A stretch of 64,000 bases of DNA from an uncultured Poribacteria bacterium (GCA_951828515.1 OX639992.1:4194217-4258216), one strand, 5' to 3'. Counted from the first letter of the stretch, positions 1 to 64,000 are shown. A program made the numbers and translations. The notes: generated by a model not told the origin, from the letters alone.

Positions 1-2
1 GA

Positions 3-557
3 CACACCATCCGTCCCCTTCACCCGGAGACGGTTGTAGTAGGACGCGCAATGCCTGTGCAATGTGTAGATGTCTACGAAATTCCAGATGAACCCTATCA
101 GCAGGAGATCGCAGCGGTGGACAGCCTCAAACAGGACGATGTGTTCGTCTGCTCTACGAACCAGAGTACCCGTAACTGTATCTGGGGAGAACTCCTCTCA
201 ACAGCAGCGCGAGCACGCGGCGCGAGAGGTGCCATCATTGACGGGTTTGTCCGAGATGCTCGCCAGATCTTAGCAATGGGGTTTCCCGTGTTTACAACAG
301 GGTTGTCGCCAGTTGACTCCAGTGGACGCGGCGATGTAGTCGCGTATAACGTTCCGATTGAATGTGGTGGTGTTACGGTTAATCCTGGCGATATTGTATT
401 CGGTGATGCAGACGGAGTTGTTGTTATCCCGAAAGTTGTAGAAAAAGATGTGATTGCAGCCGCGTTGGCAAAGGTTAGCGGTGAAGACAGAACTCGTGAT
501 GAACTCCGTGCTGGCGCGACGCTGCGCGAGGTTTATGACAAATATGGAATCCTGTGA
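3..557 (+). CDS. RraA family protein (5' end outside the window)
   Basis: The reading frame is open from base 3, upstream of the ATG at 51, and the extra residues (…HPETVVVGRAMPV) continue the family pattern, so the true start lies before the window. The visible part has the RraA/HMG-aldolase signatures: GELLSTAARARGARG, the IIDGFVRD segment whose Arg-Asp pair is the usual substrate and metal site, then GRGDVVAYNVPIECGGVTVNPGD and the closing DGVVVIP. Members either act as class II 4-hydroxy-4-methyl-2-oxoglutarate aldolase / oxaloacetate decarboxylase or, as RraA itself, bind RNase E. Because the RD pair and acidic metal residues are kept, an aldolase or decarboxylase role is more likely here. 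The substrate cannot be told from the sequence. Confidence 0.85.
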   Translation, partial: HTIRPLHPETVVVGRAMPVQCVDVYEIPDEPYQQEIAAVDSLKQDDVFVCSTNQSTRNCIWGELLSTAARARGARGAIIDGFVRDARQILAMGFPVFTTGLSPVDSSGRGDVVAYNVPIECGGVTVNPGDIVFGDADGVVVIPKVVEKDVIAAALAKVSGEDRTRDELRAGATLREVYDKYGIL

Positions 558-729
558 TGAATGGATCAGACTGAAACAAGGGCACTCGTCCAAGAAGGAA
601 AATTGAAAACAGGGAACTTGCGTTCTTTAGAAAAAGCGCGTAAGCCCAACCAACGGGCCGGGCTGGATATACGGAGAGGGACTTTCTTCGCAAAACCCAC
701 CTGACCGAACCGCAAGGAAAATTAAAAAT

Positions 730-1059
730 ATGATTTATGAATTGCGTACATATCAGGTCGTACCGGGGAAAATGAAAAACCTGAATGACCGGTTTGCGAA
801 CATCACCGTTCCGCTGTTCGAGAAGCACGGAATGAAGGTCATCGGGTTTTGGGAAACGGCTATTGGAGAGGCAACCACGACAGAACTTATCTATATGCTT
901 GCGTTTGAAGATCTCGGACACTATCAGCGGGCATGGGATGCCTTTATTGCTGATCCCGCGTGGCAAGAGGCGAAACGCCTGACGGAAGTGGGCGGTCCGT
1001 TGGTAAACGTCGCGAGCTCCAAGATCATTGAACCAACAGATTATTCACCACTGCAATAG
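730..1059 (+). CDS. NIPSNAP family protein
   Basis: This 109-residue protein begins MIYELRTYQVVPGK and has the compact ferredoxin-like alpha/beta pattern of NIPSNAP domain proteins, including the typical GFWETAIG and ELIYMLAFEDLGHYQRAWDAF segments. Bacterial NIPSNAP proteins are small, cytosolic and of poorly known function. The length equals a single domain. The start codon is preceded by the sequence CCGCAAGGAAAATTAAAAAT, which recurs in front of other genes in this window. The stop codon TAG is immediately followed by a dispersed repeat. Confidence 0.85.
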   Translation: MIYELRTYQVVPGKMKNLNDRFANITVPLFEKHGMKVIGFWETAIGEATTTELIYMLAFEDLGHYQRAWDAFIADPAWQEAKRLTEVGGPLVNVASSKIIEPTDYSPLQ

Positions 1060-1329
1060 CTATCAACGGTCAGGTCGGATTTTTTTCAAAAACCTTTCAG
1101 CGGTCAGTGAATTGGCTATCAGCAGTCAGGTCGGTTTTTTCTTGCGAAAAAACCTTTCAGCGATCGGTGGAATAGCAGTTAGCGATCAGGTCGGGTTTCT
1201 CCGAAACCCTTTCAGCGGTCAGTAAAGAGGTGTTTTTGATAGGGTGTTTCCCCTCGTTTAAGTTAACTCTCTTGCTAATTGCTAATTGCTAATTGCTGAC
1301 GGCTGACTGCTAATTTGCTGACTGCCATT
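1060..1329. repeat. Cluster of dispersed hairpin repeats
   Basis: The whole 270-base spacer between the NIPSNAP stop and the C25 peptidase stop is repeat. Three tandem copies of a hairpin unit (about 1072-1105, 1124-1165, 1183-1222) share the flanks GTCAGGTCGG and CCTTTCAGCGGTCAGT, but their stems differ: GGTTTTTTC/GAAAAAACC in the second and GGGTTTC/GAAACCC in the third. Then comes an AAGAGG…CTCTT element and an array of GCTAATTGCTGACGGCTGACTGC words ending one base before the stop codon of the opposite-strand gene. Confidence 0.85.
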
Positions 1330-4300
1330 TCAGCGTAGTATAGCGAGTTTGCCGATCTGTTCGATTCGGCTTCCATCTTCTGTGTGGGCGATGACGCGAT
1401 ACAGATACACACCATTGGCACATCGCATGCCTATCTCATCTCTCCCGTCCCAACGGGTCTCATTGGCACCACGATTTGCACTACCATCGACAAGCGTGCG
1501 CAGAAGTCTACCGTTGACACTGTAAATTTTGATTGTGACGGTATCCGGTGCTTGCGCGAGGTGGTAGGTGAAAAAGGTCCTTCCATCGACCGTGGGGTTT
1601 GGGACATTGAAAACCTCGCTGAGTGTAACTTCCTCGTCTAAGATGAAAGTCGTAACAAGTTCTGCCGTGTTTTCACTGGTGTCCGCAACAGTGATATGGA
1701 GTTGATACTCGTCATTAGCAAGATCTGGGGCATAAGTAATATCAGCATTTGTGGGAGCCGCAGGATCGAAGGTTTCAGTGTAATCGGTCGCGTCCAACGA
1801 TTCGGGTGTCTCATACACGCTGCCGAAATTGAGACGAAAAGCAGTTTCATCAAGTGCGCTATCATCGGTAAGGGTAATCTTAAAGCGAGGCTGTTCTGTA
1901 AGAACTGTACCATCTATCAAAGGTTCATCAAGGGGTTCGCGCGTTGAACCTGTACCGAACGCAGTAACTCGGATGTCAATAGTAGGTGGCGTGAGATCTG
2001 GAGCTTCAGTGACAAAAAATCTATAGACGACAAGCCCCTCGTCCCCGCCGATGGCGTTCCCATTGAAATCCTGTGCCGTGATATTGAAGGTATGCTCGCC
2101 CGGAAAGAGAATCGGTTGGTAATCAATCGGCACCGTTTGAAAACCACCCTGCGTGCGGAGTTCATAGTCAGTAATCAGCTCAAGAGGACCGCTGTCCTTT
2201 TGTCTGGCGATTGTGAGGAAATCTGTATCAATACCGTTTGTATCCTGTAACACAATAGAGATATTCGGGCGTGGCGGGATCACGCTACCCGTCTGAGGTT
2301 GGAGACCGTCCACCCATATACTGAAGGCAGGCGGCTCGGTGTCGGTACTCCGCATAAGCGCAAACTGTGTGAGTTCGCTAACCTCTGCCGTTATAGTCCC
2401 AACCCGGGCACTGCTAAATTTTACCTTATCGCCGAAATTAAAGTTCTCGGAGCTTGCGGTGACAATAATATCCAATCCAAGATGACTGAGGTAAAGAGGT
2501 TCATTTATCTTACCTCGGACTTTGACTCCGTTTGGATGATGGATAGCTTCTGCAGAGGCATCGCGGAGTTCGTAACGAACAGGATCGGTAAAAAAAATAA
2601 ACCAATCGCCAATCTCAAATTCCCCGTTGGGTCCAGGTCGGCTGTTTACCGTGGCGTTACCATTACCGAGATTGGCATTCCACGTCTCGGTGAGAACAAC
2701 ATCACCTCCCGGGTCATAGTCGGTTTCAAAAGCGAGAATATCAGCAAATTCAAAGGTGTAGTTGACTCCCAGTGGTGTGCTTTCTTTCCTCGGAATCCGT
2801 ATTTCCAAGCCGAACCCTTCCTCCCTGAACGGATTATCCAATTGTCCAGGCTTATCAAGTTTCTGGATGAGTGCTTCTCCCTTGCGTTTGAGAAATACTT
2901 CGTATTCATCGGAATCTAAAAACAGGAGTATCCAAGTGCCAGCAGGAGTGAGATTCGGGTTGATGCTGATAGCGGAAGCGTCCAATTCCTGTTCGCTCGC
3001 ATTTTCCATCTGCGTCGGGGTGACATAGTTTTCGAGCAGAAAGTCGCCTTCAGAGGTGTAATGAATCTGTGAGGGGAGACGTCGCCACGCCGAAGGATCT
3101 GCTTGCCATGCGTAGACTGCCAACTGATCGGCGAGTTCCGCTAAAGCTGTTTTAAATGCTGGGGTGTCGGGTTGGAGCAATGTCTCCTCACGCACGGTAT
3201 CTTCTAAGGCACTCTCGTCAAAGCGGAGTTTAAGCTCGGCAGGCTTCTTGAGTGCGGTTACACCTGTACGAAAAGTAGGTTCATAATATTGCGAAACCTC
3301 TGCGCCTTGCCGAATAAGTCCGCGTCGGAGGGCTGCGACGCGAGGAATGGGGGCAAACTGAAGGTCCGGTTGGGATGGGTCAGTAGGCAACTGCGAAGAA
3401 ACAGAGAGCGGTATACCTGCCTTATTCTGTGGTTCAGCATCGAGCGAGTTTGCAGGAAAATGGATGTCAAACACCCTATCCAAACTGAACGCTGTCAACG
3501 CCTCCTGCGGTTTATAGTTAAACTCATTGACAATAAATGAGACGTGCTGTTTGTTATCAAACTGGCGTGATTCTTGGATTTTTCCGATGATTTTGTCCTC
3601 GATTTCTGGATCATCTGGGTCCGCGAGGACATAAATTTTGTGTACGCCTGTTGTGAGCGGTTTGTCAAGATCCAATATTGCGGTGACCTTTTGCAACGTG
3701 TGTATGCCATCCGTCCAGTCGGTGGGTTTAATGATCACGCGTCCTATAATGTCGGCATCTTCGTCGATGATGCTGTCACCCTCCTTGTCCGGATTGCCTT
3801 CAGCAAATACCACCTCAATATCAAATCGAACCGGACGCCCACCAATGTTAACGATTTCTCCGATGAGTTGGTAGCCGTTCTTCTCTTCATCAAACGTATA
3901 TTGGATAGGTGCCCTGTCGGCTTCGTCTGTACCGATTGCAATATTGGGTCCCTCAGGCACTTTGACAATGTTGCGTTCCGTTTTTGATGGGATAGCGAGT
4001 TCGTGTCCCGTGCTATCAGTAATGAGAAGTCGATAGCGTACCTGCCGTCCACCCTGTGGTAATGGAATCGCTTTTTCGAGTTCATACCATTGTCCGCCGA
4101 GTGGCACATCGCCGAGAGGTGCCCGTGCAGGGATCATGGAGATTGTTTGGTCTTTGAAGGTAGCCGTATCATCCCATAATACCTTTATACTTCGTACACC
4201 GGCTGGCCCCTTATCGTCAACAACAAGCACACTGATACTGAGTGTATCTGTGACTTTAATATCAATAGTTTCTCGAATATCGTGTACGACGGGTGTGTCA

Positions 4301-7300
4301 ACCCAAAACCGAGTGCCTCCGATAGCAGCGCGGGTGTCATCATAAGCAAATATCCGTGCAACACCACCACCCGGTAGCGCGCTATTTGGCACATCAAGAC
4401 GAATCGTACCATATTCCCCCTTCCAAACTCTACCGCCAGTACGCTGCACGAGGTCGTTACTAATATTATCGTCATAATGATTTGCGAAGGTCGCGAAAGC
4501 GGAGAGGGACTCCGTACTAAAATCGGTCGCGATCCTAAAATTCTCACCCCCTGTAACCCCAATCCGAGACACCCTATCAAAAACACCTTCAGTTGTTCCT
4601 ACCTCGTTTGCTTTGATAACAATCTCGTGCGCTTTGTTGAGCGCGATGCGCTCTAACTCGACCTTTATGTTGAGCTCGGGACGAGCAAGGTGAGATGCGG
4701 GGTCTCCGAAGAGTGTATATTGCTCCGTGCCGGGGATCCACTGCGTATTCCGAATACGACTGACAAAACTAATTTTAGCATCGGCAACAATATGCCCGAT
4801 TGTTGACGGAAGTCCACCATCACTGTTAATAACAAGTTTAGGTTCGCGACCCACGCCGAAAAGGGATTCAAAAAGGTCTTTGTCGAATTCGGCATTTGCT
4901 GTGCCGTAGGTTAATCGTGTCGCCGAGAGTGTGGCAATCGCACCATATTTTCCCAACAGAAATTGCTCGCTAAGGCAGAAGTTCCCAACTTGTTGTGGTT
5001 TGTCAAACTGCCCGTTAAGACAGGTCGTTGTAATCACGAAGGGGAGGTATCGGTTCCGCAAACCGACAACATCCTCACTATGAAAAATAGCCTCATCTGC
5101 CCAAGTCTGTATTCCACCATGTCCTGTATATTCGATAGCGAGTGCGCCTCTATTGATAGCAGCACGAATTTGAGAGCGTGTGCGTTCGGGACTTCTAATC
5201 TTTCGGAGATAGATTTGGCGAGTGTCATACCCGACCGGTATAATCTCTTGTATCAATTCATCACGCGATGCTTCAAAGACGCCATCGGATGGGTTGTCTG
5301 TGTGGTCATCTGCTACCTGAATCAATGTCCCTTGCCACAGTCCCGTTTTAATATTTTTCTCATAGTTGATGATTTTTTCAACCATAGTCGCGAGTTCTTC
5401 ACGGGTCTGAACAGAGAGTCTCCCAATAAGCATGTCCGGGAGCGCGTCTTCACCGCTGATGTTAACGAAACGCTGGTCCATAGCGGTTTCCCCACTTGCG
5501 GGTGCCCATCCATGGTATGTAGGCACAAAGATCGGATAGAGATTATAGGTGCCACGGAAATTGGGATCCTCGCGGTAAAGCGCGACGGTAGTGTTTTTGT
5601 AATCATAATGGGCATCTCCAACGAGGAGGACATAGGTAGGAGCAGGCTGTTGCCAACTGTTATAAGCGTATCGGAGGAACCGCCGGATCGCAAACGGGTT
5701 AAACAGACCATCGCTGAATTCATTGTAGATGTCGCCGATATCAACAATCATGGTCGTCAAACCCTGTGAACGCCGAAATTCGACAAGCGGTTGAATGTTT
5801 TCAGTGAAATCCGGATGTGTTATGACAACATAGTCTGCTTGGTTGGAAGGATTCCGCAACGGTGTTGGCGGTGTTGGCACAAGCGCGTTGATGCTTCGGT
5901 AGGAGGAACGTGAAATGACAAAATAGCGTGTATATTGGTTGACGCTATCCTCAAAGAGAATTTGATGGCTCGCACCAATACGCGAGACTTTACCACCAGT
6001 GAGTCTACTGGTAATGCCGTTCTCATTAATTTCATATACATCAATTGTATCGTGAAAGATGTTTCGGACGTTGTATTGGACTTTGCCACGGTTGCGAGGT
6101 TCAGTATTGGTATTGAACTCAAGACGGTTCGCCTGTGCCTGAAAACTTCGCCAATAATCAAATTCATACCAGTCGAGATAGAAGTCGTAGGAACCGGCAG
6201 GCGTTTTGTTAGTATCCAATGACTCAATACGCATGAAATTCACTTGGTTATTATGGACACGGGCATGTGGAATACTGCGGATCGCTATCTGAGAACCTTG
6301 GCGTTTCCACTCCACAAGCCGACCGAGTTGAAGCCCGTTGAAAGAGATTCGTGCCTTGTGAAGGGCATTCCCTCTACGGGAAGCCCCCTGAAATTTGAGA
6401 CGTAAGGTTGCCAAGCGGTCAATCGCGAGCCGTGGGACAGCCAATGGCACCTCTATCGGGAGATCCTTTCGACTTGTGTCAACGTTCCCACCGCGGAAGG
6501 CTACCCAGAAATAGTGATCGGCAAGTTCAGACTTAATCTCAGTACCAGCCAAGACATCATGATGCACATTCTTTTCAAATCGAGCGCGTGATAAAAAAGC
6601 TGTTGGTGCTACCAAGTTTGGGGTCCGTGGCGTTGCGTCTCGTTCCTCAACACGCGACCCCTCAATACCAACATTGGGTTCTCCTTGTAAAGCAAAGCGA
6701 AGCCAGTAAACGTTTTCGTCGGTAAATTTGTTGTCAGCCAAGGCGCGCCCATAAAAAACCAACTGTTCACCTGGATCAAGTGTGTCGTTTCCGTTTTCAT
6801 CAAAAACATAGATACCCTGTTTTTTCCCACTACTTTCCAGGCGAATGGTATCAAGGTCAATATCCTCTGGTTCGATGCCAGCCGCGGCTTTAATGTTATT
6901 ATAGGTAATACGGTAGAGGTCGGTTCTGGTAACGCGGATTTTAAATCGGTGTGTGTTGGAAACCGTTAAGGTGGGGGCACCATAAGCGTGATTTCCGTAA
7001 GAGGTTCGCCGTTGGCTGCGCCACGGTTTTGCTTGCTCATAGTTTCGCAATGTTCCTTGGAATAGACCCTCAAAAGCCGGAGAGTTTCTCGAAAAGGTAG
7101 ACGGAGCCGCAGAAACAGTTCCATCCGTTGTTGGAAAAGGGGGAAAAGTAATTCGGAACGTCACAGATTTGAAAATTTTCAACTGCTTTGTTGTCGAATT
7201 GTATTGTATCGGATTGATTTGCAGACTCGCAATCCGCTGTTCCCGCACAAAACCTACTGGTATAGCCTCTACAAGCTGTCTCGGATAAAAGGCTTTATGG

Positions 7301-7842
7301 CTATCGGCTTTCAGCAATCGGCTTTCAGAAAGAGAATCTCTTTGCTGACTGCTATGTAGAGAGGGGAAAATTGGATCGTCTGGTGTAATACGAATATTTT
7401 CAACGTTTCTTATCTCTGGACGTGCCTGAATGACAGTGACAATTGGTGTTCCTACGATTGGGATACCGATGCGTTGTGTGTAGATAGGTAGACGCGGTTT
7501 GCCCACGTCGAGCGTCCAATCTGCACCCGCAAAATAGATTTCGGTATACTGGCTATCAGCCATCAGCCGTCGGCTATCAGTGGAATGTGTGGCACTTGCA
7601 GACGTTTTGTCCGCTACAATGCCCTCTGACTGACTACTGACTGCTGACTGCTGACTGCTATTCCTGACTTGGACTTCAGGTAGTGTGAAGCGAGCTGTGA
7701 GTGTGTCCGATGTGATTGCGAGAATCTGTAGAGAGTTTTTGCTTACGGGGTTCCCCGATGCTGTTGTTTGTGCTACAGAAACCAATGTTGGAACAGTGTA
7801 GAATGTAAAAAACAGGGCTAAGAAAAATTGAATCTTTCTCAT
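1330..7842 (-). CDS. Secreted gingipain-type (C25) cysteine peptidase, 2170 residues
   Basis: The N-terminus MRKIQFFLALFFTFYTVPTLVSVAQT is a Sec signal peptide. A C25-propeptide-like region (about residues 95-300) is followed by a large beta-rich part and then the peptidase domain (about 655-1030) with YVVITHPDF, YVLLVGDAHYDY, the catalytic His in EYTGHGG (about 907) and the catalytic Cys in TTTCLNG (about 939). A long beta-sandwich region follows, and the last 90 residues (…FNVPNPTVDGRTFFTYHL… WDGRDEIGMRCANGVYLYRV) form a FlgD-like Ig domain of the sort that ends many secreted FCB-group proteins. Gingipain-like proteins cleave extracellular proteins or act as sortases of such secretion systems; which applies here is unknown. 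Two stretches near the N-terminus (complement of 7300-7354 and 7551-7665) are in-frame copies of the dispersed repeat and read as Ser/Gln-rich sequence. The start has CCGCAAGGTAAATTAAAAAG just upstream. Confidence 0.88.
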   Translation of the reverse strand: MRKIQFFLALFFTFYTVPTLVSVAQTTASGNPVSKNSLQILAITSDTLTARFTLPEVQVRNSSQQSAVSSQSEGIVADKTSASATHSTDSRRLMADSQYTEIYFAGADWTLDVGKPRLPIYTQRIGIPIVGTPIVTVIQARPEIRNVENIRITPDDPIFPSLHSSQQRDSLSESRLLKADSHKAFYPRQLVEAIPVGFVREQRIASLQINPIQYNSTTKQLKIFKSVTFRITFPPFPTTDGTVSAAPSTFSRNSPAFEGLFQGTLRNYEQAKPWRSQRRTSYGNHAYGAPTLTVSNTHRFKIRVTRTDLYRITYNNIKAAAGIEPEDIDLDTIRLESSGKKQGIYVFDENGNDTLDPGEQLVFYGRALADNKFTDENVYWLRFALQGEPNVGIEGSRVEERDATPRTPNLVAPTAFLSRARFEKNVHHDVLAGTEIKSELADHYFWVAFRGGNVDTSRKDLPIEVPLAVPRLAIDRLATLRLKFQGASRRGNALHKARISFNGLQLGRLVEWKRQGSQIAIRSIPHARVHNNQVNFMRIESLDTNKTPAGSYDFYLDWYEFDYWRSFQAQANRLEFNTNTEPRNRGKVQYNVRNIFHDTIDVYEINENGITSRLTGGKVSRIGASHQILFEDSVNQYTRYFVISRSSYRSINALVPTPPTPLRNPSNQADYVVITHPDFTENIQPLVEFRRSQGLTTMIVDIGDIYNEFSDGLFNPFAIRRFLRYAYNSWQQPAPTYVLLVGDAHYDYKNTTVALYREDPNFRGTYNLYPIFVPTYHGWAPASGETAMDQRFVNISGEDALPDMLIGRLSVQTREELATMVEKIINYEKNIKTGLWQGTLIQVADDHTDNPSDGVFEASRDELIQEIIPVGYDTRQIYLRKIRSPERTRSQIRAAINRGALAIEYTGHGGIQTWADEAIFHSEDVVGLRNRYLPFVITTTCLNGQFDKPQQVGNFCLSEQFLLGKYGAIATLSATRLTYGTANAEFDKDLFESLFGVGREPKLVINSDGGLPSTIGHIVADAKISFVSRIRNTQWIPGTEQYTLFGDPASHLARPELNIKVELERIALNKAHEIVIKANEVGTTEGVFDRVSRIGVTGGENFRIATDFSTESLSAFATFANHYDDNISNDLVQRTGGRVWKGEYGTIRLDVPNSALPGGGVARIFAYDDTRAAIGGTRFWVDTPVVHDIRETIDIKVTDTLSISVLVVDDKGPAGVRSIKVLWDDTATFKDQTISMIPARAPLGDVPLGGQWYELEKAIPLPQGGRQVRYRLLITDSTGHELAIPSKTERNIVKVPEGPNIAIGTDEADRAPIQYTFDEEKNGYQLIGEIVNIGGRPVRFDIEVVFAEGNPDKEGDSIIDEDADIIGRVIIKPTDWTDGIHTLQKVTAILDLDKPLTTGVHKIYVLADPDDPEIEDKIIGKIQESRQFDNKQHVSFIVNEFNYKPQEALTAFSLDRVFDIHFPANSLDAEPQNKAGIPLSVSSQLPTDPSQPDLQFAPIPRVAALRRGLIRQGAEVSQYYEPTFRTGVTALKKPAELKLRFDESALEDTVREETLLQPDTPAFKTALAELADQLAVYAWQADPSAWRRLPSQIHYTSEGDFLLENYVTPTQMENASEQELDASAISINPNLTPAGTWILLFLDSDEYEVFLKRKGEALIQKLDKPGQLDNPFREEGFGLEIRIPRKESTPLGVNYTFEFADILAFETDYDPGGDVVLTETWNANLGNGNATVNSRPGPNGEFEIGDWFIFFTDPVRYELRDASAEAIHHPNGVKVRGKINEPLYLSHLGLDIIVTASSENFNFGDKVKFSSARVGTITAEVSELTQFALMRSTDTEPPAFSIWVDGLQPQTGSVIPPRPNISIVLQDTNGIDTDFLTIARQKDSGPLELITDYELRTQGGFQTVPIDYQPILFPGEHTFNITAQDFNGNAIGGDEGLVVYRFFVTEAPDLTPPTIDIRVTAFGTGSTREPLDEPLIDGTVLTEQPRFKITLTDDSALDETAFRLNFGSVYETPESLDATDYTETFDPAAPTNADITYAPDLANDEYQLHITVADTSENTAELVTTFILDEEVTLSEVFNVPNPTVDGRTFFTYHLAQAPDTVTIKIYSVNGRLLRTLVDGSANRGANETRWDGRDEIGMRCANGVYLYRVIAHTEDGSRIEQIGKLAILR
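7300..7354 (-). repeat. In-frame dispersed repeat inside the C25 peptidase gene
   Basis: On the minus strand this reads AGCAGTCAGCAAAGAGATTCTCTTTCTGAAAGCC and continues with CGATTGCTGAAAGCCGATAGCC. The AAAGAGATTCTCTTT core is a hairpin. The same wording (CTCTTGCTGAAAGCCGAAAGCC) occurs between genes at 57552-57573. Here it is translated as SSQQRDSLSESRLLKADS, in the prodomain region. Confidence 0.8.
7551..7665 (-). repeat. In-frame dispersed repeat pair inside the C25 peptidase gene
   Basis: An array of AGCAGTCAGC words on the minus strand (translated as SSQQSAVSSQS) and a second block GATAGCCGACGGCTGATGGCTGATAGCC (translated as DSRRLMADSQ) flank about 40 bases of other sequence. The words match the intergenic repeats. 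The reading frame is kept through both arms. Confidence 0.8.
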
Positions 7843-8103
7843 CTTTTTAATTTACCTTGCGGGTAAGTGTCGTGGTCTATTATCTGAAGATTTTTGATTT
7901 AGAGTTGAAGAAACACCCCGCTGACTCTCACTGCGAGGCAATATGCGCAAATGTAATACATTGTCCCGCAAGTCCACACGCGACTTGCGCTACGGATTTA
8001 GTCTCTCCCCAGACTAAATCCAGCGTTGATTCGCAAAAACCCCTACGCTTCGTTTTGGGCTTGTTTCTTTGTTTGTTTTTTTTTATGAAATCTTCTATTT
8101 TTT
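7843..8103. repeat. Gene-free spacer with two perfect hairpins
   Basis: Between pdxA and the C25 gene. One hairpin is CGCAAGTC/GACTTGCG (7967-7974 with 7982-7989); it has a relative at 13884-13906 with the changed but still paired stem CGCAAGCC/GGCTTGCG. The second is GGATTTAGTCT/AGACTAAATCC (7994-8004 with 8011-8021). A T-rich tract (8069-8104) precedes the pdxA stop on the plus strand. The C25 start context (complement of about 7843-7865) lies at the left edge. Confidence 0.75.
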
Positions 8104-9192
8104 TTACATGACATTTGCCAGTCGCGCTGCACAACTGAGTGCCCCCACCAAGCTCATTTCGTTAGCGATGCCTTTGCCGGCTATGTCAAACGCCGTACCG
8201 TGGTCCACGCTCGTCCGGACTATCGGTAAACCTAAAGTGACATTCACAAGTTCACCAAATCCAAGAAGTTTTATCGGAATATTGCCCTGATCGTGATACA
8301 TAACGATGACGGCATGCCATTCGCCCTGGCTTGCCTTGACAAAAAGTGTGTCCGCAGGAAGTGGACCGTCAATCTTACCGAAGCGTGCTTGTGCCTGCGC
8401 GATGGCTGGGCGGATAAAGTATTCTTCCTCTTTTCCGAATACGCCAGCTTCACCCGCATGAGGGTTTAAGCCCGCAACAGCAAGCCTCGGTTCGGAGATA
8501 CCGCAATGGATTAGTGTTTGTCGAGTAATACGGATCACCTCAACAATTCTTTCGACAGAGAGATGTTTCGACACATCAGCTAATGCAATGTGATTTGTCA
8601 CGAAAGCAACTGCTGGAATGACTCTCGGTTCTCGGAAGCCTTCAGTAAAGAGGTCTTTTTGTTGAGAACTAATTGCTGACGGCTGATTGCTATCCAATGC
8701 CTCGGGTGTACAGAGCATCATTACTACATGCGGAGTGCTCGTAAACGCGGCAAGCATTTCCGTGTGGCCCGGATAGGAAATCCCTGCTCGGTGTATAGCG
8801 GCTTTGCAGATCGGGGCTGTTGTAATGGCATCCAGTTCACCCCGCATCGTAAGATGTGTCCCTGTTTTAATCGCTTTCACAGCGACTTCACCCGCGCGGG
8901 CATCTATAGTACCGACAGAAACATCCTGAGGAGCTATTGAGGACACATCAAGTACATCAATTGTTCCGTGTCTTGCAATCGCTTGCATCGGTGTTTTGAT
9001 TATATTAAGGTTTAGGGGTGGTGTGTTGGGAGTTATAAAGCGGGAACACGCGTCCTCAAGAATAGCAGAACTGCCGATAACAATCGGTTGACACAGCGAA
9101 TATATGCTTTTGTGGGTGAGTGCCTTGACAACGATTTCGGGACCGATGCCAGCCGCATCCCCCATTGTGAGTCCAATCTTCGGTCTATTCAT
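8104..9192 (-). CDS. pdxA: 4-hydroxythreonine-4-phosphate dehydrogenase PdxA
   Basis: PdxA oxidises 4-phosphohydroxy-L-threonine in the DXP-dependent route to pyridoxal phosphate; it is a cytosolic metal- and NAD-dependent homodimer. The sequence has the N-terminal GDAAGIGPEIV, the GHTEMLA segment with a metal-ligand His, NPHAGE, and the strongly conserved MYHDQGNIPIKLLGFGELVNVTLGLP followed by RTSVDHGTAFDIAGKG. The length (362) is about 25-30 residues longer than usual. The excess is explained by an in-frame copy of the dispersed repeat at residues about 166-184. The position is a loop between conserved blocks, so the enzyme is probably still active. PdxA2-type enzymes of other pathways are an alternative that the sequence alone does not exclude. 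Confidence 0.93.
   Translation of the reverse strand: MNRPKIGLTMGDAAGIGPEIVVKALTHKSIYSLCQPIVIGSSAILEDACSRFITPNTPPLNLNIIKTPMQAIARHGTIDVLDVSSIAPQDVSVGTIDARAGEVAVKAIKTGTHLTMRGELDAITTAPICKAAIHRAGISYPGHTEMLAAFTSTPHVVMMLCTPEALDSNQPSAISSQQKDLFTEGFREPRVIPAVAFVTNHIALADVSKHLSVERIVEVIRITRQTLIHCGISEPRLAVAGLNPHAGEAGVFGKEEEYFIRPAIAQAQARFGKIDGPLPADTLFVKASQGEWHAVIVMYHDQGNIPIKLLGFGELVNVTLGLPIVRTSVDHGTAFDIAGKGIANEMSLVGALSCAARLANVM
8641..8694 (-). repeat. In-frame dispersed repeat inside pdxA
   Basis: On the minus strand this reads GATAGCAATCAGCCGTCAGC then AATTAGTTCTCAACAAAAAGACCTCTTTACTG. The same words (AGCAATCAGCCGTCAGCAATTAG, CCTCTTTACTG) occur in the intergenic copies. It is translated as SNQPSAISSQQKDLFTEG, within an otherwise well conserved enzyme. 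Confidence 0.85.
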
Positions 9193-9327
9193 AGAATAGT
9201 TATCAGCTATCAGAGTCGTGGTTGTCAGTTGTCGGTTCGGTTCTCGGTTAAGAGGTTTTCGTTTAACAGAGCCCTCTTGTAACTGACAACCGAAAGTGGA
9301 GCGTAGCGGAACGAACCGATAACCATT
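9193..9327. repeat. Dispersed repeat filling the pdxA / S4-gene spacer
   Basis: A TATCAGTTATCGGTT-type copy of the repeat. The centre is AAGAGG-TTTTCGTTTAACAGAGC-CCTCTT, flanked by CGGTTCTCGGTT and GTAACTGACAACCG. On the minus strand it begins as AATGGTTATCGGTT directly after the TAA stop of the S4 gene. Confidence 0.8.
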
Positions 9328-9651
9328 TTACACTGACGGCTCCTGTAATTGGCGATAGAGCGTTGCGGCACGGGCACGCGAGACGTTTCCGGAGGGTAAT
9401 TCCAGCACCTCGTATTCAGGCTCGGGAGTCTCCTCATTACCTATAACCATCAACTCGCTCGGATTAGATTTGTTTAAGGCACGAGTTGATGGTTCTGGAT
9501 GAGGTAAGCGGATAACATCACCAACAGCGAGCATTTTCCCAGCTTTCGCGACGTGTCCGTTGACACTGATCGCACCTCTACTACAGAGAGTGTTGGCTAT
9601 CGTTCGTCGTTTCACGAGACGACTGATCTGCAGAAATTTATCTAATCGCAT
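9328..9651 (-). CDS. Small S4-domain RNA-binding protein (RqcP/Hsp15-like)
   Basis: The first 60 residues are an S4 RNA-binding domain: MRLDKFLQISRLVKRRTIAN, then RGAISVNGHVAKAGKML and VGDVIRL. This N-terminus matches RqcP (YlmH/YabO-type) proteins, which bind stalled 50S subunits carrying peptidyl-tRNA in ribosome quality control, and the heat-shock protein Hsp15. The C-terminal 45 residues are low in conservation. At 107 residues it is slightly longer than RqcP. It is followed by lon, clpX, clpP and tig on the same strand, so it may be the last member of a protein quality-control operon; a repeat separates it from lon. Confidence 0.75.
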   Translation of the reverse strand: MRLDKFLQISRLVKRRTIANTLCSRGAISVNGHVAKAGKMLAVGDVIRLPHPEPSTRALNKSNPSELMVIGNEETPEPEYEVLELPSGNVSRARAATLYRQLQEPSV

Positions 9652-9737
9652 TTTTTCAGAGTTATCAGTTACAAGAAGGTTTTGTTAAACGAAAACCTCT
9701 TAACCGATAGTTGACAGTCGACGCTTGGCAACCATTC
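9652..9737. repeat. Dispersed repeat between lon and the S4 gene
   Basis: TATCAGTTACAAGAAGG…CCTCTTAACCGATAGTTGACAG with an internal AGGTTTT/AAAACCT stem (about 9671-9692). On the minus strand it starts one base after the lon stop (TAA GAATGGTTG) and ends next to the S4 start codon, so it is the entire spacer. Confidence 0.8.
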
Positions 9738-12188
9738 TTACACTGGTGGTTGGGAAGCGACCGGCACTTCTACAGGGACTTCAGGCTCCACGATTGGATC
9801 TGTGAGTGCCTGTTCCAGCACCTGTGTCATATCGTTGACTTTATGAAAACGGATACCTTCCCGAATTTCGGTCGGGATGTCGGCCTCATCTTTCTCGTTG
9901 TCTTCAGGAATAATGATGTCGAAAATACCGTTCCGGTAGGCAGCGAGTGCCTTTTCTTTTAATCCGCCAATCGGTAAGACTCGCCCGCGGAGCGTAATTT
10001 CCCCAGTCATAGCAATATCTTTGCGAACAGACTTCCCTGTTAGTGCCGAGAGAATCGCCGTGGCGAGGGTAATCCCAGCGGAGGGACCATCCTTCGGTAC
10101 GGCACCCTCCGGAATGTGAATGTGGATATCTTGTTGTTCAAACCGATTGTCGGAGAGTCCGAAAGATTCCGCACGAGAACGGATATAGGCGACAGCAGTC
10201 TGGACAGACTCGCGCATCACTTCTTGAAGTTGACCTGTCATATTCAGTTTGCCTTCACCCTGCATTGTTGTTGCCTCAACAGAAACAATATCACCGCCGA
10301 TTTGGGTCCATACCATGCCTGTAGCAACACCGACTTCATCGCGTTCTTCGGCTTTCGTGCGTGTCCATTTCGCGGGTCCGAGATAGTCACTCAAATTCGC
10401 AGGTGTCACTTCGACTTTGAGATCTGGTGTTTTTTCGGTGACAATTTCTCTCGCGACCTTTCGCATGACAGTAGTGATTGTGCGTTCAAGGTTTCGCACA
10501 CCAGCCTCACGCGTGTACTTGTGAATCATCTCAAAGATGGCTTCGTCTGTGAAGGTGACATTGTCAGCTGACAATCCATGACGTTCGAGTTGCTTGGGGA
10601 TAAGTCCATTCGGTGTAAAAGTAGTTATGTTATGCTTCTCAAAATCTGTATAACCTGGCAACTCAATGATTTCCATCCGGTCCTGGAGTGCAGGAGGTAT
10701 AGTAACCCGAGTGTTGGCAGTCGTGATAAACATGACATTGGAAAGGTCGAATGCGATATCCATGTAATGATCTCGGAAAGTGGAATTCTGTTCTGGATCA
10801 AGCACTTCAAGGAGAGCAGACGCAGGATCACCTCGGAAATCAGAACTGAGTTTATCAATCTCATCAAGCAAGAACAGTGGATTTTTCGACTTGACGTCGC
10901 GGAGACCTTGAATGATACGTCCAGGGATTGCACCGATATAGGTGCGTCTGTGTCCACGAATCTCTGCTTCGTCTCGAACACCACCGAGGGACATTCTAAC
11001 AAACTTCCTACCTGTGGCGCGAGCAATCGATTTACCGAGTGAGGTTTTTCCAACGCCTGGAGGACCAACAAGGCAGATAATAGGGCCTTTAAGGTGTTTG
11101 ACGAGTTGTAGAACGGCAAGGTATTCCAACACGTTTTCTTTCGGTTTCTCTAACCCGTAGTGATCCTCGTCAAGTATCCGCTGTGCTTCGGAGAGTTCAA
11201 GTCGATGCTCAGTTTCCTCTTTCCACGGCAGCGCGAGTATCCAATCAACATAGGTGCGGATAACACCTGATTCAGCAGATTGCGGGGGGATCTGCGCAAG
11301 CCGATCGAGTTCTTTGAGTGCCTTCTCTTCGCCTTCTTCAGACATTCCAGCATTTTTTACCTGTTCTCGAAGCTCGTCGACTTCGGCGATGTCATCTCTG
11401 CCCAATTCCTTCTGGATCACCTTCATCTGCTCCTGAAGGTAGAACTCGCGATGCGTCTTCTGGACGGATTCGCGAACTTGGTTATGAATGTCATCACGAA
11501 GCTCATTCCGTTCCAGTGCCTGATTCAAAAACTGGATGATGAGTTGTAACCGCTTAATGGGATTAAGTTCGTCAATGACAGCCTGGCGTTCCGATGGATT
11601 GAGATTGAGAATTCCAGCGATGGTGTCTGCGAGATGCCCAGGTTCTTCTTGTTCCTTAATAGCGCGTTTGATTTCATCAGAGCTCAAACCTTGTTGAGAT
11701 TGTGAACCCTTCCCCTGTTCCTGTTGCCGTGTCTTTGCGTACTCACTGAAAAGTTTTCTGGCTTCCTTCATGAGAGACTCGGAAGTGCTCGCTAAGCCTA
11801 TCTCCTCGTGGACGATTTGCACGTCTGCACTCAAAAAGTCATCAGTTTCTGTAAAGCGGAGGACTATTGCGCGATGTTCTGCTGCAATAGCGATACGGAT
11901 GGTGCCGTCGCCGGGTTCATAAGATTCGATGATATTTGCGACAGCACCGACGACATGGAGATGTTCCGGAGTTACTTCCTCTCCCTCTTCCAACTCCATT
12001 TGTTGGTAGAGAAGGAGTATACGCCTATTGGAGCGGAGTGCAGCATGGGTTGCTTGGACTCCCATTTGGCGGGCGACGTTTAAAAGAGATTTTGTCCTCG
12101 GAAAAATCAAAATCGCATCGAAATCCGGGGGCAAATAGATAACGGGTAAACTTACCGTTTCGTGTTCTTTCGTTGCTGTCGAATTCAT
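9738..12188 (-). CDS. lon: ATP-dependent protease Lon
   Basis: Lon is a cytosolic homohexameric AAA+ serine protease that degrades misfolded and regulatory proteins. The order is an N-terminal LON substrate-binding domain (about 1-210), a coiled region, the AAA+ module with Walker [10 protein letters not shown] (about 376) and Walker B FLLDEIDK, and the C-terminal peptidase with catalytic Ser in PKDGPSAG (about 703) and Lys in [10 protein letters not shown] (about 745). At 816 residues it is a full-length LonA. The last 20 residues are a Pro/Val/Glu-rich tail beyond the usual end. The ATG has GAGG ten bases upstream. It is the last protease gene of the tig-clpP-clpX-lon series. Confidence 0.97.
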
Positions 12189-12319
12189 AATCTTTCATCC
12201 TCGTGCTGGGTGTTAAATTCCAGCATTTTTTAGATTTCAGAGGAACGGTATCAGCAATCATTGGAATGAAATGCTAATTGTTTGCCAAATTGGCAAATGG
12301 CTTGCACGCCGAACTGTAC

Positions 12320-13852
12320 CTAAGCCGTTTTAAGTGCTTCGGATTTCCTGTAAACGAGTTGTGGGGATTCATTCTTACGCACGGAGTCTTCGGTAACATG
12401 GCACGCTTCAACATCGTCAAGTGAAGGGAGGCGATAAAACGTATCAAGCATAATTCTTTCAAAAACAGCCCTTAACCCACGGGCACCGGTTTCACGTTCA
12501 ATCACCTCATCTGCCATGGCGATTAACGCCTCATCAGTCACATGAAATTGCACATCCTCGTAAGCCAAAAGATGCTGATATTGTTTCACCAGAGCGTTCT
12601 TAGGTTCAGTGAGAATGCGAACGAGAGCCGGGGCATCCAATTCGTGAAGGGTTGTGACAACCGGAAGTCGCCCTATCAGTTCTGGTATAAAACCATATCT
12701 AATAAGATCTTTCGGTGTTGCCTGTGCGAGAATTTCATGAATTTTTGTTTCGCTTTTGGGTTGGAGAGGCGAACCGAAGCCAATACTTTGCTTTCCAAGC
12801 CTATCTTTAATCGCCTTTTCTAATCCGATAAAGGTCCCACCACAAATGAACAACACTTTTTTCGTGTTCACCTCAATCATTTCTTGATGTGGATGCTTTC
12901 TGCCGCCGCGCGGGGGGACATTCGCCGTTGTTCCTTCAAGAATCTTAAGCAATGCCTGTTGGACACCTTCACCGGAAACATCACGGGTGATTGATGGGTT
13001 TTCAGATTTTCGTGTAATTTTATCAATTTCATCAATATAAATAATGCCTGTTTCGGCACGGGCAACATCACCATCTGCGGCTTGAACCAACTTCAAAATG
13101 ATATTTTCGACATCTTCTCCCACATATCCGGCTTCAGTCAACGTTGTTGCATCGGTAATAGCGAACGGCACGTCTAACACTTTGGCAAGGGTTTCCGCGA
13201 GGAGCGTTTTCCCCGTGCCTGTTGGGCCAATAAGTAAAATGTTGCTCTTATCTAATTCAACTTCATCAGTTGTGTTTCCATGATGTAAACGTTTGTAATG
13301 TGTGTAAACGGCAACAGATAACGTCTTTTTGGCATCGTCCTGACCAACTACATACTCATCAAGTTTTGCTTTAATTTCTTCAGGTGAAGGCGGTGCTTCA
13401 AATGCGTTCTGTTGATTTTCTGTTTGTGAGTGTGTTGTGCTCTCAAATTCGGTTTCCGTCTGTTCGTGGACACCGCTTCCGCGTGTCCGTGAAGATCTAC
13501 GCTGCGAACCGCCAGTCTCTTCCTTGTCGCTCGAACCACCGCTTTTAAAATCCTCTATAGAAAAGTCGAGGCTACCATCCGGTTCACGAGTGAGAATGTC
13601 ATTACAAACAACAATACACTCAGCAAGACACTTCTCACAGATATGCGCGTCAAGTCCGTTAAAAAGTCTTTCGACTTGGGTGTTATCGCGTCTACAAAAT
13701 GCGCAGGTGGCACTATCTACAGTGGACGCTGACAACCGGACAATACATTCGACACAAATATTTGCTTCTCTGCCTTGAAGGAGTCGGCGGACTTGCGTAC
13801 TGTCCTGTTGACAAAATGAACAGAACAAGTCACGATGGATGGATTCGGACAT
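12320..13852 (-). CDS. clpX: ClpX, ATP-dependent unfoldase with two N-terminal zinc-binding domains
   Basis: ClpX unfolds tagged substrates and feeds them to ClpP. The start chosen is the ATG at 13852 ([10 protein letters not shown]), which has AAGGAG nine bases upstream; an upstream in-frame ATG at 13888 lacks this. The AAA+ part is complete: GPTGTGKT (about 212), GYVGEDVEN pore loop, [16 protein letters not shown] loop, SIGFG (the ClpP-docking IGF motif) and [13 protein letters not shown]. The N-terminus is unusual: the zinc-binding domain occurs twice in tandem (Cys 11/14/33/36 and Cys 50/53/72/75), where the family normally has one. This accounts for much of the extra length (510 residues against about 420); the acidic/Ser-rich linker before the AAA+ core is also long. 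Confidence 0.96.
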
Positions 13853-13867
13853 AGAAGTTTTCTCCTT

Positions 13868-14020
13868 TTTTATAGCATTGTCCCGCAAGCCGACACGCGG
13901 CTTGCGTCGCGGTCAGGTCGGATTTTTTTCAAAAAATCCTTTCAGCAGTCAGTGAAGAGGGTGTGCTTTCACCAGAAAATCTCTTTACCAATTGCTGATT
14001 GCCGATTGCTAATTGCCATC
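13868..14020. repeat. Composite dispersed repeat between clpP and clpX, overlapping the clpP stop
   Basis: Three modules in a row: the CGCAAGCC/GGCTTGCG hairpin (13884-13906), the GGATTTTTT/AAAAAATCC hairpin unit flanked by GTCAGGTC and CTTTCAGCAGTCAGT (about 13912-13951), and an AAGAG…CTCTT element ending in ATTGCTGATTGCCGATTGC. The clpP stop codon (complement of 14009-14011) lies inside the repeat. Confidence 0.8.
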
Positions 14021-14617
14021 TTGCTGTATTGCCCGCTGAGAGACGACCTGATCAACGAGACCGTATTCAAGTGCCTCATTGGCAGTCATGTAAAAATCCC
14101 TGTCGGAATCGGTAGCAATCTTCTCAATATCTTGGCCCGTATGCTCTGCTAAAATCGAATAGAGTCGATCACGTTCCTGCAGAATCTCTTTGGCATGGAT
14201 GCTGATATCAGAGGCTTGACCACCGATACCACTCGCCATCGGTTGGTGAATAAGTGCTTTCGCATGTGGTAGCGCGTAACGCTTACCCGGTGCTCCCGCG
14301 GCGAGAAGAATAGCTCCCATACTATAAGCCCTGCCTAAACACCATGTTTGCACATCTGCTTTGATATACTGCATCGTGTCATAGATTGCCAAACCGGCGG
14401 AAACAGAACCACCAGGTGTGTTAATATAGAGCACTATGTCAGCATCCGGGTCCTTCCCCTCAAGGAAAAGCATCTGTGCTGTTACAATGTTCGCGATGAC
14501 ATCATCATCAATCGGGGTGCCGATCATGATAATCCGATCTTCGAGTAGACGAGAATAGATATCGTATGAGCGTTCGCCTCGGCTGGTTTGTTCAACGACG
14601 ATAGGTACAAGGTTCAT
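14009..14617 (-). CDS. clpP: ClpP, proteolytic subunit of the Clp protease
   Basis: ClpP forms the tetradecameric serine protease chamber served by ClpX. The catalytic triad is visible: Ser99 in [10 protein letters not shown], His124 in ALIHQP and Asp174 in SDRDFYMTA. The N-terminus [25 protein letters not shown] is the usual mature-like start, and the total of 202 residues is normal. The last three codons before the stop (Asp-Gly-Asn) are encoded by the dispersed repeat that follows. No Shine-Dalgarno sequence is seen; the ATG is preceded by GGCTATTAAAAAAT, where GGCTA is the end of another repeat copy. Confidence 0.97.
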
Positions 14618-14749
14618 ATTTTTTAATAGCCATCAGCCGTCAGGTCGGATTTTTTTCAAAAAATCCTTTCAGCAGTCAGTAGAAGAGGTTTTCGTTTAAG
14701 AATACCCTCTTCTGGCTGATGGCTGATTGCCGATTGCTGACTGCTATTC
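14618..14749. repeat. Composite dispersed repeat filling the tig-clpP spacer
   Basis: Contains the GGATTTTTT/AAAAAATCC hairpin unit (about 14641-14678) and an AAGAGG-loop-CCTCTT element (about 14693-14712) followed by GGCTGATGGCTGATTGCCGATTGCTGACTGC. On the minus strand it begins one base after the tig stop and runs to about 10 bases before the clpP ATG, so it carries the whole clpP leader. Confidence 0.8.
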
Positions 14750-16054
14750 TTAGGTAATTATGAGCGATTGCTTGGCGGATGCACGGTTAATCAGGAACTG
14801 ATAAATTTTCTCGTGTTGTAACTGTCCTCGAAAGTCCTCTAATCGATTGCTTGACTTTAGCAGAGACGCATATTTTTGAGCATCTCGGTTTTGTTGTTCG
14901 GCAGCGCGCCGAATCTCGTATTCCAATTCATCATCGGATACGGAAATGCTTTCCTTCTCAGCAATAGTCTCGAAAATCCATGACTGTTTTGTTTGTTGAA
15001 TAACATCCTGACGGAGTTTATCCGGCAGAGTATCCATGTTAATCCCGGCATCTTCAGGATTTCTATGCTCATTTGCAAGTTGCTGTTTGACGTTCTGAAG
15101 CGTCTGTTGGACATATTGATCGACTAAGGGCTCTGGGATGGTAATCTCGATTTTTTCGATGAGTTGCTCCAGCAATTCTGCTTTCTGCTTATCAACGTGT
15201 AGACTCGTCTCTTCCTCGACAAGGTTGTTCCATATCAAGCCATAAAGTTGGGAGTAGTTTTCGTACCCGAGGTCTTTGGCAAACTCGTCATCTAAGGGGG
15301 GAAGATGTTTTTGGGTGATGGCGTGCAGGGTTATTTCATATTGAGCGGATTTGCCTGCAAGTTCAGCGACACTATGGTCTTCTGGAAATTCAATATCCAC
15401 GTTATTTGTATCCCCAATCTCCATTCCAAGCAATGCCTGCTCGAGTGTTTCGTGTATACTCCCAACGCCGAGTTCTATATCAACGTCTTGCTGAGATTCG
15501 GCATCAATTCGGTTACCCTCAAGTAAGCATTCCCAATCTATCCGAACACAGTCCTTCTCTTGGACCGGACGTTCAACATCGAGCGGTTCATAGGTTGCAG
15601 ATTGCGCTTGCAACCGCGTAATATAGGTGTCAACATCTTCACGGGGCACGTTAACAGGATTTTTATCGGTTTCGAGTTCATCATAACTCGGAAGGCTGAT
15701 ATTCGGTCGAATGTCTACAGTCGCTGAGAACGCGAAAGACTCGTTTTCTTTGACTTGCAATTCATCCAGCGGCGGTGTGAAAGTGGGCTGTGTAAGCGGG
15801 TTGAACCGTTCGTTATAGATCGCGTCTTCGTAGGCAGGAGCGACAAGATACCGGACAGCTTCGCTATTGACATATTCAGGAAATCGTGATTTGAGGATTG
15901 CTACGGGGACACGACCCTTCCGGAAACCCGGAATAGAAACTTGGGAACGTAACGACTCACAAGTTTCCGCCAATGCTGCGTTGACATCTTCAGAAGGAAT
16001 CTCTATGTCCAAACGGACTCTTGTGGTGTCTAACCTTTCAATTTCAACTTTCAA
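14750..16054 (-). CDS. tig: Trigger factor, ribosome-associated chaperone / PPIase
   Basis: Trigger factor binds the ribosome exit tunnel through its N-terminal domain and holds nascent chains. The N-domain has the family signature IPGFRKGRVP for L23 binding; a central FKBP-type PPIase region follows (EKDCVRIDWECLL… ELAGKSAQYEITLHAI) and then a helical C-terminal domain. I place the start at the TTG at 16054, giving MKVEIERLDTTRVRLDIEI, the usual family start, with GAGGA nine bases upstream. A GTG at 16069 would add five residues. Length is about 434. It heads the tig-clpP-clpX-lon series and lies downstream of six tRNA genes on the same strand. Confidence 0.93.
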   Translation of the reverse strand: MKVEIERLDTTRVRLDIEIPSEDVNAALAETCESLRSQVSIPGFRKGRVPVAILKSRFPEYVNSEAVRYLVAPAYEDAIYNERFNPLTQPTFTPPLDELQVKENESFAFSATVDIRPNISLPSYDELETDKNPVNVPREDVDTYITRLQAQSATYEPLDVERPVQEKDCVRIDWECLLEGNRIDAESQQDVDIELGVGSIHETLEQALLGMEIGDTNNVDIEFPEDHSVAELAGKSAQYEITLHAITQKHLPPLDDEFAKDLGYENYSQLYGLIWNNLVEEETSLHVDKQKAELLEQLIEKIEITIPEPLVDQYVQQTLQNVKQQLANEHRNPEDAGINMDTLPDKLRQDVIQQTKQSWIFETIAEKESISVSDDELEYEIRRAAEQQNRDAQKYASLLKSSNRLEDFRGQLQHEKIYQFLINRASAKQSLIIT

Positions 16055-16243
16055 GTTTTCTGTCCTCACGCCAGGCGTTCAAAGCCCGAATACTTTAAAT
16101 CAGAACTCACTCTTATGTGTCGTTTTCCAGGATGTCACGTAAAACACTTTTGCAATCTGGGGAAACCTACGAGCCTCACGCCAGGTGCTAACTTTTTGAA
16201 AGTTATCTAACCCTACCATTATCGCCACCCTCAAATACGATGA

Positions 16244-16329
16244 TGGGCGGGGAGGGACTTGAACCCTCACGAGGCGTAACCCCAATAGATCCTAAGTCTA
16301 TCCTGTCTACCAAATTCCAGCACCCGCCC
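16244..16329 (-). tRNA. tRNA-Leu(TAG)
   Basis: 86 bases, acceptor stem GGGCGGG/CCCGCCC with discriminator A, anticodon stem-loop ATAGA-CTTAGGA-TCTAT (anticodon TAG), a long variable arm typical of class II tRNAs, and T-arm GAGGG-TTCAAGT-CCCTC. CCA is not encoded. Last of the six-tRNA series, just upstream of tig. Confidence 0.96.
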
Positions 16330-16353
16330 GAATCCGCTTTATGACACTAAGGA

Positions 16354-16426
16354 TGCGCCGTGAAGGAATCGAACCTTCAACCGCCTGATTAAGAGTCAGA
16401 TGCTCTGCCAATTGAGCTAACGGCGC
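16354..16426 (-). tRNA. tRNA-Lys(CTT)
   Basis: 73 bases, acceptor GCGCCGT/ACGGCGC, discriminator A, anticodon stem-loop TCTGA-CTCTTAA-TCAGG giving anticodon CTT. D-arm TAGCTCAATTGGCAGAGCA and T-arm GAAGG-TTCGATT-CCTTC are canonical. CCA is not encoded. Confidence 0.96.
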
Positions 16427-16528
16427 GCCTGTTGAATTCTCTGTGACCATAGACGCGTTTTGCTAAGTGCCACTCGCTAATTGTGTAGGTGTACTTTTAA
16501 GACGTACACCCAGCATCCAAGGAATATT

Positions 16529-16601
16529 CGCGTCCGGAGGGATTCGAACCCCCAACTTATAGTTCCGAAGACTATTGCTCTATCCATTGAACTACGGACG
16601 C
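16529..16601 (-). tRNA. tRNA-Arg(TCG)
   Basis: 73 bases, acceptor GCGTCCG/CGGACGC, anticodon stem-loop ATAGT-CTTCGGA-ACTAT giving anticodon TCG, T-arm GGGGG-TTCGAAT-CCCTC. CCA is not encoded. Confidence 0.95.
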
Positions 16602-16613
16602 ATATTAAATAAA

Positions 16614-16686
16614 GGTGGATGATGGGATTTGAACCCACGCCCACTTGATCCACAGTCAAGTGCTCTACCCCTGAGCTACATCCACC
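16614..16686 (-). tRNA. tRNA-His(GTG)
   Basis: Acceptor GTGGATG/CATCCAC with the encoded extra G at -1 paired to C73, the identity feature of tRNA-His. Anticodon stem-loop CTTGA-CTGTGGA-TCAAG gives GTG. It is separated from the preceding tRNA-Arg(TCG) gene by only 12 bases, consistent with one transcript. Confidence 0.96.
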
Positions 16687-16712
16687 ATACTTCGATTGGG
16701 AGTTAGGTATCT

Positions 16713-16759
16713 ACGCAACCTTCCGGTTGCGTGGAGGAGAAAGCCGCGTGTGGGCTTTC
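16713..16759. repeat. Two hairpins in the spacer between tRNA-His and tRNA-Arg(TCT)
   Basis: ACGCAACC-TTCC-GGTTGCGT (16713-16732) and GAAAGCC/GGCTTTC (16739-16745 with 16753-16759). They interrupt an otherwise compact tRNA series and resemble the dispersed palindromes elsewhere in the window. They could also act as processing sites in the tRNA precursor. Confidence 0.6.
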
Positions 16760-16809
16760 TAAAGACCCTTATACTCCCAACTCTGTTCTGCATCGAGCTG
16801 TTTGAAAAG

Positions 16810-16883
<74 letters not shown>

Positions 16884-16906
16884 TCGCGCTACAAATTTTA
16901 CCCTAA

Positions 16907-16982
<76 letters not shown>

Positions 16983-17087
16983 AAATTCCTTATAATGCAA
17001 ACTTGCCAACAACAAAAATGCTGTCAGCAACTATGAGTGCAATATCTACTTGAAATCACACCGGTATTTCTTACCGATGTTGTTTAA

Positions 17088-17116
17088 ATTATACACCATT
17101 CTCTCGCGTTTGTCAA
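17088..17116 (-). promoter_or_regulatory. Sigma-70-type promoter for the tRNA-tig-clp operon
   Basis: On the minus strand TTGACA (17111-17116) is followed after exactly 17 bases by TATAAT (17088-17093), a full consensus match. It faces the tRNA-Pro gene about 100 bases away, so it most likely drives the six tRNAs and possibly tig-clpP-clpX-lon by read-through. Confidence 0.85.
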
Positions 17117-17424
17117 ATTATAATGAAAAATCTTGCCTTTTTCGGCAACCCATCTCGCCTTGATATATTCCCCTGCTGAAGCACTGAGTTTTGGTGGCTA
17201 AATTAGATGAGTATGTAGCATTTCTGCTTTACCCGTCCGAAAATTAACCCAATTTCCAAAAACTATAGTGGACCCTATAAATCGTTATATCACCCAAAAT
17301 GACCGCTTAAAATACTTTTTCATGAAACTTGTATAAACCTATTTACGATAATTATGTCAAACACTCCCAATAAACACTTTTTTCATATTTGACAACAGAC
17401 ACACAAAAAAGTTCAGGAGGAAAC
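17117..17424. other. AT-rich gene-free spacer between divergent units
   Basis: No gene is visible. The tRNA promoter lies at its left edge and the AGGAGG ribosome-binding site of the first permease (17415-17420) at its right edge. I could not identify a confident promoter for the permease array. Confidence 0.6.
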
Positions 17425-18726
17425 ATGCGTTTGATTGAATGGATATCCATTGGAATCTCCGCAATTCGCTCAAATAAGATGCGTTCGTCGCTGACAATGC
17501 TCGGCATTATCATTGGTATCGCAGCCGTGCTGGCAATGATAGCGATCGGTGATGGTGCTAAACAAATTGTGATACAGGATGCACAGAAAATGGGGGGCGC
17601 GACCCGAATCACACTCTACCAAACCTCCTACAAACGAGAAAATAACAGATGGGTCCGTATCCGTAGCAATGAATACATGGAATATGAAGATGTATTGGCG
17701 ATTGAGGCAGAATGTCCATCTGTGAGTTCAGTCACGTCGAGACTTGCAGATTGGCGCGGTGTCCTGTTTCAGGGTCCAGGCGGCACTGAAACGCGTGCCG
17801 GCTACAACGGCGTAGACGCTAACTATACAACCGCAATGGATTGGGACATTAAAGAAGGACGCTTCATCACAGACGAAGATGTCCAAAACGCAACAAAAAT
17901 TTGTGTGCTCGGAGATGAACTCGCAACCGAGTTATTTGGTAATACATCCCCTTTAGGTCAAGAGGTCAAAATCGCAAGAAGGGTTAGTTACCGAGATCAA
18001 TGGGGAAGGAGAACGAGAAGGCGGTCCACTGAACGTCTCACGGTTGTCGGCACGCTCGTTCCGCGAGGGACAAGTTTCCAGTTTGGATGGAGTTACGACA
18101 ACCTCGCCTTTATCCCTGTATCAACTGTCCAAGAGCGTTTGACAGGTGACGATGAGGTTGGGAATATTATGGTTTTCGCGAATACTGTTGACGCTGTTCC
18201 AAAAGCGATTGAAGAGGTGAAAACCGTTATCAGAAGGCGGCATAATAACCAAGATGACTTTGTCAGAATTCGGGAGATGCGTGCAGGCATGGCACAGCTA
18301 CAAAAAATCAGTAAAATGATTAAAATCGCCTTGGGGAGTATTGCTGGGTTCTCACTTCTCGTTGGCGGTATCGGGATCATGAATATGATGTTAGTCGCTG
18401 TCACTGAGCGAACCCGAGAGATCGGACTCAGGAAAGCACTCGGTGCCAAATCGTTAGATATCTTGGCGCAATTCCTCATAGAGGCAGTGATAATGTGCGG
18501 TGTAGCCGGCGCAATCGGTATCGGTTTGGGCATCTTTGCCGGAGAAGGTATGGCAATGGTCGCTGTTAAAATTGCTAAAATTGTTCCCGAATGGCCCTCA
18601 GTTGTTTCTATGCAGTGGGTCATAATTTCGGTGTCATTCTCTGCCGCGATTGGCATATTCTTTGGGATGTATCCCGCACTCAAAGCTTCCAGCCTTCCGC
18701 CAGTCGTAGCACTCCGTAAGGAATAA
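17425..18726 (+). CDS. MacB/FtsX-type ABC transporter permease, paralogue 1
   Basis: The permease has the MacB/LolCE (type VII) layout: one N-terminal membrane helix with MLGIIIGIAAVLAMIAIGDGAK, a periplasmic MacB_PCD domain of about 230 residues, and three C-terminal helices containing SLLVGGIGIMNMMLVAVTERTREIGLRKALGA. The ATG at 17425 is chosen because AGGAGG sits five bases upstream; the TTG at 17389 would add 12 residues before that site. It lacks the fused N-terminal ATPase of E. coli MacB, so it must work with a separate ATP-binding subunit. It is the first of four tandem paralogues leading to a MacA-like adaptor, suggesting export or mechanotransmission across the envelope. A GC-rich hairpin terminator follows it. 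Confidence 0.92.
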   Translation: MRLIEWISIGISAIRSNKMRSSLTMLGIIIGIAAVLAMIAIGDGAKQIVIQDAQKMGGATRITLYQTSYKRENNRWVRIRSNEYMEYEDVLAIEAECPSVSSVTSRLADWRGVLFQGPGGTETRAGYNGVDANYTTAMDWDIKEGRFITDEDVQNATKICVLGDELATELFGNTSPLGQEVKIARRVSYRDQWGRRTRRRSTERLTVVGTLVPRGTSFQFGWSYDNLAFIPVSTVQERLTGDDEVGNIMVFANTVDAVPKAIEEVKTVIRRRHNNQDDFVRIREMRAGMAQLQKISKMIKIALGSIAGFSLLVGGIGIMNMMLVAVTERTREIGLRKALGAKSLDILAQFLIEAVIMCGVAGAIGIGLGIFAGEGMAMVAVKIAKIVPEWPSVVSMQWVIISVSFSAAIGIFFGMYPALKASSLPPVVALRKE

Positions 18727-18760
18727 AACGGACATCACCTAACCAATATCTATTTCTGTA

Positions 18761-18794
18761 GGCGCGTCTCCCAAGCGCGCCTTTTCTTTTTTTT
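18761..18794 (+). terminator. Rho-independent terminator after permease 1
   Basis: GGCGCG-loop-CGCGCC (18761-18766 with 18776-18781) followed by TTTTCTTTTTTTT. It lies 35 bases after the stop codon, so permease 1 is probably at least partly a separate transcript from permease 2. Confidence 0.85.
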
Positions 18795-19277
18795 AACCAA
18801 CCTACGTTTATCAGGTTTCCGGCTTCGGTGCGGTTGCAGACTGCATCAACCAATTTACCGGAAGTCGGAAAGATGAAGATCCCTCCTAAAAAAATAGAAC
18901 TTAGGCACCATGCTCTTTTGAGCATCTGACTTTTACTTTCTGTCTCTGCCCGTGTTAGTTTTTAGAGGTTCGCAATCTAACAGATCAAATTTCGGTCAAT
19001 AGAAAACCACGAGCCACTGACTCCAAAGCCCCAGAGAGCCAACATCTGTGTAGAATTAAAAATTAATGCAACCTTTTCACCCTAAAATTGTATCTATAAT
19101 AGTGAGAGTTCCCTATTCGTTGACATAATGTAAATAAGCACAAAACCTATCCCTATAAATATATCAGCCCTTTTTGAAACGTTCGATTTTTTAGTAGCTA
19201 CTTGGGTTAATATACAACAACCGGAATTTAATCAGGAACCGGTAAATACAGACTTCACCATAAATTTGGAGGATAAA
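18795..19277. other. Gene-free spacer between permeases 1 and 2
   Basis: No credible gene is seen on either strand. The right half is AT-rich and contains an isolated TATAAT (19095-19100) and an isolated TTGACA (19120-19125), but neither has a partner at proper spacing. The ribosome-binding site GGAGG of permease 2 is at about 19268-19272. Confidence 0.5.
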
Positions 19278-20576
19278 ATGCGCATAGTTGAGGGGGTGTC
19301 CGTCGGAATTTCTGCGATTCGTGGTAACAAACTGCGTTCGTTATTGACGACGCTGGGTATTATCATCGGTGTTGCTTCAGTGTTAGCGATGATAGCGATC
19401 GGTGATGGTGCCAAGGAGATCGTCAGGCGAGACGCACAGAAGTTAGGAGGGGCTAACCAGTTCTTTGTGTTCCGAAGTTCGTATAAGCGTGTAAATAACC
19501 GCTGGGTGCGTATCCGCAGCAATGAATATCTGAAATATGAAGATGTGTTGGCAATTGAGGCGGAATGTCCATCTGTCAAGGCAGTCACACCGCAAGTCTG
19601 GAGGGGTGGGATACTCATCCAGGCTCGGAATGGCAATGAAATCCGGGCAGGCTGGAACGGTGTAGATGCCACCTACGAAACGGCAATGGACTGGAACGTT
19701 AAAGAGGGACGTTTTATTACGGACGAAGACGTTAAAAACGCATCAAAAGTCTGTGTGCTTGGAGATGAGGTAGCGACCGCCTTGTTCGGTGATAAATCCC
19801 CATTGGGGCAAGAAATTAAAATCGCACGACCCAGTGACTATTACAACCGATGGGGGCAAAAAGAGGGAAGGCGATACACGGAACGCTTCACAGTTGTTGG
19901 AACATTCGTGCCGCGAGGCACAAGTCTCCGGTTCGGTTTCAGTTTCGACAACTTTGTCTTTATTCCTCTATCAACTATGCAAGAACGCTTCACCGGCAAT
20001 GACCGGATTCCAAACATCACGGTCTATGCGCATACTGTCAAGGATGTTTCTAAGGCTGTTGAAGAGGTGAAAACTGTCATCCGAAAACGGCACAAAAATC
20101 AAGACAACTTCATCAGAATCTTTGAAATGCACGCCGGTATGGCGCAGTTGGAGAAAATTAGTAAAGTCATAAAAATTACCTTAGGAAGCATCGCAGGATT
20201 TTCGCTCCTCGTGGGGGGTATTGGGATTATGAACATGATGTTAGTTGCTGTAAGTGAACGCACGCGCGAAATCGGACTTCGAAAGGCGCTTGGAGCAAAA
20301 CGTCTGGATATTCTGCTGCAGTTTTTAATAGAGTCAATTATGATGTGCGGCGTGGGCGGCGCAATCGGCGTTGGGTTAGGCATTCTCGCCGGTGAAGGTA
20401 TGGCGATGCTCGCCGTCAAAATCGTTAAAATTGTTCCTGAATGGCCCGCCGTTATCTCCTTGCAGTGGATCTTGATCTCGGTTTCATTTTCTGCGATAAT
20501 CGGTATCTCTTTTGGATTATACCCCGCTGTAAAAGCCTCCTCGCTCTCTCCTATTGAAGCACTCCGCAAAGATTAA
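19278..20576 (+). CDS. MacB/FtsX-type ABC transporter permease, paralogue 2
   Basis: Same architecture and length as paralogue 1 and very similar along its whole length (for example LRSLLTTLGIIIGVASVLAMIAIGDGAKEIV and SERTREIGLRKALGAKRLDILLQFLIES). The ATG at 19278 follows TTGGAGGATAAA; a TTG at 19266 is part of the ribosome-binding site and is rejected as start. The periplasmic part differs most in the segment after ARPSDYYNRWG, which suggests diversification of the partner- or substrate-facing surface after duplication. No fused ATPase domain. Confidence 0.92.
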   Translation: MRIVEGVSVGISAIRGNKLRSLLTTLGIIIGVASVLAMIAIGDGAKEIVRRDAQKLGGANQFFVFRSSYKRVNNRWVRIRSNEYLKYEDVLAIEAECPSVKAVTPQVWRGGILIQARNGNEIRAGWNGVDATYETAMDWNVKEGRFITDEDVKNASKVCVLGDEVATALFGDKSPLGQEIKIARPSDYYNRWGQKEGRRYTERFTVVGTFVPRGTSLRFGFSFDNFVFIPLSTMQERFTGNDRIPNITVYAHTVKDVSKAVEEVKTVIRKRHKNQDNFIRIFEMHAGMAQLEKISKVIKITLGSIAGFSLLVGGIGIMNMMLVAVSERTREIGLRKALGAKRLDILLQFLIESIMMCGVGGAIGVGLGILAGEGMAMLAVKIVKIVPEWPAVISLQWILISVSFSAIIGISFGLYPAVKASSLSPIEALRKD

Positions 20577-20849
20577 AATACGGTTACCATATCGGGCACT
20601 CTTTGAGAACGCGCCTTTTGCATCATTATGTCCTCAATTTTATCTACTAATCCCAAAATCCATAACCAATAAACAATAAACCTATTTCGCTTAACTGCGT
20701 CTAATAAGGTAGTTGATTTGATACAATAAAGCACCCCGATTTGGAAATTGTCTTATAAAAAAATTGCTACGAAAAAAATCGAACTTTATTCCCCCTTTTT
20801 TTGTCTAACGTAGTAAGGATAGGAATACTTTATAATTTTGGAGGATAAA
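20577..20849. other. Gene-free spacer between permeases 2 and 3
   Basis: About 270 AT-rich bases with no recognisable gene, terminator or dispersed repeat. The last 18 bases before the ATG (TTTTGGAGGATAAA) match those in front of permease 2, so the duplication included the ribosome-binding site. Confidence 0.5.
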
Positions 20850-22154
20850 ATGCGCATAATTGAAGGGGTATCTGTTGGTATTTCCGCAATTCGTAGCAAT
20901 AAACTACGCTCTTTGTTGACGATGCTCGGCATTATTATCGGGGTTGCCTCGGTCCTTGCAATGATAGCCATCGGCGATGGAGCGAAGATGATTGTCCTGC
21001 AAGACGCGCAGAAACTCGGTGGCGTGAACCAATTCACGATGTACCGAAGTAGCCATAAGCGGGTAAACAATCGTTGGGTGCCGAATCGGAGCAACGAGTA
21101 TTTCGAGTATGAAGACGTATTGGCGATTGAGGCGGAATGTCCGTCTGTTGAGTTAGTCGTGCCGCGGATCCCGGAATGGCGCGGGGTGCTTGTTCAAGCC
21201 GCCGGCGGTGCAGAACACCGGACAGGTTATAACGGCGTAAATGCATCATTTTCGGAAGCAATGGATTGGAATATCCAGCAGGGACGCTTTATTACAAACG
21301 AAGATATTGATAATGAAGCGAAAGTTTGTGTACTGGGTTCTGAAGTGACCGCCGCCCTATTCGGGAATGCATCTCCTGTAGGAAAAGAGATTAAAATCGG
21401 CAAAGGTCCTGGGGGTCGTTTTGATCGGTATGGTAGGAAGGACCAAAAACGAATAACCGAACGTTTCGTTGTTATCGGTACAATGGAAACCCGAGGACGC
21501 AGCCTGAGATTTGGCTGGAACTTGGATGATATGATGTTCATTCCACTTACCACAGCGCAAGAGCGTTTCACGGGTAACGATAGGATTGTGATGCTTTCCG
21601 TTCACGCGAATACCGTTGAAGAGGTCCCACAAGCGATTGAAGAGGTGAAAACTGTCCTCCGAAAGACACATCACGGTCAAGACGATTTCTTCTCGATCTG
21701 GGATATGCGGGAAGGCATGGCACAACTCGATAAAATTAGCAAAGTCATAAAAATCGCCTTAGGAAGTATCGCAGGGTTTTCGCTCCTTGTGGGTGGGATT
21801 GGGATTATGAACATGATGCTCGTCGCTGTCACAGAACGCACCCGCGAGATCGGCTTACGAAAGGCGATCGGTGCGAAACGTATGGATATTCTGGTGCAGT
21901 TTTTGATAGAAGCCGTTGCAATGTGTAGTGTAGGCGGTGCCTTGGGTGTTGTATTGGGTTTGTTCGCTGGCGAAGGGATGGCAATGCTCGCCGTCAACAT
22001 CGTCAAGATCGTTCCCGAATGGCCCTCGGTTATCTCCACTGAGTGGATATTAATTTCAGTGTCATTTTCAGCAGTAATCGGTATATCTTTTGGGTTATAC
22101 CCAGCGATCAAAGCCTCTGCGCTTTCACCAATTGAAGCACTTAGGGCTGATTAG
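20850..22154 (+). CDS. MacB/FtsX-type ABC transporter permease, paralogue 3
   Basis: Closest to paralogue 2: MRIIEGVSVGISAIRSNKLRSLL start, GDGAKMIVLQDAQKLGGVNQFTMYRS, and LVGGIGIMNMMLVAVTERTREIGLRKAIGAKRMDI in the C-terminal membrane part. The stop is 12 bases before the start of paralogue 4, so these two are translated from one message. It has no ATPase domain. The N-terminal helix and the three C-terminal helices are clear. Confidence 0.92.
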   Translation: MRIIEGVSVGISAIRSNKLRSLLTMLGIIIGVASVLAMIAIGDGAKMIVLQDAQKLGGVNQFTMYRSSHKRVNNRWVPNRSNEYFEYEDVLAIEAECPSVELVVPRIPEWRGVLVQAAGGAEHRTGYNGVNASFSEAMDWNIQQGRFITNEDIDNEAKVCVLGSEVTAALFGNASPVGKEIKIGKGPGGRFDRYGRKDQKRITERFVVIGTMETRGRSLRFGWNLDDMMFIPLTTAQERFTGNDRIVMLSVHANTVEEVPQAIEEVKTVLRKTHHGQDDFFSIWDMREGMAQLDKISKVIKIALGSIAGFSLLVGGIGIMNMMLVAVTERTREIGLRKAIGAKRMDILVQFLIEAVAMCSVGGALGVVLGLFAGEGMAMLAVNIVKIVPEWPSVISTEWILISVSFSAVIGISFGLYPAIKASALSPIEALRAD

Positions 22155-22166
22155 GGGGCAATTCAC

Positions 22167-23486
22167 ATGAATTTAATGGAATGTATTATACTCGGTATAT
22201 CGAGCTTGCGGCGAAACCCACTTCGCTCAGCACTGACGATTTTAGGGATTATCGTCGGGGTAGGTTCTGTTGTCAGTATGGTATCCGTAGGCGATGGGTC
22301 GAGTGCCATGGTTTTACGTGAGATTGAACGGACTGGTGGTACAAAAATGATCGAAATCTATAAAGACGACTGGGACAAACAGTCGGGAACTTTGAGCCGC
22401 GCGGCTGGCTCGGCTGTGCGAGGGAAAAGTCGATGGCAAAGAAACCGAGCCGAGGATTTGGAAACCGAAGATGCGTTTGCAATTCTTGAGAGAGCCAGGG
22501 GGATCGTCAATGTCGTCGCCGAAGATGATATGCCCGGTTGGACCGTGAATTATAAAGGACGTACAAAAGAATCTCGTATCGTAGCTTCAACTGCCGGATA
22601 CGATCGTTCGCACAACTGGTACCCGTCAAGCGGTAGGTTTTTTTCACCCGAAGAGGTAGAGGCAGCCAGTAGTGTCGCTGTTATCGGTTCCAAGATCGCC
22701 GAAGAGGTCTTTCTCGACGAAGATCCCGTTGGAAAAGAGATTAAAGCCTCGCGTCAATCCTCCCGATGGAGAGGTAGAAGCGGACTTTATGAGGTACGCC
22801 TGAAGGTCATCGGGGTCATGGAAGAAAAAGGCGATGCCATGGACACCTCTGGCTGGGATGATCGATTCGTTATCCCGATAACAACGTTACAACAGCGTTT
22901 TAAAGGACGCGATGATGTTGAGCGCCTTCGCGTAGAAGCGGTAGACGTGGATACGATTCCGATTGCTATAGCTGACGCGAAACGAATCTTGGGAAGACAA
23001 CATAACAACACAGGTGAAGAATATAACTATTGGACAGCTACAGAGGAGTTGGCAACTGCCAAAAAAGTAGGTTTAGTGATGAAAGCCTTGATGGGCGGTA
23101 TCGCCAGCATCGCGCTTATGGTGGCAGGTATCGGTGTGATGAACATCATGCTTGTCTCTGTAACCGACAGGACGAAGGAAATCGGACTCCGTAAAGCACT
23201 CGGCGCAACCCGTAACGATATTCTGGCACAGTTTCTGGTTGAAGCATCCGTGCTGACCCTTGGCGGTGGTATTATCGGCGCAATTGCAGGTGTATTCATG
23301 GGGCAGGGAACAGCCGCTCTTATTTCCAGGTTCGTCTGGGAGGGAAGCAATTGGCCCTCAGTGATTTCATTCGGAACGATGATTATTGCCTTGCTCGTTT
23401 CTGTGGCTATTGGTGTTTTCTTCGGGCTTTATCCGGCTAACAAAGCTGCCAAACTAACACCCGTTGAAGCACTCCGTTCCGATTAG
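22167..23486 (+). CDS. MacB/FtsX-type ABC transporter permease, paralogue 4 (divergent)
   Basis: Same fold but clearly more distant from the other three: MNLMECIILGISSLRRNPLRSALTILGIIVGVGSVVSMVSVGDGSS at the N-terminus, and GVMNIMLVSVTDRTKEIGLRKALGATRNDILAQFLVEASVLTLGGG in the C-terminal membrane part. AGGGGG precedes the ATG. It is the gene next to the adaptor and may be the one that pairs with it directly, with 1-3 forming alternative partners. That pairing is inference. Confidence 0.92.
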   Translation: MNLMECIILGISSLRRNPLRSALTILGIIVGVGSVVSMVSVGDGSSAMVLREIERTGGTKMIEIYKDDWDKQSGTLSRAAGSAVRGKSRWQRNRAEDLETEDAFAILERARGIVNVVAEDDMPGWTVNYKGRTKESRIVASTAGYDRSHNWYPSSGRFFSPEEVEAASSVAVIGSKIAEEVFLDEDPVGKEIKASRQSSRWRGRSGLYEVRLKVIGVMEEKGDAMDTSGWDDRFVIPITTLQQRFKGRDDVERLRVEAVDVDTIPIAIADAKRILGRQHNNTGEEYNYWTATEELATAKKVGLVMKALMGGIASIALMVAGIGVMNIMLVSVTDRTKEIGLRKALGATRNDILAQFLVEASVLTLGGGIIGAIAGVFMGQGTAALISRFVWEGSNWPSVISFGTMIIALLVSVAIGVFFGLYPANKAAKLTPVEALRSD

Positions 23487-23497
23487 TCTATTTGACG

Positions 23498-23640
23498 ATG
23501 GTTCTCGGTTCGCAGACTTCGTCTGCTTTCGGTTATCAGTTATCGGTTACAAGAGAGTGTTGATAAACGATGCTCTCTTAACCGACAATCGAAAGGTTTT
23601 TCGTAGAAAAACCGCATCGACAACCGACAACTACTACAGG
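23498..23640. repeat. Dispersed repeat between permease 4 and the adaptor gene
   Basis: ATGGTTCTCGGTTCGCAG… TATCAGTTATCGGTTACAAGAGAG-loop-CTCTCTTAACCGACAATCG. The stem is AAGAGAG/CTCTCTT here, against AAGAGG/CCTCTT in other copies, so a paired change has kept the hairpin. Confidence 0.8.
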
Positions 23641-23651
23641 AGGGATAACCC

Positions 23652-25538
23652 TTGAAGAAAGTAATTATTGCTGCCGCCGTTGTTTTGGTTCTCGTCGTTG
23701 CAATCGGTTGGGTCGTCTTGGGGCGTGGGAAAAATGGGCAAGATCCAGCCTTCGCGCAGAAAATCGAGGTCGTTGAACGTGGCGATTTCCAAATGCGTAT
23801 TAGTGCAACCGGCAACCTGGAACCGCTCATTGATGTAGAGATAAAATCCAACGTCGAAGGCGAAATCGTTAGACTCCACGTTCAAAATAGCGATAGGGTT
23901 GAGAAAGACCAGATATTGCTGGAACTTGATCCGGAACTCTATGAAGAGGGAAGAAAACAAGCGGAAGCAGATGTCGCGGCTGCCAAAGCACAAGTCCGGC
24001 AAGCAGAACTAAACATTGAACTTAAAAATGAACGGCTTGACAGCCAACTCACACAGGCTGACGCGGATTTGAAAATCACTGAAGCGAACTTTGAGACCAC
24101 CAAAGCCACAACTATTACACAAATCAGCCAAGCGGAAACAGATGTCCTGACCACTAAGAACTCGCTTGCTCAGGATAGAATTGCCTTGGATCAAGCCAAC
24201 ATCGCCCTCGCACAAGCAAAAATTACGTTATCTGAAAATGAAGCATCGCTCAGATCTGCAAAGGTCTCCTTGGATAACGCCGAATCAGAACTCGATCGCA
24301 ACACGAAGCTCTTTGAAAAAGGGTTGGTTTCCCAAAAAGCATTGGAAGATACCCAGACGCAGCACGCTAATGCAGAAGTACAACACGAAAATGCCACAAC
24401 ACGGGTGGAATCACAGAAACAAGCGATCAACTCGCAAGAGCGAACGATACAAACACGCGAGACTGCTGTCGTAACACGTGAGGCGATATTGGCACAGGAG
24501 GAACGGAACCTTCAAAATCTCAAAAACATGCGACAGGAAGCAGAGGAGGAAGCACAACTCCGCGTCGAGAATTCCAGAACTCGATTACAAGAATTGGTGG
24601 GGACTTTCGACAATGAAAAATTGTTGACGCAACAATCCAGAGTGAGTGCTGAAGCAAATAAACTTCGGAGGGAAAGTAGCCTAAAAAATGAAGCAGAACG
24701 GCTCGATTGGACTACAATTCGGGCACCGATGGCGGGGATTGTTACCCTCCTCGAATTGGAAGAGGGTGAAATCGTGACTTCTGGACGCTCCGCATTCTCG
24801 CAAAGCCCACCCATCATGACGATCGTTGATCCTTCCAAAATGGTCGTCAAAACCTTCATCAACGAGGTTGATATGGAACGCCTTCGTCTCAACCAGCGCG
24901 CAGAAATCAAGGTAGATGCCTACCAAACAAACACGTATGACGGAACAGTCTATGAGATTTCACCGAGCGGACAGGAACAGGATAATATCATCTCATTCGA
25001 GGTAATGGTAGAAGTCAATGGTTCTCCAGAGGAACTTCGTCCCGGCATGAGCGCAGATGTTGACATCATTACCTATGAAGAAAAGGGTGTTCTGCTGCTA
25101 CCGATTGATGCGCTTATAAACGAACCTTCAGCGACCGTCACCGCGCAAGTCGATAATACCAAACCCTATAAGGTCAATCAGCCGATTGAAGTCCAGACCG
25201 TCAGTGAGAAAATTTTCAGGGGGACTGTGGCAAATGTTGGTTCCAACGATGTCACCATTAGTCTTGATAGTTCGCAACGCGGTATTCGTCCGGGCCCAAC
25301 AACGCTATCTCTTTTGGTAAAAGGTAAAAAGCAAGCAGACGGTATACGCGCCACGATTAATGTGTCGAAGGGAAAAGCTGTTATGCTTGATGACGGTAGC
25401 AGCAAAGGCAAACGCACGGAGGTTGAAACCGGCATGCAGAACGAAACACACGTGATTGTCAAAAGCGGTCTCAAGGCAAGTGATCGCGTTATTCTGCAGC
25501 AACGGAAACCGCCACAGGGTGGTGGATTTGGTAGATAG
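23652..25538 (+). CDS. MacA/HlyD-type periplasmic adaptor subunit
   Basis: Starts with TTG after AGGAGG. Residues about 4-24 form a membrane anchor (VIIAAAVVLVLVVAIGWVVLG). A first half-lipoyl segment (NLEPLIDVEIKSNVEGEIVRLHVQNSDRVEKDQILLELD) is followed by an unusually long alpha-hairpin coiled coil (about 95-340, rich in Ala, Gln and Glu), the second lipoyl half (IRAPMAGIVTLLELEEGEIV), then beta-barrel and membrane-proximal domains (PSKMVVKTFINEVDMERLRLNQRAEI). At 628 residues it is far longer than MacA (about 370), because of the hairpin and about 130 extra C-terminal residues. In MacAB-type systems the adaptor links the inner-membrane permease to an outer-membrane channel. No TolC-like gene is in the window. 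Confidence 0.9.
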   Translation: MKKVIIAAAVVLVLVVAIGWVVLGRGKNGQDPAFAQKIEVVERGDFQMRISATGNLEPLIDVEIKSNVEGEIVRLHVQNSDRVEKDQILLELDPELYEEGRKQAEADVAAAKAQVRQAELNIELKNERLDSQLTQADADLKITEANFETTKATTITQISQAETDVLTTKNSLAQDRIALDQANIALAQAKITLSENEASLRSAKVSLDNAESELDRNTKLFEKGLVSQKALEDTQTQHANAEVQHENATTRVESQKQAINSQERTIQTRETAVVTREAILAQEERNLQNLKNMRQEAEEEAQLRVENSRTRLQELVGTFDNEKLLTQQSRVSAEANKLRRESSLKNEAERLDWTTIRAPMAGIVTLLELEEGEIVTSGRSAFSQSPPIMTIVDPSKMVVKTFINEVDMERLRLNQRAEIKVDAYQTNTYDGTVYEISPSGQEQDNIISFEVMVEVNGSPEELRPGMSADVDIITYEEKGVLLLPIDALINEPSATVTAQVDNTKPYKVNQPIEVQTVSEKIFRGTVANVGSNDVTISLDSSQRGIRPGPTTLSLLVKGKKQADGIRATINVSKGKAVMLDDGSSKGKRTEVETGMQNETHVIVKSGLKASDRVILQQRKPPQGGGFGR

Positions 25539-25552
25539 AGAACAGTATCTGT

Positions 25553-25576
25553 TGCCTCGATCTTCGGATCGAGGCA
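25553..25576. terminator. Perfect UUCG hairpin between convergent genes
   Basis: TGCCTCGATC-TTCG-GATCGAGGCA, a ten-base-pair stem with a stable TTCG loop, midway between the adaptor stop and the stop of the opposite gene. No run of T follows, so it may be a processing or transcript-end hairpin used from both sides. Confidence 0.6.
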
Positions 25577-25580
25577 CATA

Positions 25581-26381
25581 CTATAGTTGAATCACCTGTC
25601 CATCATAGGCGAGATAAGCATTGTCTGGGAGTTCGATGTCCATCTCTTCACACTGTTCCGGGAAATACCGATGATCCAGTCGGTGCATAATGTGCGTAAA
25701 ATAGGTCTCTCTTGGTTTCAGAGCAGCACTAATTTCCAAAGCTTCACCAACCGAAAGATGCGTTGGATGTCTCGGATTAAAACTCAGCGCATCAATCACC
25801 AACACCTCAATCCCATTCAGTAGATCTTGTGACGCTTTCGGTAATCGTTTCACATCTGGCAGATACCCGAAGTCGTCGATCCGATAGCCGTAGGTGTCAA
25901 CGTTGCCATGTTCAACTGGAATCGGTGTAATATCAAAACCGAACAGTTCAAACTTCTGATCCCGATCAACGACATTTGGAAGTAGATGGCCGACCCCGCC
26001 ACCTTGGAATGTCTCTTTTGTGAACATGTAATCAAAGTTACGTTGCAAGATGTCAATCGTTTGTTCGGGACCGTAAATCGGCATATCCATCTGCTGTTTT
26101 CGGCACGGCATCACGATATCGTTCGTTCCACTGACATGGTCGGCATGCGAGTGTGTGAAGATAACGGCATCTATCCTCTCAATCCGATTCCGGACGATCT
26201 GATCCATGAAATTAGGTCCGAGGTCGAATTGGAGGTGTTTCCCATCTTTTTCAACATGGGCAGATGAACGGGTCCTGTAGTTTTTTGAATTAACATCCCG
26301 TGCGTCTTCGCAGGTTTCGCAGTCACACTTATACTCAGGGACACCTGTTGAGGTACCGGAGCCTAAAATCGTAATTTTCAT
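25581..26381 (-). CDS. PhnP-like metallo-beta-lactamase-fold phosphodiesterase
   Basis: Begins MKITILGSGTSTGVP, followed by CDCETCEDA (the Cys cluster that binds structural zinc in PhnP), the metal motif HSHADHVSG, a later PVEHGN segment, and THIMHRLDHRYFPEQ near the end. PhnP hydrolyses 5-phosphoribosyl 1,2-cyclic phosphate in phosphonate degradation; other members act on different cyclic phosphodiesters. No phn genes are nearby, so the substrate is open. The ATG at 26381 is chosen; an upstream frame extension to 26420 has no family match. Confidence 0.85.
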   Translation of the reverse strand: MKITILGSGTSTGVPEYKCDCETCEDARDVNSKNYRTRSSAHVEKDGKHLQFDLGPNFMDQIVRNRIERIDAVIFTHSHADHVSGTNDIVMPCRKQQMDMPIYGPEQTIDILQRNFDYMFTKETFQGGGVGHLLPNVVDRDQKFELFGFDITPIPVEHGNVDTYGYRIDDFGYLPDVKRLPKASQDLLNGIEVLVIDALSFNPRHPTHLSVGEALEISAALKPRETYFTHIMHRLDHRYFPEQCEEMDIELPDNAYLAYDGQVIQL

Positions 26382-26460
26382 TTTTTTAGCTATTACCAAA
26401 ATCACGGGCAGAAAGCCCAATACATCGCTGGCGAGGATACAACCCTCACCAAATTAAAAA

Positions 26461-27222
26461 ATGACTAAACTTACACTCCAAGAATGTCTTACACTGGCTG
26501 ATGTCCTCGGTGACACCCCAACGACAGTCATTTCCACATCCCGCTTGAAACAGGGGATGTGCGATGCCTACGTCGCTGGGTCGCTACCCGATGTCGATGC
26601 CGCTATCGTTTTTGATGCATACTGCTCGGACGAACCTGCAGGTTTCGGTACCGATGCCGAGGCACTGTGGCAACTTTTGAAGGAGACCGACGGATGGAGT
26701 TGTATCAACGTTGATAACGCCTGTGCCGAATCTCTCGGAGCACTTATTGAAGCCGATAGGGGCACATCCATCCGTTATTACGGTGATGTCTGTCACGCCC
26801 TCTTAGAGCCTGTCCATCCCTATTCAAACGAGGCAGTTCGGCTTTTGACATTGGATGATACAACACGTCTGGCGATGGCTCCTGCGGAAGTCCAAGGAAA
26901 TGGTTACAAAACACACGAAGCAATGCTAACAGACGGTATCGCCGCCGGAGCCGTTGTAGATGGCAACATTGTCGCTATCGCACATACTTATGCGGAGACC
27001 GACCTACATGCCGACATCGGTGTTTCGACAGTCGAGCGGTGGCGTAAAAAAGGAATTGCTACTGCCTCTGCATCCCTCGTCGCACAAGAAATTCAGGCAA
27101 AAGGTAAAGTGCCTGCTTGGAGCTGCGGCGAAGACAATTTGGCTTCTCTTCGCGTGGCACAAAAACTGGGTTTCACCGAAGTCGGACGGCGCACCTACCT
27201 CATCCCTATTTCGTCAAAATAG
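26461..27222 (+). CDS. GNAT family N-acetyltransferase
   Basis: The C-terminal half is a GNAT domain: GIAAGAVVDGNIVAIAHTY, then VERWRKKGIATASASLVAQEI with the R/Q-x-x-G-x-G/A acetyl-CoA loop (RKKGIA), and NLASLRVAQKLGFTEVGRRTYLI, the closing motif. The N-terminal 120 residues are a less conserved domain as in the GNAT_acetyltr_2-like group. The substrate cannot be predicted. The spacer to the divergent PhnP-like gene is 79 bases. Confidence 0.82.
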   Translation: MTKLTLQECLTLADVLGDTPTTVISTSRLKQGMCDAYVAGSLPDVDAAIVFDAYCSDEPAGFGTDAEALWQLLKETDGWSCINVDNACAESLGALIEADRGTSIRYYGDVCHALLEPVHPYSNEAVRLLTLDDTTRLAMAPAEVQGNGYKTHEAMLTDGIAAGAVVDGNIVAIAHTYAETDLHADIGVSTVERWRKKGIATASASLVAQEIQAKGKVPAWSCGEDNLASLRVAQKLGFTEVGRRTYLIPISSK

Positions 27223-27229
27223 GGATTCC

Positions 27230-28489
27230 TTAGCCGAGGGCATTGTCCACTTTATTGATAGCGGCTGCCATCAATCGCGCGTGCTCCTCTTGCATATTCA
27301 CGTTAAACCCAAATCGCAATGCCCGACCGAGGATAGATAAAGTCTGTGGACACATATCCCGCGAGTACTCAACATCGCCTTTGTAGCGAGGATCTTTCCA
27401 CGGATACCCAGAGGCATCTGGCGAATGCTTGAAGAGGATGGAATCCCAATAGGTATAGATATGTCTGTCAGGGAACCCTTCATTGTAAGCGGTGCCTGCT
27501 CTCAATCCCTCTGCGCTGAGGGCATCGGAGTACTTTTTGGCAAGTTCCACATCACGCACGATAATCGCGGCACTAATACCGCACTCACCGGTCGGGTCAT
27601 CCACGTGTTGTCGGATATAGCCTTTCGGTTCTTCAGCGAGTTCCGCGGTGAACGCTTTTTTCAGTCGGCGTGTATGTCCCAAGATGTCCTCTAACTTTGA
27701 GAGTTGCACCCGTGCGATCGCACCCAAAATTTCACTCGTTCGGTAGCACTGCCGGGAAAAAGGTTTGTTTTGCCACTCAGCATCACTCATCCACATCGGT
27801 AAGCCGGGTTCCGCTGCGAATGCTGCGCGTTCATAGACATCGTAGTCATCGCTAAAGACAAGTCCGCCTTCGCCACAGGAGATTACCTTGTAGTAGTTGA
27901 GACTCCACGCGCCTGCATCTCCCCACGTTCCAGCATATTTCCCCTTATACTGTCCACCGACACATTGACAGCAGTCCTCAACAACCAGGAGATTGTGCTT
28001 CTTCGCGAGTTCGACTATCGCCTCAAGCCGACACGGTACGCCTTGCATGTGTACTGGTAAGATGGCTTTCGTATGTGGTGTAATTTTCCGTTCTACATCA
28101 GCGATATCTAAGCCGAGCGAATCGTCGATTTCCGCTATCACTGGAATTGCCCCTACGCCAACGATAGCAGCGGCAGTTGCGATAAAGGTGTAGCCCGGAA
28201 CGATCACCTCATCTCCCGGTCCGATACCGACCCCGGTCAGGGCACAAATAATCGCGGAGGTACCGGAGTTCACCATCAAGGCGTGTTTTGCCCCGAGGTA
28301 TCCTGCTGCCTCTTGCTCAAAACTGGCTACATTTGAATCCTCAACGAACCGAAAAAGTTTCCCACTGCGCAAGACCTCAGTTACAGCATTGATCTCACGC
28401 TCATCTATCACACTGGGCCCGTGCATTCCGCCGGGGATAGCGTCTGCGATAACGGGTGCTCCGCCATCTATTGCTAAACGTGCTGGCAT
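27230..28489 (-). CDS. DegT/DnrJ/EryC1/StrS family PLP-dependent aminotransferase
   Basis: Family blocks are clear: MVNSGTSAIICALTGVGIGPGDEVIVPGYTFIATAAAI, LPVHMQGVPC, VVEDCCQCVGGQYKGKYAGTWGDAGAWSLNYYKVISCGEGG. The Lys in NYYKVISCGEGG is the expected PLP-binding residue. Such enzymes transaminate keto-sugars in surface polysaccharide or antibiotic sugar synthesis, though environmental relatives are often of unknown role. The ATG follows GGAGGAGCAAAA. The two genes converge, with only 7 bases between the GNAT stop and this stop. No other nucleotide-sugar genes are next to it. Confidence 0.88.
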   Translation of the reverse strand: MPARLAIDGGAPVIADAIPGGMHGPSVIDEREINAVTEVLRSGKLFRFVEDSNVASFEQEAAGYLGAKHALMVNSGTSAIICALTGVGIGPGDEVIVPGYTFIATAAAIVGVGAIPVIAEIDDSLGLDIADVERKITPHTKAILPVHMQGVPCRLEAIVELAKKHNLLVVEDCCQCVGGQYKGKYAGTWGDAGAWSLNYYKVISCGEGGLVFSDDYDVYERAAFAAEPGLPMWMSDAEWQNKPFSRQCYRTSEILGAIARVQLSKLEDILGHTRRLKKAFTAELAEEPKGYIRQHVDDPTGECGISAAIIVRDVELAKKYSDALSAEGLRAGTAYNEGFPDRHIYTYWDSILFKHSPDASGYPWKDPRYKGDVEYSRDMCPQTLSILGRALRFGFNVNMQEEHARLMAAAINKVDNALG

Positions 28490-28609
28490 TTTTGCTCCTC
28501 CACAAATCTTAGGACGTAGTTTGCAACCTCACCAAGAAAAATGCGAAATATGGTGATACTTTATCAGATACATCCGTTTTTGTCAACCGCGTTTCTCTTA
28601 CAGTTTGTT

Positions 28610-29557
28610 CTACCTACGCCACCAACTCTTTTTACCCTGATACGACACAAGGAGTTTTGAAACCTCTCGCGCCTTCTTGTCCAGGTGCAATACTGTCTCG
28701 CACGCTTCGATCACTTTCTGTTTAGTATTCTCATCTTGGGTCGTCTGATAAGCATGGTGGTAACTCTGTGCGACAGCGGTATGATACGCCACAGGCTCCA
28801 CGTCTTCGGGGATTTCGGTCGAAAGTTGCGCAAGCATTCCGACTGCCGCATCCCACGCCTCTGCTTCGGCGTGACAAATAACTTGCTGGTAGCGCAGATG
28901 GTGTTGCGATGGATCTAACCAATGCGCCTGCTCATAACACATCACCGCCTCCGAGTGAGCCGCATTGGCGACATGTAACTGCGCAAGCTCGATATAAAAA
29001 GCGGACAACCCGCTCTCTGCTATTGTATAAAGTGATACGCCAGTACTGGCGAGCCAGTCTCTCTCTAACAGGAAGTCGATCGCTGAGTTCCGTTCTTCCT
29101 CTGTGATTTGGATATCGGTGAGGAGATGCTTCGCAACGGCAGCGTTCGGAAAAATTTTGGTGCGACTTTTCAGCAACGGATACGCCTGAACCGCTTTATC
29201 CATCGTGATGAGCTTAATTCCGGTAGCGATGCGGAAAAGCGATACGATCTGGTCGCTGTTTTTGCGGGACATCTCCTCAGCGATCGACTCCCGATTCTCT
29301 GAAAAATGCTGATTGAGTTCCTCAATTGCATCTCGGATCTCGGTGTCGCTTGGGGACAGTTGATGTGCTTTCGCGAAAAACCGTTGCGCCGTAAAGAGCT
29401 CCCTCCACGTCCGATAGATCGTCCCCAGTCGAAAATTCGCGAATGCCAGGGTTGATGTATCGTCAGTTGTGTTGAGGATACTATCATAGACTTGGATGGC
29501 TTCGGCAAGTTTACCTTCGATTTCCAACGCTTGTGCATCGGTGATTGGATCTGACAT
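28610..29557 (-). CDS. TPR-repeat protein
   Basis: Helical tetratricopeptide repeats can be seen, for example ALEIEGKLAEAIQVYDSIL, FANFRLGTIYRTWRELFTAQRFFAKAHQLSPSD, and YIELAQLHVANAAHSEAVMCYEQAHWLDPSQ. The C-terminus YQGKKSWWRR is basic. No signal peptide or enzyme domain is seen, so it is probably a cytosolic scaffold. The start is uncertain: MSDPITDAQ at 29557 fits the repeat pattern and has AAGGA further upstream than usual; a frame extension to 29617 has no ribosome-binding site. Confidence 0.75.
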   Translation of the reverse strand: MSDPITDAQALEIEGKLAEAIQVYDSILNTTDDTSTLAFANFRLGTIYRTWRELFTAQRFFAKAHQLSPSDTEIRDAIEELNQHFSENRESIAEEMSRKNSDQIVSLFRIATGIKLITMDKAVQAYPLLKSRTKIFPNAAVAKHLLTDIQITEEERNSAIDFLLERDWLASTGVSLYTIAESGLSAFYIELAQLHVANAAHSEAVMCYEQAHWLDPSQHHLRYQQVICHAEAEAWDAAVGMLAQLSTEIPEDVEPVAYHTAVAQSYHHAYQTTQDENTKQKVIEACETVLHLDKKAREVSKLLVSYQGKKSWWRR

Positions 29558-29632
29558 AAGGAGAGTTGTTTCCTTGATGGAGTTCTGGATGCGTTTATCA
29601 CATCTACTTTCGTTCATTCATGAATGCTAACA

Positions 29633-29839
29633 CTAACCTTCCGAAATCCACTCTTCTGTCGCTTCCGCGAATTCCTGGGACACATCATCAGAAATCGTCT
29701 GTTCCAAGAGTTCAATCAGATCCTCACGGAATTTAACCCAATCATCCCCGCGGCGGGTAAACCGGTGTTGACCGCCGATTTCAACAAACATTGTGTCGTT
29801 CGGTTCAGACAGTGATTCAAAATAACGTCTAACATTCAT
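29633..29839 (-). CDS. Small hypothetical protein, 68 residues
   Basis: Starts at an ATG with GGAG seven bases upstream and reads MNVRRYFESLSEPNDTMFVEIGG, ending in a very acidic helix (FREDLIELLEQTISDDVSQEFAEATEEW). I do not recognise a family. The frame stays open upstream through a dispersed repeat (giving SAVSSQQSAVSKSR), but that part lies before the ribosome-binding site and is probably untranslated. Confidence 0.65.
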   Translation of the reverse strand: MNVRRYFESLSEPNDTMFVEIGGQHRFTRRGDDWVKFREDLIELLEQTISDDVSQEFAEATEEWISEG

Positions 29840-29858
29840 AATTATTCTCCTTTTTTCG

Positions 29859-29955
29859 CTATCGACTATCGGCATGTGGCGGTTGTGTATAACTTTCTGC
29901 CACAGACGACTCTTGCTGACTGCTGATTGCTGACTGCTGACTGCTGACTGCCATT
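29859..29955. repeat. Dispersed repeat directly after the HAD-IB gene stop
   Basis: On the minus strand AATGGCAGTCAGCAGTCAGC starts at the base after the TAG stop of the HAD gene. The middle has TGTGGC…GCCACA in place of the usual AAGAGG…CCTCTT, a variant shared with the copy at 45119-45206. Confidence 0.8.
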
Positions 29956-30672
29956 CTATAACCATTCGTGCATTTCCCAGCCAGAAGTGAGTGCTTTCTC
30001 ACGGAGTGCTTTCCCGGGGTTCACAACGACGGGATTCCCAACACATTCCAACATAGGCAGGTCGGATTGGCTATCGCCGTAAGCATAACTCTTTTCCAAT
30101 GAAATTCCGTGTTGTTCAGCATACGCTTGCATTGCTTTCGCTTTCTCTTCCCCGATGAGCGGCGCGGTTGTCAGTTTACCGGTGAACTGTCCATTGCGTT
30201 CACCAAGTTGTGGTGCTAAGACAGAATCAATAGCGAGATAATCCGCCATCGGCTGGACAATGAAATCAAGCGAACCGGTTACGAAAACTACAGCGATGCC
30301 TTGCTCTTTGTGCTCCTGAATTTGCACTATCGCCTCAGAGAAGATCTTCGGACGCAGATACACCTCGAACATTTCAGTAGACAACCGCTTAGTTTCGGCA
30401 ACACGCATCCCACGATAATTACGATAAAACACCTCATTGAAACGAGGGCGACTGATTCTGTCCAAAATTAAGTAGTAAACAATTTTGGGGAGAAATCCAA
30501 CGAGCCACAAGCGTTTTAGAAGGAATGGAACCTCGGCAGAGTGCATCCAGATGTAGTAATGGACAATCGTGGACTTCAACAAAGTGCCATCCACATCAAA
30601 AAATGCGACTGCTTTTGGCGCAGCTTGCAAGTCAAAACCTGTTTTTGAAAGTTTCGGGTTCGGATCCGACAT
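29956..30672 (-). CDS. HAD-superfamily subfamily IB hydrolase (SerB/PlsC-partner type)
   Basis: All HAD motifs are present: motif I AFFDVDGTLLKST, motif II VFVTGSLDF, and motif III/IV AYGDSQSDLPMLE with GNPVVVNPG. The long helical insert after motif I (YYIWMHSAEVPFLLKRLWLVGFLPKIVYYL) is typical of subfamily IB enzymes linked to acyltransferases rather than of plain phosphoserine phosphatase. It lies 76 bases downstream of the reductase/adenylation/ACP/PlsC fusion on the same strand, so a phosphatase step in the same lipid pathway is likely. The ATG has the CCGCAAGGTATAATTAAAAAATC context upstream. Confidence 0.87.
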   Translation of the reverse strand: MSDPNPKLSKTGFDLQAAPKAVAFFDVDGTLLKSTIVHYYIWMHSAEVPFLLKRLWLVGFLPKIVYYLILDRISRPRFNEVFYRNYRGMRVAETKRLSTEMFEVYLRPKIFSEAIVQIQEHKEQGIAVVFVTGSLDFIVQPMADYLAIDSVLAPQLGERNGQFTGKLTTAPLIGEEKAKAMQAYAEQHGISLEKSYAYGDSQSDLPMLECVGNPVVVNPGKALREKALTSGWEMHEWL

Positions 30673-30748
30673 GATTTTTTAATTATACCTTGCGGTTTGA
30701 TGAACGGTTTTAGGAACTTTCACGATATTTTTGATGAGCCGTCTTCCA

Positions 30749-33700
30749 CTACGTTTCAGACTCGGGACTTTTTAATTCCTCCTGTTGTCTAAGCGTTACC
30801 CCAAGTTCAGCCACGCGGTTTTGTGCCAATTCTAAGAATTCTTGGTATCTGTCCGGGTCAATCGGTGTTTTGTCTTGATGTGCCCAACTTTCCGGTGGAA
30901 AGGTGAACGGTTCACCAAAAATGATCCGAACAGGATGCTTTTTAGGTAAGTTCCGTCCCTTCGGCAACGCATGATAGGTGCCTTCGATATAAGCCGGTAT
31001 GACCGGGACGTTAGGACTATAGATGAGCAAACTGAGCACTCCGGGTTTGAAAGGTTGAAGCTTACCATCAAGCGAGCGTGTACCTTCGGAGAAGATGAGT
31101 AAACCGTTATTTCGCGCCATTACCTCGTTTGCCGCCCTGAGATCTTGTAGAAACTCAGTGAAATTGCCCTCCCGTTCTATTGGAAGCGCGTTAAGACACG
31201 TCCGAGCAAACCAGCCTTGAAAACGCGTAGCAAACCAGTAATCTCGTGCAGCGAGCACCCAGAGTTGGTATGCCTTCGTTCCCAGAGCAGTAATCACCGT
31301 CAATGTATCCAGGTGACTTGTGTGATTCGGCATAATAATATAGGGTTTGTCCTGTGGAATATGCTCGAGTCCATAGCATTTCAATGAGAAATAGTTCCGA
31401 TAGATACCAGTAACCACGGTGCGGAAGGCACGCGCATACCACCGCGGCATCTGTCCGAATTCCCGATTTCTGTTTTCCGCAGAATCTTCCTTTTCTTTCG
31501 TAATATCCGTCGGGAACGTCTCGATTAACCTGACGACATCACCAACTGTCTCCAAATTGGCGAGGCGTGCATCTGGGATTGTTTCACCGAGCCTCGATTC
31601 GAGAACCAACAGGAGATCGAGTCGCGTGAGTGAGTCAAGTCCTAAATCGGTATCCAAACGACTCTCGCGTTGAATTTGGTGTGCTGGCATGCGTGCCAAT
31701 CGTGCGAGGGTAGAGAGGATTTCTTCTGGTATATCCGATCTGAAGAGTCGGGAATCGGAGTTCCCTCCTACAACATCTGCCGTGGAATCTTCCTGAAGGT
31801 CTGCCATATTTTTAATATGCACTTCCAAACTACGCCTGAGACTTTGCCGATCTACATTTCCATCCGCAGTCTTCGGTAGTGGGTCATCCCAGAAATGGGA
31901 TTTGTGGAATTGTTGGTAACTCGGTAATTCCTTTGCTCGCGCTTGGAGATGGTGCTGAATCTCCGTTTTCGTTGTCTCGTCGAATACTGTCGGCACAATC
32001 ACGGCATGTATCGCCGTATCGGACTCGTCTTCATACGGAATGCCCAAGACACACATTTCAGAGATAGCCGGATTATCCCGATAGAGGGATTCTAACTCGA
32101 CGGGGTAAACGTTCTTTCCAGAAGCGGGAACGATAATATCTTTGCAATGCCCGGTAAGGTAGAGATAACCATCAGCGTCCATATAACCCAAGTCGCCCGT
32201 GTAGAGCCATCCATTGCGAATCGCTTTTTCTGTAGCATCTGTATTCTGATAGTAGCCCTTCATCGTACTCGGTCCCTTAGCGATAATCTCCCCGATACCA
32301 TTGCTATCCGGATTCTCAATTTGAAGTTCCACACCCTCTACCGCTGGTCCCACCGAGCCACGTTTGCTTTTTAGATATGGATTGACACTGAGAACGGGGG
32401 CTGTTTCGGTCATTCCGTAGCCCTGATAAAGTGTCATCCCAAACTTCTGAAATCCGTCGTAAATCGCATCAGAAAGCGAGGCACCGCCACTAACGAGGAC
32501 GCGAATTTCCCCACCCATGACAGCTCGTGCTTTTTCCGCCAAGGTATCACCGGGTGTGTCTGCCCGCGATGCTTGTCGTTCGATTGTGCCTTGAAGCATC
32601 TGAAAAAGACGTGGAACCCCAATAAAAGCCGTGGTCTTCGCCTCTCGCATTGTCTTCAGAAGCGTTGTCGGACGGAGCGCATTGACGTATGCCGCTGTCG
32701 TACCGCTGTAAAGTGCCATCAATAAGCTACACGAGAAGCTCAGCGCATGATACAACGGGAGTGCTGACAGAATCCGCTCCGTATCTGTTGGTGGGAGCGC
32801 TTTTGCCACTGCTTGGACATTAGAAATGAAGCCTTCGTGTGTGAGCATCGCACCTTTCGCTTCAACAGTGGTTCCCATTGTAAAGATAATCGAAGCAACG
32901 GTGTCTGGAGAAACTTCCACATTCGGGAAATCGGCAGGAATCTCTATTTGGCTATCAGGTGTCAGTAAAGAGGTTTCTGTCGCAGTGGGTTTCTCCTCTT
33001 GCTGACTGCTGACTGCTGATTGCTGATTGCTGACTACAATTTCGCAGTTTTTGTTGATGTTTTGTAACATCGTTTCTGGTGTCGATAGGGTTCCCACATC
33101 GGATTTTTCTAATACACTTTCAGAGGCTAAAATTGATTTCGCAGTGGTGAACTTGGCGATTGCCAAAATTTCATGGGCAGGCGTTTGCGCGTCAAGCGGA
33201 ACGACAGCGATACCTATCTGGACAGCGGCGAGGTAAGCGATGCACCATTCGGGCTGGTTTTCAGAAACTAACACCACGCGATCGTCTTTGCGCAGACCAC
33301 TTTCCCACAACTGCCACGCGACTTGGCGCGACAGGGCATACGTCTCCGCATAGGTATACTCTTCCCATCCGCTTTCGTTTGCCATCTGCAGCGCGATTCT
33401 ATCTGGGATTCGCGACGCTTGTATCTTAATCAGATCTACGATTGTTTTGGGGAGGATTTGGTCTGCGGATAGACCGGATTTCGTCTCGGAATAGACGAAA
33501 TCCATTCCTTGTATTACATTTCCATTCCCTGTATTACATTTCAACTCAGGTGATGTTACGGACTCCTCGGATTCATCTTGTGAGTCTGTCTTCTCTTGTT
33601 TAGCGGACGAAGATGCTTCTGTATCGCCTGCTGTGTCATCTTCAATCTTCAAGACATGTCTCTTTATGCCGGGGATATGAATCTCTTGGAAATATCGCTT

Positions 33701-35227
33701 CCAGTGGATCCGTGAAACATCGAAGTTAAAACGCTGCTGTTCTGTCGGTGAAAGCGCATCGTAAAGCCCTTGCGTCTTCTCCGTTTCAAATTGAAAGTTA
33801 GTTCGCGTGTAAGGGGCATAGATTCTGATGTAATGTAAGAGGGCTTTGATACCACTCTGCTTCAGAACGAGTTGACGGCGTTTTCGCTTAGCGGCGCGTA
33901 TCGGGAGTTTGCCGAGCGTCTGAACGGCAAGATCGACCAGACGCATACGACTATCCAATTTCTGCTGAAACTCTTCTAAACTCGGATATTTCCAGATTGG
34001 CACTGCAATCGGTTTGCCATCCTCTAACATTGGATATTTCACAAAATATTCGTAGGTCGCCTCGAAGATACCTCGAAAATAGAGTGGATTCTGCGTTCCT
34101 GTCGCAACATGATACACTTCAATACCACCGCGTCTCGCTGTCGCCTCAGCGGCTGCCAAGATAGCGTTCACGACAAAATCGACAGGGATAATATCAAGAA
34201 TTATATCCGGATCTGCTGGAAAATCTGGAAGTCGCCCTTTCCCGAAACCGACGATCAAAGGCTCGGACATCCGAAATTTACCGAGCCATCCGGGTTCAGG
34301 TTCATCAAAACTGCTCTCGATAATTGAAGGGCGCACGATAGCAGTGGGCAGTTCACCGCGCAATTCCATGATCATCTGCTCAGCGAGGAATTTCATATAG
34401 GTATAAGTGTCGTTCCATCCGCGCGAGCGGGCATGCTTCAACCCTTCCTCAACCAAACGTTCTTCAAGCCAGTCTGTCTTCAGTTCTTCGACTTGCGCTT
34501 CAAGCCCTTTACGCGTCCCTTTTATCTGTGCTTCCGCTTCTTGCTGAAGGTTCGCTAGGGTTTCAGGGGACTCGGCTTCAGCATGGATAGCAGCACTCAG
34601 AGAAAGTAACCCTTCGATCTCCTCAGAGAGCGTTTCCGGAATAGCCATTCCTGTCTTTTCGTTATATTGTGTCGCGTAGGTTTCATAGGGCGGTGGAAGG
34701 TCTTCAGGCACGCGTCCGGGCTTGTCGCCGCAAACGTATGCTGTTGAGATGTGGAGAAACACGGCATCCTGACAACCCTTTGCGAAGTTAACAACATGTT
34801 TCGCCGCGAGGGTGTTCCCCCACAAAGAATCATCGAAAGGGGGATCGAAATCCACAAGACCGGCGATATTAATAAAGACTTGGACTTCGTTCTGGAGTTT
34901 TTGGTATTCCGTATCGTTGAATCCAAGATGCTCGTGAGTGAGATCGCCTTCAACAACCGTCAGTTTCTGCTGTGCCCAGGCATCAAAATTGTCGCCGTGT
35001 AGCCGACGAAGAGACGCAAAAACATCTGAGGTGAGAAGTTCATTTTCTAAGCGTTCTTGAGCGGAAGTGTACTTCCCAGTGGTATCGGTGCGACTTCGAA
35101 TGAGGAGATATATCTTTTGGATATCCGGAAGCGCAGTTAAGATTTTTGCAACCATCGGTTGCCCCAAAAATGCAGTGCCACCAGTAACGAGCAGAACTTT
35201 TCCTCGAAAAAAATCAGTTATTGACAT
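30749..35227 (-). CDS. Four-domain lipid enzyme: fatty acyl reductase, adenylation, acyl carrier, PlsC acyltransferase
   Basis: Residues about 1-395 are a FAR/thioester-reductase NAD(P) domain (VTGGTAFLGQPMV; active-site Y-x-x-x-K in YTYMKFLAE) with a FAR C-terminal part to about 520. A linker precedes an AMP-binding domain (about 590-1130; A3 region TMGTTVEAKG, A5 YQGYGMTETAP, GDLGYMDADGYLYLTG). The usual catalytic Lys of the C-terminal motif is Asn (PKTADGNVDR). An acyl carrier domain has GLDSLTRLD (phosphopantetheine Ser about 1195), and a PlsC domain follows with NHTSHLD (HX4D, about 1302) and FSEGTRS (about 1380). This would load, reduce and transfer fatty chains onto a glycerol backbone. 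The combination, with the HAD enzyme next door, resembles what I recall of myxobacterial ElbD, involved in ether-lipid formation. A dispersed repeat is inserted in frame at residues about 731-760. Confidence 0.88.
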   Translation of the reverse strand: MSITDFFRGKVLLVTGGTAFLGQPMVAKILTALPDIQKIYLLIRSRTDTTGKYTSAQERLENELLTSDVFASLRRLHGDNFDAWAQQKLTVVEGDLTHEHLGFNDTEYQKLQNEVQVFINIAGLVDFDPPFDDSLWGNTLAAKHVVNFAKGCQDAVFLHISTAYVCGDKPGRVPEDLPPPYETYATQYNEKTGMAIPETLSEEIEGLLSLSAAIHAEAESPETLANLQQEAEAQIKGTRKGLEAQVEELKTDWLEERLVEEGLKHARSRGWNDTYTYMKFLAEQMIMELRGELPTAIVRPSIIESSFDEPEPGWLGKFRMSEPLIVGFGKGRLPDFPADPDIILDIIPVDFVVNAILAAAEATARRGGIEVYHVATGTQNPLYFRGIFEATYEYFVKYPMLEDGKPIAVPIWKYPSLEEFQQKLDSRMRLVDLAVQTLGKLPIRAAKRKRRQLVLKQSGIKALLHYIRIYAPYTRTNFQFETEKTQGLYDALSPTEQQRFNFDVSRIHWKRYFQEIHIPGIKRHVLKIEDDTAGDTEASSSAKQEKTDSQDESEESVTSPELKCNTGNGNVIQGMDFVYSETKSGLSADQILPKTIVDLIKIQASRIPDRIALQMANESGWEEYTYAETYALSRQVAWQLWESGLRKDDRVVLVSENQPEWCIAYLAAVQIGIAVVPLDAQTPAHEILAIAKFTTAKSILASESVLEKSDVGTLSTPETMLQNINKNCEIVVSNQQSAVSSQQEEKPTATETSLLTPDSQIEIPADFPNVEVSPDTVASIIFTMGTTVEAKGAMLTHEGFISNVQAVAKALPPTDTERILSALPLYHALSFSCSLLMALYSGTTAAYVNALRPTTLLKTMREAKTTAFIGVPRLFQMLQGTIERQASRADTPGDTLAEKARAVMGGEIRVLVSGGASLSDAIYDGFQKFGMTLYQGYGMTETAPVLSVNPYLKSKRGSVGPAVEGVELQIENPDSNGIGEIIAKGPSTMKGYYQNTDATEKAIRNGWLYTGDLGYMDADGYLYLTGHCKDIIVPASGKNVYPVELESLYRDNPAISEMCVLGIPYEDESDTAIHAVIVPTVFDETTKTEIQHHLQARAKELPSYQQFHKSHFWDDPLPKTADGNVDRQSLRRSLEVHIKNMADLQEDSTADVVGGNSDSRLFRSDIPEEILSTLARLARMPAHQIQRESRLDTDLGLDSLTRLDLLLVLESRLGETIPDARLANLETVGDVVRLIETFPTDITKEKEDSAENRNREFGQMPRWYARAFRTVVTGIYRNYFSLKCYGLEHIPQDKPYIIMPNHTSHLDTLTVITALGTKAYQLWVLAARDYWFATRFQGWFARTCLNALPIEREGNFTEFLQDLRAANEVMARNNGLLIFSEGTRSLDGKLQPFKPGVLSLLIYSPNVPVIPAYIEGTYHALPKGRNLPKKHPVRIIFGEPFTFPPESWAHQDKTPIDPDRYQEFLELAQNRVAELGVTLRQQEELKSPESET
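32948..33034 (-). repeat. In-frame dispersed repeat inside the four-domain lipid enzyme gene
   Basis: On the minus strand AGTCAGCAATCAGCAATCAGC then AGTCAGCAAGAGGAG…AACCTCTTTACTGACACCTGATAGCC. The AAGAGG/CCTCTT hairpin of the intergenic family is present. It is translated as SNQQSAVSSQQEEKPTATETSLLTPDSQ, between conserved blocks of the AMP-binding domain, just before the A3 loop. Confidence 0.85.
33493..33542. repeat. Short tandem repeat in the linker of the lipid enzyme gene
   Basis: TCCATTCCTTGTATTACATT is followed directly by TCCATTCCCTGTATTACATT. The TGTATTACATT word recurs at 38053-38064 and, inverted (AATGTAATACA), at 7950-7960. In this gene it codes for the linker between reductase and adenylation domains (NTGNGNVIQG on the minus strand). 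Confidence 0.6.
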
Positions 35228-35569
35228 AATTTTCTTTTCTGTGTCATGATAGATATTGGAATATTTTTAATTTTACTTTGCGGGTGAATAACGCCGGTTT
35301 CGACTTTGACATACCATTCTCACCAGCCGCCCGCGCCGTTGTTGCGAGCTCCGGTTTTGGTTTAATGTCTCATTCTCCACCAAGAACCCGCTCGTAATGG
35401 AATCGAGAGCGGCACAGAGGCACATAAATTAAAAGCCTCGTATTGTTCTCAACTTATACGCGTGAATTTCGTCTAATCTTTCGGTAAATCACCCAAAACG
35501 CTGTTTACACGCCAAACATCCTATTAAAAATAACATATTTGCCATAAAAAGTCAAAGGCTGAATAGATA
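35228..35569. other. Gene-free spacer between divergent genes
   Basis: No gene or clear promoter is seen. About 40 bases upstream of the lipid-enzyme ATG the minus strand carries CCGCAAAGTAAAATTAAAAAT, a displaced copy of the start-codon context found elsewhere. The rest shows no dispersed repeat and no strong hairpin. Confidence 0.5.
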
Positions 35570-36769
35570 ATGCTACCAGAGCAAGATAAGTTACAATTTT
35601 TGCAAAAGACGGAACTTTTTGCAGAACTCCCACAAACCGAATTAAAAGCGATTTGCCATATTGCAAACGAAGTCGCTTATCCAGCCCATTCAACGCTCTT
35701 TGAGGAGGGCGATGAAGGCGATTCGCTTTACCTGTTGGTCGATGGTGAAGTCAGCATCATCAAGGCAGGAACGGAAGTATTGTTCTTCAATGAGAAGGGG
35801 TACTGCCTCGGGGAAATCGCACTCATTGACAATAAACCGCGGAGTGCCACAGTTAAAACAGTGAAACCCACACAGTTTCTGAGGATTACGAGGAGCGACT
35901 TTTACAACGCTATGGCACGAGAACCGCGGATTGGCATGGGGATGTTCCGCGTCTTGAACGACAAAATTCGACGCGACCTTGAGATTCAGATGAGTGCTAT
36001 CCGTAAGGAAGTCGCACAAGAAGAATCAATGCGCCTTGCCGCTGAAGTCCAAAAATCTCTCCTTCCGAATAAAGAAATCGTGCATCCATGTGTCAGTTCC
36101 GCTGGATATTGCAGACCCGCAAATAGCGTCGGCGGCGACTATTACGACTATCTGGAACTCTCTGACAACAGCGTTGCCATTTTCCTCGGCGATGTTATGG
36201 GGCACGGCTATCATTCGGCAATGGTCGCGGCGATGACAAAAAGTTGCTTGCAAACGCAGATCCGATTTGACGCTTCTGTGCCAGAAGTCATGGAAGCCAT
36301 TACCCGTGTCACAGAAGAGGATTCCCAAACTTTTATCTACATGACCTGTTGTTATCTTATCATTCACGCTGACAATCGGTTGGAGTTCGCCAATGCCGGT
36401 CATCCGCAGATGCTCCTCTATCGTGCCGAACAGAACGCTACCAACACGGACAATGGTAATCTCATTGAGTTAAAATCCTCGTTTCTGCCGATCGGTATCT
36501 CGATGTCCGACACACCGATGCAATACTACAGCACTGAAGTCAAGTGGTATCCCGGTGACCTGCTGGTACTTTATTCAGATGGGATCACGGAAGCGTTCAA
36601 TCCGAACGAGGAAATGTATGGATTCGACAGGTTGAAAACACTCATCTCACAAAAACGTCATCTGTCTCCCGAAGAGATAAAGGCAGATATTCTGTCTGAC
36701 CTTCAGGCACATCAACAGGGCGAAAGCACCAATGATGACATTACATTGGTTGTAGCGAAATTCTTATAG
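35570..36769 (+). CDS. SpoIIE/PP2C-type protein phosphatase with N-terminal cNMP-binding domain
   Basis: Residues about 10-120 form a cyclic-nucleotide-binding domain (FAELPQTELKAICHIANEV… GDSLYLLVDGEVSI… GEIALIDNKPRSATVK). After a helical linker (about 130-165) comes a SpoIIE/RsbU serine phosphatase domain with the metal-binding motifs SVGGDYYDYLEL, GDVMGHGYHSA, FANAGHPQMLLY, LLVLYSDGITEA and NDDITLVVAKF. Such proteins dephosphorylate anti-anti-sigma factors in partner-switching pathways. The cNMP domain suggests control by a small molecule. No anti-sigma or STAS gene is adjacent. Confidence 0.9.
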   Translation: MLPEQDKLQFLQKTELFAELPQTELKAICHIANEVAYPAHSTLFEEGDEGDSLYLLVDGEVSIIKAGTEVLFFNEKGYCLGEIALIDNKPRSATVKTVKPTQFLRITRSDFYNAMAREPRIGMGMFRVLNDKIRRDLEIQMSAIRKEVAQEESMRLAAEVQKSLLPNKEIVHPCVSSAGYCRPANSVGGDYYDYLELSDNSVAIFLGDVMGHGYHSAMVAAMTKSCLQTQIRFDASVPEVMEAITRVTEEDSQTFIYMTCCYLIIHADNRLEFANAGHPQMLLYRAEQNATNTDNGNLIELKSSFLPIGISMSDTPMQYYSTEVKWYPGDLLVLYSDGITEAFNPNEEMYGFDRLKTLISQKRHLSPEEIKADILSDLQAHQQGESTNDDITLVVAKFL

Positions 36770-36810
36770 ATGTGTAGAGGATCCTGCTACAAATTGCTCC
36801 GGCTAATTTC

Positions 36811-38007
36811 CTATTTGAGTTGGCTGACGGCATAATGCATGATATTTTCCATGAGTGCTTTGTTCATGGACGTGGTATATTGGCTATCGTTACGAAGGCT
36901 GGTAATAATGTATAATCCCTTGCCATGCCGCCTCGCCCCAACAACGAGTTCCTTAGTGTCCTCGGTAGTCGCAAAAATTTCATCGCGTCGGCTCCAGTCC
37001 ACCCATGCGTCATCAACAAAGATTTTGCCGGACACAATTGTGTTGGGAACGGAGAAAAGAGCATTGCCTCTTTCAGTAACAACGAAGTGTTGGGTCGGTG
37101 GGCTTTCAACGCCTTTCAATTTGCCCTGTAGCCACCCGACACCACACGGTTTTTCAACACTACTGTCCTGCCCAGTAACGATCACAATGCCACCCTTTTT
37201 CACAAAGTCTTTAATCTTCTTCTCTACTTCACTCGAAAGGAGGTAGTGTCCATAACAGGAAATCTCTTCGTATCCGATCCACAGAATATCGGCTTTTTCT
37301 AACTGCGGCAACTTATGTTCTCTGGTGGATTCATGAGCGATGGCACGTTTGCCGACCTTTTTGACAGAACGCAGTGCCATATATTCGTACGTTGCTGTGT
37401 TCGTATACACAGGGGTTTGACTCCAGGTTGGATGCGTGCTATTTCCTGTGAGTACCAGAACTTTAACGGCATCTTTCGGCGCGGCAACCCACATTTTACC
37501 CGCTAACATATCGAGAACAATCTTTTGGAATGCCTTGGTCTTGCCATCATACGTCCGAGACATCATCGGATCAATGTGCGTGAATGTCCACCAAGAGCCG
37601 CTGTATCCACCGCGATAGGCACGCATCTGAAACCACGTGTTGTCAATAAAACACATGCTATCTATACCATAATGCTCACGATAGAAAATGATGATCGGCA
37701 TACCTTGTTTGAGCAGTTTTACCATCTTCTCTGGCGAGGTGTTTCGCTTGTAATGTCCAGTGGCAAAGTTCATCTTAATTTCCTTGAGTCCACTTTTCCC
37801 TTTGACATCTTTCTTGACAGTAACAACGCCTCGCAGACGTCTCTGATCAACACTCTTTACTTTGCCAAAGACGATATTCGTACACGCATCAAGGATTTCA
37901 CGAGTCGTATACTCGCGTTCAATAAATGCTGGTGCCGTTGGCACGAAAAGCAAACCGATAAAACAAAACCCTAACAACAAAGCAATGAGATTATGTGTAA
38001 AGCGCAT
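36811..38007 (-). CDS. Secreted protein with GATase/ThuA-like C-terminal domain
   Basis: The N-terminus MRFTHNLIALLLGFCFIGLLFVPTAPAF is a signal peptide. The next 130 residues are a small beta-rich domain (REILDACTNIVFGKVKSVDQRRLRG). The C-terminal part looks like a class I glutamine-amidotransferase fold: VLVLTGNSTHPTW, KADILWIGYEEISCYGHYLLS, IKDFVKKGGIVIVTGQD, and GKGLYIITSLRNDSQYTTSMNKALMENIMHY. I see no Cys-His-Glu triad in the usual spacing, so a non-enzymatic sugar- or ligand-related role is possible. I do not recognise the exact family. It is transcribed towards the phosphatase gene. Confidence 0.6.
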   Translation of the reverse strand: MRFTHNLIALLLGFCFIGLLFVPTAPAFIEREYTTREILDACTNIVFGKVKSVDQRRLRGVVTVKKDVKGKSGLKEIKMNFATGHYKRNTSPEKMVKLLKQGMPIIIFYREHYGIDSMCFIDNTWFQMRAYRGGYSGSWWTFTHIDPMMSRTYDGKTKAFQKIVLDMLAGKMWVAAPKDAVKVLVLTGNSTHPTWSQTPVYTNTATYEYMALRSVKKVGKRAIAHESTREHKLPQLEKADILWIGYEEISCYGHYLLSSEVEKKIKDFVKKGGIVIVTGQDSSVEKPCGVGWLQGKLKGVESPPTQHFVVTERGNALFSVPNTIVSGKIFVDDAWVDWSRRDEIFATTEDTKELVVGARRHGKGLYIITSLRNDSQYTTSMNKALMENIMHYAVSQLK

Positions 38008-38107
38008 GGTGGAATCCCCTTCTATACATACCAGATTTTCTAATTAACAGATATTGTATTACATTTGTGTTGAATTTTTCAACTATTTTCCGTTTCACGC
38101 ATACGTT

Positions 38108-39742
38108 ATGTTAAGACTGAAATGTTCCGCTTTACTGCAACTGGCAAGCCAAAACTTGCAGTTAAAGGATTCACGATTTACATCATCACAAATCTATGAT
38201 GTTGCCACTTACATCGGATTTCTGATCTTCGTCCTTGCCCTACCGTTCGGCTATTCGACAGCATTCCTTAACATCGGGCTTTCGTTCGTGCTATTCGGAT
38301 GGGTAGGACGCATCATTTCAGATCGGAAACTCGGTTGGCAACGCACCCCGCTCGACATTCCCATCTTGCTGTTTCTCGGATTAGGTTTGATAGCCTCACT
38401 TCTTGCCCCACATCCAGCAACCAGTAGCCTCGGATATTTTTGGAAACACCTCCGTGCGATCCTACTCTTTTATGCCGTTATTCACAGTCGATTCGGGACT
38501 CGATGGCGACATGTCGTTATCGTTTTCATCGCCGCAGCGGGGATCTCTTCCGCTCTCGGACTCTGGTATTACGCAAATGACACCCGTTTAGCGATTGATT
38601 CTATGGGGCGGATTGGGTTACAATTTCAGGAAGAACTCGCTGTAGGTGAAGTCCCAAATTTACAAATATCGGATGAATTACGCACCGAATTGCGGCGTTG
38701 CAATGTACCGCTCTCCGAAACCGCATCGTTTGTACCTTCAAAGCAACCAAACGAATGGCGCATTGACGATCCAGCGAGAGACAGACGCTACACAGTCCGA
38801 AAAAGTGAGACGCATCTGACGGTGTACATGGTTGAGCAGCGGCTCACCGGGACTTTTAAGATGCCAAATGACTTGGGGGCGTATCTCGCGCTCGTGCTCC
38901 CATTTGTTATGGGATACTTTGTCGCGGGGTGTAGCGGTTTGGCTTGGGCAGGTACAAGACCTGCCCCTACACCGGAACGGACGGAAGCACATCGAAAATC
39001 ACGACGCGTCTTAATTTGGTTGACGGTGGGACTCGGTGTGATTTTAGCACTGATGAGTGCGAATTTGGCATTAACACTGACACGCGCTGCGTGGGTGAGT
39101 GTCGCCGTCGCGGGCGTTTGCATCGGATGTTATTTTCTTATAAAGAACTTACTTACATATATGCCGTGGAAACGAAGTCTGCTGGGGGTGGCGTTCATAA
39201 GTGTTCTATTCTGTGTGTTGATTGTGAATACAGGTTCCCGTCAGGCAATGATCAGTGTTGTTCCTCAACATATCAAGGCGCGCGTCCAAACGATGATTGC
39301 ACATCCCGCAGGGTTCATGAGTGAACGTCCACAGTGGTGGCGGGCCTCACTACAAATGATTCGGGAGCATCCGTTTACCGGTATCGGATTGGGTAGATTT
39401 CGCTATGAGTATCAACAGAGTGGACCGGATCAGCAGTACTACACACCCTATCATGCGCATAACATCTATCTACACATTGCCGCTGAGCAAGGTATTCCTT
39501 CGCTCTTGGTGTTCTTGTGGATGGTGGCAATTCTGTGTCGGCAGGTTTTCGTCATGCGAAAGACGAACGATTTTTGGAAACTGGGGACCTTCATTGGTGC
39601 AAGCGGGTTTCTAATCTCCGCACTTATTTACGGACTCGCAGATAATATTTTACACCAGCGTACAGTGTTGCTGTTCTATTTTATTATCGGCATAACTTTT
39701 TATGTACGGCAGGACGGACGTAGCGAAAATCGCTATCTGTAG
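38108..39742 (+). CDS. O-antigen ligase/polymerase-like membrane protein
   Basis: A polytopic membrane protein with about 10 helices (for example YIGFLIFVLALPFGYSTAFLNIGLSFVLFGWVG near the start, and LLVFLWMVAILCRQVF near the end). The Wzy_C block is present: WWRASLQMIREHPFTGIGLGRFRYEYQQ, followed by YHAHNIYLHIAAEQGIPSLLVF with the conserved His. Such proteins ligate or polymerise surface glycan on the periplasmic side. A large soluble loop lies at about residues 155-270. The frame is also open from a TTG at 38054; I prefer the ATG at 38108 but neither has a good ribosome-binding site. A palindromic repeat is embedded in frame at residues about 278-290. Confidence 0.82.
   Translation: MLRLKCSALLQLASQNLQLKDSRFTSSQIYDVATYIGFLIFVLALPFGYSTAFLNIGLSFVLFGWVGRIISDRKLGWQRTPLDIPILLFLGLGLIASLLAPHPATSSLGYFWKHLRAILLFYAVIHSRFGTRWRHVVIVFIAAAGISSALGLWYYANDTRLAIDSMGRIGLQFQEELAVGEVPNLQISDELRTELRRCNVPLSETASFVPSKQPNEWRIDDPARDRRYTVRKSETHLTVYMVEQRLTGTFKMPNDLGAYLALVLPFVMGYFVAGCSGLAWAGTRPAPTPERTEAHRKSRRVLIWLTVGLGVILALMSANLALTLTRAAWVSVAVAGVCIGCYFLIKNLLTYMPWKRSLLGVAFISVLFCVLIVNTGSRQAMISVVPQHIKARVQTMIAHPAGFMSERPQWWRASLQMIREHPFTGIGLGRFRYEYQQSGPDQQYYTPYHAHNIYLHIAAEQGIPSLLVFLWMVAILCRQVFVMRKTNDFWKLGTFIGASGFLISALIYGLADNILHQRTVLLFYFIIGITFYVRQDGRSENRYL
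38940..38975. repeat. In-frame palindrome in the O-antigen ligase-like gene
   Basis: GGGCAGGT-ACAAG-ACCTGCCC (38946-38966) followed by CCTACACCGGAACGG. It is translated as WAGTRPAPTPERTEA in the loop after one membrane helix and before the next. The perfect stem and the Pro-rich product look like a mobile palindrome accepted in a loop. Confidence 0.7.
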
Positions 39743-39895
39743 CGGCGAGTTTTCCTCGCTATTTCTATCCATCATTTGAAACTTGACACAGCATTAGGAA
39801 TGAAAACGCAAGCCTGCAACAACGGCGCAGGCGACTCCAAGAATACATGTCAAAGTTCTAACGCACCTTACTTATCCGCAAGGAAAATTAGAAAA

Positions 39896-40846
39896 ATGAA
39901 AAAACGTCGGAATCCGGTTGACATATCATCTGTGACGACCTCTCCACTTCAGAACCGTATCAACAAGGTCTCTGTCCGCGATTTCGCAACACTACCAGAA
40001 TTGGAGATAGACCTGTCCCCATTTTTAGCAAGTCTGCCGAACATTCTCAAAGGACAGGACTTTTCGGCACTCGTCGACGCTATCGTTGCCGCCCATCAGA
40101 ACAAGAAACCTGTCATCGTGATGATGGGAGGACATGTCATCAAATGCGGATTAAGCCCACTTTTAATTGACTTGGCAAAACGTGGTGTGATTACTGGGTT
40201 TGCTTTTAATGGCGCGAGTAGTATCCACGATTTCGAGATTGCGCTTATCGGTGAAACTTCGGAGGATGTCGCTGCTTACCTCCAAGGTGGGCAATTCGGA
40301 ATGTGGGAGGAGACCGGACGGTTGATGAACGAAGCGACTCAGCACGCTGCGGATACAGGTATCGGGATGGGTGAAGCACTGGGCAGGCAATTGATTGAAA
40401 TGGACGCGCCCTATAACGCGTATAGCCTTCTGGCTTCCGCTGGCATTCAATACGATATTCCGATCACTGTGCATGTCGCCATTGGGACAGACATTATCCA
40501 TCAGCATCCGTCCGCGAACGGTGCCGCTATCGGCGCAGCGAGTTTCACCGATTTTCGGATCCTAACGGCGTTAGTAACGGATTTGGAGGGCGGTGGTGTT
40601 GTGCTGAATTTGGGTTCGGCAGTAATATTGCCTGAAGTTTTCCTGAAGGCGTTGACGATCGCGCGGAACTTAGGACACACAGTATCTCAGTTTACCGCCG
40701 CCAACTTCGATATGAACCAACAATACCGCTCGGTGGAGAATGTCGTTAAACGTCCGACAGAGATGGGTGGTAAAGGGTATACGTTCACAGGACATCATGA
40801 GTTGATGATTCCCCTTCTGGCACAAGCGGTTTTATCCCGATTGTAG
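39896..40846 (+). CDS. Conserved protein, deoxyhypusine-synthase-like (tentative)
   Basis: The start is taken at the ATG at 39896, directly after CCGCAAGGAAAATTAGAAAA; the frame is open further upstream but without family-like sequence. The 316-residue product has alternating beta-alpha elements with KPVIVMMGGHVIKCGLSPLLIDLAKRG, FAFNGASSIHDFEIALIGETSEDVA, VHVAIGTDIIHQHPSANGAAIG and LNLGSAVILPEVFLKALTIARNLGH. These Gly-rich turns suggest a Rossmann-like NAD-binding fold similar to deoxyhypusine synthase. The Lys nucleophile of that enzyme cannot be assigned, so a synthase reaction is not claimed. I am confident it is a real, conserved gene, less so of the family. Confidence 0.6.
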   Translation: MKKRRNPVDISSVTTSPLQNRINKVSVRDFATLPELEIDLSPFLASLPNILKGQDFSALVDAIVAAHQNKKPVIVMMGGHVIKCGLSPLLIDLAKRGVITGFAFNGASSIHDFEIALIGETSEDVAAYLQGGQFGMWEETGRLMNEATQHAADTGIGMGEALGRQLIEMDAPYNAYSLLASAGIQYDIPITVHVAIGTDIIHQHPSANGAAIGAASFTDFRILTALVTDLEGGGVVLNLGSAVILPEVFLKALTIARNLGHTVSQFTAANFDMNQQYRSVENVVKRPTEMGGKGYTFTGHHELMIPLLAQAVLSRL

Positions 40847-40951
40847 AGGGTGTGGTATATTTTTATCAAACTTCGGTGTCAAAACCCCCTTGCTTTAGCT
40901 GGGGGATATAGACACCGCCCTCTTGGAAAGGACCAAAACGTTCATTTTTTC

Positions 40952-40981
40952 TTGGCGTTTCGTCCGAAATTATGGTATAAT
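40952..40981 (+). promoter_or_regulatory. Promoter inside the IS605-like element
   Basis: TTGGCG (40952-40957), an 18-base spacer and TATAAT (40976-40981). It points towards the structured region and the right-end hairpin, with an expected start near 40988. Confidence 0.65.
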
Positions 40982-40987
40982 ACTCTT

Positions 40988-41310
40988 AGAGTGTAAGGTT
41001 GCTATAGAGGGTTGTTACGCACCTCTAAGGTTAGATTCCTATAGTGTAAAGCTCTAATGTCTAAGATCCTAAAAGTCGTAGCTTACAGTCGTTAGTAGGG
41101 AAAGACGGGTCATGCTGAATCCCTTTTGAAATATACGACTCAAAACTTTTCGTAAGGACACTTCGGTGTCGCAGTCAGGATAGTGTCTGTTGCAGGAGGC
41201 TACAGAAGTCTTGCATATTGTAAGCAGTGGTCGTTGATCGCACGAAACTTCTGATGACTTTCTTCAGAAGCACCCATGCTTTAGCAGGGTGTTCTATCAC
41301 GAGACAAGTG
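40988..41310 (+). ncRNA. Candidate omega-RNA-like transcript of the IS605-like element
   Basis: From the promoter to the right end this segment contains short perfect stems: GACAC-TTCG-GTGTC (41157-41170) and CTTCTGA/TCAGAAG (about 41248-41270), then the terminal CACCC…GGGTG hairpin. In TnpB systems the omega-RNA ends in such a hairpin, and the guide is the flanking DNA; here that would be the bases following 41291 (TTCTATCACGAGACAAGTG). No open reading frame covers it. Confidence 0.5.
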
Positions 41311-41323
41311 TCCGTGAAACCGG

Positions 41324-41872
41324 TTATGGCTTTTGTATGATGAGATCGCTGTAAGAAACAGCAATCGGCTCCACTGTATCCAAATGGAGTACGGCTTTAA
41401 CGTGTTGATGCTCATCTATCGCTTCGGCTTCGGTCTGCCCCCGAAACACTGTCTCCAATTCGACAAATTGCCCTAAATTGGTAACCGTATCAAGGTGAAT
41501 GCGAGTGTGATTGAACATCCAGATTTCTCGTTGTTTTTTTACAATCGTTTTAATCCCAAGTGCAACAGTTAGCAAACCTTTGAGGGACCCGGGATCGGCG
41601 ATTTCACAGAGTTGATATTGACTGTAGCGAGATCCCTCTTGGTTCGGACGCTCATAATAAATGAGCCACCCTTCAGACCATCCATTAACTTCGCGTAGTT
41701 TGAACCGAGGCTCGCACGCACCCGATTTTAGAGAGTCTGTTACGTTCGTTACATGGAAATATGTATCGGTTTGATGGACGGTTTCATGCTGTATCGCGCT
41801 TAAGTCAGCCAGTTTCGGATAGAGTCCGTCAAGCGACTGAAACTGTCCCTTGTATTCTAAATTTTTTGCCAT
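41324..41872 (-). CDS. CYTH-domain protein (class IV adenylate cyclase / thiamine triphosphatase-like)
   Basis: The N-terminal NLEYKGQF stands where CYTH proteins have E-x-E-x-K. It is followed by TDTYFHV, RFKLREV, WLIYYERPNQEGSRYSQYQL, LTVALGIKTIVKKQREIW, RIHLDTVTNLGQFVELETV, which follow the CYTH beta-tunnel order with basic and acidic residues pointing inward. The first acidic residue of the ExExK motif is changed to Asn-Leu-Glu, so catalysis is uncertain. Known members make cAMP or hydrolyse organic triphosphates. The ATG is one base past the stop of the upstream gene, so the two are translationally coupled. Confidence 0.75.
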   Translation of the reverse strand: MAKNLEYKGQFQSLDGLYPKLADLSAIQHETVHQTDTYFHVTNVTDSLKSGACEPRFKLREVNGWSEGWLIYYERPNQEGSRYSQYQLCEIADPGSLKGLLTVALGIKTIVKKQREIWMFNHTRIHLDTVTNLGQFVELETVFRGQTEAEAIDEHQHVKAVLHLDTVEPIAVSYSDLIIQKP

Positions 41873-41873
41873 T

Positions 41874-42473
41874 TTACTCAATTTCTCCGAAATCCTCGTC
41901 GGACTGGAAGCTATCGACACACGAGCGGTTGCAACGCTCTCCGTGCGCTAACAGCCAGCAGACGCGATGCCGTAATTTAAGCGAACTGATTAGACAGGTG
42001 CGCAACTGCTCCGGGTCAAAACCACGTCCTAACAGGTAACTGTAACTGCCTGCTCTCATTACCTGTTGCCCTTCGTCATTATTACGCACAATAGAGACGA
42101 TTTTGACATGAGGTTGATACCTCTTGATATATTCAAAGAGCCTCCCTCGCCGCCGGCGGGTATAGTCGGCAATTACCATCCGATATTTGCGCAGTTTCAA
42201 CAAACCGATGGCTTCCGAAGTCCGCTCTGGAATATCGCACCCGTAACCTTCGGAACGAAGAAGGTTTCTCACCTTGTCGTGTAAATCGTCGTTCCGAGAA
42301 ACGAGCATCACATCGCCTTCCAATTCAGAGATAGTGAAGTCCTCTTGAATATCAAGCGGGATGAGTGCCTCGTCTACTTGTCGGTCAAGACTCCTACGCG
42401 CCTGCCGCATCCGATCATCTACGCGATCGAGTCTTTCATCTAAGTCTGGGAGTGGATTAAAAAATTTTTTCAT
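41874..42473 (-). CDS. Receiver-like domain protein
   Basis: Residues about 53-165 resemble a response-regulator receiver: VMLVSRNDDLHDKVRNLLRSEGY, MVIADYT with an Asp in the phosphoacceptor place, VKIVSIVRNNDEGQQVMRAGSYSYLLGRGF. The conserved Lys of the usual …LxKPF motif is replaced (LLGRGF) and the first acidic pair is changed to SRNDD, so it may be a non-phosphorylated receiver. The N-terminal 50 residues are charged and probably coiled. No output domain is attached. It is coupled to the CYTH gene. Confidence 0.65.
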   Translation of the reverse strand: MKKFFNPLPDLDERLDRVDDRMRQARRSLDRQVDEALIPLDIQEDFTISELEGDVMLVSRNDDLHDKVRNLLRSEGYGCDIPERTSEAIGLLKLRKYRMVIADYTRRRRGRLFEYIKRYQPHVKIVSIVRNNDEGQQVMRAGSYSYLLGRGFDPEQLRTCLISSLKLRHRVCWLLAHGERCNRSCVDSFQSDEDFGEIE

Positions 42474-42584
42474 AACGGGTACTATCTGCGGAGTGTTTGT
42501 TTAATTGTAACGCATCTTATGACATATATCAAGCGATTTTTGTTGATAAAAACTGCGAAATCCTCTAAAATCTCAATAACAGTT

Positions 42585-42620
42585 GTCAGTTATCGACAGT
42601 CAGTCTTTCTTCTTAGCCAC
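42585..42620. repeat. Partial dispersed repeat
   Basis: GTTGTCAGTTATCGACAGTCAGTCTTTCTTCTTAGCC resembles one arm of the TATCAGTTATCGGTT-type copies. The other arm is missing. The remaining spacer to 42714 holds only the start-codon context CCGCAAGGAAAATTAAAAA at 42697-42714. Confidence 0.5.
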
Positions 42621-42714
42621 AGATCGCAAGCCTGAAACGAAGTGGAAGGCGACTCTATGAAAATAACTGTCAATGCTCAAACCGACTTCATCGAACCGCA
42701 AGGAAAATTAAAAA

Positions 42715-43776
42715 GTGTCTATACCACAACTGCCCGTCCCTTCACATTTCGATGCCGGTCAGGTAAATCAAGTCTGGCGGATTCCGTATCAGGAGCGTCA
42801 ACACGAGGCACAGGTATGGGCGCAAGAACACGCAATCCTCCCAGCATTTGAGGATAGTTTTCGGACCTGCTTGCTGCTCGTTGATGTCCAAAATACATTC
42901 TGTATCCCCGATTTTGAACTTTTTGTCGGCGGTAGATCAGGAAATGGCGCGGTAGAAGACAACATCCGATTGTGCCAATTTATCTATCGCAACCTTCCGC
43001 ATATCACCAAGATCGCTTGCACACTGGACACGCACACGGCGATGCAAATATTCCACGAAGTTTTCTGGATTAACGACGCAGGTGAGCACCCAGTACCCCT
43101 ACAGACCCTCATCACACAGGCGGATATTGAGGCAGGCAAATGGCGGGTCAATCCCGCTGTCGTCGGCAGTCTGAACCTCCCGTCCCAAGTGCCAGAATCC
43201 AATCAATACGCATGGCTCAAAGCGTACGGTGAACACTACGTCAAAACGCTCACTGCCGATGGAAAATACCCCCTCGCGATATGGCCCTACCATGCAATGC
43301 TCGGTGGGATTGGACATGCCGTTGTCTCCGCGGTTGACGAAGCCTGCTTTTTTCATGCTATCGCTCGTAGGACTCAGATACATTATGAAATCAAGGGACA
43401 GAATCCATTGACTGAAAACTATTCAGTCTTGCGTCCGGAAGTCCTCAACGATCCCGATGGGAAGCCAATTGACGAAAAAAACAGCACTTTCCTTGAAATG
43501 CTTCTCGGATATGATCGAGTGATTATCGCTGGACAGGCGAAGAGCCACTGTGTTGCCTGGACGGTTAGCGATCTATTGACAGAAATCCAGCAAACGGATG
43601 CTGAATTAGTTAAGAAAATTTATCTGGTAGATGACCTAACTTCATCCGTTGTTGTGCCTGGGATAGTGGACTACACAGAGCCAGCGGACGAAGTTTTCGC
43701 CAATGTTTCGGATGCAGGAATGCACGTGGTGCAATCAACAGATTTTTCTCTTTCCATCCAAACCCATAGTCCGTAA
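42715..43776 (+). CDS. Isochorismatase-family cysteine hydrolase
   Basis: Starts with GTG directly after CCGCAAGGAAAATTAAAAA. Family blocks: RTCLLLVDVQNTFC (catalytic Asp), IACTLDTHTAMQIFHEVFW, LAIWPYHAMLGGIGHAV, and VIIAGQAKSHCVAWTVSDLL with the nucleophile Cys. At 353 residues it is longer than nicotinamidase (about 200), with an N-terminal extension and an insertion around residues 130-165 (LITQADIEAGKWRVNPAVVG). The amide substrate is unknown. It is followed by an MFS transporter and may serve uptake and breakdown of a nicotinamide- or nucleoside-like compound. Confidence 0.85.
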   Translation: MSIPQLPVPSHFDAGQVNQVWRIPYQERQHEAQVWAQEHAILPAFEDSFRTCLLLVDVQNTFCIPDFELFVGGRSGNGAVEDNIRLCQFIYRNLPHITKIACTLDTHTAMQIFHEVFWINDAGEHPVPLQTLITQADIEAGKWRVNPAVVGSLNLPSQVPESNQYAWLKAYGEHYVKTLTADGKYPLAIWPYHAMLGGIGHAVVSAVDEACFFHAIARRTQIHYEIKGQNPLTENYSVLRPEVLNDPDGKPIDEKNSTFLEMLLGYDRVIIAGQAKSHCVAWTVSDLLTEIQQTDAELVKKIYLVDDLTSSVVVPGIVDYTEPADEVFANVSDAGMHVVQSTDFSLSIQTHSP

Positions 43777-43842
43777 TGAAATTAGGTCCTCCTTAAATGG
43801 CATAATTTTGCTTCGCATTGTCCCACAAGGAATAATTAAAAA

Positions 43843-45105
43843 ATGGAAAATCGACAAATAGAATTGGGAACCTTCGCACGATTGTCGGGAATGATGTTCC
43901 TACAGTTCGCTATATGGGGTGCATGGGCAGTGCTCATTGCCGGGCACATGCAAAATCTTGGATTTTCCGGTAAACAGATTAGTTATGTCTTTGGCACCAC
44001 CGCCATCGGTTCGATAATTTCTCCAATCATCGCGGGGTGGATCGCGGATCGACTCATGCCAGCGCAGGTATTTGCCGCGATCTCGCATCTTCTTGGGGGT
44101 GTTTGCCTGCTTTTCGCATGGAAACAGACCAGTTTTCCGATGATGTGGGGCGCAATTTTCCTGCATGCCATTCTCTACATGCCGACGATCGCCCTGACGA
44201 ACGCAATTGCTTTCCATCACATGGGTCAGTCAGACAAATTCGGAAATATACGGGTCTTCGGGACGCTCGGTTGGATCGCGATTAATTGGATATTGAGTCT
44301 ATATCTCCGATTTTGGGAGGGACAGGAAACAACCCTTCCACACGTCGGCGATTGCCTCCTCTTTGGAGCCGTCCTTTCATTCATTATGGGTGCCTACTGC
44401 TTGACGTTGCCAAATACCCCTCCGAGCAAAGAGGCAAAAAATCCTTATGCTTTTCTGGAAGCCTTTTCCCTTGTCTCGAACCGAAACTTTGCCGTTTTAC
44501 TGGTTATCTCCTTTATTGTCGCTATTGAACTCCCCTTCTATTATAACTTGACTTACCTGTTTCTGACCGAGTCAGAACACGGTGTTGGTTTGGCGGGGAG
44601 TACTGCCAATTTAGCGATGAGTCTCGGTCAAGTGGCTGAGGTACTGCTAATGCTCCTTTTATTTCCGTGTTTACGGCGGTTTGGTATGCGGTTTACTATT
44701 TTTCTCGGCATCCTTGCGTGGCCCGTTCGGTATGCCATCTTCGCCATTGGTCAGCCGGTGTGGTTGGTTATCGGCGCGCAAACATTGCACGGTATCTGTT
44801 ACTCATTCTTCTTTGTCGGTGGAATGATCGCTGTGGAACGGCTGAGTTCGCAAGATATTCGAGCGAGTTCTCAATCCCTGCTTCTCTTTGTCACGAACGG
44901 GTTCGGGATGTTAGTAGGACACATTGTCAGCGGGCGTGTTCATGACTTCTTCGCTTACGCAGAAGGTGGGCACGCGTGGGAAAAAATCTTCATGGTGCCG
45001 ATTGTTGTAACTGTCTTTGCTGCAATCGTTTTCATTCTGTTATTCAACGAGAAGAAATACCAGGAGGATGCAGATGCAATCGAACAAGACACTATGAACG
45101 CATAG
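43843..45105 (+). CDS. MFS transporter, NupG/XapB (nucleoside:H+ symporter)-like
   Basis: Twelve membrane segments. The N-terminus RLSGMMFLQFAIWGAWAVLIAGHM and the AFHHMGQSDKFGNIRVFGTLGWIAINWIL block are typical of the Nuc_H_symport family, which imports nucleosides with protons. The C-terminal half has GICYSFFFVGGMIAVERLSSQDIRASSQSLLLFVTNGFGMLVG. The ATG follows CCACAAGGAATAATTAAAAA. It is downstream of the isochorismatase-type gene, 66 bases away, on the same strand. Substrate specificity is inference from the family. Confidence 0.85.
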   Translation: MENRQIELGTFARLSGMMFLQFAIWGAWAVLIAGHMQNLGFSGKQISYVFGTTAIGSIISPIIAGWIADRLMPAQVFAAISHLLGGVCLLFAWKQTSFPMMWGAIFLHAILYMPTIALTNAIAFHHMGQSDKFGNIRVFGTLGWIAINWILSLYLRFWEGQETTLPHVGDCLLFGAVLSFIMGAYCLTLPNTPPSKEAKNPYAFLEAFSLVSNRNFAVLLVISFIVAIELPFYYNLTYLFLTESEHGVGLAGSTANLAMSLGQVAEVLLMLLLFPCLRRFGMRFTIFLGILAWPVRYAIFAIGQPVWLVIGAQTLHGICYSFFFVGGMIAVERLSSQDIRASSQSLLLFVTNGFGMLVGHIVSGRVHDFFAYAEGGHAWEKIFMVPIVVTVFAAIVFILLFNEKKYQEDADAIEQDTMNA

Positions 45106-45118
45106 TGTCCCTTGGATC

Positions 45119-45206
45119 TCAGTTATCGTATGTGGCAGCTGTAAAGATTTTGCCTACCACAGGATGCTCTTGCTGAAGGTTTCCGACGGCTGATTGCTGA
45201 TAGCCA
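45119..45206. repeat. Dispersed repeat, TGTGGC variant
   Basis: CAGTTATCGTATGTGGCAGC… TGCCTACCACAGGATGCTCTTGCTGAAGG… ACGGCTGATTGCTGATAGCC. It shares the TGTGGC centre with the copy at 29859-29955. Confidence 0.7.
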
Positions 45207-45227
45207 TTTCCAATTGAGGTTAAAGTT

Positions 45228-46928
45228 ATGTCAACTCACAGAACCCTTGTGTTTCACCCTTCTGGTGAGAATTTATCAATTTCAACGATGCAGGATTGGC
45301 ATGTCATTGTTGCTGATGATGCGACTGTTGCTGAGCGTTACGCTGCCGAAGAATTCCAAAAATGGTTCAGCCAAGCAACCGGACTGACGTTACCACTGAA
45401 TACACAGCCGGACACTCCTGATTGTGGGCATATCACCATCAGTGGATCAACTGCTCTCGGTAATGAAGATATCGAAATCACTGTTGAGCACAGGCAAATT
45501 CAAATGAACGGCGGCAGATCGCGTGGGACACTCTACGCCGTGTACCAATTCCTTGAGGAACTCGTCGGTATCCGATTCCTAACCGCTGAACATACCCACG
45601 TTCCAGATGCATCTGCGCTGAATATTCCGTGTGGTAGTTACACCTACTCCCCGCCTTTTTCGTTCCGCTGGAGTTATTATCGGGAAAACTCGGACGTCCC
45701 CGCATTCGCGGCAAAAAGAAAAGTTAACACTGTCACGGACGAAGAAAATCTCGGTGGAAAAACCCAACAGCAGCTTATTAATCACTCATTTCACGCGTTA
45801 GTGCCTTACGGAACGTATGGCGAGAAACATCCTGAGTATTACGCCCTCGTAGACGGAAAACGGGATACAGATACACACGGCGGTGGACCACAGTTGTGCG
45901 TAACGAACCCTGAAGTTATTGAAATCGCTGCGGAATCCGCAATTCAGCAACTTTCGGAACGTCCAGAAGCCACCAATATCAGTGTGAGTCAAGCCGATAC
46001 GGCGGCATACTGTCGATGTGAAATATGTGAGGAACTCAATGAAGCAGAAGGCTCGCCGATGGGGTCACACTTAACATTCGTCAACGCTGTTGCTGAACGT
46101 ATTGAGGAAATACATCCGCATGTCAAGGTCGGTACGTTGGCGTATTGGTATACACGCAAACCACCGAAGACGGTGACACCTCGACAAAACGTGCAGATTC
46201 AACTCTGTAGCATTGAATGTTGTACCCTGCACGCCATTGACAACCCAGACTGCGAGCAGAATCAAGCCTTCTGTCAAGATACCATTGCGTGGGGACAGAT
46301 CTGTGACGACATCTGGATATGGAATTACAATACCAATTTCCGCGCCTACGATTTGCCGTTCCCGAATCTGCGAAGTATTGCGCCGAATGTCCGTTATTTC
46401 TTGCGCAATAACGCCAAGGGTGTTTTCATGCAGGCGAACGGTAGCGGATTGACGGGCGAATTTTCCGATCTACGGAATTACCTCATCTCGCACCTCATCT
46501 GGAATCCGCATCTTGATGCCGACGCGCTTTTAACCGAATTTGTAAATTTCCATTATGAAGCCGCTGCACCTCCGATTCTGGAATATATCACCTACCTCCA
46601 CGACAACGTTGAATCAAAAAACCTTCATCCGCGGTGTTTCCCAACCCCAGAAGACGTTGGTTTGGACGCGGAAAGTACACAGACGATCTTTGACTATTTC
46701 CAACAAGCGTTAGCACTGGTTTCCGAGAAGCCAGAAATCCGGGCGCGTGTGGAGAAAGCCTCTATCCCCGCTTACAAGGCAAGGATCGTTGCCGGTGGCG
46801 AGATGCCAGCTCAGAAACGGCAGATGCTAATTGATGAATACATCGCGTTATGCGAACGCTATAACATGTCGCACGCCGCAGAAACGAAAACAGCAGAAGC
46901 ATATTTCGAGGAACTCCGCAGCCAATAA
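45228..46928 (+). CDS. DUF4838 protein with glycoside-hydrolase-20-like N-domain
   Basis: The N-terminal 130 residues look like the alpha/beta accessory domain of GH20/GH67-type glycosidases (VIVADDATVAERYAAEEFQKWFSQATG… GTLYAVYQFLEELVGIRFL). The rest matches DUF4838: HALVPYGTYGEKHPEYYALVDGKR, PQLCVTNPEVIEIAAESAIQQL, VSQADTAAYCRCEICEELNEAEGSPMGSHLTFVNAVAERI, and IWIWNYNTNFRAYDLPFPNL. These proteins are thought to act on glycans; catalytic residues are not established. No signal peptide is seen. GAGG precedes the ATG by nine bases. Confidence 0.87.
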   Translation: MSTHRTLVFHPSGENLSISTMQDWHVIVADDATVAERYAAEEFQKWFSQATGLTLPLNTQPDTPDCGHITISGSTALGNEDIEITVEHRQIQMNGGRSRGTLYAVYQFLEELVGIRFLTAEHTHVPDASALNIPCGSYTYSPPFSFRWSYYRENSDVPAFAAKRKVNTVTDEENLGGKTQQQLINHSFHALVPYGTYGEKHPEYYALVDGKRDTDTHGGGPQLCVTNPEVIEIAAESAIQQLSERPEATNISVSQADTAAYCRCEICEELNEAEGSPMGSHLTFVNAVAERIEEIHPHVKVGTLAYWYTRKPPKTVTPRQNVQIQLCSIECCTLHAIDNPDCEQNQAFCQDTIAWGQICDDIWIWNYNTNFRAYDLPFPNLRSIAPNVRYFLRNNAKGVFMQANGSGLTGEFSDLRNYLISHLIWNPHLDADALLTEFVNFHYEAAAPPILEYITYLHDNVESKNLHPRCFPTPEDVGLDAESTQTIFDYFQQALALVSEKPEIRARVEKASIPAYKARIVAGGEMPAQKRQMLIDEYIALCERYNMSHAAETKTAEAYFEELRSQ

Positions 46929-46971
46929 TATCGTTTTATCAGACCCCTTCGCAGTGAGAACCTTCCATCCG

Positions 46972-47013
46972 CTGCTGATTGCTGACCGCTGATTGCCGAC
47001 TGGTATTAAAAAT
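46972..47013. repeat. Dispersed repeat arm just before the VWA gene start
   Basis: TGCTGATTGCTGACCGCTGATTGCCGACTGGTATTAAAAAT then ATG. The repeat forms the translation-initiation region of the next gene, as in front of clpP and rnj. Confidence 0.7.
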
Positions 47014-49854
47014 ATGTTTGATTTCCGAACCCCCCTCTTCCTAATCCTACTCGCTGCAATCCCTGTGCTAATCTTTGTGCAACGCAGAGCGCATCTCAGC
47101 ACAGCGAAGTGGCGAAAGCGAGTGACCTTCTTCCTAAGAGGTGCGGCACTTCTATGTGCAATCCTCGCCTTAGCCAACCTGCACCGGACGCACCAGCAGC
47201 AACGCCTCGCTGTCGTTTTCCTAATTGATACTTCCGAGAGCATTCAGCCCATGCAATACGAAGAGGTATCCAGACAGATAGACGCTGCTGTCGCAAAATT
47301 GAAACCAACTGACCAATTCGGTATCATCGGTTTTGCAAAGGAAACTGTGGTCCTACTCGAAGTCCGGCAGAAGCAAAATCAACCAACAGAAATCGCGCCT
47401 ATGGTCTCCTTGGAAACACTCGCAGAACAAACGATACGGCGAGACGGTACCAATATGCTCATCGCGCTCAAACGGTCAATCGCCTTATTACCAGACAACT
47501 ACCATCGGCGGATTGTTCTATTTAGCGATGGTGTTCACAATGCCGGTGGGGCCCCCCTTAAAGACTATATACCCCTGCTCTCAGCAAGCAAGATCGAAAT
47601 ATTAACGGTCCCTCTCGCTACTCTCAACGATGCGGTTCGGGTAGTACAACTGCAGATGCCTACTCAGGTACGCAAAGGGCAGAGTTTCGAGATCGGGACG
47701 GTGATCGAGACCGATGGGAGTATCCCCACCTTAACTGCTACTCTCTATCGCGGTGGAGCGTCGATTGATACGTATGAATGGACACTGCCAAGCGGTATAC
47801 ATCCTATCTCCTTAACCAAGGAACAGTCTTTAAAAGAAGGAAACCACAGATACACGCTGAGGCTGAACGTAACCGATGAAATCCCTGAAAATAATCAAGG
47901 ACACAAGGTTGTGACGATTCAGGATAAGCCACACGCCTTATACGTAGAGGGAGATTTGGCACACGCTGTGGTTTCCTCAGACCCGGTAGGTGTGGTTTCT
48001 AACCGGGGTCCCCACCCGTTACTGGAAAGGGGCACTGGGCGTCGTGCTGAACTGGAAACTGTCCTTGAGGATAACGGGTTCGTCGTCGAAGCAATATCCC
48101 CTACAGAGATGCCCGCCGAATTGGTGGAACTCCAACGCAGTCATGTCTTGATTCTGAGCAACGTTTCTGCAGAGACGCTTTCATCTGAACAGTTGCAGAA
48201 CATCGAAAATTACGTCCGAGACCTCGGACACGGATTAGTCGTGATTGGTGGCGAACACGCATTCGGGCCCGGAGGCTATACCGATACAGCATTGGAACGC
48301 ACATTACCCGTGGAAATGACACCACGTGAACGCAAAGACACTGTCGCGATTGTTTTTGTGCTCGATACATCGGGGAGTATGGCAAATTACGTTGAGGCAC
48401 GGCAAAAGATTGGACTCGCAATTGAAGGAGTTCGTGCTGGCATCCGTAATTTTGATGAGGGAGATGAGGCTGGAATTCTCGGCTTCAACGTAGATGTTCA
48501 CACTATCTCTGATCTTACATCTGATCACGAGGTACTCCGCCAAACTGTAGGGCGGCTTAAACCTACAGGTGGCACCACGAAGATGACAGATGCTACCAAA
48601 CGAGCCTACGAAATGCTTAAAGCAAACGACGCGAAGCGGAAGCATATTGTTCTCTTATCCGACGGGAAATCTGACGGGGATACATCTGTTTTTCTCGACT
48701 TAGCCAAACAGATTGCTGAGGCACAGGTTGGTATCACGGCAATCGCGATAGGTGATGCAAACAAAGAACTCCTCACGGAGTTCGCAGAGAATGGCGGCGG
48801 GCGTGCTGTTTTCGTGAAAAACATACAACAATTGCCAGCGATTTTAACGGAAGCCGTCCGAGAAACGCAGCGTTACATCGTTCAAGAACCCTTTCAACCC
48901 GTTATCGCTACGACGACTGAATCGATTGTGGCGGGTATAGGAACGCCACCGCCGCTCCATGGGTATGTTGCAACGACTGAAAAAGAGACTACACAGGTGT
49001 TCATCCATTCGCATAAAGACGAACCGATCCTTGCAGGTTGGAATTTTGGCTTGGGGAAAGCGATCGCGTGGACATCAGACGTTAAACCCGCATGGGCAAA
49101 AGCGTGGATTCCGTGGCATAATTTTGGGAAATTTTGGGGGCAAGTTATCAATTGGGTGCTACCCGCGGCAGACGCAGGCTCTGACTTCGATCTCAGGGTA
49201 GCCATGCACCAGGGGGTGGCGGAGGTCAACATTGATACACGAACCTCATCAGAAGCGTCTTATAATGTCCACGTCGTAGGTCCAGATCGCACAAGCGGGA
49301 TCGTTGAAATCCAACAGGTTACACCCACACGTTACAGTGGCACATTTCAGATGCAGGACAGTGGATCGTATATCGTTACTGCTAAGCGTGAAGGCGATAC
49401 GCGTAGAAGCGTCGAAACCCTATCGCTCCCTTATCCGGCAGAATATGCAGAGTTTAGCGTCAACACTGCCTCGTTAAAGATGCTCACAACTGCCACCGCT
49501 GGTATTCACGAACCGACACCCGCACAAATAGCGGCACCGGCGGGGATTCCAATCGAACGACAGGCTTCACTTGCACAAGTACTATTGGGTGTTGCCGCCA
49601 TTCTGTTTGTGTTAGAGATGATCCTTCGGCGTTTCAGCATAACGCACCGTCTTGTAGGAGCGATCTCCGAATCGCGACTCTTCGCTCGATTCCGAGGAAA
49701 ATCCGTGGGCAGTCCCGCAGAGGTCCAAACCGTACACGTACCTATAGACGACACTCTGCCATCAGAGGTCCGCCCCACAGCAGACATAGCATCTTCACAG
49801 TCATCAGAGACTTCAATGACTCGATTATTAGCCGCCAAAAGGCGCGCACATTGA
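47014..49854 (+). CDS. Membrane protein with two VWA domains and a GATase-like domain
   Basis: Two N-terminal helices (FLILLAAIPVLIFV and FFLRGAALLCAILALANL) are followed by VWA domain 1 (VVFLIDTSESIQ, DxSxS metal site), a beta region, a GATase-like segment (HVLILSNVSAETLSSEQLQNIENYVRDLGHGLVVIGGEHAFGPGGY), VWA domain 2 (IVFVLDTSGSMANY), a long extracytoplasmic part (FGLGKAIAWTSDVKPAWAKAW) and one C-terminal helix (LAQVLLGVAAILFVLEMIL) with a cytosolic tail. This layout is common in uncultured and Planctomycete-type genomes; a role in envelope assembly or metal-dependent adhesion is likely, not proven. The ATG at 47014 is preferred over 46993. Repeat sequences are translated at residues about 323-333 and 880-890. 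Confidence 0.85.
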   Translation: MFDFRTPLFLILLAAIPVLIFVQRRAHLSTAKWRKRVTFFLRGAALLCAILALANLHRTHQQQRLAVVFLIDTSESIQPMQYEEVSRQIDAAVAKLKPTDQFGIIGFAKETVVLLEVRQKQNQPTEIAPMVSLETLAEQTIRRDGTNMLIALKRSIALLPDNYHRRIVLFSDGVHNAGGAPLKDYIPLLSASKIEILTVPLATLNDAVRVVQLQMPTQVRKGQSFEIGTVIETDGSIPTLTATLYRGGASIDTYEWTLPSGIHPISLTKEQSLKEGNHRYTLRLNVTDEIPENNQGHKVVTIQDKPHALYVEGDLAHAVVSSDPVGVVSNRGPHPLLERGTGRRAELETVLEDNGFVVEAISPTEMPAELVELQRSHVLILSNVSAETLSSEQLQNIENYVRDLGHGLVVIGGEHAFGPGGYTDTALERTLPVEMTPRERKDTVAIVFVLDTSGSMANYVEARQKIGLAIEGVRAGIRNFDEGDEAGILGFNVDVHTISDLTSDHEVLRQTVGRLKPTGGTTKMTDATKRAYEMLKANDAKRKHIVLLSDGKSDGDTSVFLDLAKQIAEAQVGITAIAIGDANKELLTEFAENGGGRAVFVKNIQQLPAILTEAVRETQRYIVQEPFQPVIATTTESIVAGIGTPPPLHGYVATTEKETTQVFIHSHKDEPILAGWNFGLGKAIAWTSDVKPAWAKAWIPWHNFGKFWGQVINWVLPAADAGSDFDLRVAMHQGVAEVNIDTRTSSEASYNVHVVGPDRTSGIVEIQQVTPTRYSGTFQMQDSGSYIVTAKREGDTRRSVETLSLPYPAEYAEFSVNTASLKMLTTATAGIHEPTPAQIAAPAGIPIERQASLAQVLLGVAAILFVLEMILRRFSITHRLVGAISESRLFARFRGKSVGSPAEVQTVHVPIDDTLPSEVRPTADIASSQSSETSMTRLLAAKRRAH
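47981..48013. repeat. In-frame GGTAGGTGTGGTTTCTAACCG repeat in the VWA gene
   Basis: ACCCGGTAGGTGTGGTTTCTAACCGGGGTCCCC resembles the intergenic palindrome at 58810-58847 (ACCCGGTAGGTGCGGTTTCCTAACCGCACC). It codes for DPVGVVSNRGP. The GGTT/AACC part of the stem is kept, the ends have diverged. Confidence 0.7.
49651..49681. repeat. Possible in-frame TTGTAGGAGCGATCTCCGAATCGCGACT repeat in the VWA gene
   Basis: CTTGTAGGAGCGATCTCCGAATCGCGACTC contains CGAT-loop-ATCG and resembles the GTAGGAGGTCGCGATCAGAA element at 63483-63502. It codes for LVGAISESRL in the cytosolic tail. Similarity between two copies is limited, so this is tentative. Confidence 0.45.
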
Positions 49855-49895
49855 TGCTGCGCGGTCAGTGTGCCTTGTTTTTGTTATGGGGCGAA

Positions 49896-50761
49896 CTATT
49901 GAGACGTAGGTTGCGGTGAACTGAATTGAGTCTCTTTGAATAAAAGACGTTGGGGTGAGTTAATATTCTCTTGTGCCAATTGATAATACTGAGGCAAAAT
50001 TTCAATGCCAGCGGAATTCCTAAACAACGTTTGAGCGACCTGACACGTCGTGCCAGCACCTGCAAAGGGATCAAGCACCCAATCATTTTTTTTCGTAAAC
50101 AGCTTGATAAACCATTCGGGTAGTGCTTTGGGAAAAACGGCACTGTGCTTCCGATTTCCAGTCTCTGTTGCTAAGTGCAAAACATTCGTTGGGTATGCCA
50201 TCTTTCTATCTAACCAATTGGAAACATTCTTACCAAACCCACTCCCTACTTTCGATGTGTCTCGGTTTTGATCTGTCTCACTGAGATTTTTTAACCTTTT
50301 TTCCGCCCAATCTCCCATCGGGACCATAACTTCCTCTTGGTACATATTAAACTTTCTACTTTTATTAAACTGCAGGCATCTTTCCCAAGCGTCCCTAAAT
50401 CGGTTCGGCCACTTGCCCGGATAGCAGTTTTTTTGTGCCAGACAAATTCTTCTGTCCACAACCACCCCTGTTTTTTCATCTCAAGTATCAACTCGATAAC
50501 ATAAGTATGTCGTTCCCCGTCAACAGCCTGTTCTTTGATGTTCAGAATGAATGTACCAGATGGCTTGAGGACTCTCAAAAATTCTTCAGCGCGAGGCATA
50601 AACCAGTTGACATATTCATCTGGGCTGATTCCGCCATACGTTTTAGATCGACGGTCAGCATACGGCGGAGAGGTTATAATCAGGTCGAATGAATTGGGGT
50701 CAAAATTGGCGAGTATCTCTAAGCAATCTCCGAGATAAAGGTCTGTTTTTATTTTTCCCAT
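49896..50761 (-). pseudogene. DNA methyltransferase (beta-class, TSPPY) broken by a frameshift
   Basis: The first part (from the ATG at 50761, MGKIKTDLYLGDCLEIL) has the catalytic motif ITSPPYADRRS and FLRVLKPSGTFILNIKE. The second part, in another frame, has PGKWPNRFRDAWERCLQF and the AdoMet motif DWVLDPFAGAGTT, then NSAGIEILPQYYQLAQENI. The order catalytic motif then FxGxG marks a beta-class N4-cytosine or N6-adenine methyltransferase. The frames join at a run of seven A on the minus strand (50428-50434): one more A would give …FVWHKKNCYPGKW… uninterrupted. It is therefore either a slippage-prone (phase-variable) gene, a recent pseudogene or a base-calling error. No restriction enzyme gene is adjacent. 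Confidence 0.82.
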
Positions 50762-50980
50762 CCAATGATCTGCCTTTATATGAATAGTTATGAAAATGGT
50801 ACCACACTTAGGGAAAAAAATCAACCGAAAAGGTTAGCACCCACGCGCTACATCACGTAGAAATATCAACTGCCAGATGGATGTATAGGATAGGTAGGGT
50901 AAAGGAAGAAAAGGTATCACTATCGAGGCAGATAGAAGTGAAGTTTCCGATAAGTTGCAGTATAGATATTATAGTGAAAC

Positions 50981-51010
50981 CCAACACCTCAATCCAAGTT
51001 GAAGTGTTGG
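50981..51010. repeat. Inverted repeat
   Basis: CCAACACCTCAA-TCCAAG-TTGAAGTGTTGG, twelve pairs with one mismatch, flanked by GTGAAAC and ATTTAC that extend the pairing. It lies in the 300-base spacer between the methyltransferase start and the phoX stop, which otherwise holds no credible gene. It is 60 bases beyond the phoX stop and could end that transcript. Confidence 0.55.
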
Positions 51011-51068
51011 ATTTACTCATTCTGGAAGGCTTCTATCAAATGAAACAGCCAAAAGCGACGCGTTAGCG

Positions 51069-52562
51069 TTATGATAGGGATCGCTGCCGAATTTCGTGCC
51101 AAGGACCGGTAATTGCCAACGTAATTCCGGGGCTCTGGATGTTCACAAAAAGTGTTGTGCCGTCAGGCGAGAAGGTCGCACCCGCAAGTTCAGAGATATT
51201 GCCAGCGTTTCGAGCAAACCTATAAAGATGTCCTTCAGGCGTTATCCCGATCAGAAACTCCTCTTCTGGACCATCTTCGCAGATAATCAGATCGCCCCAC
51301 GGGGTGACAGTCAGGTTATCGGCGTTTTCCATGAGATTCCTATCATTGGGTTCGACGAAAAGTTGGAGGGTGCCGGGCTCTTGTGCCTCGCGGCTTGTGC
51401 CTTCATGAGGACTCGGCATGTATTTCCATATCTGCCCTTTGTACGCAATACCGCCATTCGTGCAGGCAATATAGAATTCTCCGTGTTCTTGATTACTGCC
51501 GTACCAAATCCCTTCTCCGCGTGCGAACTTTGCTGCATCTTTGCCTTCAGCACCCTGTATGCGGAGATCGTCGTCTGGCGATTCCACGTTCTCAATGTCC
51601 ACCCATTCGACTGCGAATGTTTCTCCGACTGGGATTGGGTCGTAGGTCCATGGGAAAATCTTCTGCATCCGACTTTGCCAGTTTCGGGTATCCGCGCTCT
51701 TCGTATCTCGAATTTTCAGTGCCTGAAGTTTGCCACCCGCCGCGAGTTCACCCTGCGTTTCTGGGATAAACCGATAGATTAAACTATCGCCTCTGTCTTC
51801 CGTTTGATAGACAATCCCAGTTTTGGGATCAACAGCGACTGCCTCATGATTGAAACGTCCCATTGCCTTCAACGGGATCGGATCCGCCAATCCTATGTCA
51901 GCGGAGGCAGGCACTTCAAAATTGTACCCATGGTCCACCTCGTACGTTTCCTCTGCCTTCTGCATGGTTTCTTCACAGGTTATCCATGTGTTCCAAGGGG
52001 TTAAACCGCCAGCACAATTCCGGATTGTCCCGACTAAACTGAGAAAGTGTTTCTCCAGCGTTTGTGTTCGCGTGTCATAGACGAGCGTCGTCGTCCCACC
52101 GATACAAGGTAATTCACCGGATCCAGCGTCGTATACATTGCCGATGGCGGCACGTTCCAGTTTCTCATTATTCCATCCAAAAGGTCCGACGTTTTTGGAC
52201 GGGGCGGTCAATTCGTGATTTCGGACGAGGAGAGTCTTGCCGTTAGGACCTGGATAAGCCGCCATACCATCGTGTCCACCCGGCACCCACAGTCCGTCGT
52301 CCATGATTTCACCTGTTCTCGAGAAGGCATGGACGGTGAATCCTTCGGGGAGGTCAAGGAGACGATTTGGACTCGGCGCATACTCAAAGGGCGGTTCAGG
52401 TCTGAAGCCCGGTACATTTTGAATCAAGGCTCGACTACACCCTAAAAATCCGAGACTGACTGCTGCAGATGCAGCCGAGAGTGTGCCATAACGTAGAAAT
52501 TGTCGTCGAGATAATTTATTTCTGCGCTGCTTGCGAGCAGAAACTTGCTGTGTAGAAGTCAT
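51069..52562 (-). CDS. PhoX-family (DUF839) Tat-exported lipoprotein phosphatase
   Basis: The N-terminus has a twin-arginine signal (SRRQFLRYG) followed by a hydrophobic stretch and a lipobox-like FLGC, so export through Tat and lipid anchoring are likely. The body matches DUF839/PhoX: AAYPGPNGKTLLVRNHELT, RNCAGGLTPWNTWITCEET, GRFNHEAVAVDPKTGIVYQTEDRGDSLIYRFIPE, ICEDGPEEEFLIGITPEG and AGATFSPDGTTLFVNIQSPGITLAITGPW. PhoX is a calcium- and iron-dependent alkaline phosphatase for phosphate scavenging. The ATG at 52562 follows GGTGAGG; a GTG at 52577 overlaps that site and is rejected. No Pho box was identified. Confidence 0.9.
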   Translation of the reverse strand: MTSTQQVSARKQRRNKLSRRQFLRYGTLSAASAAVSLGFLGCSRALIQNVPGFRPEPPFEYAPSPNRLLDLPEGFTVHAFSRTGEIMDDGLWVPGGHDGMAAYPGPNGKTLLVRNHELTAPSKNVGPFGWNNEKLERAAIGNVYDAGSGELPCIGGTTTLVYDTRTQTLEKHFLSLVGTIRNCAGGLTPWNTWITCEETMQKAEETYEVDHGYNFEVPASADIGLADPIPLKAMGRFNHEAVAVDPKTGIVYQTEDRGDSLIYRFIPETQGELAAGGKLQALKIRDTKSADTRNWQSRMQKIFPWTYDPIPVGETFAVEWVDIENVESPDDDLRIQGAEGKDAAKFARGEGIWYGSNQEHGEFYIACTNGGIAYKGQIWKYMPSPHEGTSREAQEPGTLQLFVEPNDRNLMENADNLTVTPWGDLIICEDGPEEEFLIGITPEGHLYRFARNAGNISELAGATFSPDGTTLFVNIQSPGITLAITGPWHEIRQRSLS

Positions 52563-52756
52563 AAAGTGCCTCACCAAGCGTTAAAACAGTAATACAGGTC
52601 CTTGTGTAGTAGGTGGAATATTTTCATCTGTCTAATAAAGTATCACTTTAATATTCTACAATACTTTTGATTTTTTTTCAAAAGATTATGACAAATCATC
52701 AACTGCTTCGTTTTTTCACTGAGACGTGTTTATAGAAACCTCTGAGAATAGCCCGC

Positions 52757-52785
52757 TTGACAATACAGCGAAGTTGTGTTAAAAT
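52757..52785 (+). promoter_or_regulatory. Sigma-70-type promoter for leuS
   Basis: TTGACA (52757-52762), 17 bases, TAAAAT (52780-52785). Transcription would begin near 52792, leaving a leader of about 210 bases before leuS. Confidence 0.8.
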
Positions 52786-52791
52786 TTATTC

Positions 52792-53000
52792 TTAATAAAG
52801 TGCTATGAACAAGATAAAAAATGGAGAACAGAAACCTTACACGGGTCCGAAGCGGACGCGGATTCACCGAAAACCTGCCCGAAACATTTTAACCATCTAC
52901 TCGTGCATTTAGATATTGTATCAGAGACGAGTAGATGGTTAACCGTAAGCCTCTATAGGCTTGCGCAAGGAGGGCAGTCCAGGAGGTCGTAATTTAAAAT
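52792..53000 (+). promoter_or_regulatory. Structured leader of leuS
   Basis: Contains a 16-base-pair stem TTAACCATCTACTCGT/ACGAGTAGATGGTTAA (52889-52904 with 52927-52942) and directly after it CGTAAGCCT-CTAT-AGGCTTGCG (52944-52965), plus a short GTCCG/CGGAC hairpin at 52845-52857. A possible 35-codon frame (ATG 52805 to TAG 52910) ends in the loop of the large stem but holds only one Leu codon. No T-box AGGGTGGNACCGCG sequence is seen. The remaining upstream spacer (52563-52756) is AT-rich with no gene. Confidence 0.6.
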
Positions 53001-55556
53001 ATGGAGAACCATCCTTACGCCCCGGCAGAAATAGAACCCTATTGGCAAGCCGAGTGGCAAGAAAAATCAGCATTTAAAATCCCAAACGATATCGAGACAC
53101 TTAAGACTAAGCCCAAATTTTATGTGCTTGGAATGTTTCCCTATACCTCAGGTGCCGGACTGCACGTCGGGCACGCGAAGAACTATGTACCGTCCGATGT
53201 ATTTGCTAATTTTCGGAGGATGCAGGGGTACCACGTCATGCACCCGATGGGATGGGATGCTTTCGGACTTCCGACCGAACGGACAGCCGTGCGTGAAAAC
53301 GAACATCCGGCACACATTACAGAACGGAATACAGAAACCTTTCAGCAACAGATGCAACGCATCGGCTTCTCTTACGACTGGTCCCGTAAAATTGATACCT
53401 CTGTCCCAGAATATTATAGGTGGACGCAATGGATTTTCCTCCGACTCTATGAAAAAGGTTTGGCATATCTCGCGGATGTACCCGTCAACTGGTGTCCAGC
53501 GTTAGGCACCGTCCTCTCAAACGAAGAGGTAAAGGACGGAAAGTATGTTGAAACGGGAGATCCGGTGGAGCGCCGTCTGATGCGGCAATGGATGCTTAAA
53601 ATTACTGCCTATGCGGACCGACTGCTGGAAGACTTGGATGTATTGGACTGGCCCGAGGGTCTCAAGGAGATGCAACGGAACTGGATCGGTAAATCGGAAG
53701 GCGCAGACATCACTTTCAAGATTAAGGAGAGTGATAAGACGTTCACCGTTTTCACAACGCGTCCTGACACACTCTTCGGCGCAACCTATTGTGTATTGGC
53801 ACCTGAACATCCACTCGTTTCCGAGATAGCACACCCTGATGCTGCATCTGCTGTTAATGCTTATGTAAAAGAAGCCATCAACAAATCCGATCTCCAACGG
53901 ACAGACCTCGCCACAGAGAAAACTGGCGTTTTCACGGGTGCCTACGCGATCAACCCGTGCAACAACGCGCCTATCCCGATCTGGGTTGCAGACTACGTCC
54001 TGATGACGTACGGCACGGGTGCCATCATGGCTGTTCCCGGACACGATGAACGCGACCATGAATTTGCGTCAGCTTTCGGTATTCCCATCGTCGAAGTTAT
54101 TAGCGGAGGCGAAAAACCGATAGAAGAAGCCCCTTTTGAAGGAGACGGTGTTTGCGTCAATTCCGACTTTCTCAACGGCTTGCGCGTTGCTGATGCGAAG
54201 GAGAGGATGATCGCATGGCTCGAAAGTGAGGAGAGAGGCACGCGTCAAGTTCAATACCGTTTACGGGATTGGCTCTTCTCGCGGCAACGCTATTGGGGTG
54301 AACCCTTCCCGCTTGCGCATCTTGAGGACGGCACTATTGTTCAACTACCAGACGAGGAATTGCCTGTTGAACTACCGCTTATTGATGCTTATAAGCCGAC
54401 AGAGGATGGCAAACCGCCACTCGCCCGCGCAGACGCAAACTGGTTGAAAGTGACGCTACCCGATGGTCAAACAGCGACCCGAGAAACGAACATCATGCCA
54501 CAATGGGCAGGCTCCTGCTGGTATTACCTCCGGTTCCTTGATGCACACAATACCGAGGTACCTTTTGATCCTGAACTTGAACGCTACTGGATGCCGGTTG
54601 ATTCCTACATGGGAGGTGCTGAGCACGCCGTTTTGCATCTGCTCTACGCACGTTTTTGGCATAAGGTGCTTTACGACTGTGGATTAGTCTCTACAAAAGA
54701 GCCGTTCCAAGGGCTACTCAACCAAGGGACGATCCTCGCGCAATCTTACCAAGATGCGAAGGGCAAATACTACTATCCGCACGAAGCCGAGGAAAAAGAT
54801 GGTGAATTCGTTGCGAAAGCTTCTGGTGTGTCCCTCCAAACGCAGATAGAGAAGATGTCCAAATCCCGCTTTAATGTCATCAACTCGGACGATGTAATTG
54901 ATAATTACGGCGCGGATTCCCTGCGCCTTTACCTACTGTTTATCGGTCCATTCACAGCCAGCACACCGTGGCAGGATGCCGGTGTAGAGGGAGTCTACCG
55001 GTTCCTTCAACGCGTCTGGAGGCTTGTGATTGACGAAGACAGCGGCGAACTCAGTGAAAAGTTAACCGATGCTGCTGGCACAACGGAATCCGAACTTTGG
55101 CGGGAACTTCATAAGACCATCAAGCAGGTAACCGAAGACACGGAGTCCATTGACAAAATGAATACGGCGATTAGCCAGATGATGATTTTCGTTAACACTG
55201 CTACGCAAGCGAAATCGTTACCCAAGGAGATTTTGAAAATTTTCCTGCATCTGCTCTCCCCTTATGCACCGCATATCGCGCAGGAATTGTGGCATCGTCT
55301 CGGCGAAACTGGGTTCATCGCGCTTTCACAGTGGCCCACACACGATGAGGCTGTACTCACAAGTGCCACCGTAACCATTATTGCCCAAGTCAATGGAAAA
55401 CTCCGCAACCGGCTTGAACTTCCTGCCGATGCGACTGAGAAAGAGATCGAGGAAGCCGCACTCGCAGATGAGCGGGTTCAGCGGTTCATTGAAGGAAAGC
55501 CGATTCGGAAGGTCATCGTCGTGTCGAAACGTAACCTTATCAATATAGTTGTTTAA
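53001..55556 (+). CDS. leuS: Leucyl-tRNA synthetase
   Basis: Class Ia synthetase charging tRNA-Leu. The HIGH motif is HVGH (residues 55-58), KMSKS is present as KMSKSRFNV (about 619), the CP1 editing domain is seen (FTTRPDTLFGATYCVLAPEHPLV; TGTGAIMAVPGHDERD), and a C-terminal tRNA-binding part closes with VNGKLRNRLELPADATEKEIEEAALADERVQRFIEGKPIRKVIVV. The length of 851 is normal for the bacterial single-chain form. A strong promoter and a structured leader lie upstream. Confidence 0.98.
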   Translation: MENHPYAPAEIEPYWQAEWQEKSAFKIPNDIETLKTKPKFYVLGMFPYTSGAGLHVGHAKNYVPSDVFANFRRMQGYHVMHPMGWDAFGLPTERTAVRENEHPAHITERNTETFQQQMQRIGFSYDWSRKIDTSVPEYYRWTQWIFLRLYEKGLAYLADVPVNWCPALGTVLSNEEVKDGKYVETGDPVERRLMRQWMLKITAYADRLLEDLDVLDWPEGLKEMQRNWIGKSEGADITFKIKESDKTFTVFTTRPDTLFGATYCVLAPEHPLVSEIAHPDAASAVNAYVKEAINKSDLQRTDLATEKTGVFTGAYAINPCNNAPIPIWVADYVLMTYGTGAIMAVPGHDERDHEFASAFGIPIVEVISGGEKPIEEAPFEGDGVCVNSDFLNGLRVADAKERMIAWLESEERGTRQVQYRLRDWLFSRQRYWGEPFPLAHLEDGTIVQLPDEELPVELPLIDAYKPTEDGKPPLARADANWLKVTLPDGQTATRETNIMPQWAGSCWYYLRFLDAHNTEVPFDPELERYWMPVDSYMGGAEHAVLHLLYARFWHKVLYDCGLVSTKEPFQGLLNQGTILAQSYQDAKGKYYYPHEAEEKDGEFVAKASGVSLQTQIEKMSKSRFNVINSDDVIDNYGADSLRLYLLFIGPFTASTPWQDAGVEGVYRFLQRVWRLVIDEDSGELSEKLTDAAGTTESELWRELHKTIKQVTEDTESIDKMNTAISQMMIFVNTATQAKSLPKEILKIFLHLLSPYAPHIAQELWHRLGETGFIALSQWPTHDEAVLTSATVTIIAQVNGKLRNRLELPADATEKEIEEAALADERVQRFIEGKPIRKVIVVSKRNLINIVV

Positions 55557-55569
55557 TAATTATCAACAG

Positions 55570-55702
55570 GAATGGTTTTGGGCTGTCGACTTTTGGCTTT
55601 CAGTTAAGAGGTGTTTTTGCTTGGGTGTTTCCCTCGTTTAACAAAGGTTCCTCTTGGCACTGACTGCTGATGGAAACCGATGGCTGACGGCTACTAAAAA
55701 AT
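55570..55702. repeat. Dispersed repeat forming the leader of the RNase J gene
   Basis: Starts AATGGTTTTGGGCTGTCGAC, then CAGTTAAGAGG-long loop-CCTCTTGGCACTGACTGCTGATGG and ends ACGGCTACTAAAAAAT before the ATG. The loop section AAGAGGTGTTTTTG…GGGTGTTTCCC…TCGTTTAA also occurs at 1227-1260. Confidence 0.8.
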
Positions 55703-57490
55703 ATGACAGAAGATTTAGAATTTGAAGGAAGCAATTTGACCCGCACGCCATCCGATACGGGAACCTCCGTTTCGATCGTTCCGTTGGGTGGATTAGGCGA
55801 ATTTGGGCTTAATATGATGGTGTATGAGACCGAAAATGACATTATCGTCATTGATACCGGTTTCATGCTACCGAATGCAGACATGCCCGGTGTCGATCTG
55901 ATTTTTCCAGACATCCACTATCTGGTTGAACGGAAAGAGAAGGTTCGCGGTATTCTGCTAACCCACGGACATGAGGATCATATCGGTGCCTTATTCTACG
56001 TTCTACGGCAGTTAGATGTGCCGGTTTACGGCACGCAACTTACGCTTGCGATTGCGAGTGGGAGATTACGCGAATACAATGTCCTCGGCAAAGCGCAACT
56101 CAATACGGTTGCCCCCGGCGATACGGTCGAATTGGGTGATTTTTCAGCCGAATTCATCCATGTTACACACAGTATCCCAGATACCGTAGCAATTGCCTTA
56201 CGCACACCCGTCGGTGTTATCGTCCATACAGGCGATTTCAAGTTCGATATGACCCCTATTGATGGCAAAATGAGTGATATACAGACGCTCGCGCGTTTGG
56301 GTTCAGAGGGCGTCCACTTGCTCGTCTCCGACAGTACAAACGCAGAGCGACCCGGACAGACCCCTTCTGAGCGAAGCATCTATGGGACGATAGACAATAT
56401 CTTTCAGAAGACCGAGCAGAAATTGTTCCTCTGCACCTTTTCTTCGAGTCTACACCGTATCCAGCAATTCATTGATTTGGCAGATGTACACCGGCGGCTT
56501 GTCGCTGTCGCTGGGCGCTCTCTCCTCAACAATGTGCGCACCGCTTCTGAACTCGGATATCTTAAACTGAACCCGGCTTATCTCATTGATGCTCGCGATG
56601 TATCCATGTTCAAACCACACGAGGTCATGATTTTAAGTACCGGCAGCCAAGGTGAACCCCGCTCTGCCTTGTCCCTGATGGCACTTGACAATCACCCGTT
56701 TTTAAAGGTGGAACAAGGTGATACCGTCGTCATTTCCGCAAGGATCATTCCCGGTAACGAAAAAGCTATCGGGAACGTTGTTAACCATCTGCTCAGACGC
56801 GGCGCGAAGATATACCATGAACGCAATGCAGACGTTCATGTATCGGGTCATGGCTCAAGCGAGGATCTGAAATTGATGCTCAATCTTTTACAGCCTAAGT
56901 TTTTCATGCCGATGCACGGTGAATATCAAAACCTGATGCGGCACGCCGAACTCGCCGAGTCTGTCGGTATACCGAGCGACAACATTAAAGTCGCTGAAGA
57001 TGGTGAGCTCATTCAACTTACTTCCGAGACGTGTGAGGTTTTTGGACGCGAGGGGCGTTCTGGACGCGTCCTCGTTGATGGAAAGCCAGAATTTGAGCTT
57101 GAAGATATCGTCCTACGCGACCGTATCCAACTTTCTGAAGACGGCATCGTTGTTCCGATTATTGTCCTGCACAGCGATACAGGTGAGGATAGTCAGCAAT
57201 CGGCAGTCAGTTCTTCCGACGGTCAACCGGCAGCCGATAACGACTCTAAAACAGGACTGAACGCTGGACAGATAGAAATTATTTCGCGTGGGTTTGTCTA
57301 TATGGACAAGTCTGAGGAACTCATAGAAGAGGCGAAAGAAATCACCTTGCGTGTCATTCGGAACTTGAGCGATGAACAAAAGCACGAAACAGAGACAGTC
57401 CAAGACGAGATCCGAGGCGCGCTCCGCCGGTTTTTCTCGAAACAGACGCAACGGAGTCCGCTTATTTTCCCAGTTGTTATGCGGGTTTGA
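55703..57490 (+). CDS. rnj: Ribonuclease J
   Basis: A metallo-beta-lactamase/beta-CASP ribonuclease that degrades and matures mRNA and rRNA, with both 5' exonuclease and endonuclease activity in known members. Motifs: PLGGLGEFGLNMMVYE, LLTHGHEDHIGAL (zinc site), VHTGDFKFD, LLVSDSTNAERPGQTPSE, STGSQGEPRSAL, HVSGHGSSEDL, and FFMPMHGEYQNLMRHAEL. The length of 595 is about 35 over the norm. The excess includes an N-terminal extension of about 20 residues and an in-frame repeat (DSQQSAVSSSDGQPAADNDS) at residues about 497-515, between the beta-CASP core and the C-terminal domain. Confidence 0.95.
   Translation: MTEDLEFEGSNLTRTPSDTGTSVSIVPLGGLGEFGLNMMVYETENDIIVIDTGFMLPNADMPGVDLIFPDIHYLVERKEKVRGILLTHGHEDHIGALFYVLRQLDVPVYGTQLTLAIASGRLREYNVLGKAQLNTVAPGDTVELGDFSAEFIHVTHSIPDTVAIALRTPVGVIVHTGDFKFDMTPIDGKMSDIQTLARLGSEGVHLLVSDSTNAERPGQTPSERSIYGTIDNIFQKTEQKLFLCTFSSSLHRIQQFIDLADVHRRLVAVAGRSLLNNVRTASELGYLKLNPAYLIDARDVSMFKPHEVMILSTGSQGEPRSALSLMALDNHPFLKVEQGDTVVISARIIPGNEKAIGNVVNHLLRRGAKIYHERNADVHVSGHGSSEDLKLMLNLLQPKFFMPMHGEYQNLMRHAELAESVGIPSDNIKVAEDGELIQLTSETCEVFGREGRSGRVLVDGKPEFELEDIVLRDRIQLSEDGIVVPIIVLHSDTGEDSQQSAVSSSDGQPAADNDSKTGLNAGQIEIISRGFVYMDKSEELIEEAKEITLRVIRNLSDEQKHETETVQDEIRGALRRFFSKQTQRSPLIFPVVMRV
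57188..57240 (+). repeat. In-frame dispersed repeat inside the RNase J gene
   Basis: ATAGTCAGCAATCGGCAGTC then AGTTCTTCCGACGGTCAACCGGCAGCCGATAA. The AGTCAGCAATCGGCAGTCAG words are those of the intergenic family. It is translated in the only poorly conserved linker of the protein. Confidence 0.8.
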
Positions 57491-57611
57491 TAATAGCCGT
57501 CAGCAATCGGTCCCGTCAGCAGTCGGCAAGATAACTGTCGACGATGTTTCTTCTCTTGCTGAAAGCCGAAAGCCGATGACTGATGGCTACAAAAGAAAGG
57601 AACACATTAAA
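57491..57611. repeat. Dispersed repeat after the RNase J stop
   Basis: TAATAGCCGTCAGCAATCGG begins at the base after the TGA stop. It continues GTCAGCAGTCGGCAAGATAACTGTCGACGATG and ends CTCTTGCTGAAAGCCGAAAGCCGATGACTGATGGCTAC. It fills the spacer up to the ribosome-binding site (AAAGGA) of the next gene. Confidence 0.8.
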
Positions 57612-58760
57612 TTGAAATCATTTGCATTTATCGTGGCGATTGCCGTCTTGATAATAGGCTTTTCTGCCTGTGATCGAGTGTCGAAAATTGTCCAACCTGC
57701 CACGCCCCAGATAAAAGATAAAAGTGGCGAAATTTCCATCGGGGTCGTTTTACCCTTGACGGGACACCAAGCTTCTACAGGGCAACTCATGAAGCAAGGT
57801 CTTAACTTAGCCCTCGATGAAATTAACAGTTCACGACTCAGTAATACAAAGCTTAAATTCATTATTGAAGATAATACCAGTACCCCAGAGGGCGCAGTTG
57901 CTGCTTTCAATAAACTGATTCACGAAGATGGCGTGTCTGTTATTCTCGGTCCCGCAACCTCAAGTGTGACACAGGCAGCATTTCCGGTCGCACAAGAAAA
58001 TCAGGTTGTGGCAATTAGCCCGACATCAGGGGCACGCGGTCTCAGCGCAATCGGTGATTTCGTCTTTCGTGTTCCACTCGCGTCTAATATTGTGACGCTT
58101 AAAGGTATCGAGGCAACGCATCCAAAACTCGGCTATCAGCGGGTCGCTACGATGTATGATGAAACCGATCTCTTCTCTACGGATCGGGACACAGCATTAC
58201 AGGAGGCATTCGCAGCGAATGGTATTGAGGTGCTAACCACGGAAATCTTCCAGAGCGGTGATACCGATTTCTCGGCGCAGTTAACTCGGATAAAGGCGTT
58301 GAACCCGGATGCTATCTTTATCTCTGCGTTACCACCAGAAAAACCGCCCATCCTGATTCAAGCACACGAGCTCGGTATATCTGTTCCTATTATTATGAGT
58401 TCATTAACCAGTGTTGAAGTGGAAGCCGCGGGGGACGCCGCCGAAGGCACGATAACTTTCATAGGTTGGCTCCCCACAGATGATACACCCGGAAATCAAG
58501 CCTTCGTTCAGAATTACAGCATGACTTTCGGCGTTATGCCAAACGTCTTTGCAACGGCATCGTATGCCTCCGTCTATATTTTAGCAGGGGCGATTGAGCA
58601 TGCCCAAGCAACTGACGCAATCTCAATCCGAGACGCGCTGGCGAATATCAAGGACTTTGACACAGTTCTGGGCAAGTTTTCTTTCGATGCTAATGGGGAT
58701 GCCCTTTATGACCTGAAGGCACTGATAGTAAAAAATGGCGCATTGCAACCCTTTGAGTAA
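57612..58760 (+). CDS. ABC transporter substrate-binding lipoprotein (branched-chain amino-acid type)
   Basis: The start is a TTG at 57612 with AAGGA upstream, giving MKSFAFIVAIAVLIIGFSAC, a lipoprotein signal with the lipobox Cys. The frame stays open upstream inside the RNase J gene and repeat, which is not coding in this frame. The body is a type I periplasmic binding protein (Peripla_BP_6): ISIGVVLPLTGHQASTGQLMKQGLNLALDEIN, VSVILGPATSSVTQAAFPVAQENQVVAISPTSGARGL, YDETDLFSTDRDTALQEAF, PNVFATASYASVYILAGAIEHA. Ligands of the family are branched-chain amino acids, amides or urea. No permease or ATPase genes follow; an IS3 element lies 215 bases downstream. Confidence 0.88.
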   Translation: MKSFAFIVAIAVLIIGFSACDRVSKIVQPATPQIKDKSGEISIGVVLPLTGHQASTGQLMKQGLNLALDEINSSRLSNTKLKFIIEDNTSTPEGAVAAFNKLIHEDGVSVILGPATSSVTQAAFPVAQENQVVAISPTSGARGLSAIGDFVFRVPLASNIVTLKGIEATHPKLGYQRVATMYDETDLFSTDRDTALQEAFAANGIEVLTTEIFQSGDTDFSAQLTRIKALNPDAIFISALPPEKPPILIQAHELGISVPIIMSSLTSVEVEAAGDAAEGTITFIGWLPTDDTPGNQAFVQNYSMTFGVMPNVFATASYASVYILAGAIEHAQATDAISIRDALANIKDFDTVLGKFSFDANGDALYDLKALIVKNGALQPFE

Positions 58761-58809
58761 CCTTGTCAGAGACATCCAATTATCCATTCTTCAATCAGAT
58801 TTTCACCAC

Positions 58810-58847
58810 AGACCCGGTAGGTGCGGTTTCCTAACCGCACCGAATCG
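58810..58847. repeat. Intergenic GGTGCGGTTTCCTAACCGCACC palindrome
   Basis: GACCCGGTAGGTGCGGTTTCCTAACCGCACCGAATCGG. The stem GGTGCGGTT/AACCGCACC is perfect (58820-58841). A diverged relative is inside the VWA gene at 47981-48013. Confidence 0.75.
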
Positions 58848-59014
58848 GCAAAAAAAGACGCGAAATCTGATAATTTCTCAAGATTGAGTATCTCTGGTAA
58901 CTGTGTTTGATTGCATTCCAGATAAATGGCTGTCGGTATAAAGGGATTGATAGATCAGTGTCTTCCATAAAATACTGAAGTGCCACCGTTTATTCAGACC
59001 ACAATTTCGCAAAG

Positions 59015-59866
59015 TTAATCCAAGTTTTGTTGCTCGAATTCCATAGGTGTCAAATAGTCTAACGCCGAATGGGGGCGTTTTTGGTGATACACTTGTTCGA
59101 TAAAATGTCCAATACGATTTCTCGCTTCATGGATGTCTTCAGAGTCGTTGAGGTGAACTTCTTCCTCCTTGAGGGTTCGGATCAGTCTTTCGGCGTACCC
59201 GTTCTCCCAAGGGCATCCGCGACGGGCGACGGAGATCTCAATCCCATGATGCCTGAGCATCGAAACATAAGCATCTGAAAGATATTGAACGCCTTGATCC
59301 GAATGATGGATCTCTGGAACACTTTGACGTAAGGCTGCCTCTAAAGGTTTCAAGGTCAGCGGTTGCGTCAAGTGTTGACTGACCTGCCACCCTCTGATCA
59401 TACGCGTGAAGACATCCATGAGCAAACAAACAGAGACGAAGCATCTTTTCAGGCGGACGTAGGTAATATCGCCCACCCAGACCTGATCGCATCGGGAGAC
59501 TTCAAGGTCTTTGAGGCGATTGCCCCACGGACGCACACTGTCAACAGAGGTCGTGGTTTGACAGACCCGTTTGACGGACACCAATAAGTTTGCGGCTTTC
59601 ATCAAGCGGGAGACCCCACGTTTACACCCAACGGTGTATCCCATACGCACCAGCAGTTTTGTGATACGCCTATATCCGTAGGTCGGATACCGGAGTGCCA
59701 ACGTCTCTATTTCCTCCCGGAGGACGACTTCAGACGGATCCTGCTTGGGGTGATAATAGAGGGTGCTTCGGGTGAAACCCAGCACCTCACATATCTGTCG
59801 AACCGAATAATCGGTCCGGAGTGCCTCAACTATTTCTCGCTGCTCCGTCAGTTTGGGTCTAACCAC
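59015..59866 (-). CDS. IS3-family transposase OrfB (DDE integrase domain)
   Basis: Contains the rve catalytic core: first Asp in QVWVGDITYVRL, second in HHSDQGVQYLSDAY, and Glu in NGYAERLIRTLKEEEV, with the usual spacing of about 35 residues. The N-terminal part has the HTH_21 segment (YPTYGYRRITKLLVRMGYTVGCKRGVSRLMK). It is most likely made as an OrfAB fusion by a -1 frameshift at the A-run 59875-59882 (AAAAAAAAG on the minus strand). Confidence 0.93.
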   Translation of the reverse strand: MVRPKLTEQREIVEALRTDYSVRQICEVLGFTRSTLYYHPKQDPSEVVLREEIETLALRYPTYGYRRITKLLVRMGYTVGCKRGVSRLMKAANLLVSVKRVCQTTTSVDSVRPWGNRLKDLEVSRCDQVWVGDITYVRLKRCFVSVCLLMDVFTRMIRGWQVSQHLTQPLTLKPLEAALRQSVPEIHHSDQGVQYLSDAYVSMLRHHGIEISVARRGCPWENGYAERLIRTLKEEEVHLNDSEDIHEARNRIGHFIEQVYHQKRPHSALDYLTPMEFEQQNLD

Positions 59867-60144
59867 GTCGCTGCTTTTTTTTCAATATCCAGTGCCACAG
59901 TCAACCGCCCGACGAGGTGTTCAAGGTGGGCGATCCGCTCAGCTGCCTCGCTGGACTGTTTCTCTGTGGACACAAACAGAGAACCTACGTTTTCAACGAC
60001 TTGCTGCTTCCACTTAGAGAGTTGATCTTCACTCAGGTTGTGTCGACGACACACTTCTGCTTGCGAACTTTCACCGCTAAGTGCCTCAAGAACAACTTGG
60101 CCTTTAAACTCAGGGGTGAAGTTTCTTCGTTTTCGTTTCGCCAT
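59848..60144 (-). CDS. IS3-family OrfA (helix-turn-helix)
   Basis: The 98-residue protein has the transposase_8 HTH: KRRNFTPEFKGQVVLEALSGESSQAEVCRRHNLSEDQLSKWKQQ, then a leucine-zipper-like segment (AERIAHLEHLVGRLTVALDIEKK). The frame ends 19 bases inside OrfB. The slippery A-run with AAAAAAG in the overlap is the typical IS3 frameshift site. Confidence 0.92.
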   Translation of the reverse strand: MAKRKRRNFTPEFKGQVVLEALSGESSQAEVCRRHNLSEDQLSKWKQQVVENVGSLFVSTEKQSSEAAERIAHLEHLVGRLTVALDIEKKAATWLDPN

Positions 60145-60222
60145 CGGGGCCTCCTTTCAAGTCGTGGAGATTATACCACAATCTTGGTTTAGGGAGTGGC
60201 CCGAATTTAGGGGGGCAGTACA

Positions 60223-60454
60223 ACACCTTTAGCAAACCCCATCGTGTTACTAAACTTAGAGCATTAAGTATTAAAAGAAGCCATCATCAAAAATAATCAA
60301 CAACCGAAAAACTCAAAGGTTCTGCCACTTGCATCATTTCACTTGAATTTTCAAGTTGCAATGTGTATAATTAATTCAGTTTTATTAACGGCTCTTAGTG
60401 ATGTAGTCGAAAGCATAATCTTAATTCTGAGTACTTAGTATTGAGGAGACACCC
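60223..60454. other. Spacer between the IS and the next gene, with a promoter
   Basis: No gene is visible. It carries TTGAAT (60343-60348), 17 bases, and TATAAT (60366-60371), pointing right towards the 60455 gene. Confidence 0.7.
60343..60371 (+). promoter_or_regulatory. Sigma-70-type promoter
   Basis: TTGAAT-17-TATAAT, a near-consensus match, 84 bases before the ATG of the small gene at 60455. It may also serve the genes towards leuC. Confidence 0.75.
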
Positions 60455-60793
60455 ATGGCGAATAACACACTGATGCCTCGCGAAGACCATTGGAGTCGAC
60501 CAGTGGCTATGGCACCCAACGGGCAATGGCTCTCTTTACGGGAAGTGGTAGAAGAGGAACCCGCACGGTTTTCGTTTATCCAATTGACTCCTGAACAACA
60601 AGCGGAATTGGTCGCGGAACGTATTCGACAACGTCCCAAATATGATATGGGTATTCTCGGTCTTGGGATACTGGACAAAAAACGCGCTATTAACGAAGTG
60701 CGAGCCAGAACGCCTATAGGATGCACCTTAATTGAGGTCGAGCAGCGGATGATTGAACGTTTGATCAAACGTGCCTGTGAAAAAAAACTGTAA
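60455..60793 (+). CDS. Small hypothetical protein, 112 residues
   Basis: The ATG has GAGGAG seven bases upstream and a good promoter in front, so expression is likely. Sequence features: WLSLREVVEEEPARFSFIQLTPEQQAELVAERIRQRPKYDMGILGLGILDKKRAINEVRARTPIGCTLIEVEQRMIERLIKRACEKKL, that is, a helical C-terminal half rich in Arg, Lys and Glu. No known domain is recognised. A DNA- or RNA-binding role or an antitoxin role is possible but not supported. Confidence 0.65.
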   Translation: MANNTLMPREDHWSRPVAMAPNGQWLSLREVVEEEPARFSFIQLTPEQQAELVAERIRQRPKYDMGILGLGILDKKRAINEVRARTPIGCTLIEVEQRMIERLIKRACEKKL

Positions 60794-60843
60794 CAGAGGA
60801 AAATGATAACGCTATATTGTCTTGATAAAGACGAAGCTTTGAC

Positions 60844-61047
60844 TTGAAACCTGTCTTGAAAATCCTTGCTATTGATTCCAGCTACGATCAGATTACAAAA
60901 GCCTCCTACGATTATCGAAACCGGTATGTTTATCCTTACTTGGAATCCAGGGGGTTTGAAATTATACGTTGTCAGGGGAGGACTGCGCGTCGTATTTACG
61001 TTAAGTCGGAGATATGTCGGAAAGATAGAAAAGCCAGAATCGTATAA
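60844..61047 (+). pseudogene. Probable 5' fragment of an unknown gene
   Basis: A 67-codon frame starting with TTG reads LKILAIDSSYDQITKASYDYRNRYVYPYLESRGFEIIRCQGRTARRIYV and then ends in basic residues. The first 45 residues look like the beta-alpha-beta start of a globular domain cut short, with no further match in any frame afterwards. No ribosome-binding site is seen. I think it is a remnant, possibly left by rearrangement near the IS element. Confidence 0.4.
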
Positions 61048-61097
61048 CCGTAGGCAATCAGGTCACAAACATTACAAGTTAGAGGAAAAAGAAAGAT

Positions 61098-62501
61098 ATG
61101 AAAACAAAAACGATGTATGAAAAGATATGGGAGGCGCATCTTGTGCGCGCTTCCGCAGACGAAGTCCCGATTCTCTATATTGACACGCACCTCGTTCATG
61201 AAGTCACATCCCCACAAGCGTTTGAGGGGTTAAGACTCAACAACCGAAAAGTCCGCCGACCGGATCTGACGTTCGCCACGATGGATCACAACGTGCCGAC
61301 AACGGATAGGTCGCTACCCATCACCGATTTGATTGCCGCAAAGCAGATGGAAACGCTCGCGCAAAACTGCACCGAGTTTGACATTCCGCTCTACGACATC
61401 GACAGTCCTGAACAAGGTATTGTGCATGTCATCGGACCCGAACTCGGTATCACGTTGCCCGGCAAGACTATCGTCTGTGGTGACAGCCATACCTCAACAC
61501 ACGGTGCACTCGGCGCACTCGCTTTCGGCATCGGTACCAGCGAGATTGAACATGTCCTTGCCACGCAATGTCTCCTGCAACAGGAGTCGGAGACCTTTGA
61601 GATTCGGATTGATGGAACACTCCCTTACGGTGTGACTGCGAAAGACATTATCCTCGCTATCATTGGACATATCGGTATTGACGGTGGTAACGGTGCCGTC
61701 GTTGAGTACACAGGCACCGCTATTCGTGCCCTCAGCATCGAGGAGCGGATGACCGTTTGCAATATGTCCATTGAGGCAGGTGCTCGCGCCGGTATGATTG
61801 CTCCTGACGATACTGCTTATGAATACATCGCTGGCAAGCGTTTCGCGCCGAAAGGTGAAGCGTTTGATGCCGCAGTCGAAAACTGGAAGCAGCTGCCTAC
61901 TGACGAAGGCGCAACCTACGATCGGACCCTGCAACTCGATGCCGCAGAGATCGCACCGCAGGTGACGTGGGGCACAAACCCGGGTATGGTGACCGATGTA
62001 ACAGGGCGTGTCCCGGATCCAGCAGACATGGCGACAACCGACGAAAAGACTGCTACCGAGCACGCTTTAGCATATATGGATCTCAAACCCGGCACGCCAA
62101 TCACAGATATTCCCGTGGATAGAGTTTTCATCGGCAGCTGCACCAACTCCCGTATCAGCGATCTACGCGTTGCCGCGGAAATCGCCAAAGGCAGGAAAGT
62201 TGCAGATACCGTCAACGCGATGGTCGTTCCGGGTTCGCAAGCGGTCAAACGTCAAGCAGAAGCAGAAGGGCTTGACGAGATTTTCCGTGCCGCCGGTTTT
62301 GAGTGGCGTGAAGCCGGTTGTAGTATGTGTCTCGGTATGAATCCTGATACTCTAATGCCGGGGCAACGCTGTGCCAGCACATCAAATCGGAATTTTGAAG
62401 GTAGACAGGGCAAAGGTGGACGTACGCACTTGGTGAGTCCACAGATGGCGGCGGCAACTGCCGTCACGGGTCACTTTGTGGATATCCGACAGTTTCAGTA
62501 G
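61098..62501 (+). CDS. leuC: 3-isopropylmalate dehydratase large subunit LeuC
   Basis: LeuC with LeuD isomerises 2- to 3-isopropylmalate in leucine synthesis. It binds a [4Fe-4S] cluster: the three Cys are in IGSCTNSR and in [10 protein letters not shown]. Other blocks are [47 protein letters not shown], and [30 protein letters not shown]. The 467-residue length is standard for the proteobacterial-type large subunit. The operon is split by hicB and a hicA remnant before leuD. Confidence 0.97.
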
Positions 62502-62545
62502 ATTAAATGTGGTTGTCCTTGATAAACAAAGAGCGGAGGTAAACT

Positions 62546-62749
62546 ATGAAACTAAAGGTCGTCATTCACGAAGCCGAAGAGGGTGGATATTGGGCAGAAG
62601 TGCCAGCAATCTTGGGATGTGCTACACAAGGCGAGACGTTTGAAGAATTGCTTGAAAACATCTATGAAGCCATTGAGGGATGTTTATCTGTGGATGTTGC
62701 AGCACTACAAATTACAGAGAAAGATAGGGTAATGGAGATAGCGGTTTGA
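62546..62749 (+). CDS. HicB-family antitoxin-like protein
   Basis: The 67-residue protein is a HicB partial RNase-H-like domain: [47 protein letters not shown]. It lacks a C-terminal DNA-binding domain, as in short HicB proteins. HicB binds and blocks the mRNA-cleaving toxin HicA. GAGG precedes the ATG. Its stop overlaps the start of a truncated hicA, so it is probably an antitoxin left without its toxin. Confidence 0.85.
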
Positions 62750-62856
62750 AGGCCTTAAGCGGTAGAGCCTTTTGCCGCTTATTGGAAAAGCGGGGCTGGC
62801 AGCTTTTGACTGAAAATTTTCCGAAACTTAGTAGTTATTACAAGGAAATAAAAAAA
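62746..62856 (+). pseudogene. Truncated hicA, in frame with leuD
   Basis: From the TTG overlapping the hicB stop (…GTTTGAAGG…) the frame reads [21 protein letters not shown], a clear HicA N-terminus, but the catalytic GSHH segment that should follow is missing and the frame runs with [16 protein letters not shown] straight into the leuD ATG. No stop codon separates them. The toxin is therefore inactive. Confidence 0.8.
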
Positions 62857-63438
62857 ATGGAAGCATTCAAAGAACACGTTGGATTTGTCGTCCCACTTGA
62901 CCGAATTAATGTTGACACCGACCAGATCATCCCGAAGCAATTCCTGAAACGGATTGAACGCACCGGCTTCGGTGAATTTCTCTTTAACGACTGGCGTTAC
63001 CTTGAGAATGGTGATCCGAACCCAGAGTTCGTATTGAACCTCCCACGCTATGCAGATGCGAGCATCCTCATCGCAGGCGTAAATTTCGGTTGCGGGAGTT
63101 CCCGCGAACACGCGCCGTGGGCACTCCAACAATACGGCTTCAAGGCGATTCTCGCGCCCTCGTTTGCCGACATTTTCCGCAACAATTGCTACAAAAACGG
63201 TATCCTCCCGATAGCCTTACCTGCGGACATTATTGCCTCGCTTAGTCAAGAGGCACATGACACTGAAGGCTACCAATTGATGGTAGACCTGGACCAGCAG
63301 TCGGTGATCTGTGCTGATGGCACTGCACACACTTTTGAGATCGGCGATTTTGAGAAGTACTGCCTCCTGAACGGACTCGATGAAATCGGCTGGACCTTAC
63401 AGTATGAAGCGGATATTGCCGCTTATGAAAACCGGTAG
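62857..63438 (+). CDS. leuD: 3-isopropylmalate dehydratase small subunit LeuD
   Basis: LeuD is the swivel subunit that pairs with LeuC. Motifs: [80 protein letters not shown]. The ATG at 62857 is used because AAGGA lies upstream and the family start ([16 protein letters not shown]) fits. Read from the upstream TTG, a HicA'-LeuD fusion of 230 residues would result. Length of 193 is normal. Confidence 0.95.
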
Positions 63439-63740
63439 TTTTACAATGAAGATTAGTTTTGTAGGTTTTGTACCTATCTTCGGTAGGAGGTCGCGATCAG
63501 AAAATTGCTCCTACAAAAGAGGGATAGGATAGACGCAATTTGCTGGTGAGTGCCTCGCTCTACACATCGTTGTCAGGGCGTTGTTTGAGTGTTTCCTTTA
63601 GTTTGTGATCCCGATGTGAAAATGCCAGAAAACCGAAAATTGAAAGGTTCTGCCTCGTGAAAAAACATTGATTTCTTGACGCACTGCTGCTATACTATTC
63701 TTCAAGTCTCATTCCCGATGAAATGGATTAAAAAATGTAA
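63439..63740. other. Gene-free spacer with a long imperfect hairpin
   Basis: TTTTGTAGG (63457-63465) pairs with CCTACAAAA (63510-63518), and CCTA…TAGG pairs inside. The element contains TAGGAGGTCGCGATCAGAAAATTGCTCCTACAAAAG. It lies about 20 bases after leuD and may end that transcript. The rest (63530-63740) shows nothing that I can name. Confidence 0.55.
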
Positions 63741-64000
63741 ATGCCTATGTCAAAAAATTCAAAACTGCTTGGATCTGCTGATACCCTGATAGGACACTTC
63801 CCGGACCGAAGTATCAGACGGTTGCTCCAAGACCCAGAGTATGTGCGAGGTTTAGTAGAAATCATCGCCCCTGAACTCGTAGCGTTGCTTGATTTCAGCA
63901 GAAGTGTGCAGCAGAACCGGAGTTTTATCTCCGATGTATTACGAGAGCAGGAGTCGGATGTGCTGCTGCGTGTGCCGTTTCAAGAGACGATCAAAAGCGA
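63741..64000 (+). CDS. Rpn/YhgA-like transposase-nuclease family protein (3' end outside the window)
   Basis: The frame begins MPMSKNSKLLGSADTLIGHFPDRSIRRLLQDPEYVRGLVEII, continues PELVALLDFSRSVQQNRSFISDVLREQESDVLLRVPFQE and is still open at the window edge. The FPDRSIRRLLQDPEYVRGLV and SDVLLRVPFQ blocks match the N-terminal part of the PD-(D/E)XK Rpn (YhgA-like) group, which promotes recA-independent recombination in E. coli. The start could also be the ATG at 63747. Confidence 0.7.
   Translation, partial: MPMSKNSKLLGSADTLIGHFPDRSIRRLLQDPEYVRGLVEIIAPELVALLDFSRSVQQNRSFISDVLREQESDVLLRVPFQETIKS

Follow-up and report, generated by a model that had tools for sequence, protein, structure and literature searches.

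An ElbD-type system is a core trait of Poribacteria, and the copy studied here lies in a 64-kb window, the whole stretch of DNA that was analysed, from a genome assembled as one contig of 5.85 Mb. Its central gene encodes a fatty acyl reductase (FAR), an activating (ACS) domain, an ACP and a PlsC acyltransferase in a single chain, and is followed by genes for a HAD phosphatase and a conserved 68-aa protein. The ElbD-type megaenzyme itself is already known from this phylum and is not new. To that picture we add a catalytic lysine lost from the ACS domain, the near-absence of the ether-bond enzyme AGPS beside a near-universal ElbD, a history of fusion and fission, and the 68-aa gene. The best explanation, which we rate at slightly better than even, is a poribacterial ElbD system for fatty-alcohol-containing glycerolipids.

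Architecture of the locus and its published relatives

We delineated the megaenzyme and its neighbours, all encoded on the minus strand. The megaenzyme ORF (30749-35227) specifies 1492 aa, and Pfam searches place on this one chain, in order, an alcohol-forming reductase (NAD_binding_4 at residues 14-356, E 1.2e-60, and Sterile at residues 461-527, E 8.1e-15), AMP-binding (residues 603-993, E 1.3e-74, with an AMP-binding_C match at E 1.8e-7), PP-binding (the ACP, residues 1169-1235, E 5.3e-9) and Acyltransferase (PlsC, residues 1282-1414, E 7.3e-21). The FAR domain (33623-35227, residues 1-535) matches PDB 7eoz ('Fatty acyl-CoA reductase') at E 6.5e-82 and has the features of an alcohol-forming FAR, namely NAD_binding_4 with a C-terminal Sterile domain, the Rossmann motif TGGTAFLG and a Y-x-x-x-K motif in place as YTYMK. 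A variable linker (about residues 536-590) leads to the ACS domain (31808-33458, about residues 590-1140). Beyond it, the ACP keeps its serine motif GLDSL, and the PlsC domain (about residues 1250-1480) carries the PlsC/AGPAT motifs NHx4D, as NHTSHLD, and EGTRS, as SEGTRS, both conserved across relatives.

The HAD gene (29956-30672, 238 aa) is identified by Pfam HAD (E 6.1e-36) and by NCBIfam TIGR01490 (HAD-IB hyp1; 148 bits against a cut-off of 98.3), and its FDVDGTL and GDSQSD motifs are intact. It lies downstream of the megaenzyme in all 57 orthologous loci that we collected. The ORFs, the Pfam and NCBIfam assignments and these 57 loci bear out the original prediction of a reductase-adenylation-ACP-PlsC polypeptide with a neighbouring HAD phosphatase, a gene set that overlooked a third conserved member at 29633-29839. 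This previously unreported gene (MNVRRYFES..., 68 aa) has 19 invariant columns in 45 orthologues and stands 3' of the HAD gene in 56/57 loci; in the remaining locus, L020, the contig ends there. An AlphaFold model of its product (mean pLDDT 79) is arranged beta-beta-beta-alpha-alpha. The protein belongs to no Pfam family, relaxed-E Pfam and PHROGs searches returned nothing consistent, and a Foldseek comparison of the model with the PDB gave no convincing fold match (best E 0.48). A longer, mechanically called ORF of 110 aa (29633-29965) was rejected for the 68-aa form because relatives have only that part in common; its N-terminal extension derives from a heptamer repeat. A TPR protein (28610-29617), found at the corresponding place in many relatives, though not in every one, is a peripheral member of the neighbourhood.

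Two kinds of repeat are found around these genes. The heptamer TGACTGC forms an array at 29910-29955, 5' of the 68-aa gene, an unstranded array at 32996-33041 that is read in frame inside the ACS coding sequence (SNQQSAVSSQQ), and further arrays at 7635-7661 and 46973-46992. A 20-nt leader repeat, CCGCAAGGTAWAATTAAAAA, occurs on the minus strand at 30676-30695, where it ends 3 nt short of the HAD gene's start codon, and at 35264-35283, 36 nt ahead of that of the megaenzyme, with additional window copies at 7843-7862, 43823-43842 and about 42695-42714. The genome holds 409 copies at ≤2 mismatches, and the reversed control has none. In 12-13 of 20 sampled exact copies the repeat ends 0-1 nt before an ATG, and tandem copies occur; most relatives have a different leader before the HAD gene. 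The repeat behaves as if it were a portable ribosome-binding leader spreading ahead of start codons.

We compared the locus with ElbD of Myxococcus xanthus by published description. PMC9131029 describes that protein as FAR1-like, ACS, ACP and AGPAT-like domains encoded in the elbA-E operon, with a HAD gene, elbB. The poribacterial chain has the same order in one polypeptide and a HAD-superfamily gene in its cluster, so that the ElbD-like domain set named in the original prediction agrees with the published architecture; the HAD-IB protein is a possible counterpart of elbB. The neighbourhoods differ in that no elbA/elbE-type NAD-epimerase appears among the poribacterial neighbours scanned, which is not a strict ElbD requirement; in myxobacteria, elbD/elbE are described as occurring also unlinked to elbB/elbC (PMC9131029). 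The poribacterial locus has the 68-aa protein and TPR genes instead. A search for CarF/PEDS1 (Lipid_desat PF10520) had no match in the window's genome, and the control genomes were likewise silent.

Homologues of elbD in Poribacteria were named by Lorenzen et al. 2014, as cited in PMC9426513, and it is this literature that asserts the sequence relationship to M. xanthus ElbD. The same 2022 report describes sponge gene cluster families, poribacterial and acidobacterial, with an elbD-type core gene. As that core gene is reported there from Poribacteria MAGs, the window locus very probably belongs to the same group. The available text of PMC9426513 carries no comment on the catalytic lysine, AGPS distribution, fusion/fission history or the 68-aa gene. 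Our own contig search for relatives returned Poribacteria alone, and the best plasmid matches were FAR-less fusions or stand-alone domains.

Distribution, co-inheritance and gene fission in Poribacteria

The 57 orthologous loci share 48-90% identity across virtually their whole length (L052 stops at a contig end); all are labelled Poribacteria, which marks the source of the window as a poribacterium. With this identity, and with the HAD gene downstream in every one of them, conservation of the locus is not due to chance. Counting genomes with a best E < 1e-150, the system is present in 76/85 poribacterial genomes, across families and orders. Its parts are co-inherited: inter-locus distances of FAR, ACS and PlsC correlate with one another at r 0.965-0.986 (mirror-tree), and with those of HAD at r 0.93-0.954. 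In a tree, poribacterial ACS-ACP-PlsC forms a single clade (support 99/99) apart from the genome's own ligases and the fusobacterial and Rubrobacter fusions, a placement to be taken with caution given the long outgroup branches. In this comparison, which covers poribacterial sequences, own ligases and the fusobacterial and Rubrobacter fusions, the domains do not scatter to unrelated enzymes, and within the phylum the phylogeny is in keeping with the original prediction.

Sponge gene-cluster mining classes elbD-type clusters as NRPS-like, as described in PMC9426513, which would fit a cluster that yields a diffusible NRPS-like compound of the symbiosis with sponges rather than a membrane lipid. 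We consider this very unlikely, since the spread over 76/85 genomes, the co-inheritance and the constant HAD and small-gene neighbours indicate core metabolism and not a sporadic cluster.

The single chain is not universal. Family f7, which branches as the sister group of the fused forms, encodes FAR and ACS-ACP-PlsC in two adjoining genes with the same HAD gene behind, and in G006 the split genes overlap or abut; in the taxonomic order of the window's organism the two are fused. The FAR/ACS linker is the most variable region of the megaenzyme, and the frame is broken there in 10/57 loci (L017, L018, L020, L048, L052, L053, L055, L056, L060 and L064), several with repeat-like insertions. From the contig sequences as assembled, we read these interruptions as natural gene fission. 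Because family f7 keeps both halves as neighbours with the same HAD gene behind, we further read FAR and ACS-ACP-PlsC as acting in one pathway for which a single chain is not required. In the window, a tandem 20-nt duplication at 33501-33540, in the linker coding region, is a further sign that the linker tolerates insertions. At L099:9942-12148, in a deep-branching poribacterium, FAR, ACS-ACP-PlsC and HAD run gaplessly into a DNA-methylase-like PF01555 gene and a zinc alcohol dehydrogenase.

An ACS domain with altered adenylation motifs

The original prediction held that the polypeptide has all the activities needed for fatty-acid loading. We regard such loading as doubtful, because the ACS domain has lost the A10 lysine and carries a changed A3 P-loop. 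An intact lysine and P-loop are features of an active fatty acyl-AMP/CoA ligase of the ANL superfamily, in which acetylation of the A10 lysine blocks adenylation of the carboxylic acid (PMC4053389). A10 of the window protein reads PKTADGNVDR, with N in the catalytic-lysine column; A3 reads TMGTTVEAKG against the standard TSGTTGxPKG, and A8 reads GHCKD against GRxKD, whereas A5 (YGMTE) and A7 (TGD) are standard. The lysine is absent from 63 of the 68 distinct poribacterial proteins, the window protein included, its place being taken by many different residues, and is kept in five (L041, L042, L044, L100 and L101). We make no claim that its loss is a poribacterial novelty; the comparison covered poribacterial proteins and controls. 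Among the controls, two of the genome's own ligases, the G012 ligase and the ACS-ACP-PlsC fusions of Rubrobacter, Ilyobacter and Fusobacterium have the lysine, and the control ligases have TSGTTG at A3 in all cases except own_L004 (TSGTQG). From these motifs, low adenylation activity of the ACS domain is predicted.

The domain is nevertheless not a decaying pseudo-domain. dN/dS is about 0.03-0.11 in all domains save the C-terminal part of ACS, where it is mildly relaxed (0.06-0.18); the N-terminal part of ACS is at 0.05-0.11. The ACS domain is thus under purifying selection, and no domain is decaying.

These data bear on whether the protein might be an Aas-type enzyme of lysophospholipid recycling or remodelling whose acyl-ACP synthetase and acyltransferase have acquired a FAR. 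ACS-ACP-PlsC fusions of Fusobacterium, Ilyobacter and Rubrobacter match the megaenzyme's last three domains in kind and order and have no FAR, as such an origin would suggest. Recycling by an Aas-type enzyme, however, depends on adenylation of free fatty acid, and the fusobacterial and Rubrobacter proteins, unlike the poribacterial one, have a canonical A3 (TSGTTG) and A10 (GK(L/I)RR). The FAR domain is moreover as conserved as the remaining domains by dN/dS, and we find this reading decidedly improbable.

Ether-bond partner genes and the proposed pathway

We searched for the enzymes that could accompany an ether-lipid pathway. AGPS was not found in the window's genome: none of its four PF02913 (FAD-oxidase_C) proteins has the HHHG motif, three bearing instead the GEHG signature of glycolate/lactate-oxidase types and one being GlcE-like without GEHG, and the best AGPS match, at 103 bits, is confined to the FAD domain. 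The four candidates (L066-L069) were rejected as GlcD/GlcE/YdiJ-type. Neither was PF09989 found in this genome, a family that we take to mark Ger/PlsA proteins of the anaerobic plasmalogen/Ger route and that was detected in 4/14 controls.

Across the phylum, full-length AGPS is present in 3/85 genomes, each belonging to f4, a family other than that of the window's organism. The G024 gene is the immediate neighbour behind the ElbD homologue, with a short-chain dehydrogenase next in line; its protein scores 496 bits against peroxisomal AGPS 4bby and has an SHHHGVGK motif. In G025 and G026, AGPS and the dehydrogenase are on a contig other than that of the ElbD homologue. These animal-type genes, at L110:9487-11238 (= L146:369-2120), L147:3721-5592 and L148:2593-4440, are each followed by the dehydrogenase, and the family f4 proteins are 50-51% identical to the G024 copy. 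Among the part of the matches inspected for the motif, shorter HHHG proteins occur in two further genomes, G001 and G016. The ElbD-AGPS adjacency in one genome, G024, is the best contextual support within the phylum for an ether-lipid role. FAR and acyltransferase chemistry is also shared with the animal peroxisomal FAR1/GNPAT/AGPS pathway, and family f4 has in addition an animal-type AGPS with the dehydrogenase behind; in animals these are separate proteins, and the window's genome differs in that AGPS was not found there. In M. xanthus, as described in PMC9131029, elbD mutants lose most ether lipids, whereas disrupting MXAN_1676, which encodes AGPS, has only slight consequences, so that ElbD there acts largely without AGPS, a situation like that of the window's genome. 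Homologues of elbD have also been reported in Pontiella without detectable ether lipids (PMC11868695).

In the poribacterial ElbD pathway that we favour, the FAR domain would reduce an ACP-held fatty acyl chain to a fatty alcohol, the PlsC domain would add an acyl chain to a glycerol-phosphate-type acceptor, and the HAD protein would dephosphorylate acceptor or product to give alkyl/acyl glycerolipids. With no A10 lysine, the ACS domain may not adenylate efficiently, and we propose as the likelier route that the chain is supplied as acyl-ACP or acyl-CoA by another enzyme; one possible source is a canonical acyl-CoA ligase encoded at about 2.139 Mb (G000:C1). From the domains and their context we infer the substrates, the sequence of reactions and an ether as the product. 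Of the ether or plasmalogen-like lipids originally predicted, ether lipids are plausible but unproven, the ElbD family and the AGPS context in G024 speaking for them and the failure to find AGPS or PF09989 in the window's genome against; plasmalogens are unsupported.

That failure would also fit a megaenzyme making fatty alcohols for another use, such as wax esters, alcohol-capped glycolipids or secondary metabolites, with PlsC acylating an ordinary lysophospholipid and no ether bond formed. FAR/FarA proteins do serve wax-ester synthesis in other organisms (PMC11948995), but a WS/DGAT search had no match in the window's genome (controls were likewise silent). A wax FAR needs no fusion or linkage to PlsC and HAD, yet this arrangement is kept in 76 genomes, and AGPS adjoins the ElbD homologue in G024; we therefore regard this alternative as somewhat unlikely. 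A bolder form of the ElbD reading is that the ACS domain gave up adenylation and now acts as a platform for acyl binding or ACP docking, acyl-ACP being reduced and the alkyl ether made with no AGPS, Ger or other known ether synthase involved, by novel chemistry residing in ElbD, the HAD protein and the 68-aa protein. We consider it improbable.

In M. xanthus, ElbD outweighs AGPS in ether-lipid formation. With ElbD near-universal and AGPS near-absent, Poribacteria offer a natural test of whether ElbD is sufficient. The missing A10 lysine makes a biochemical prediction, that there should be little ATP-dependent adenylation and that acyl-ACP should be reduced, and the naturally split forms provide smaller proteins that are simpler to assay. 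If the proposed pathway is true, Poribacteria would be a candidate source of the alkyl glycerol ethers that occur in marine sponges.
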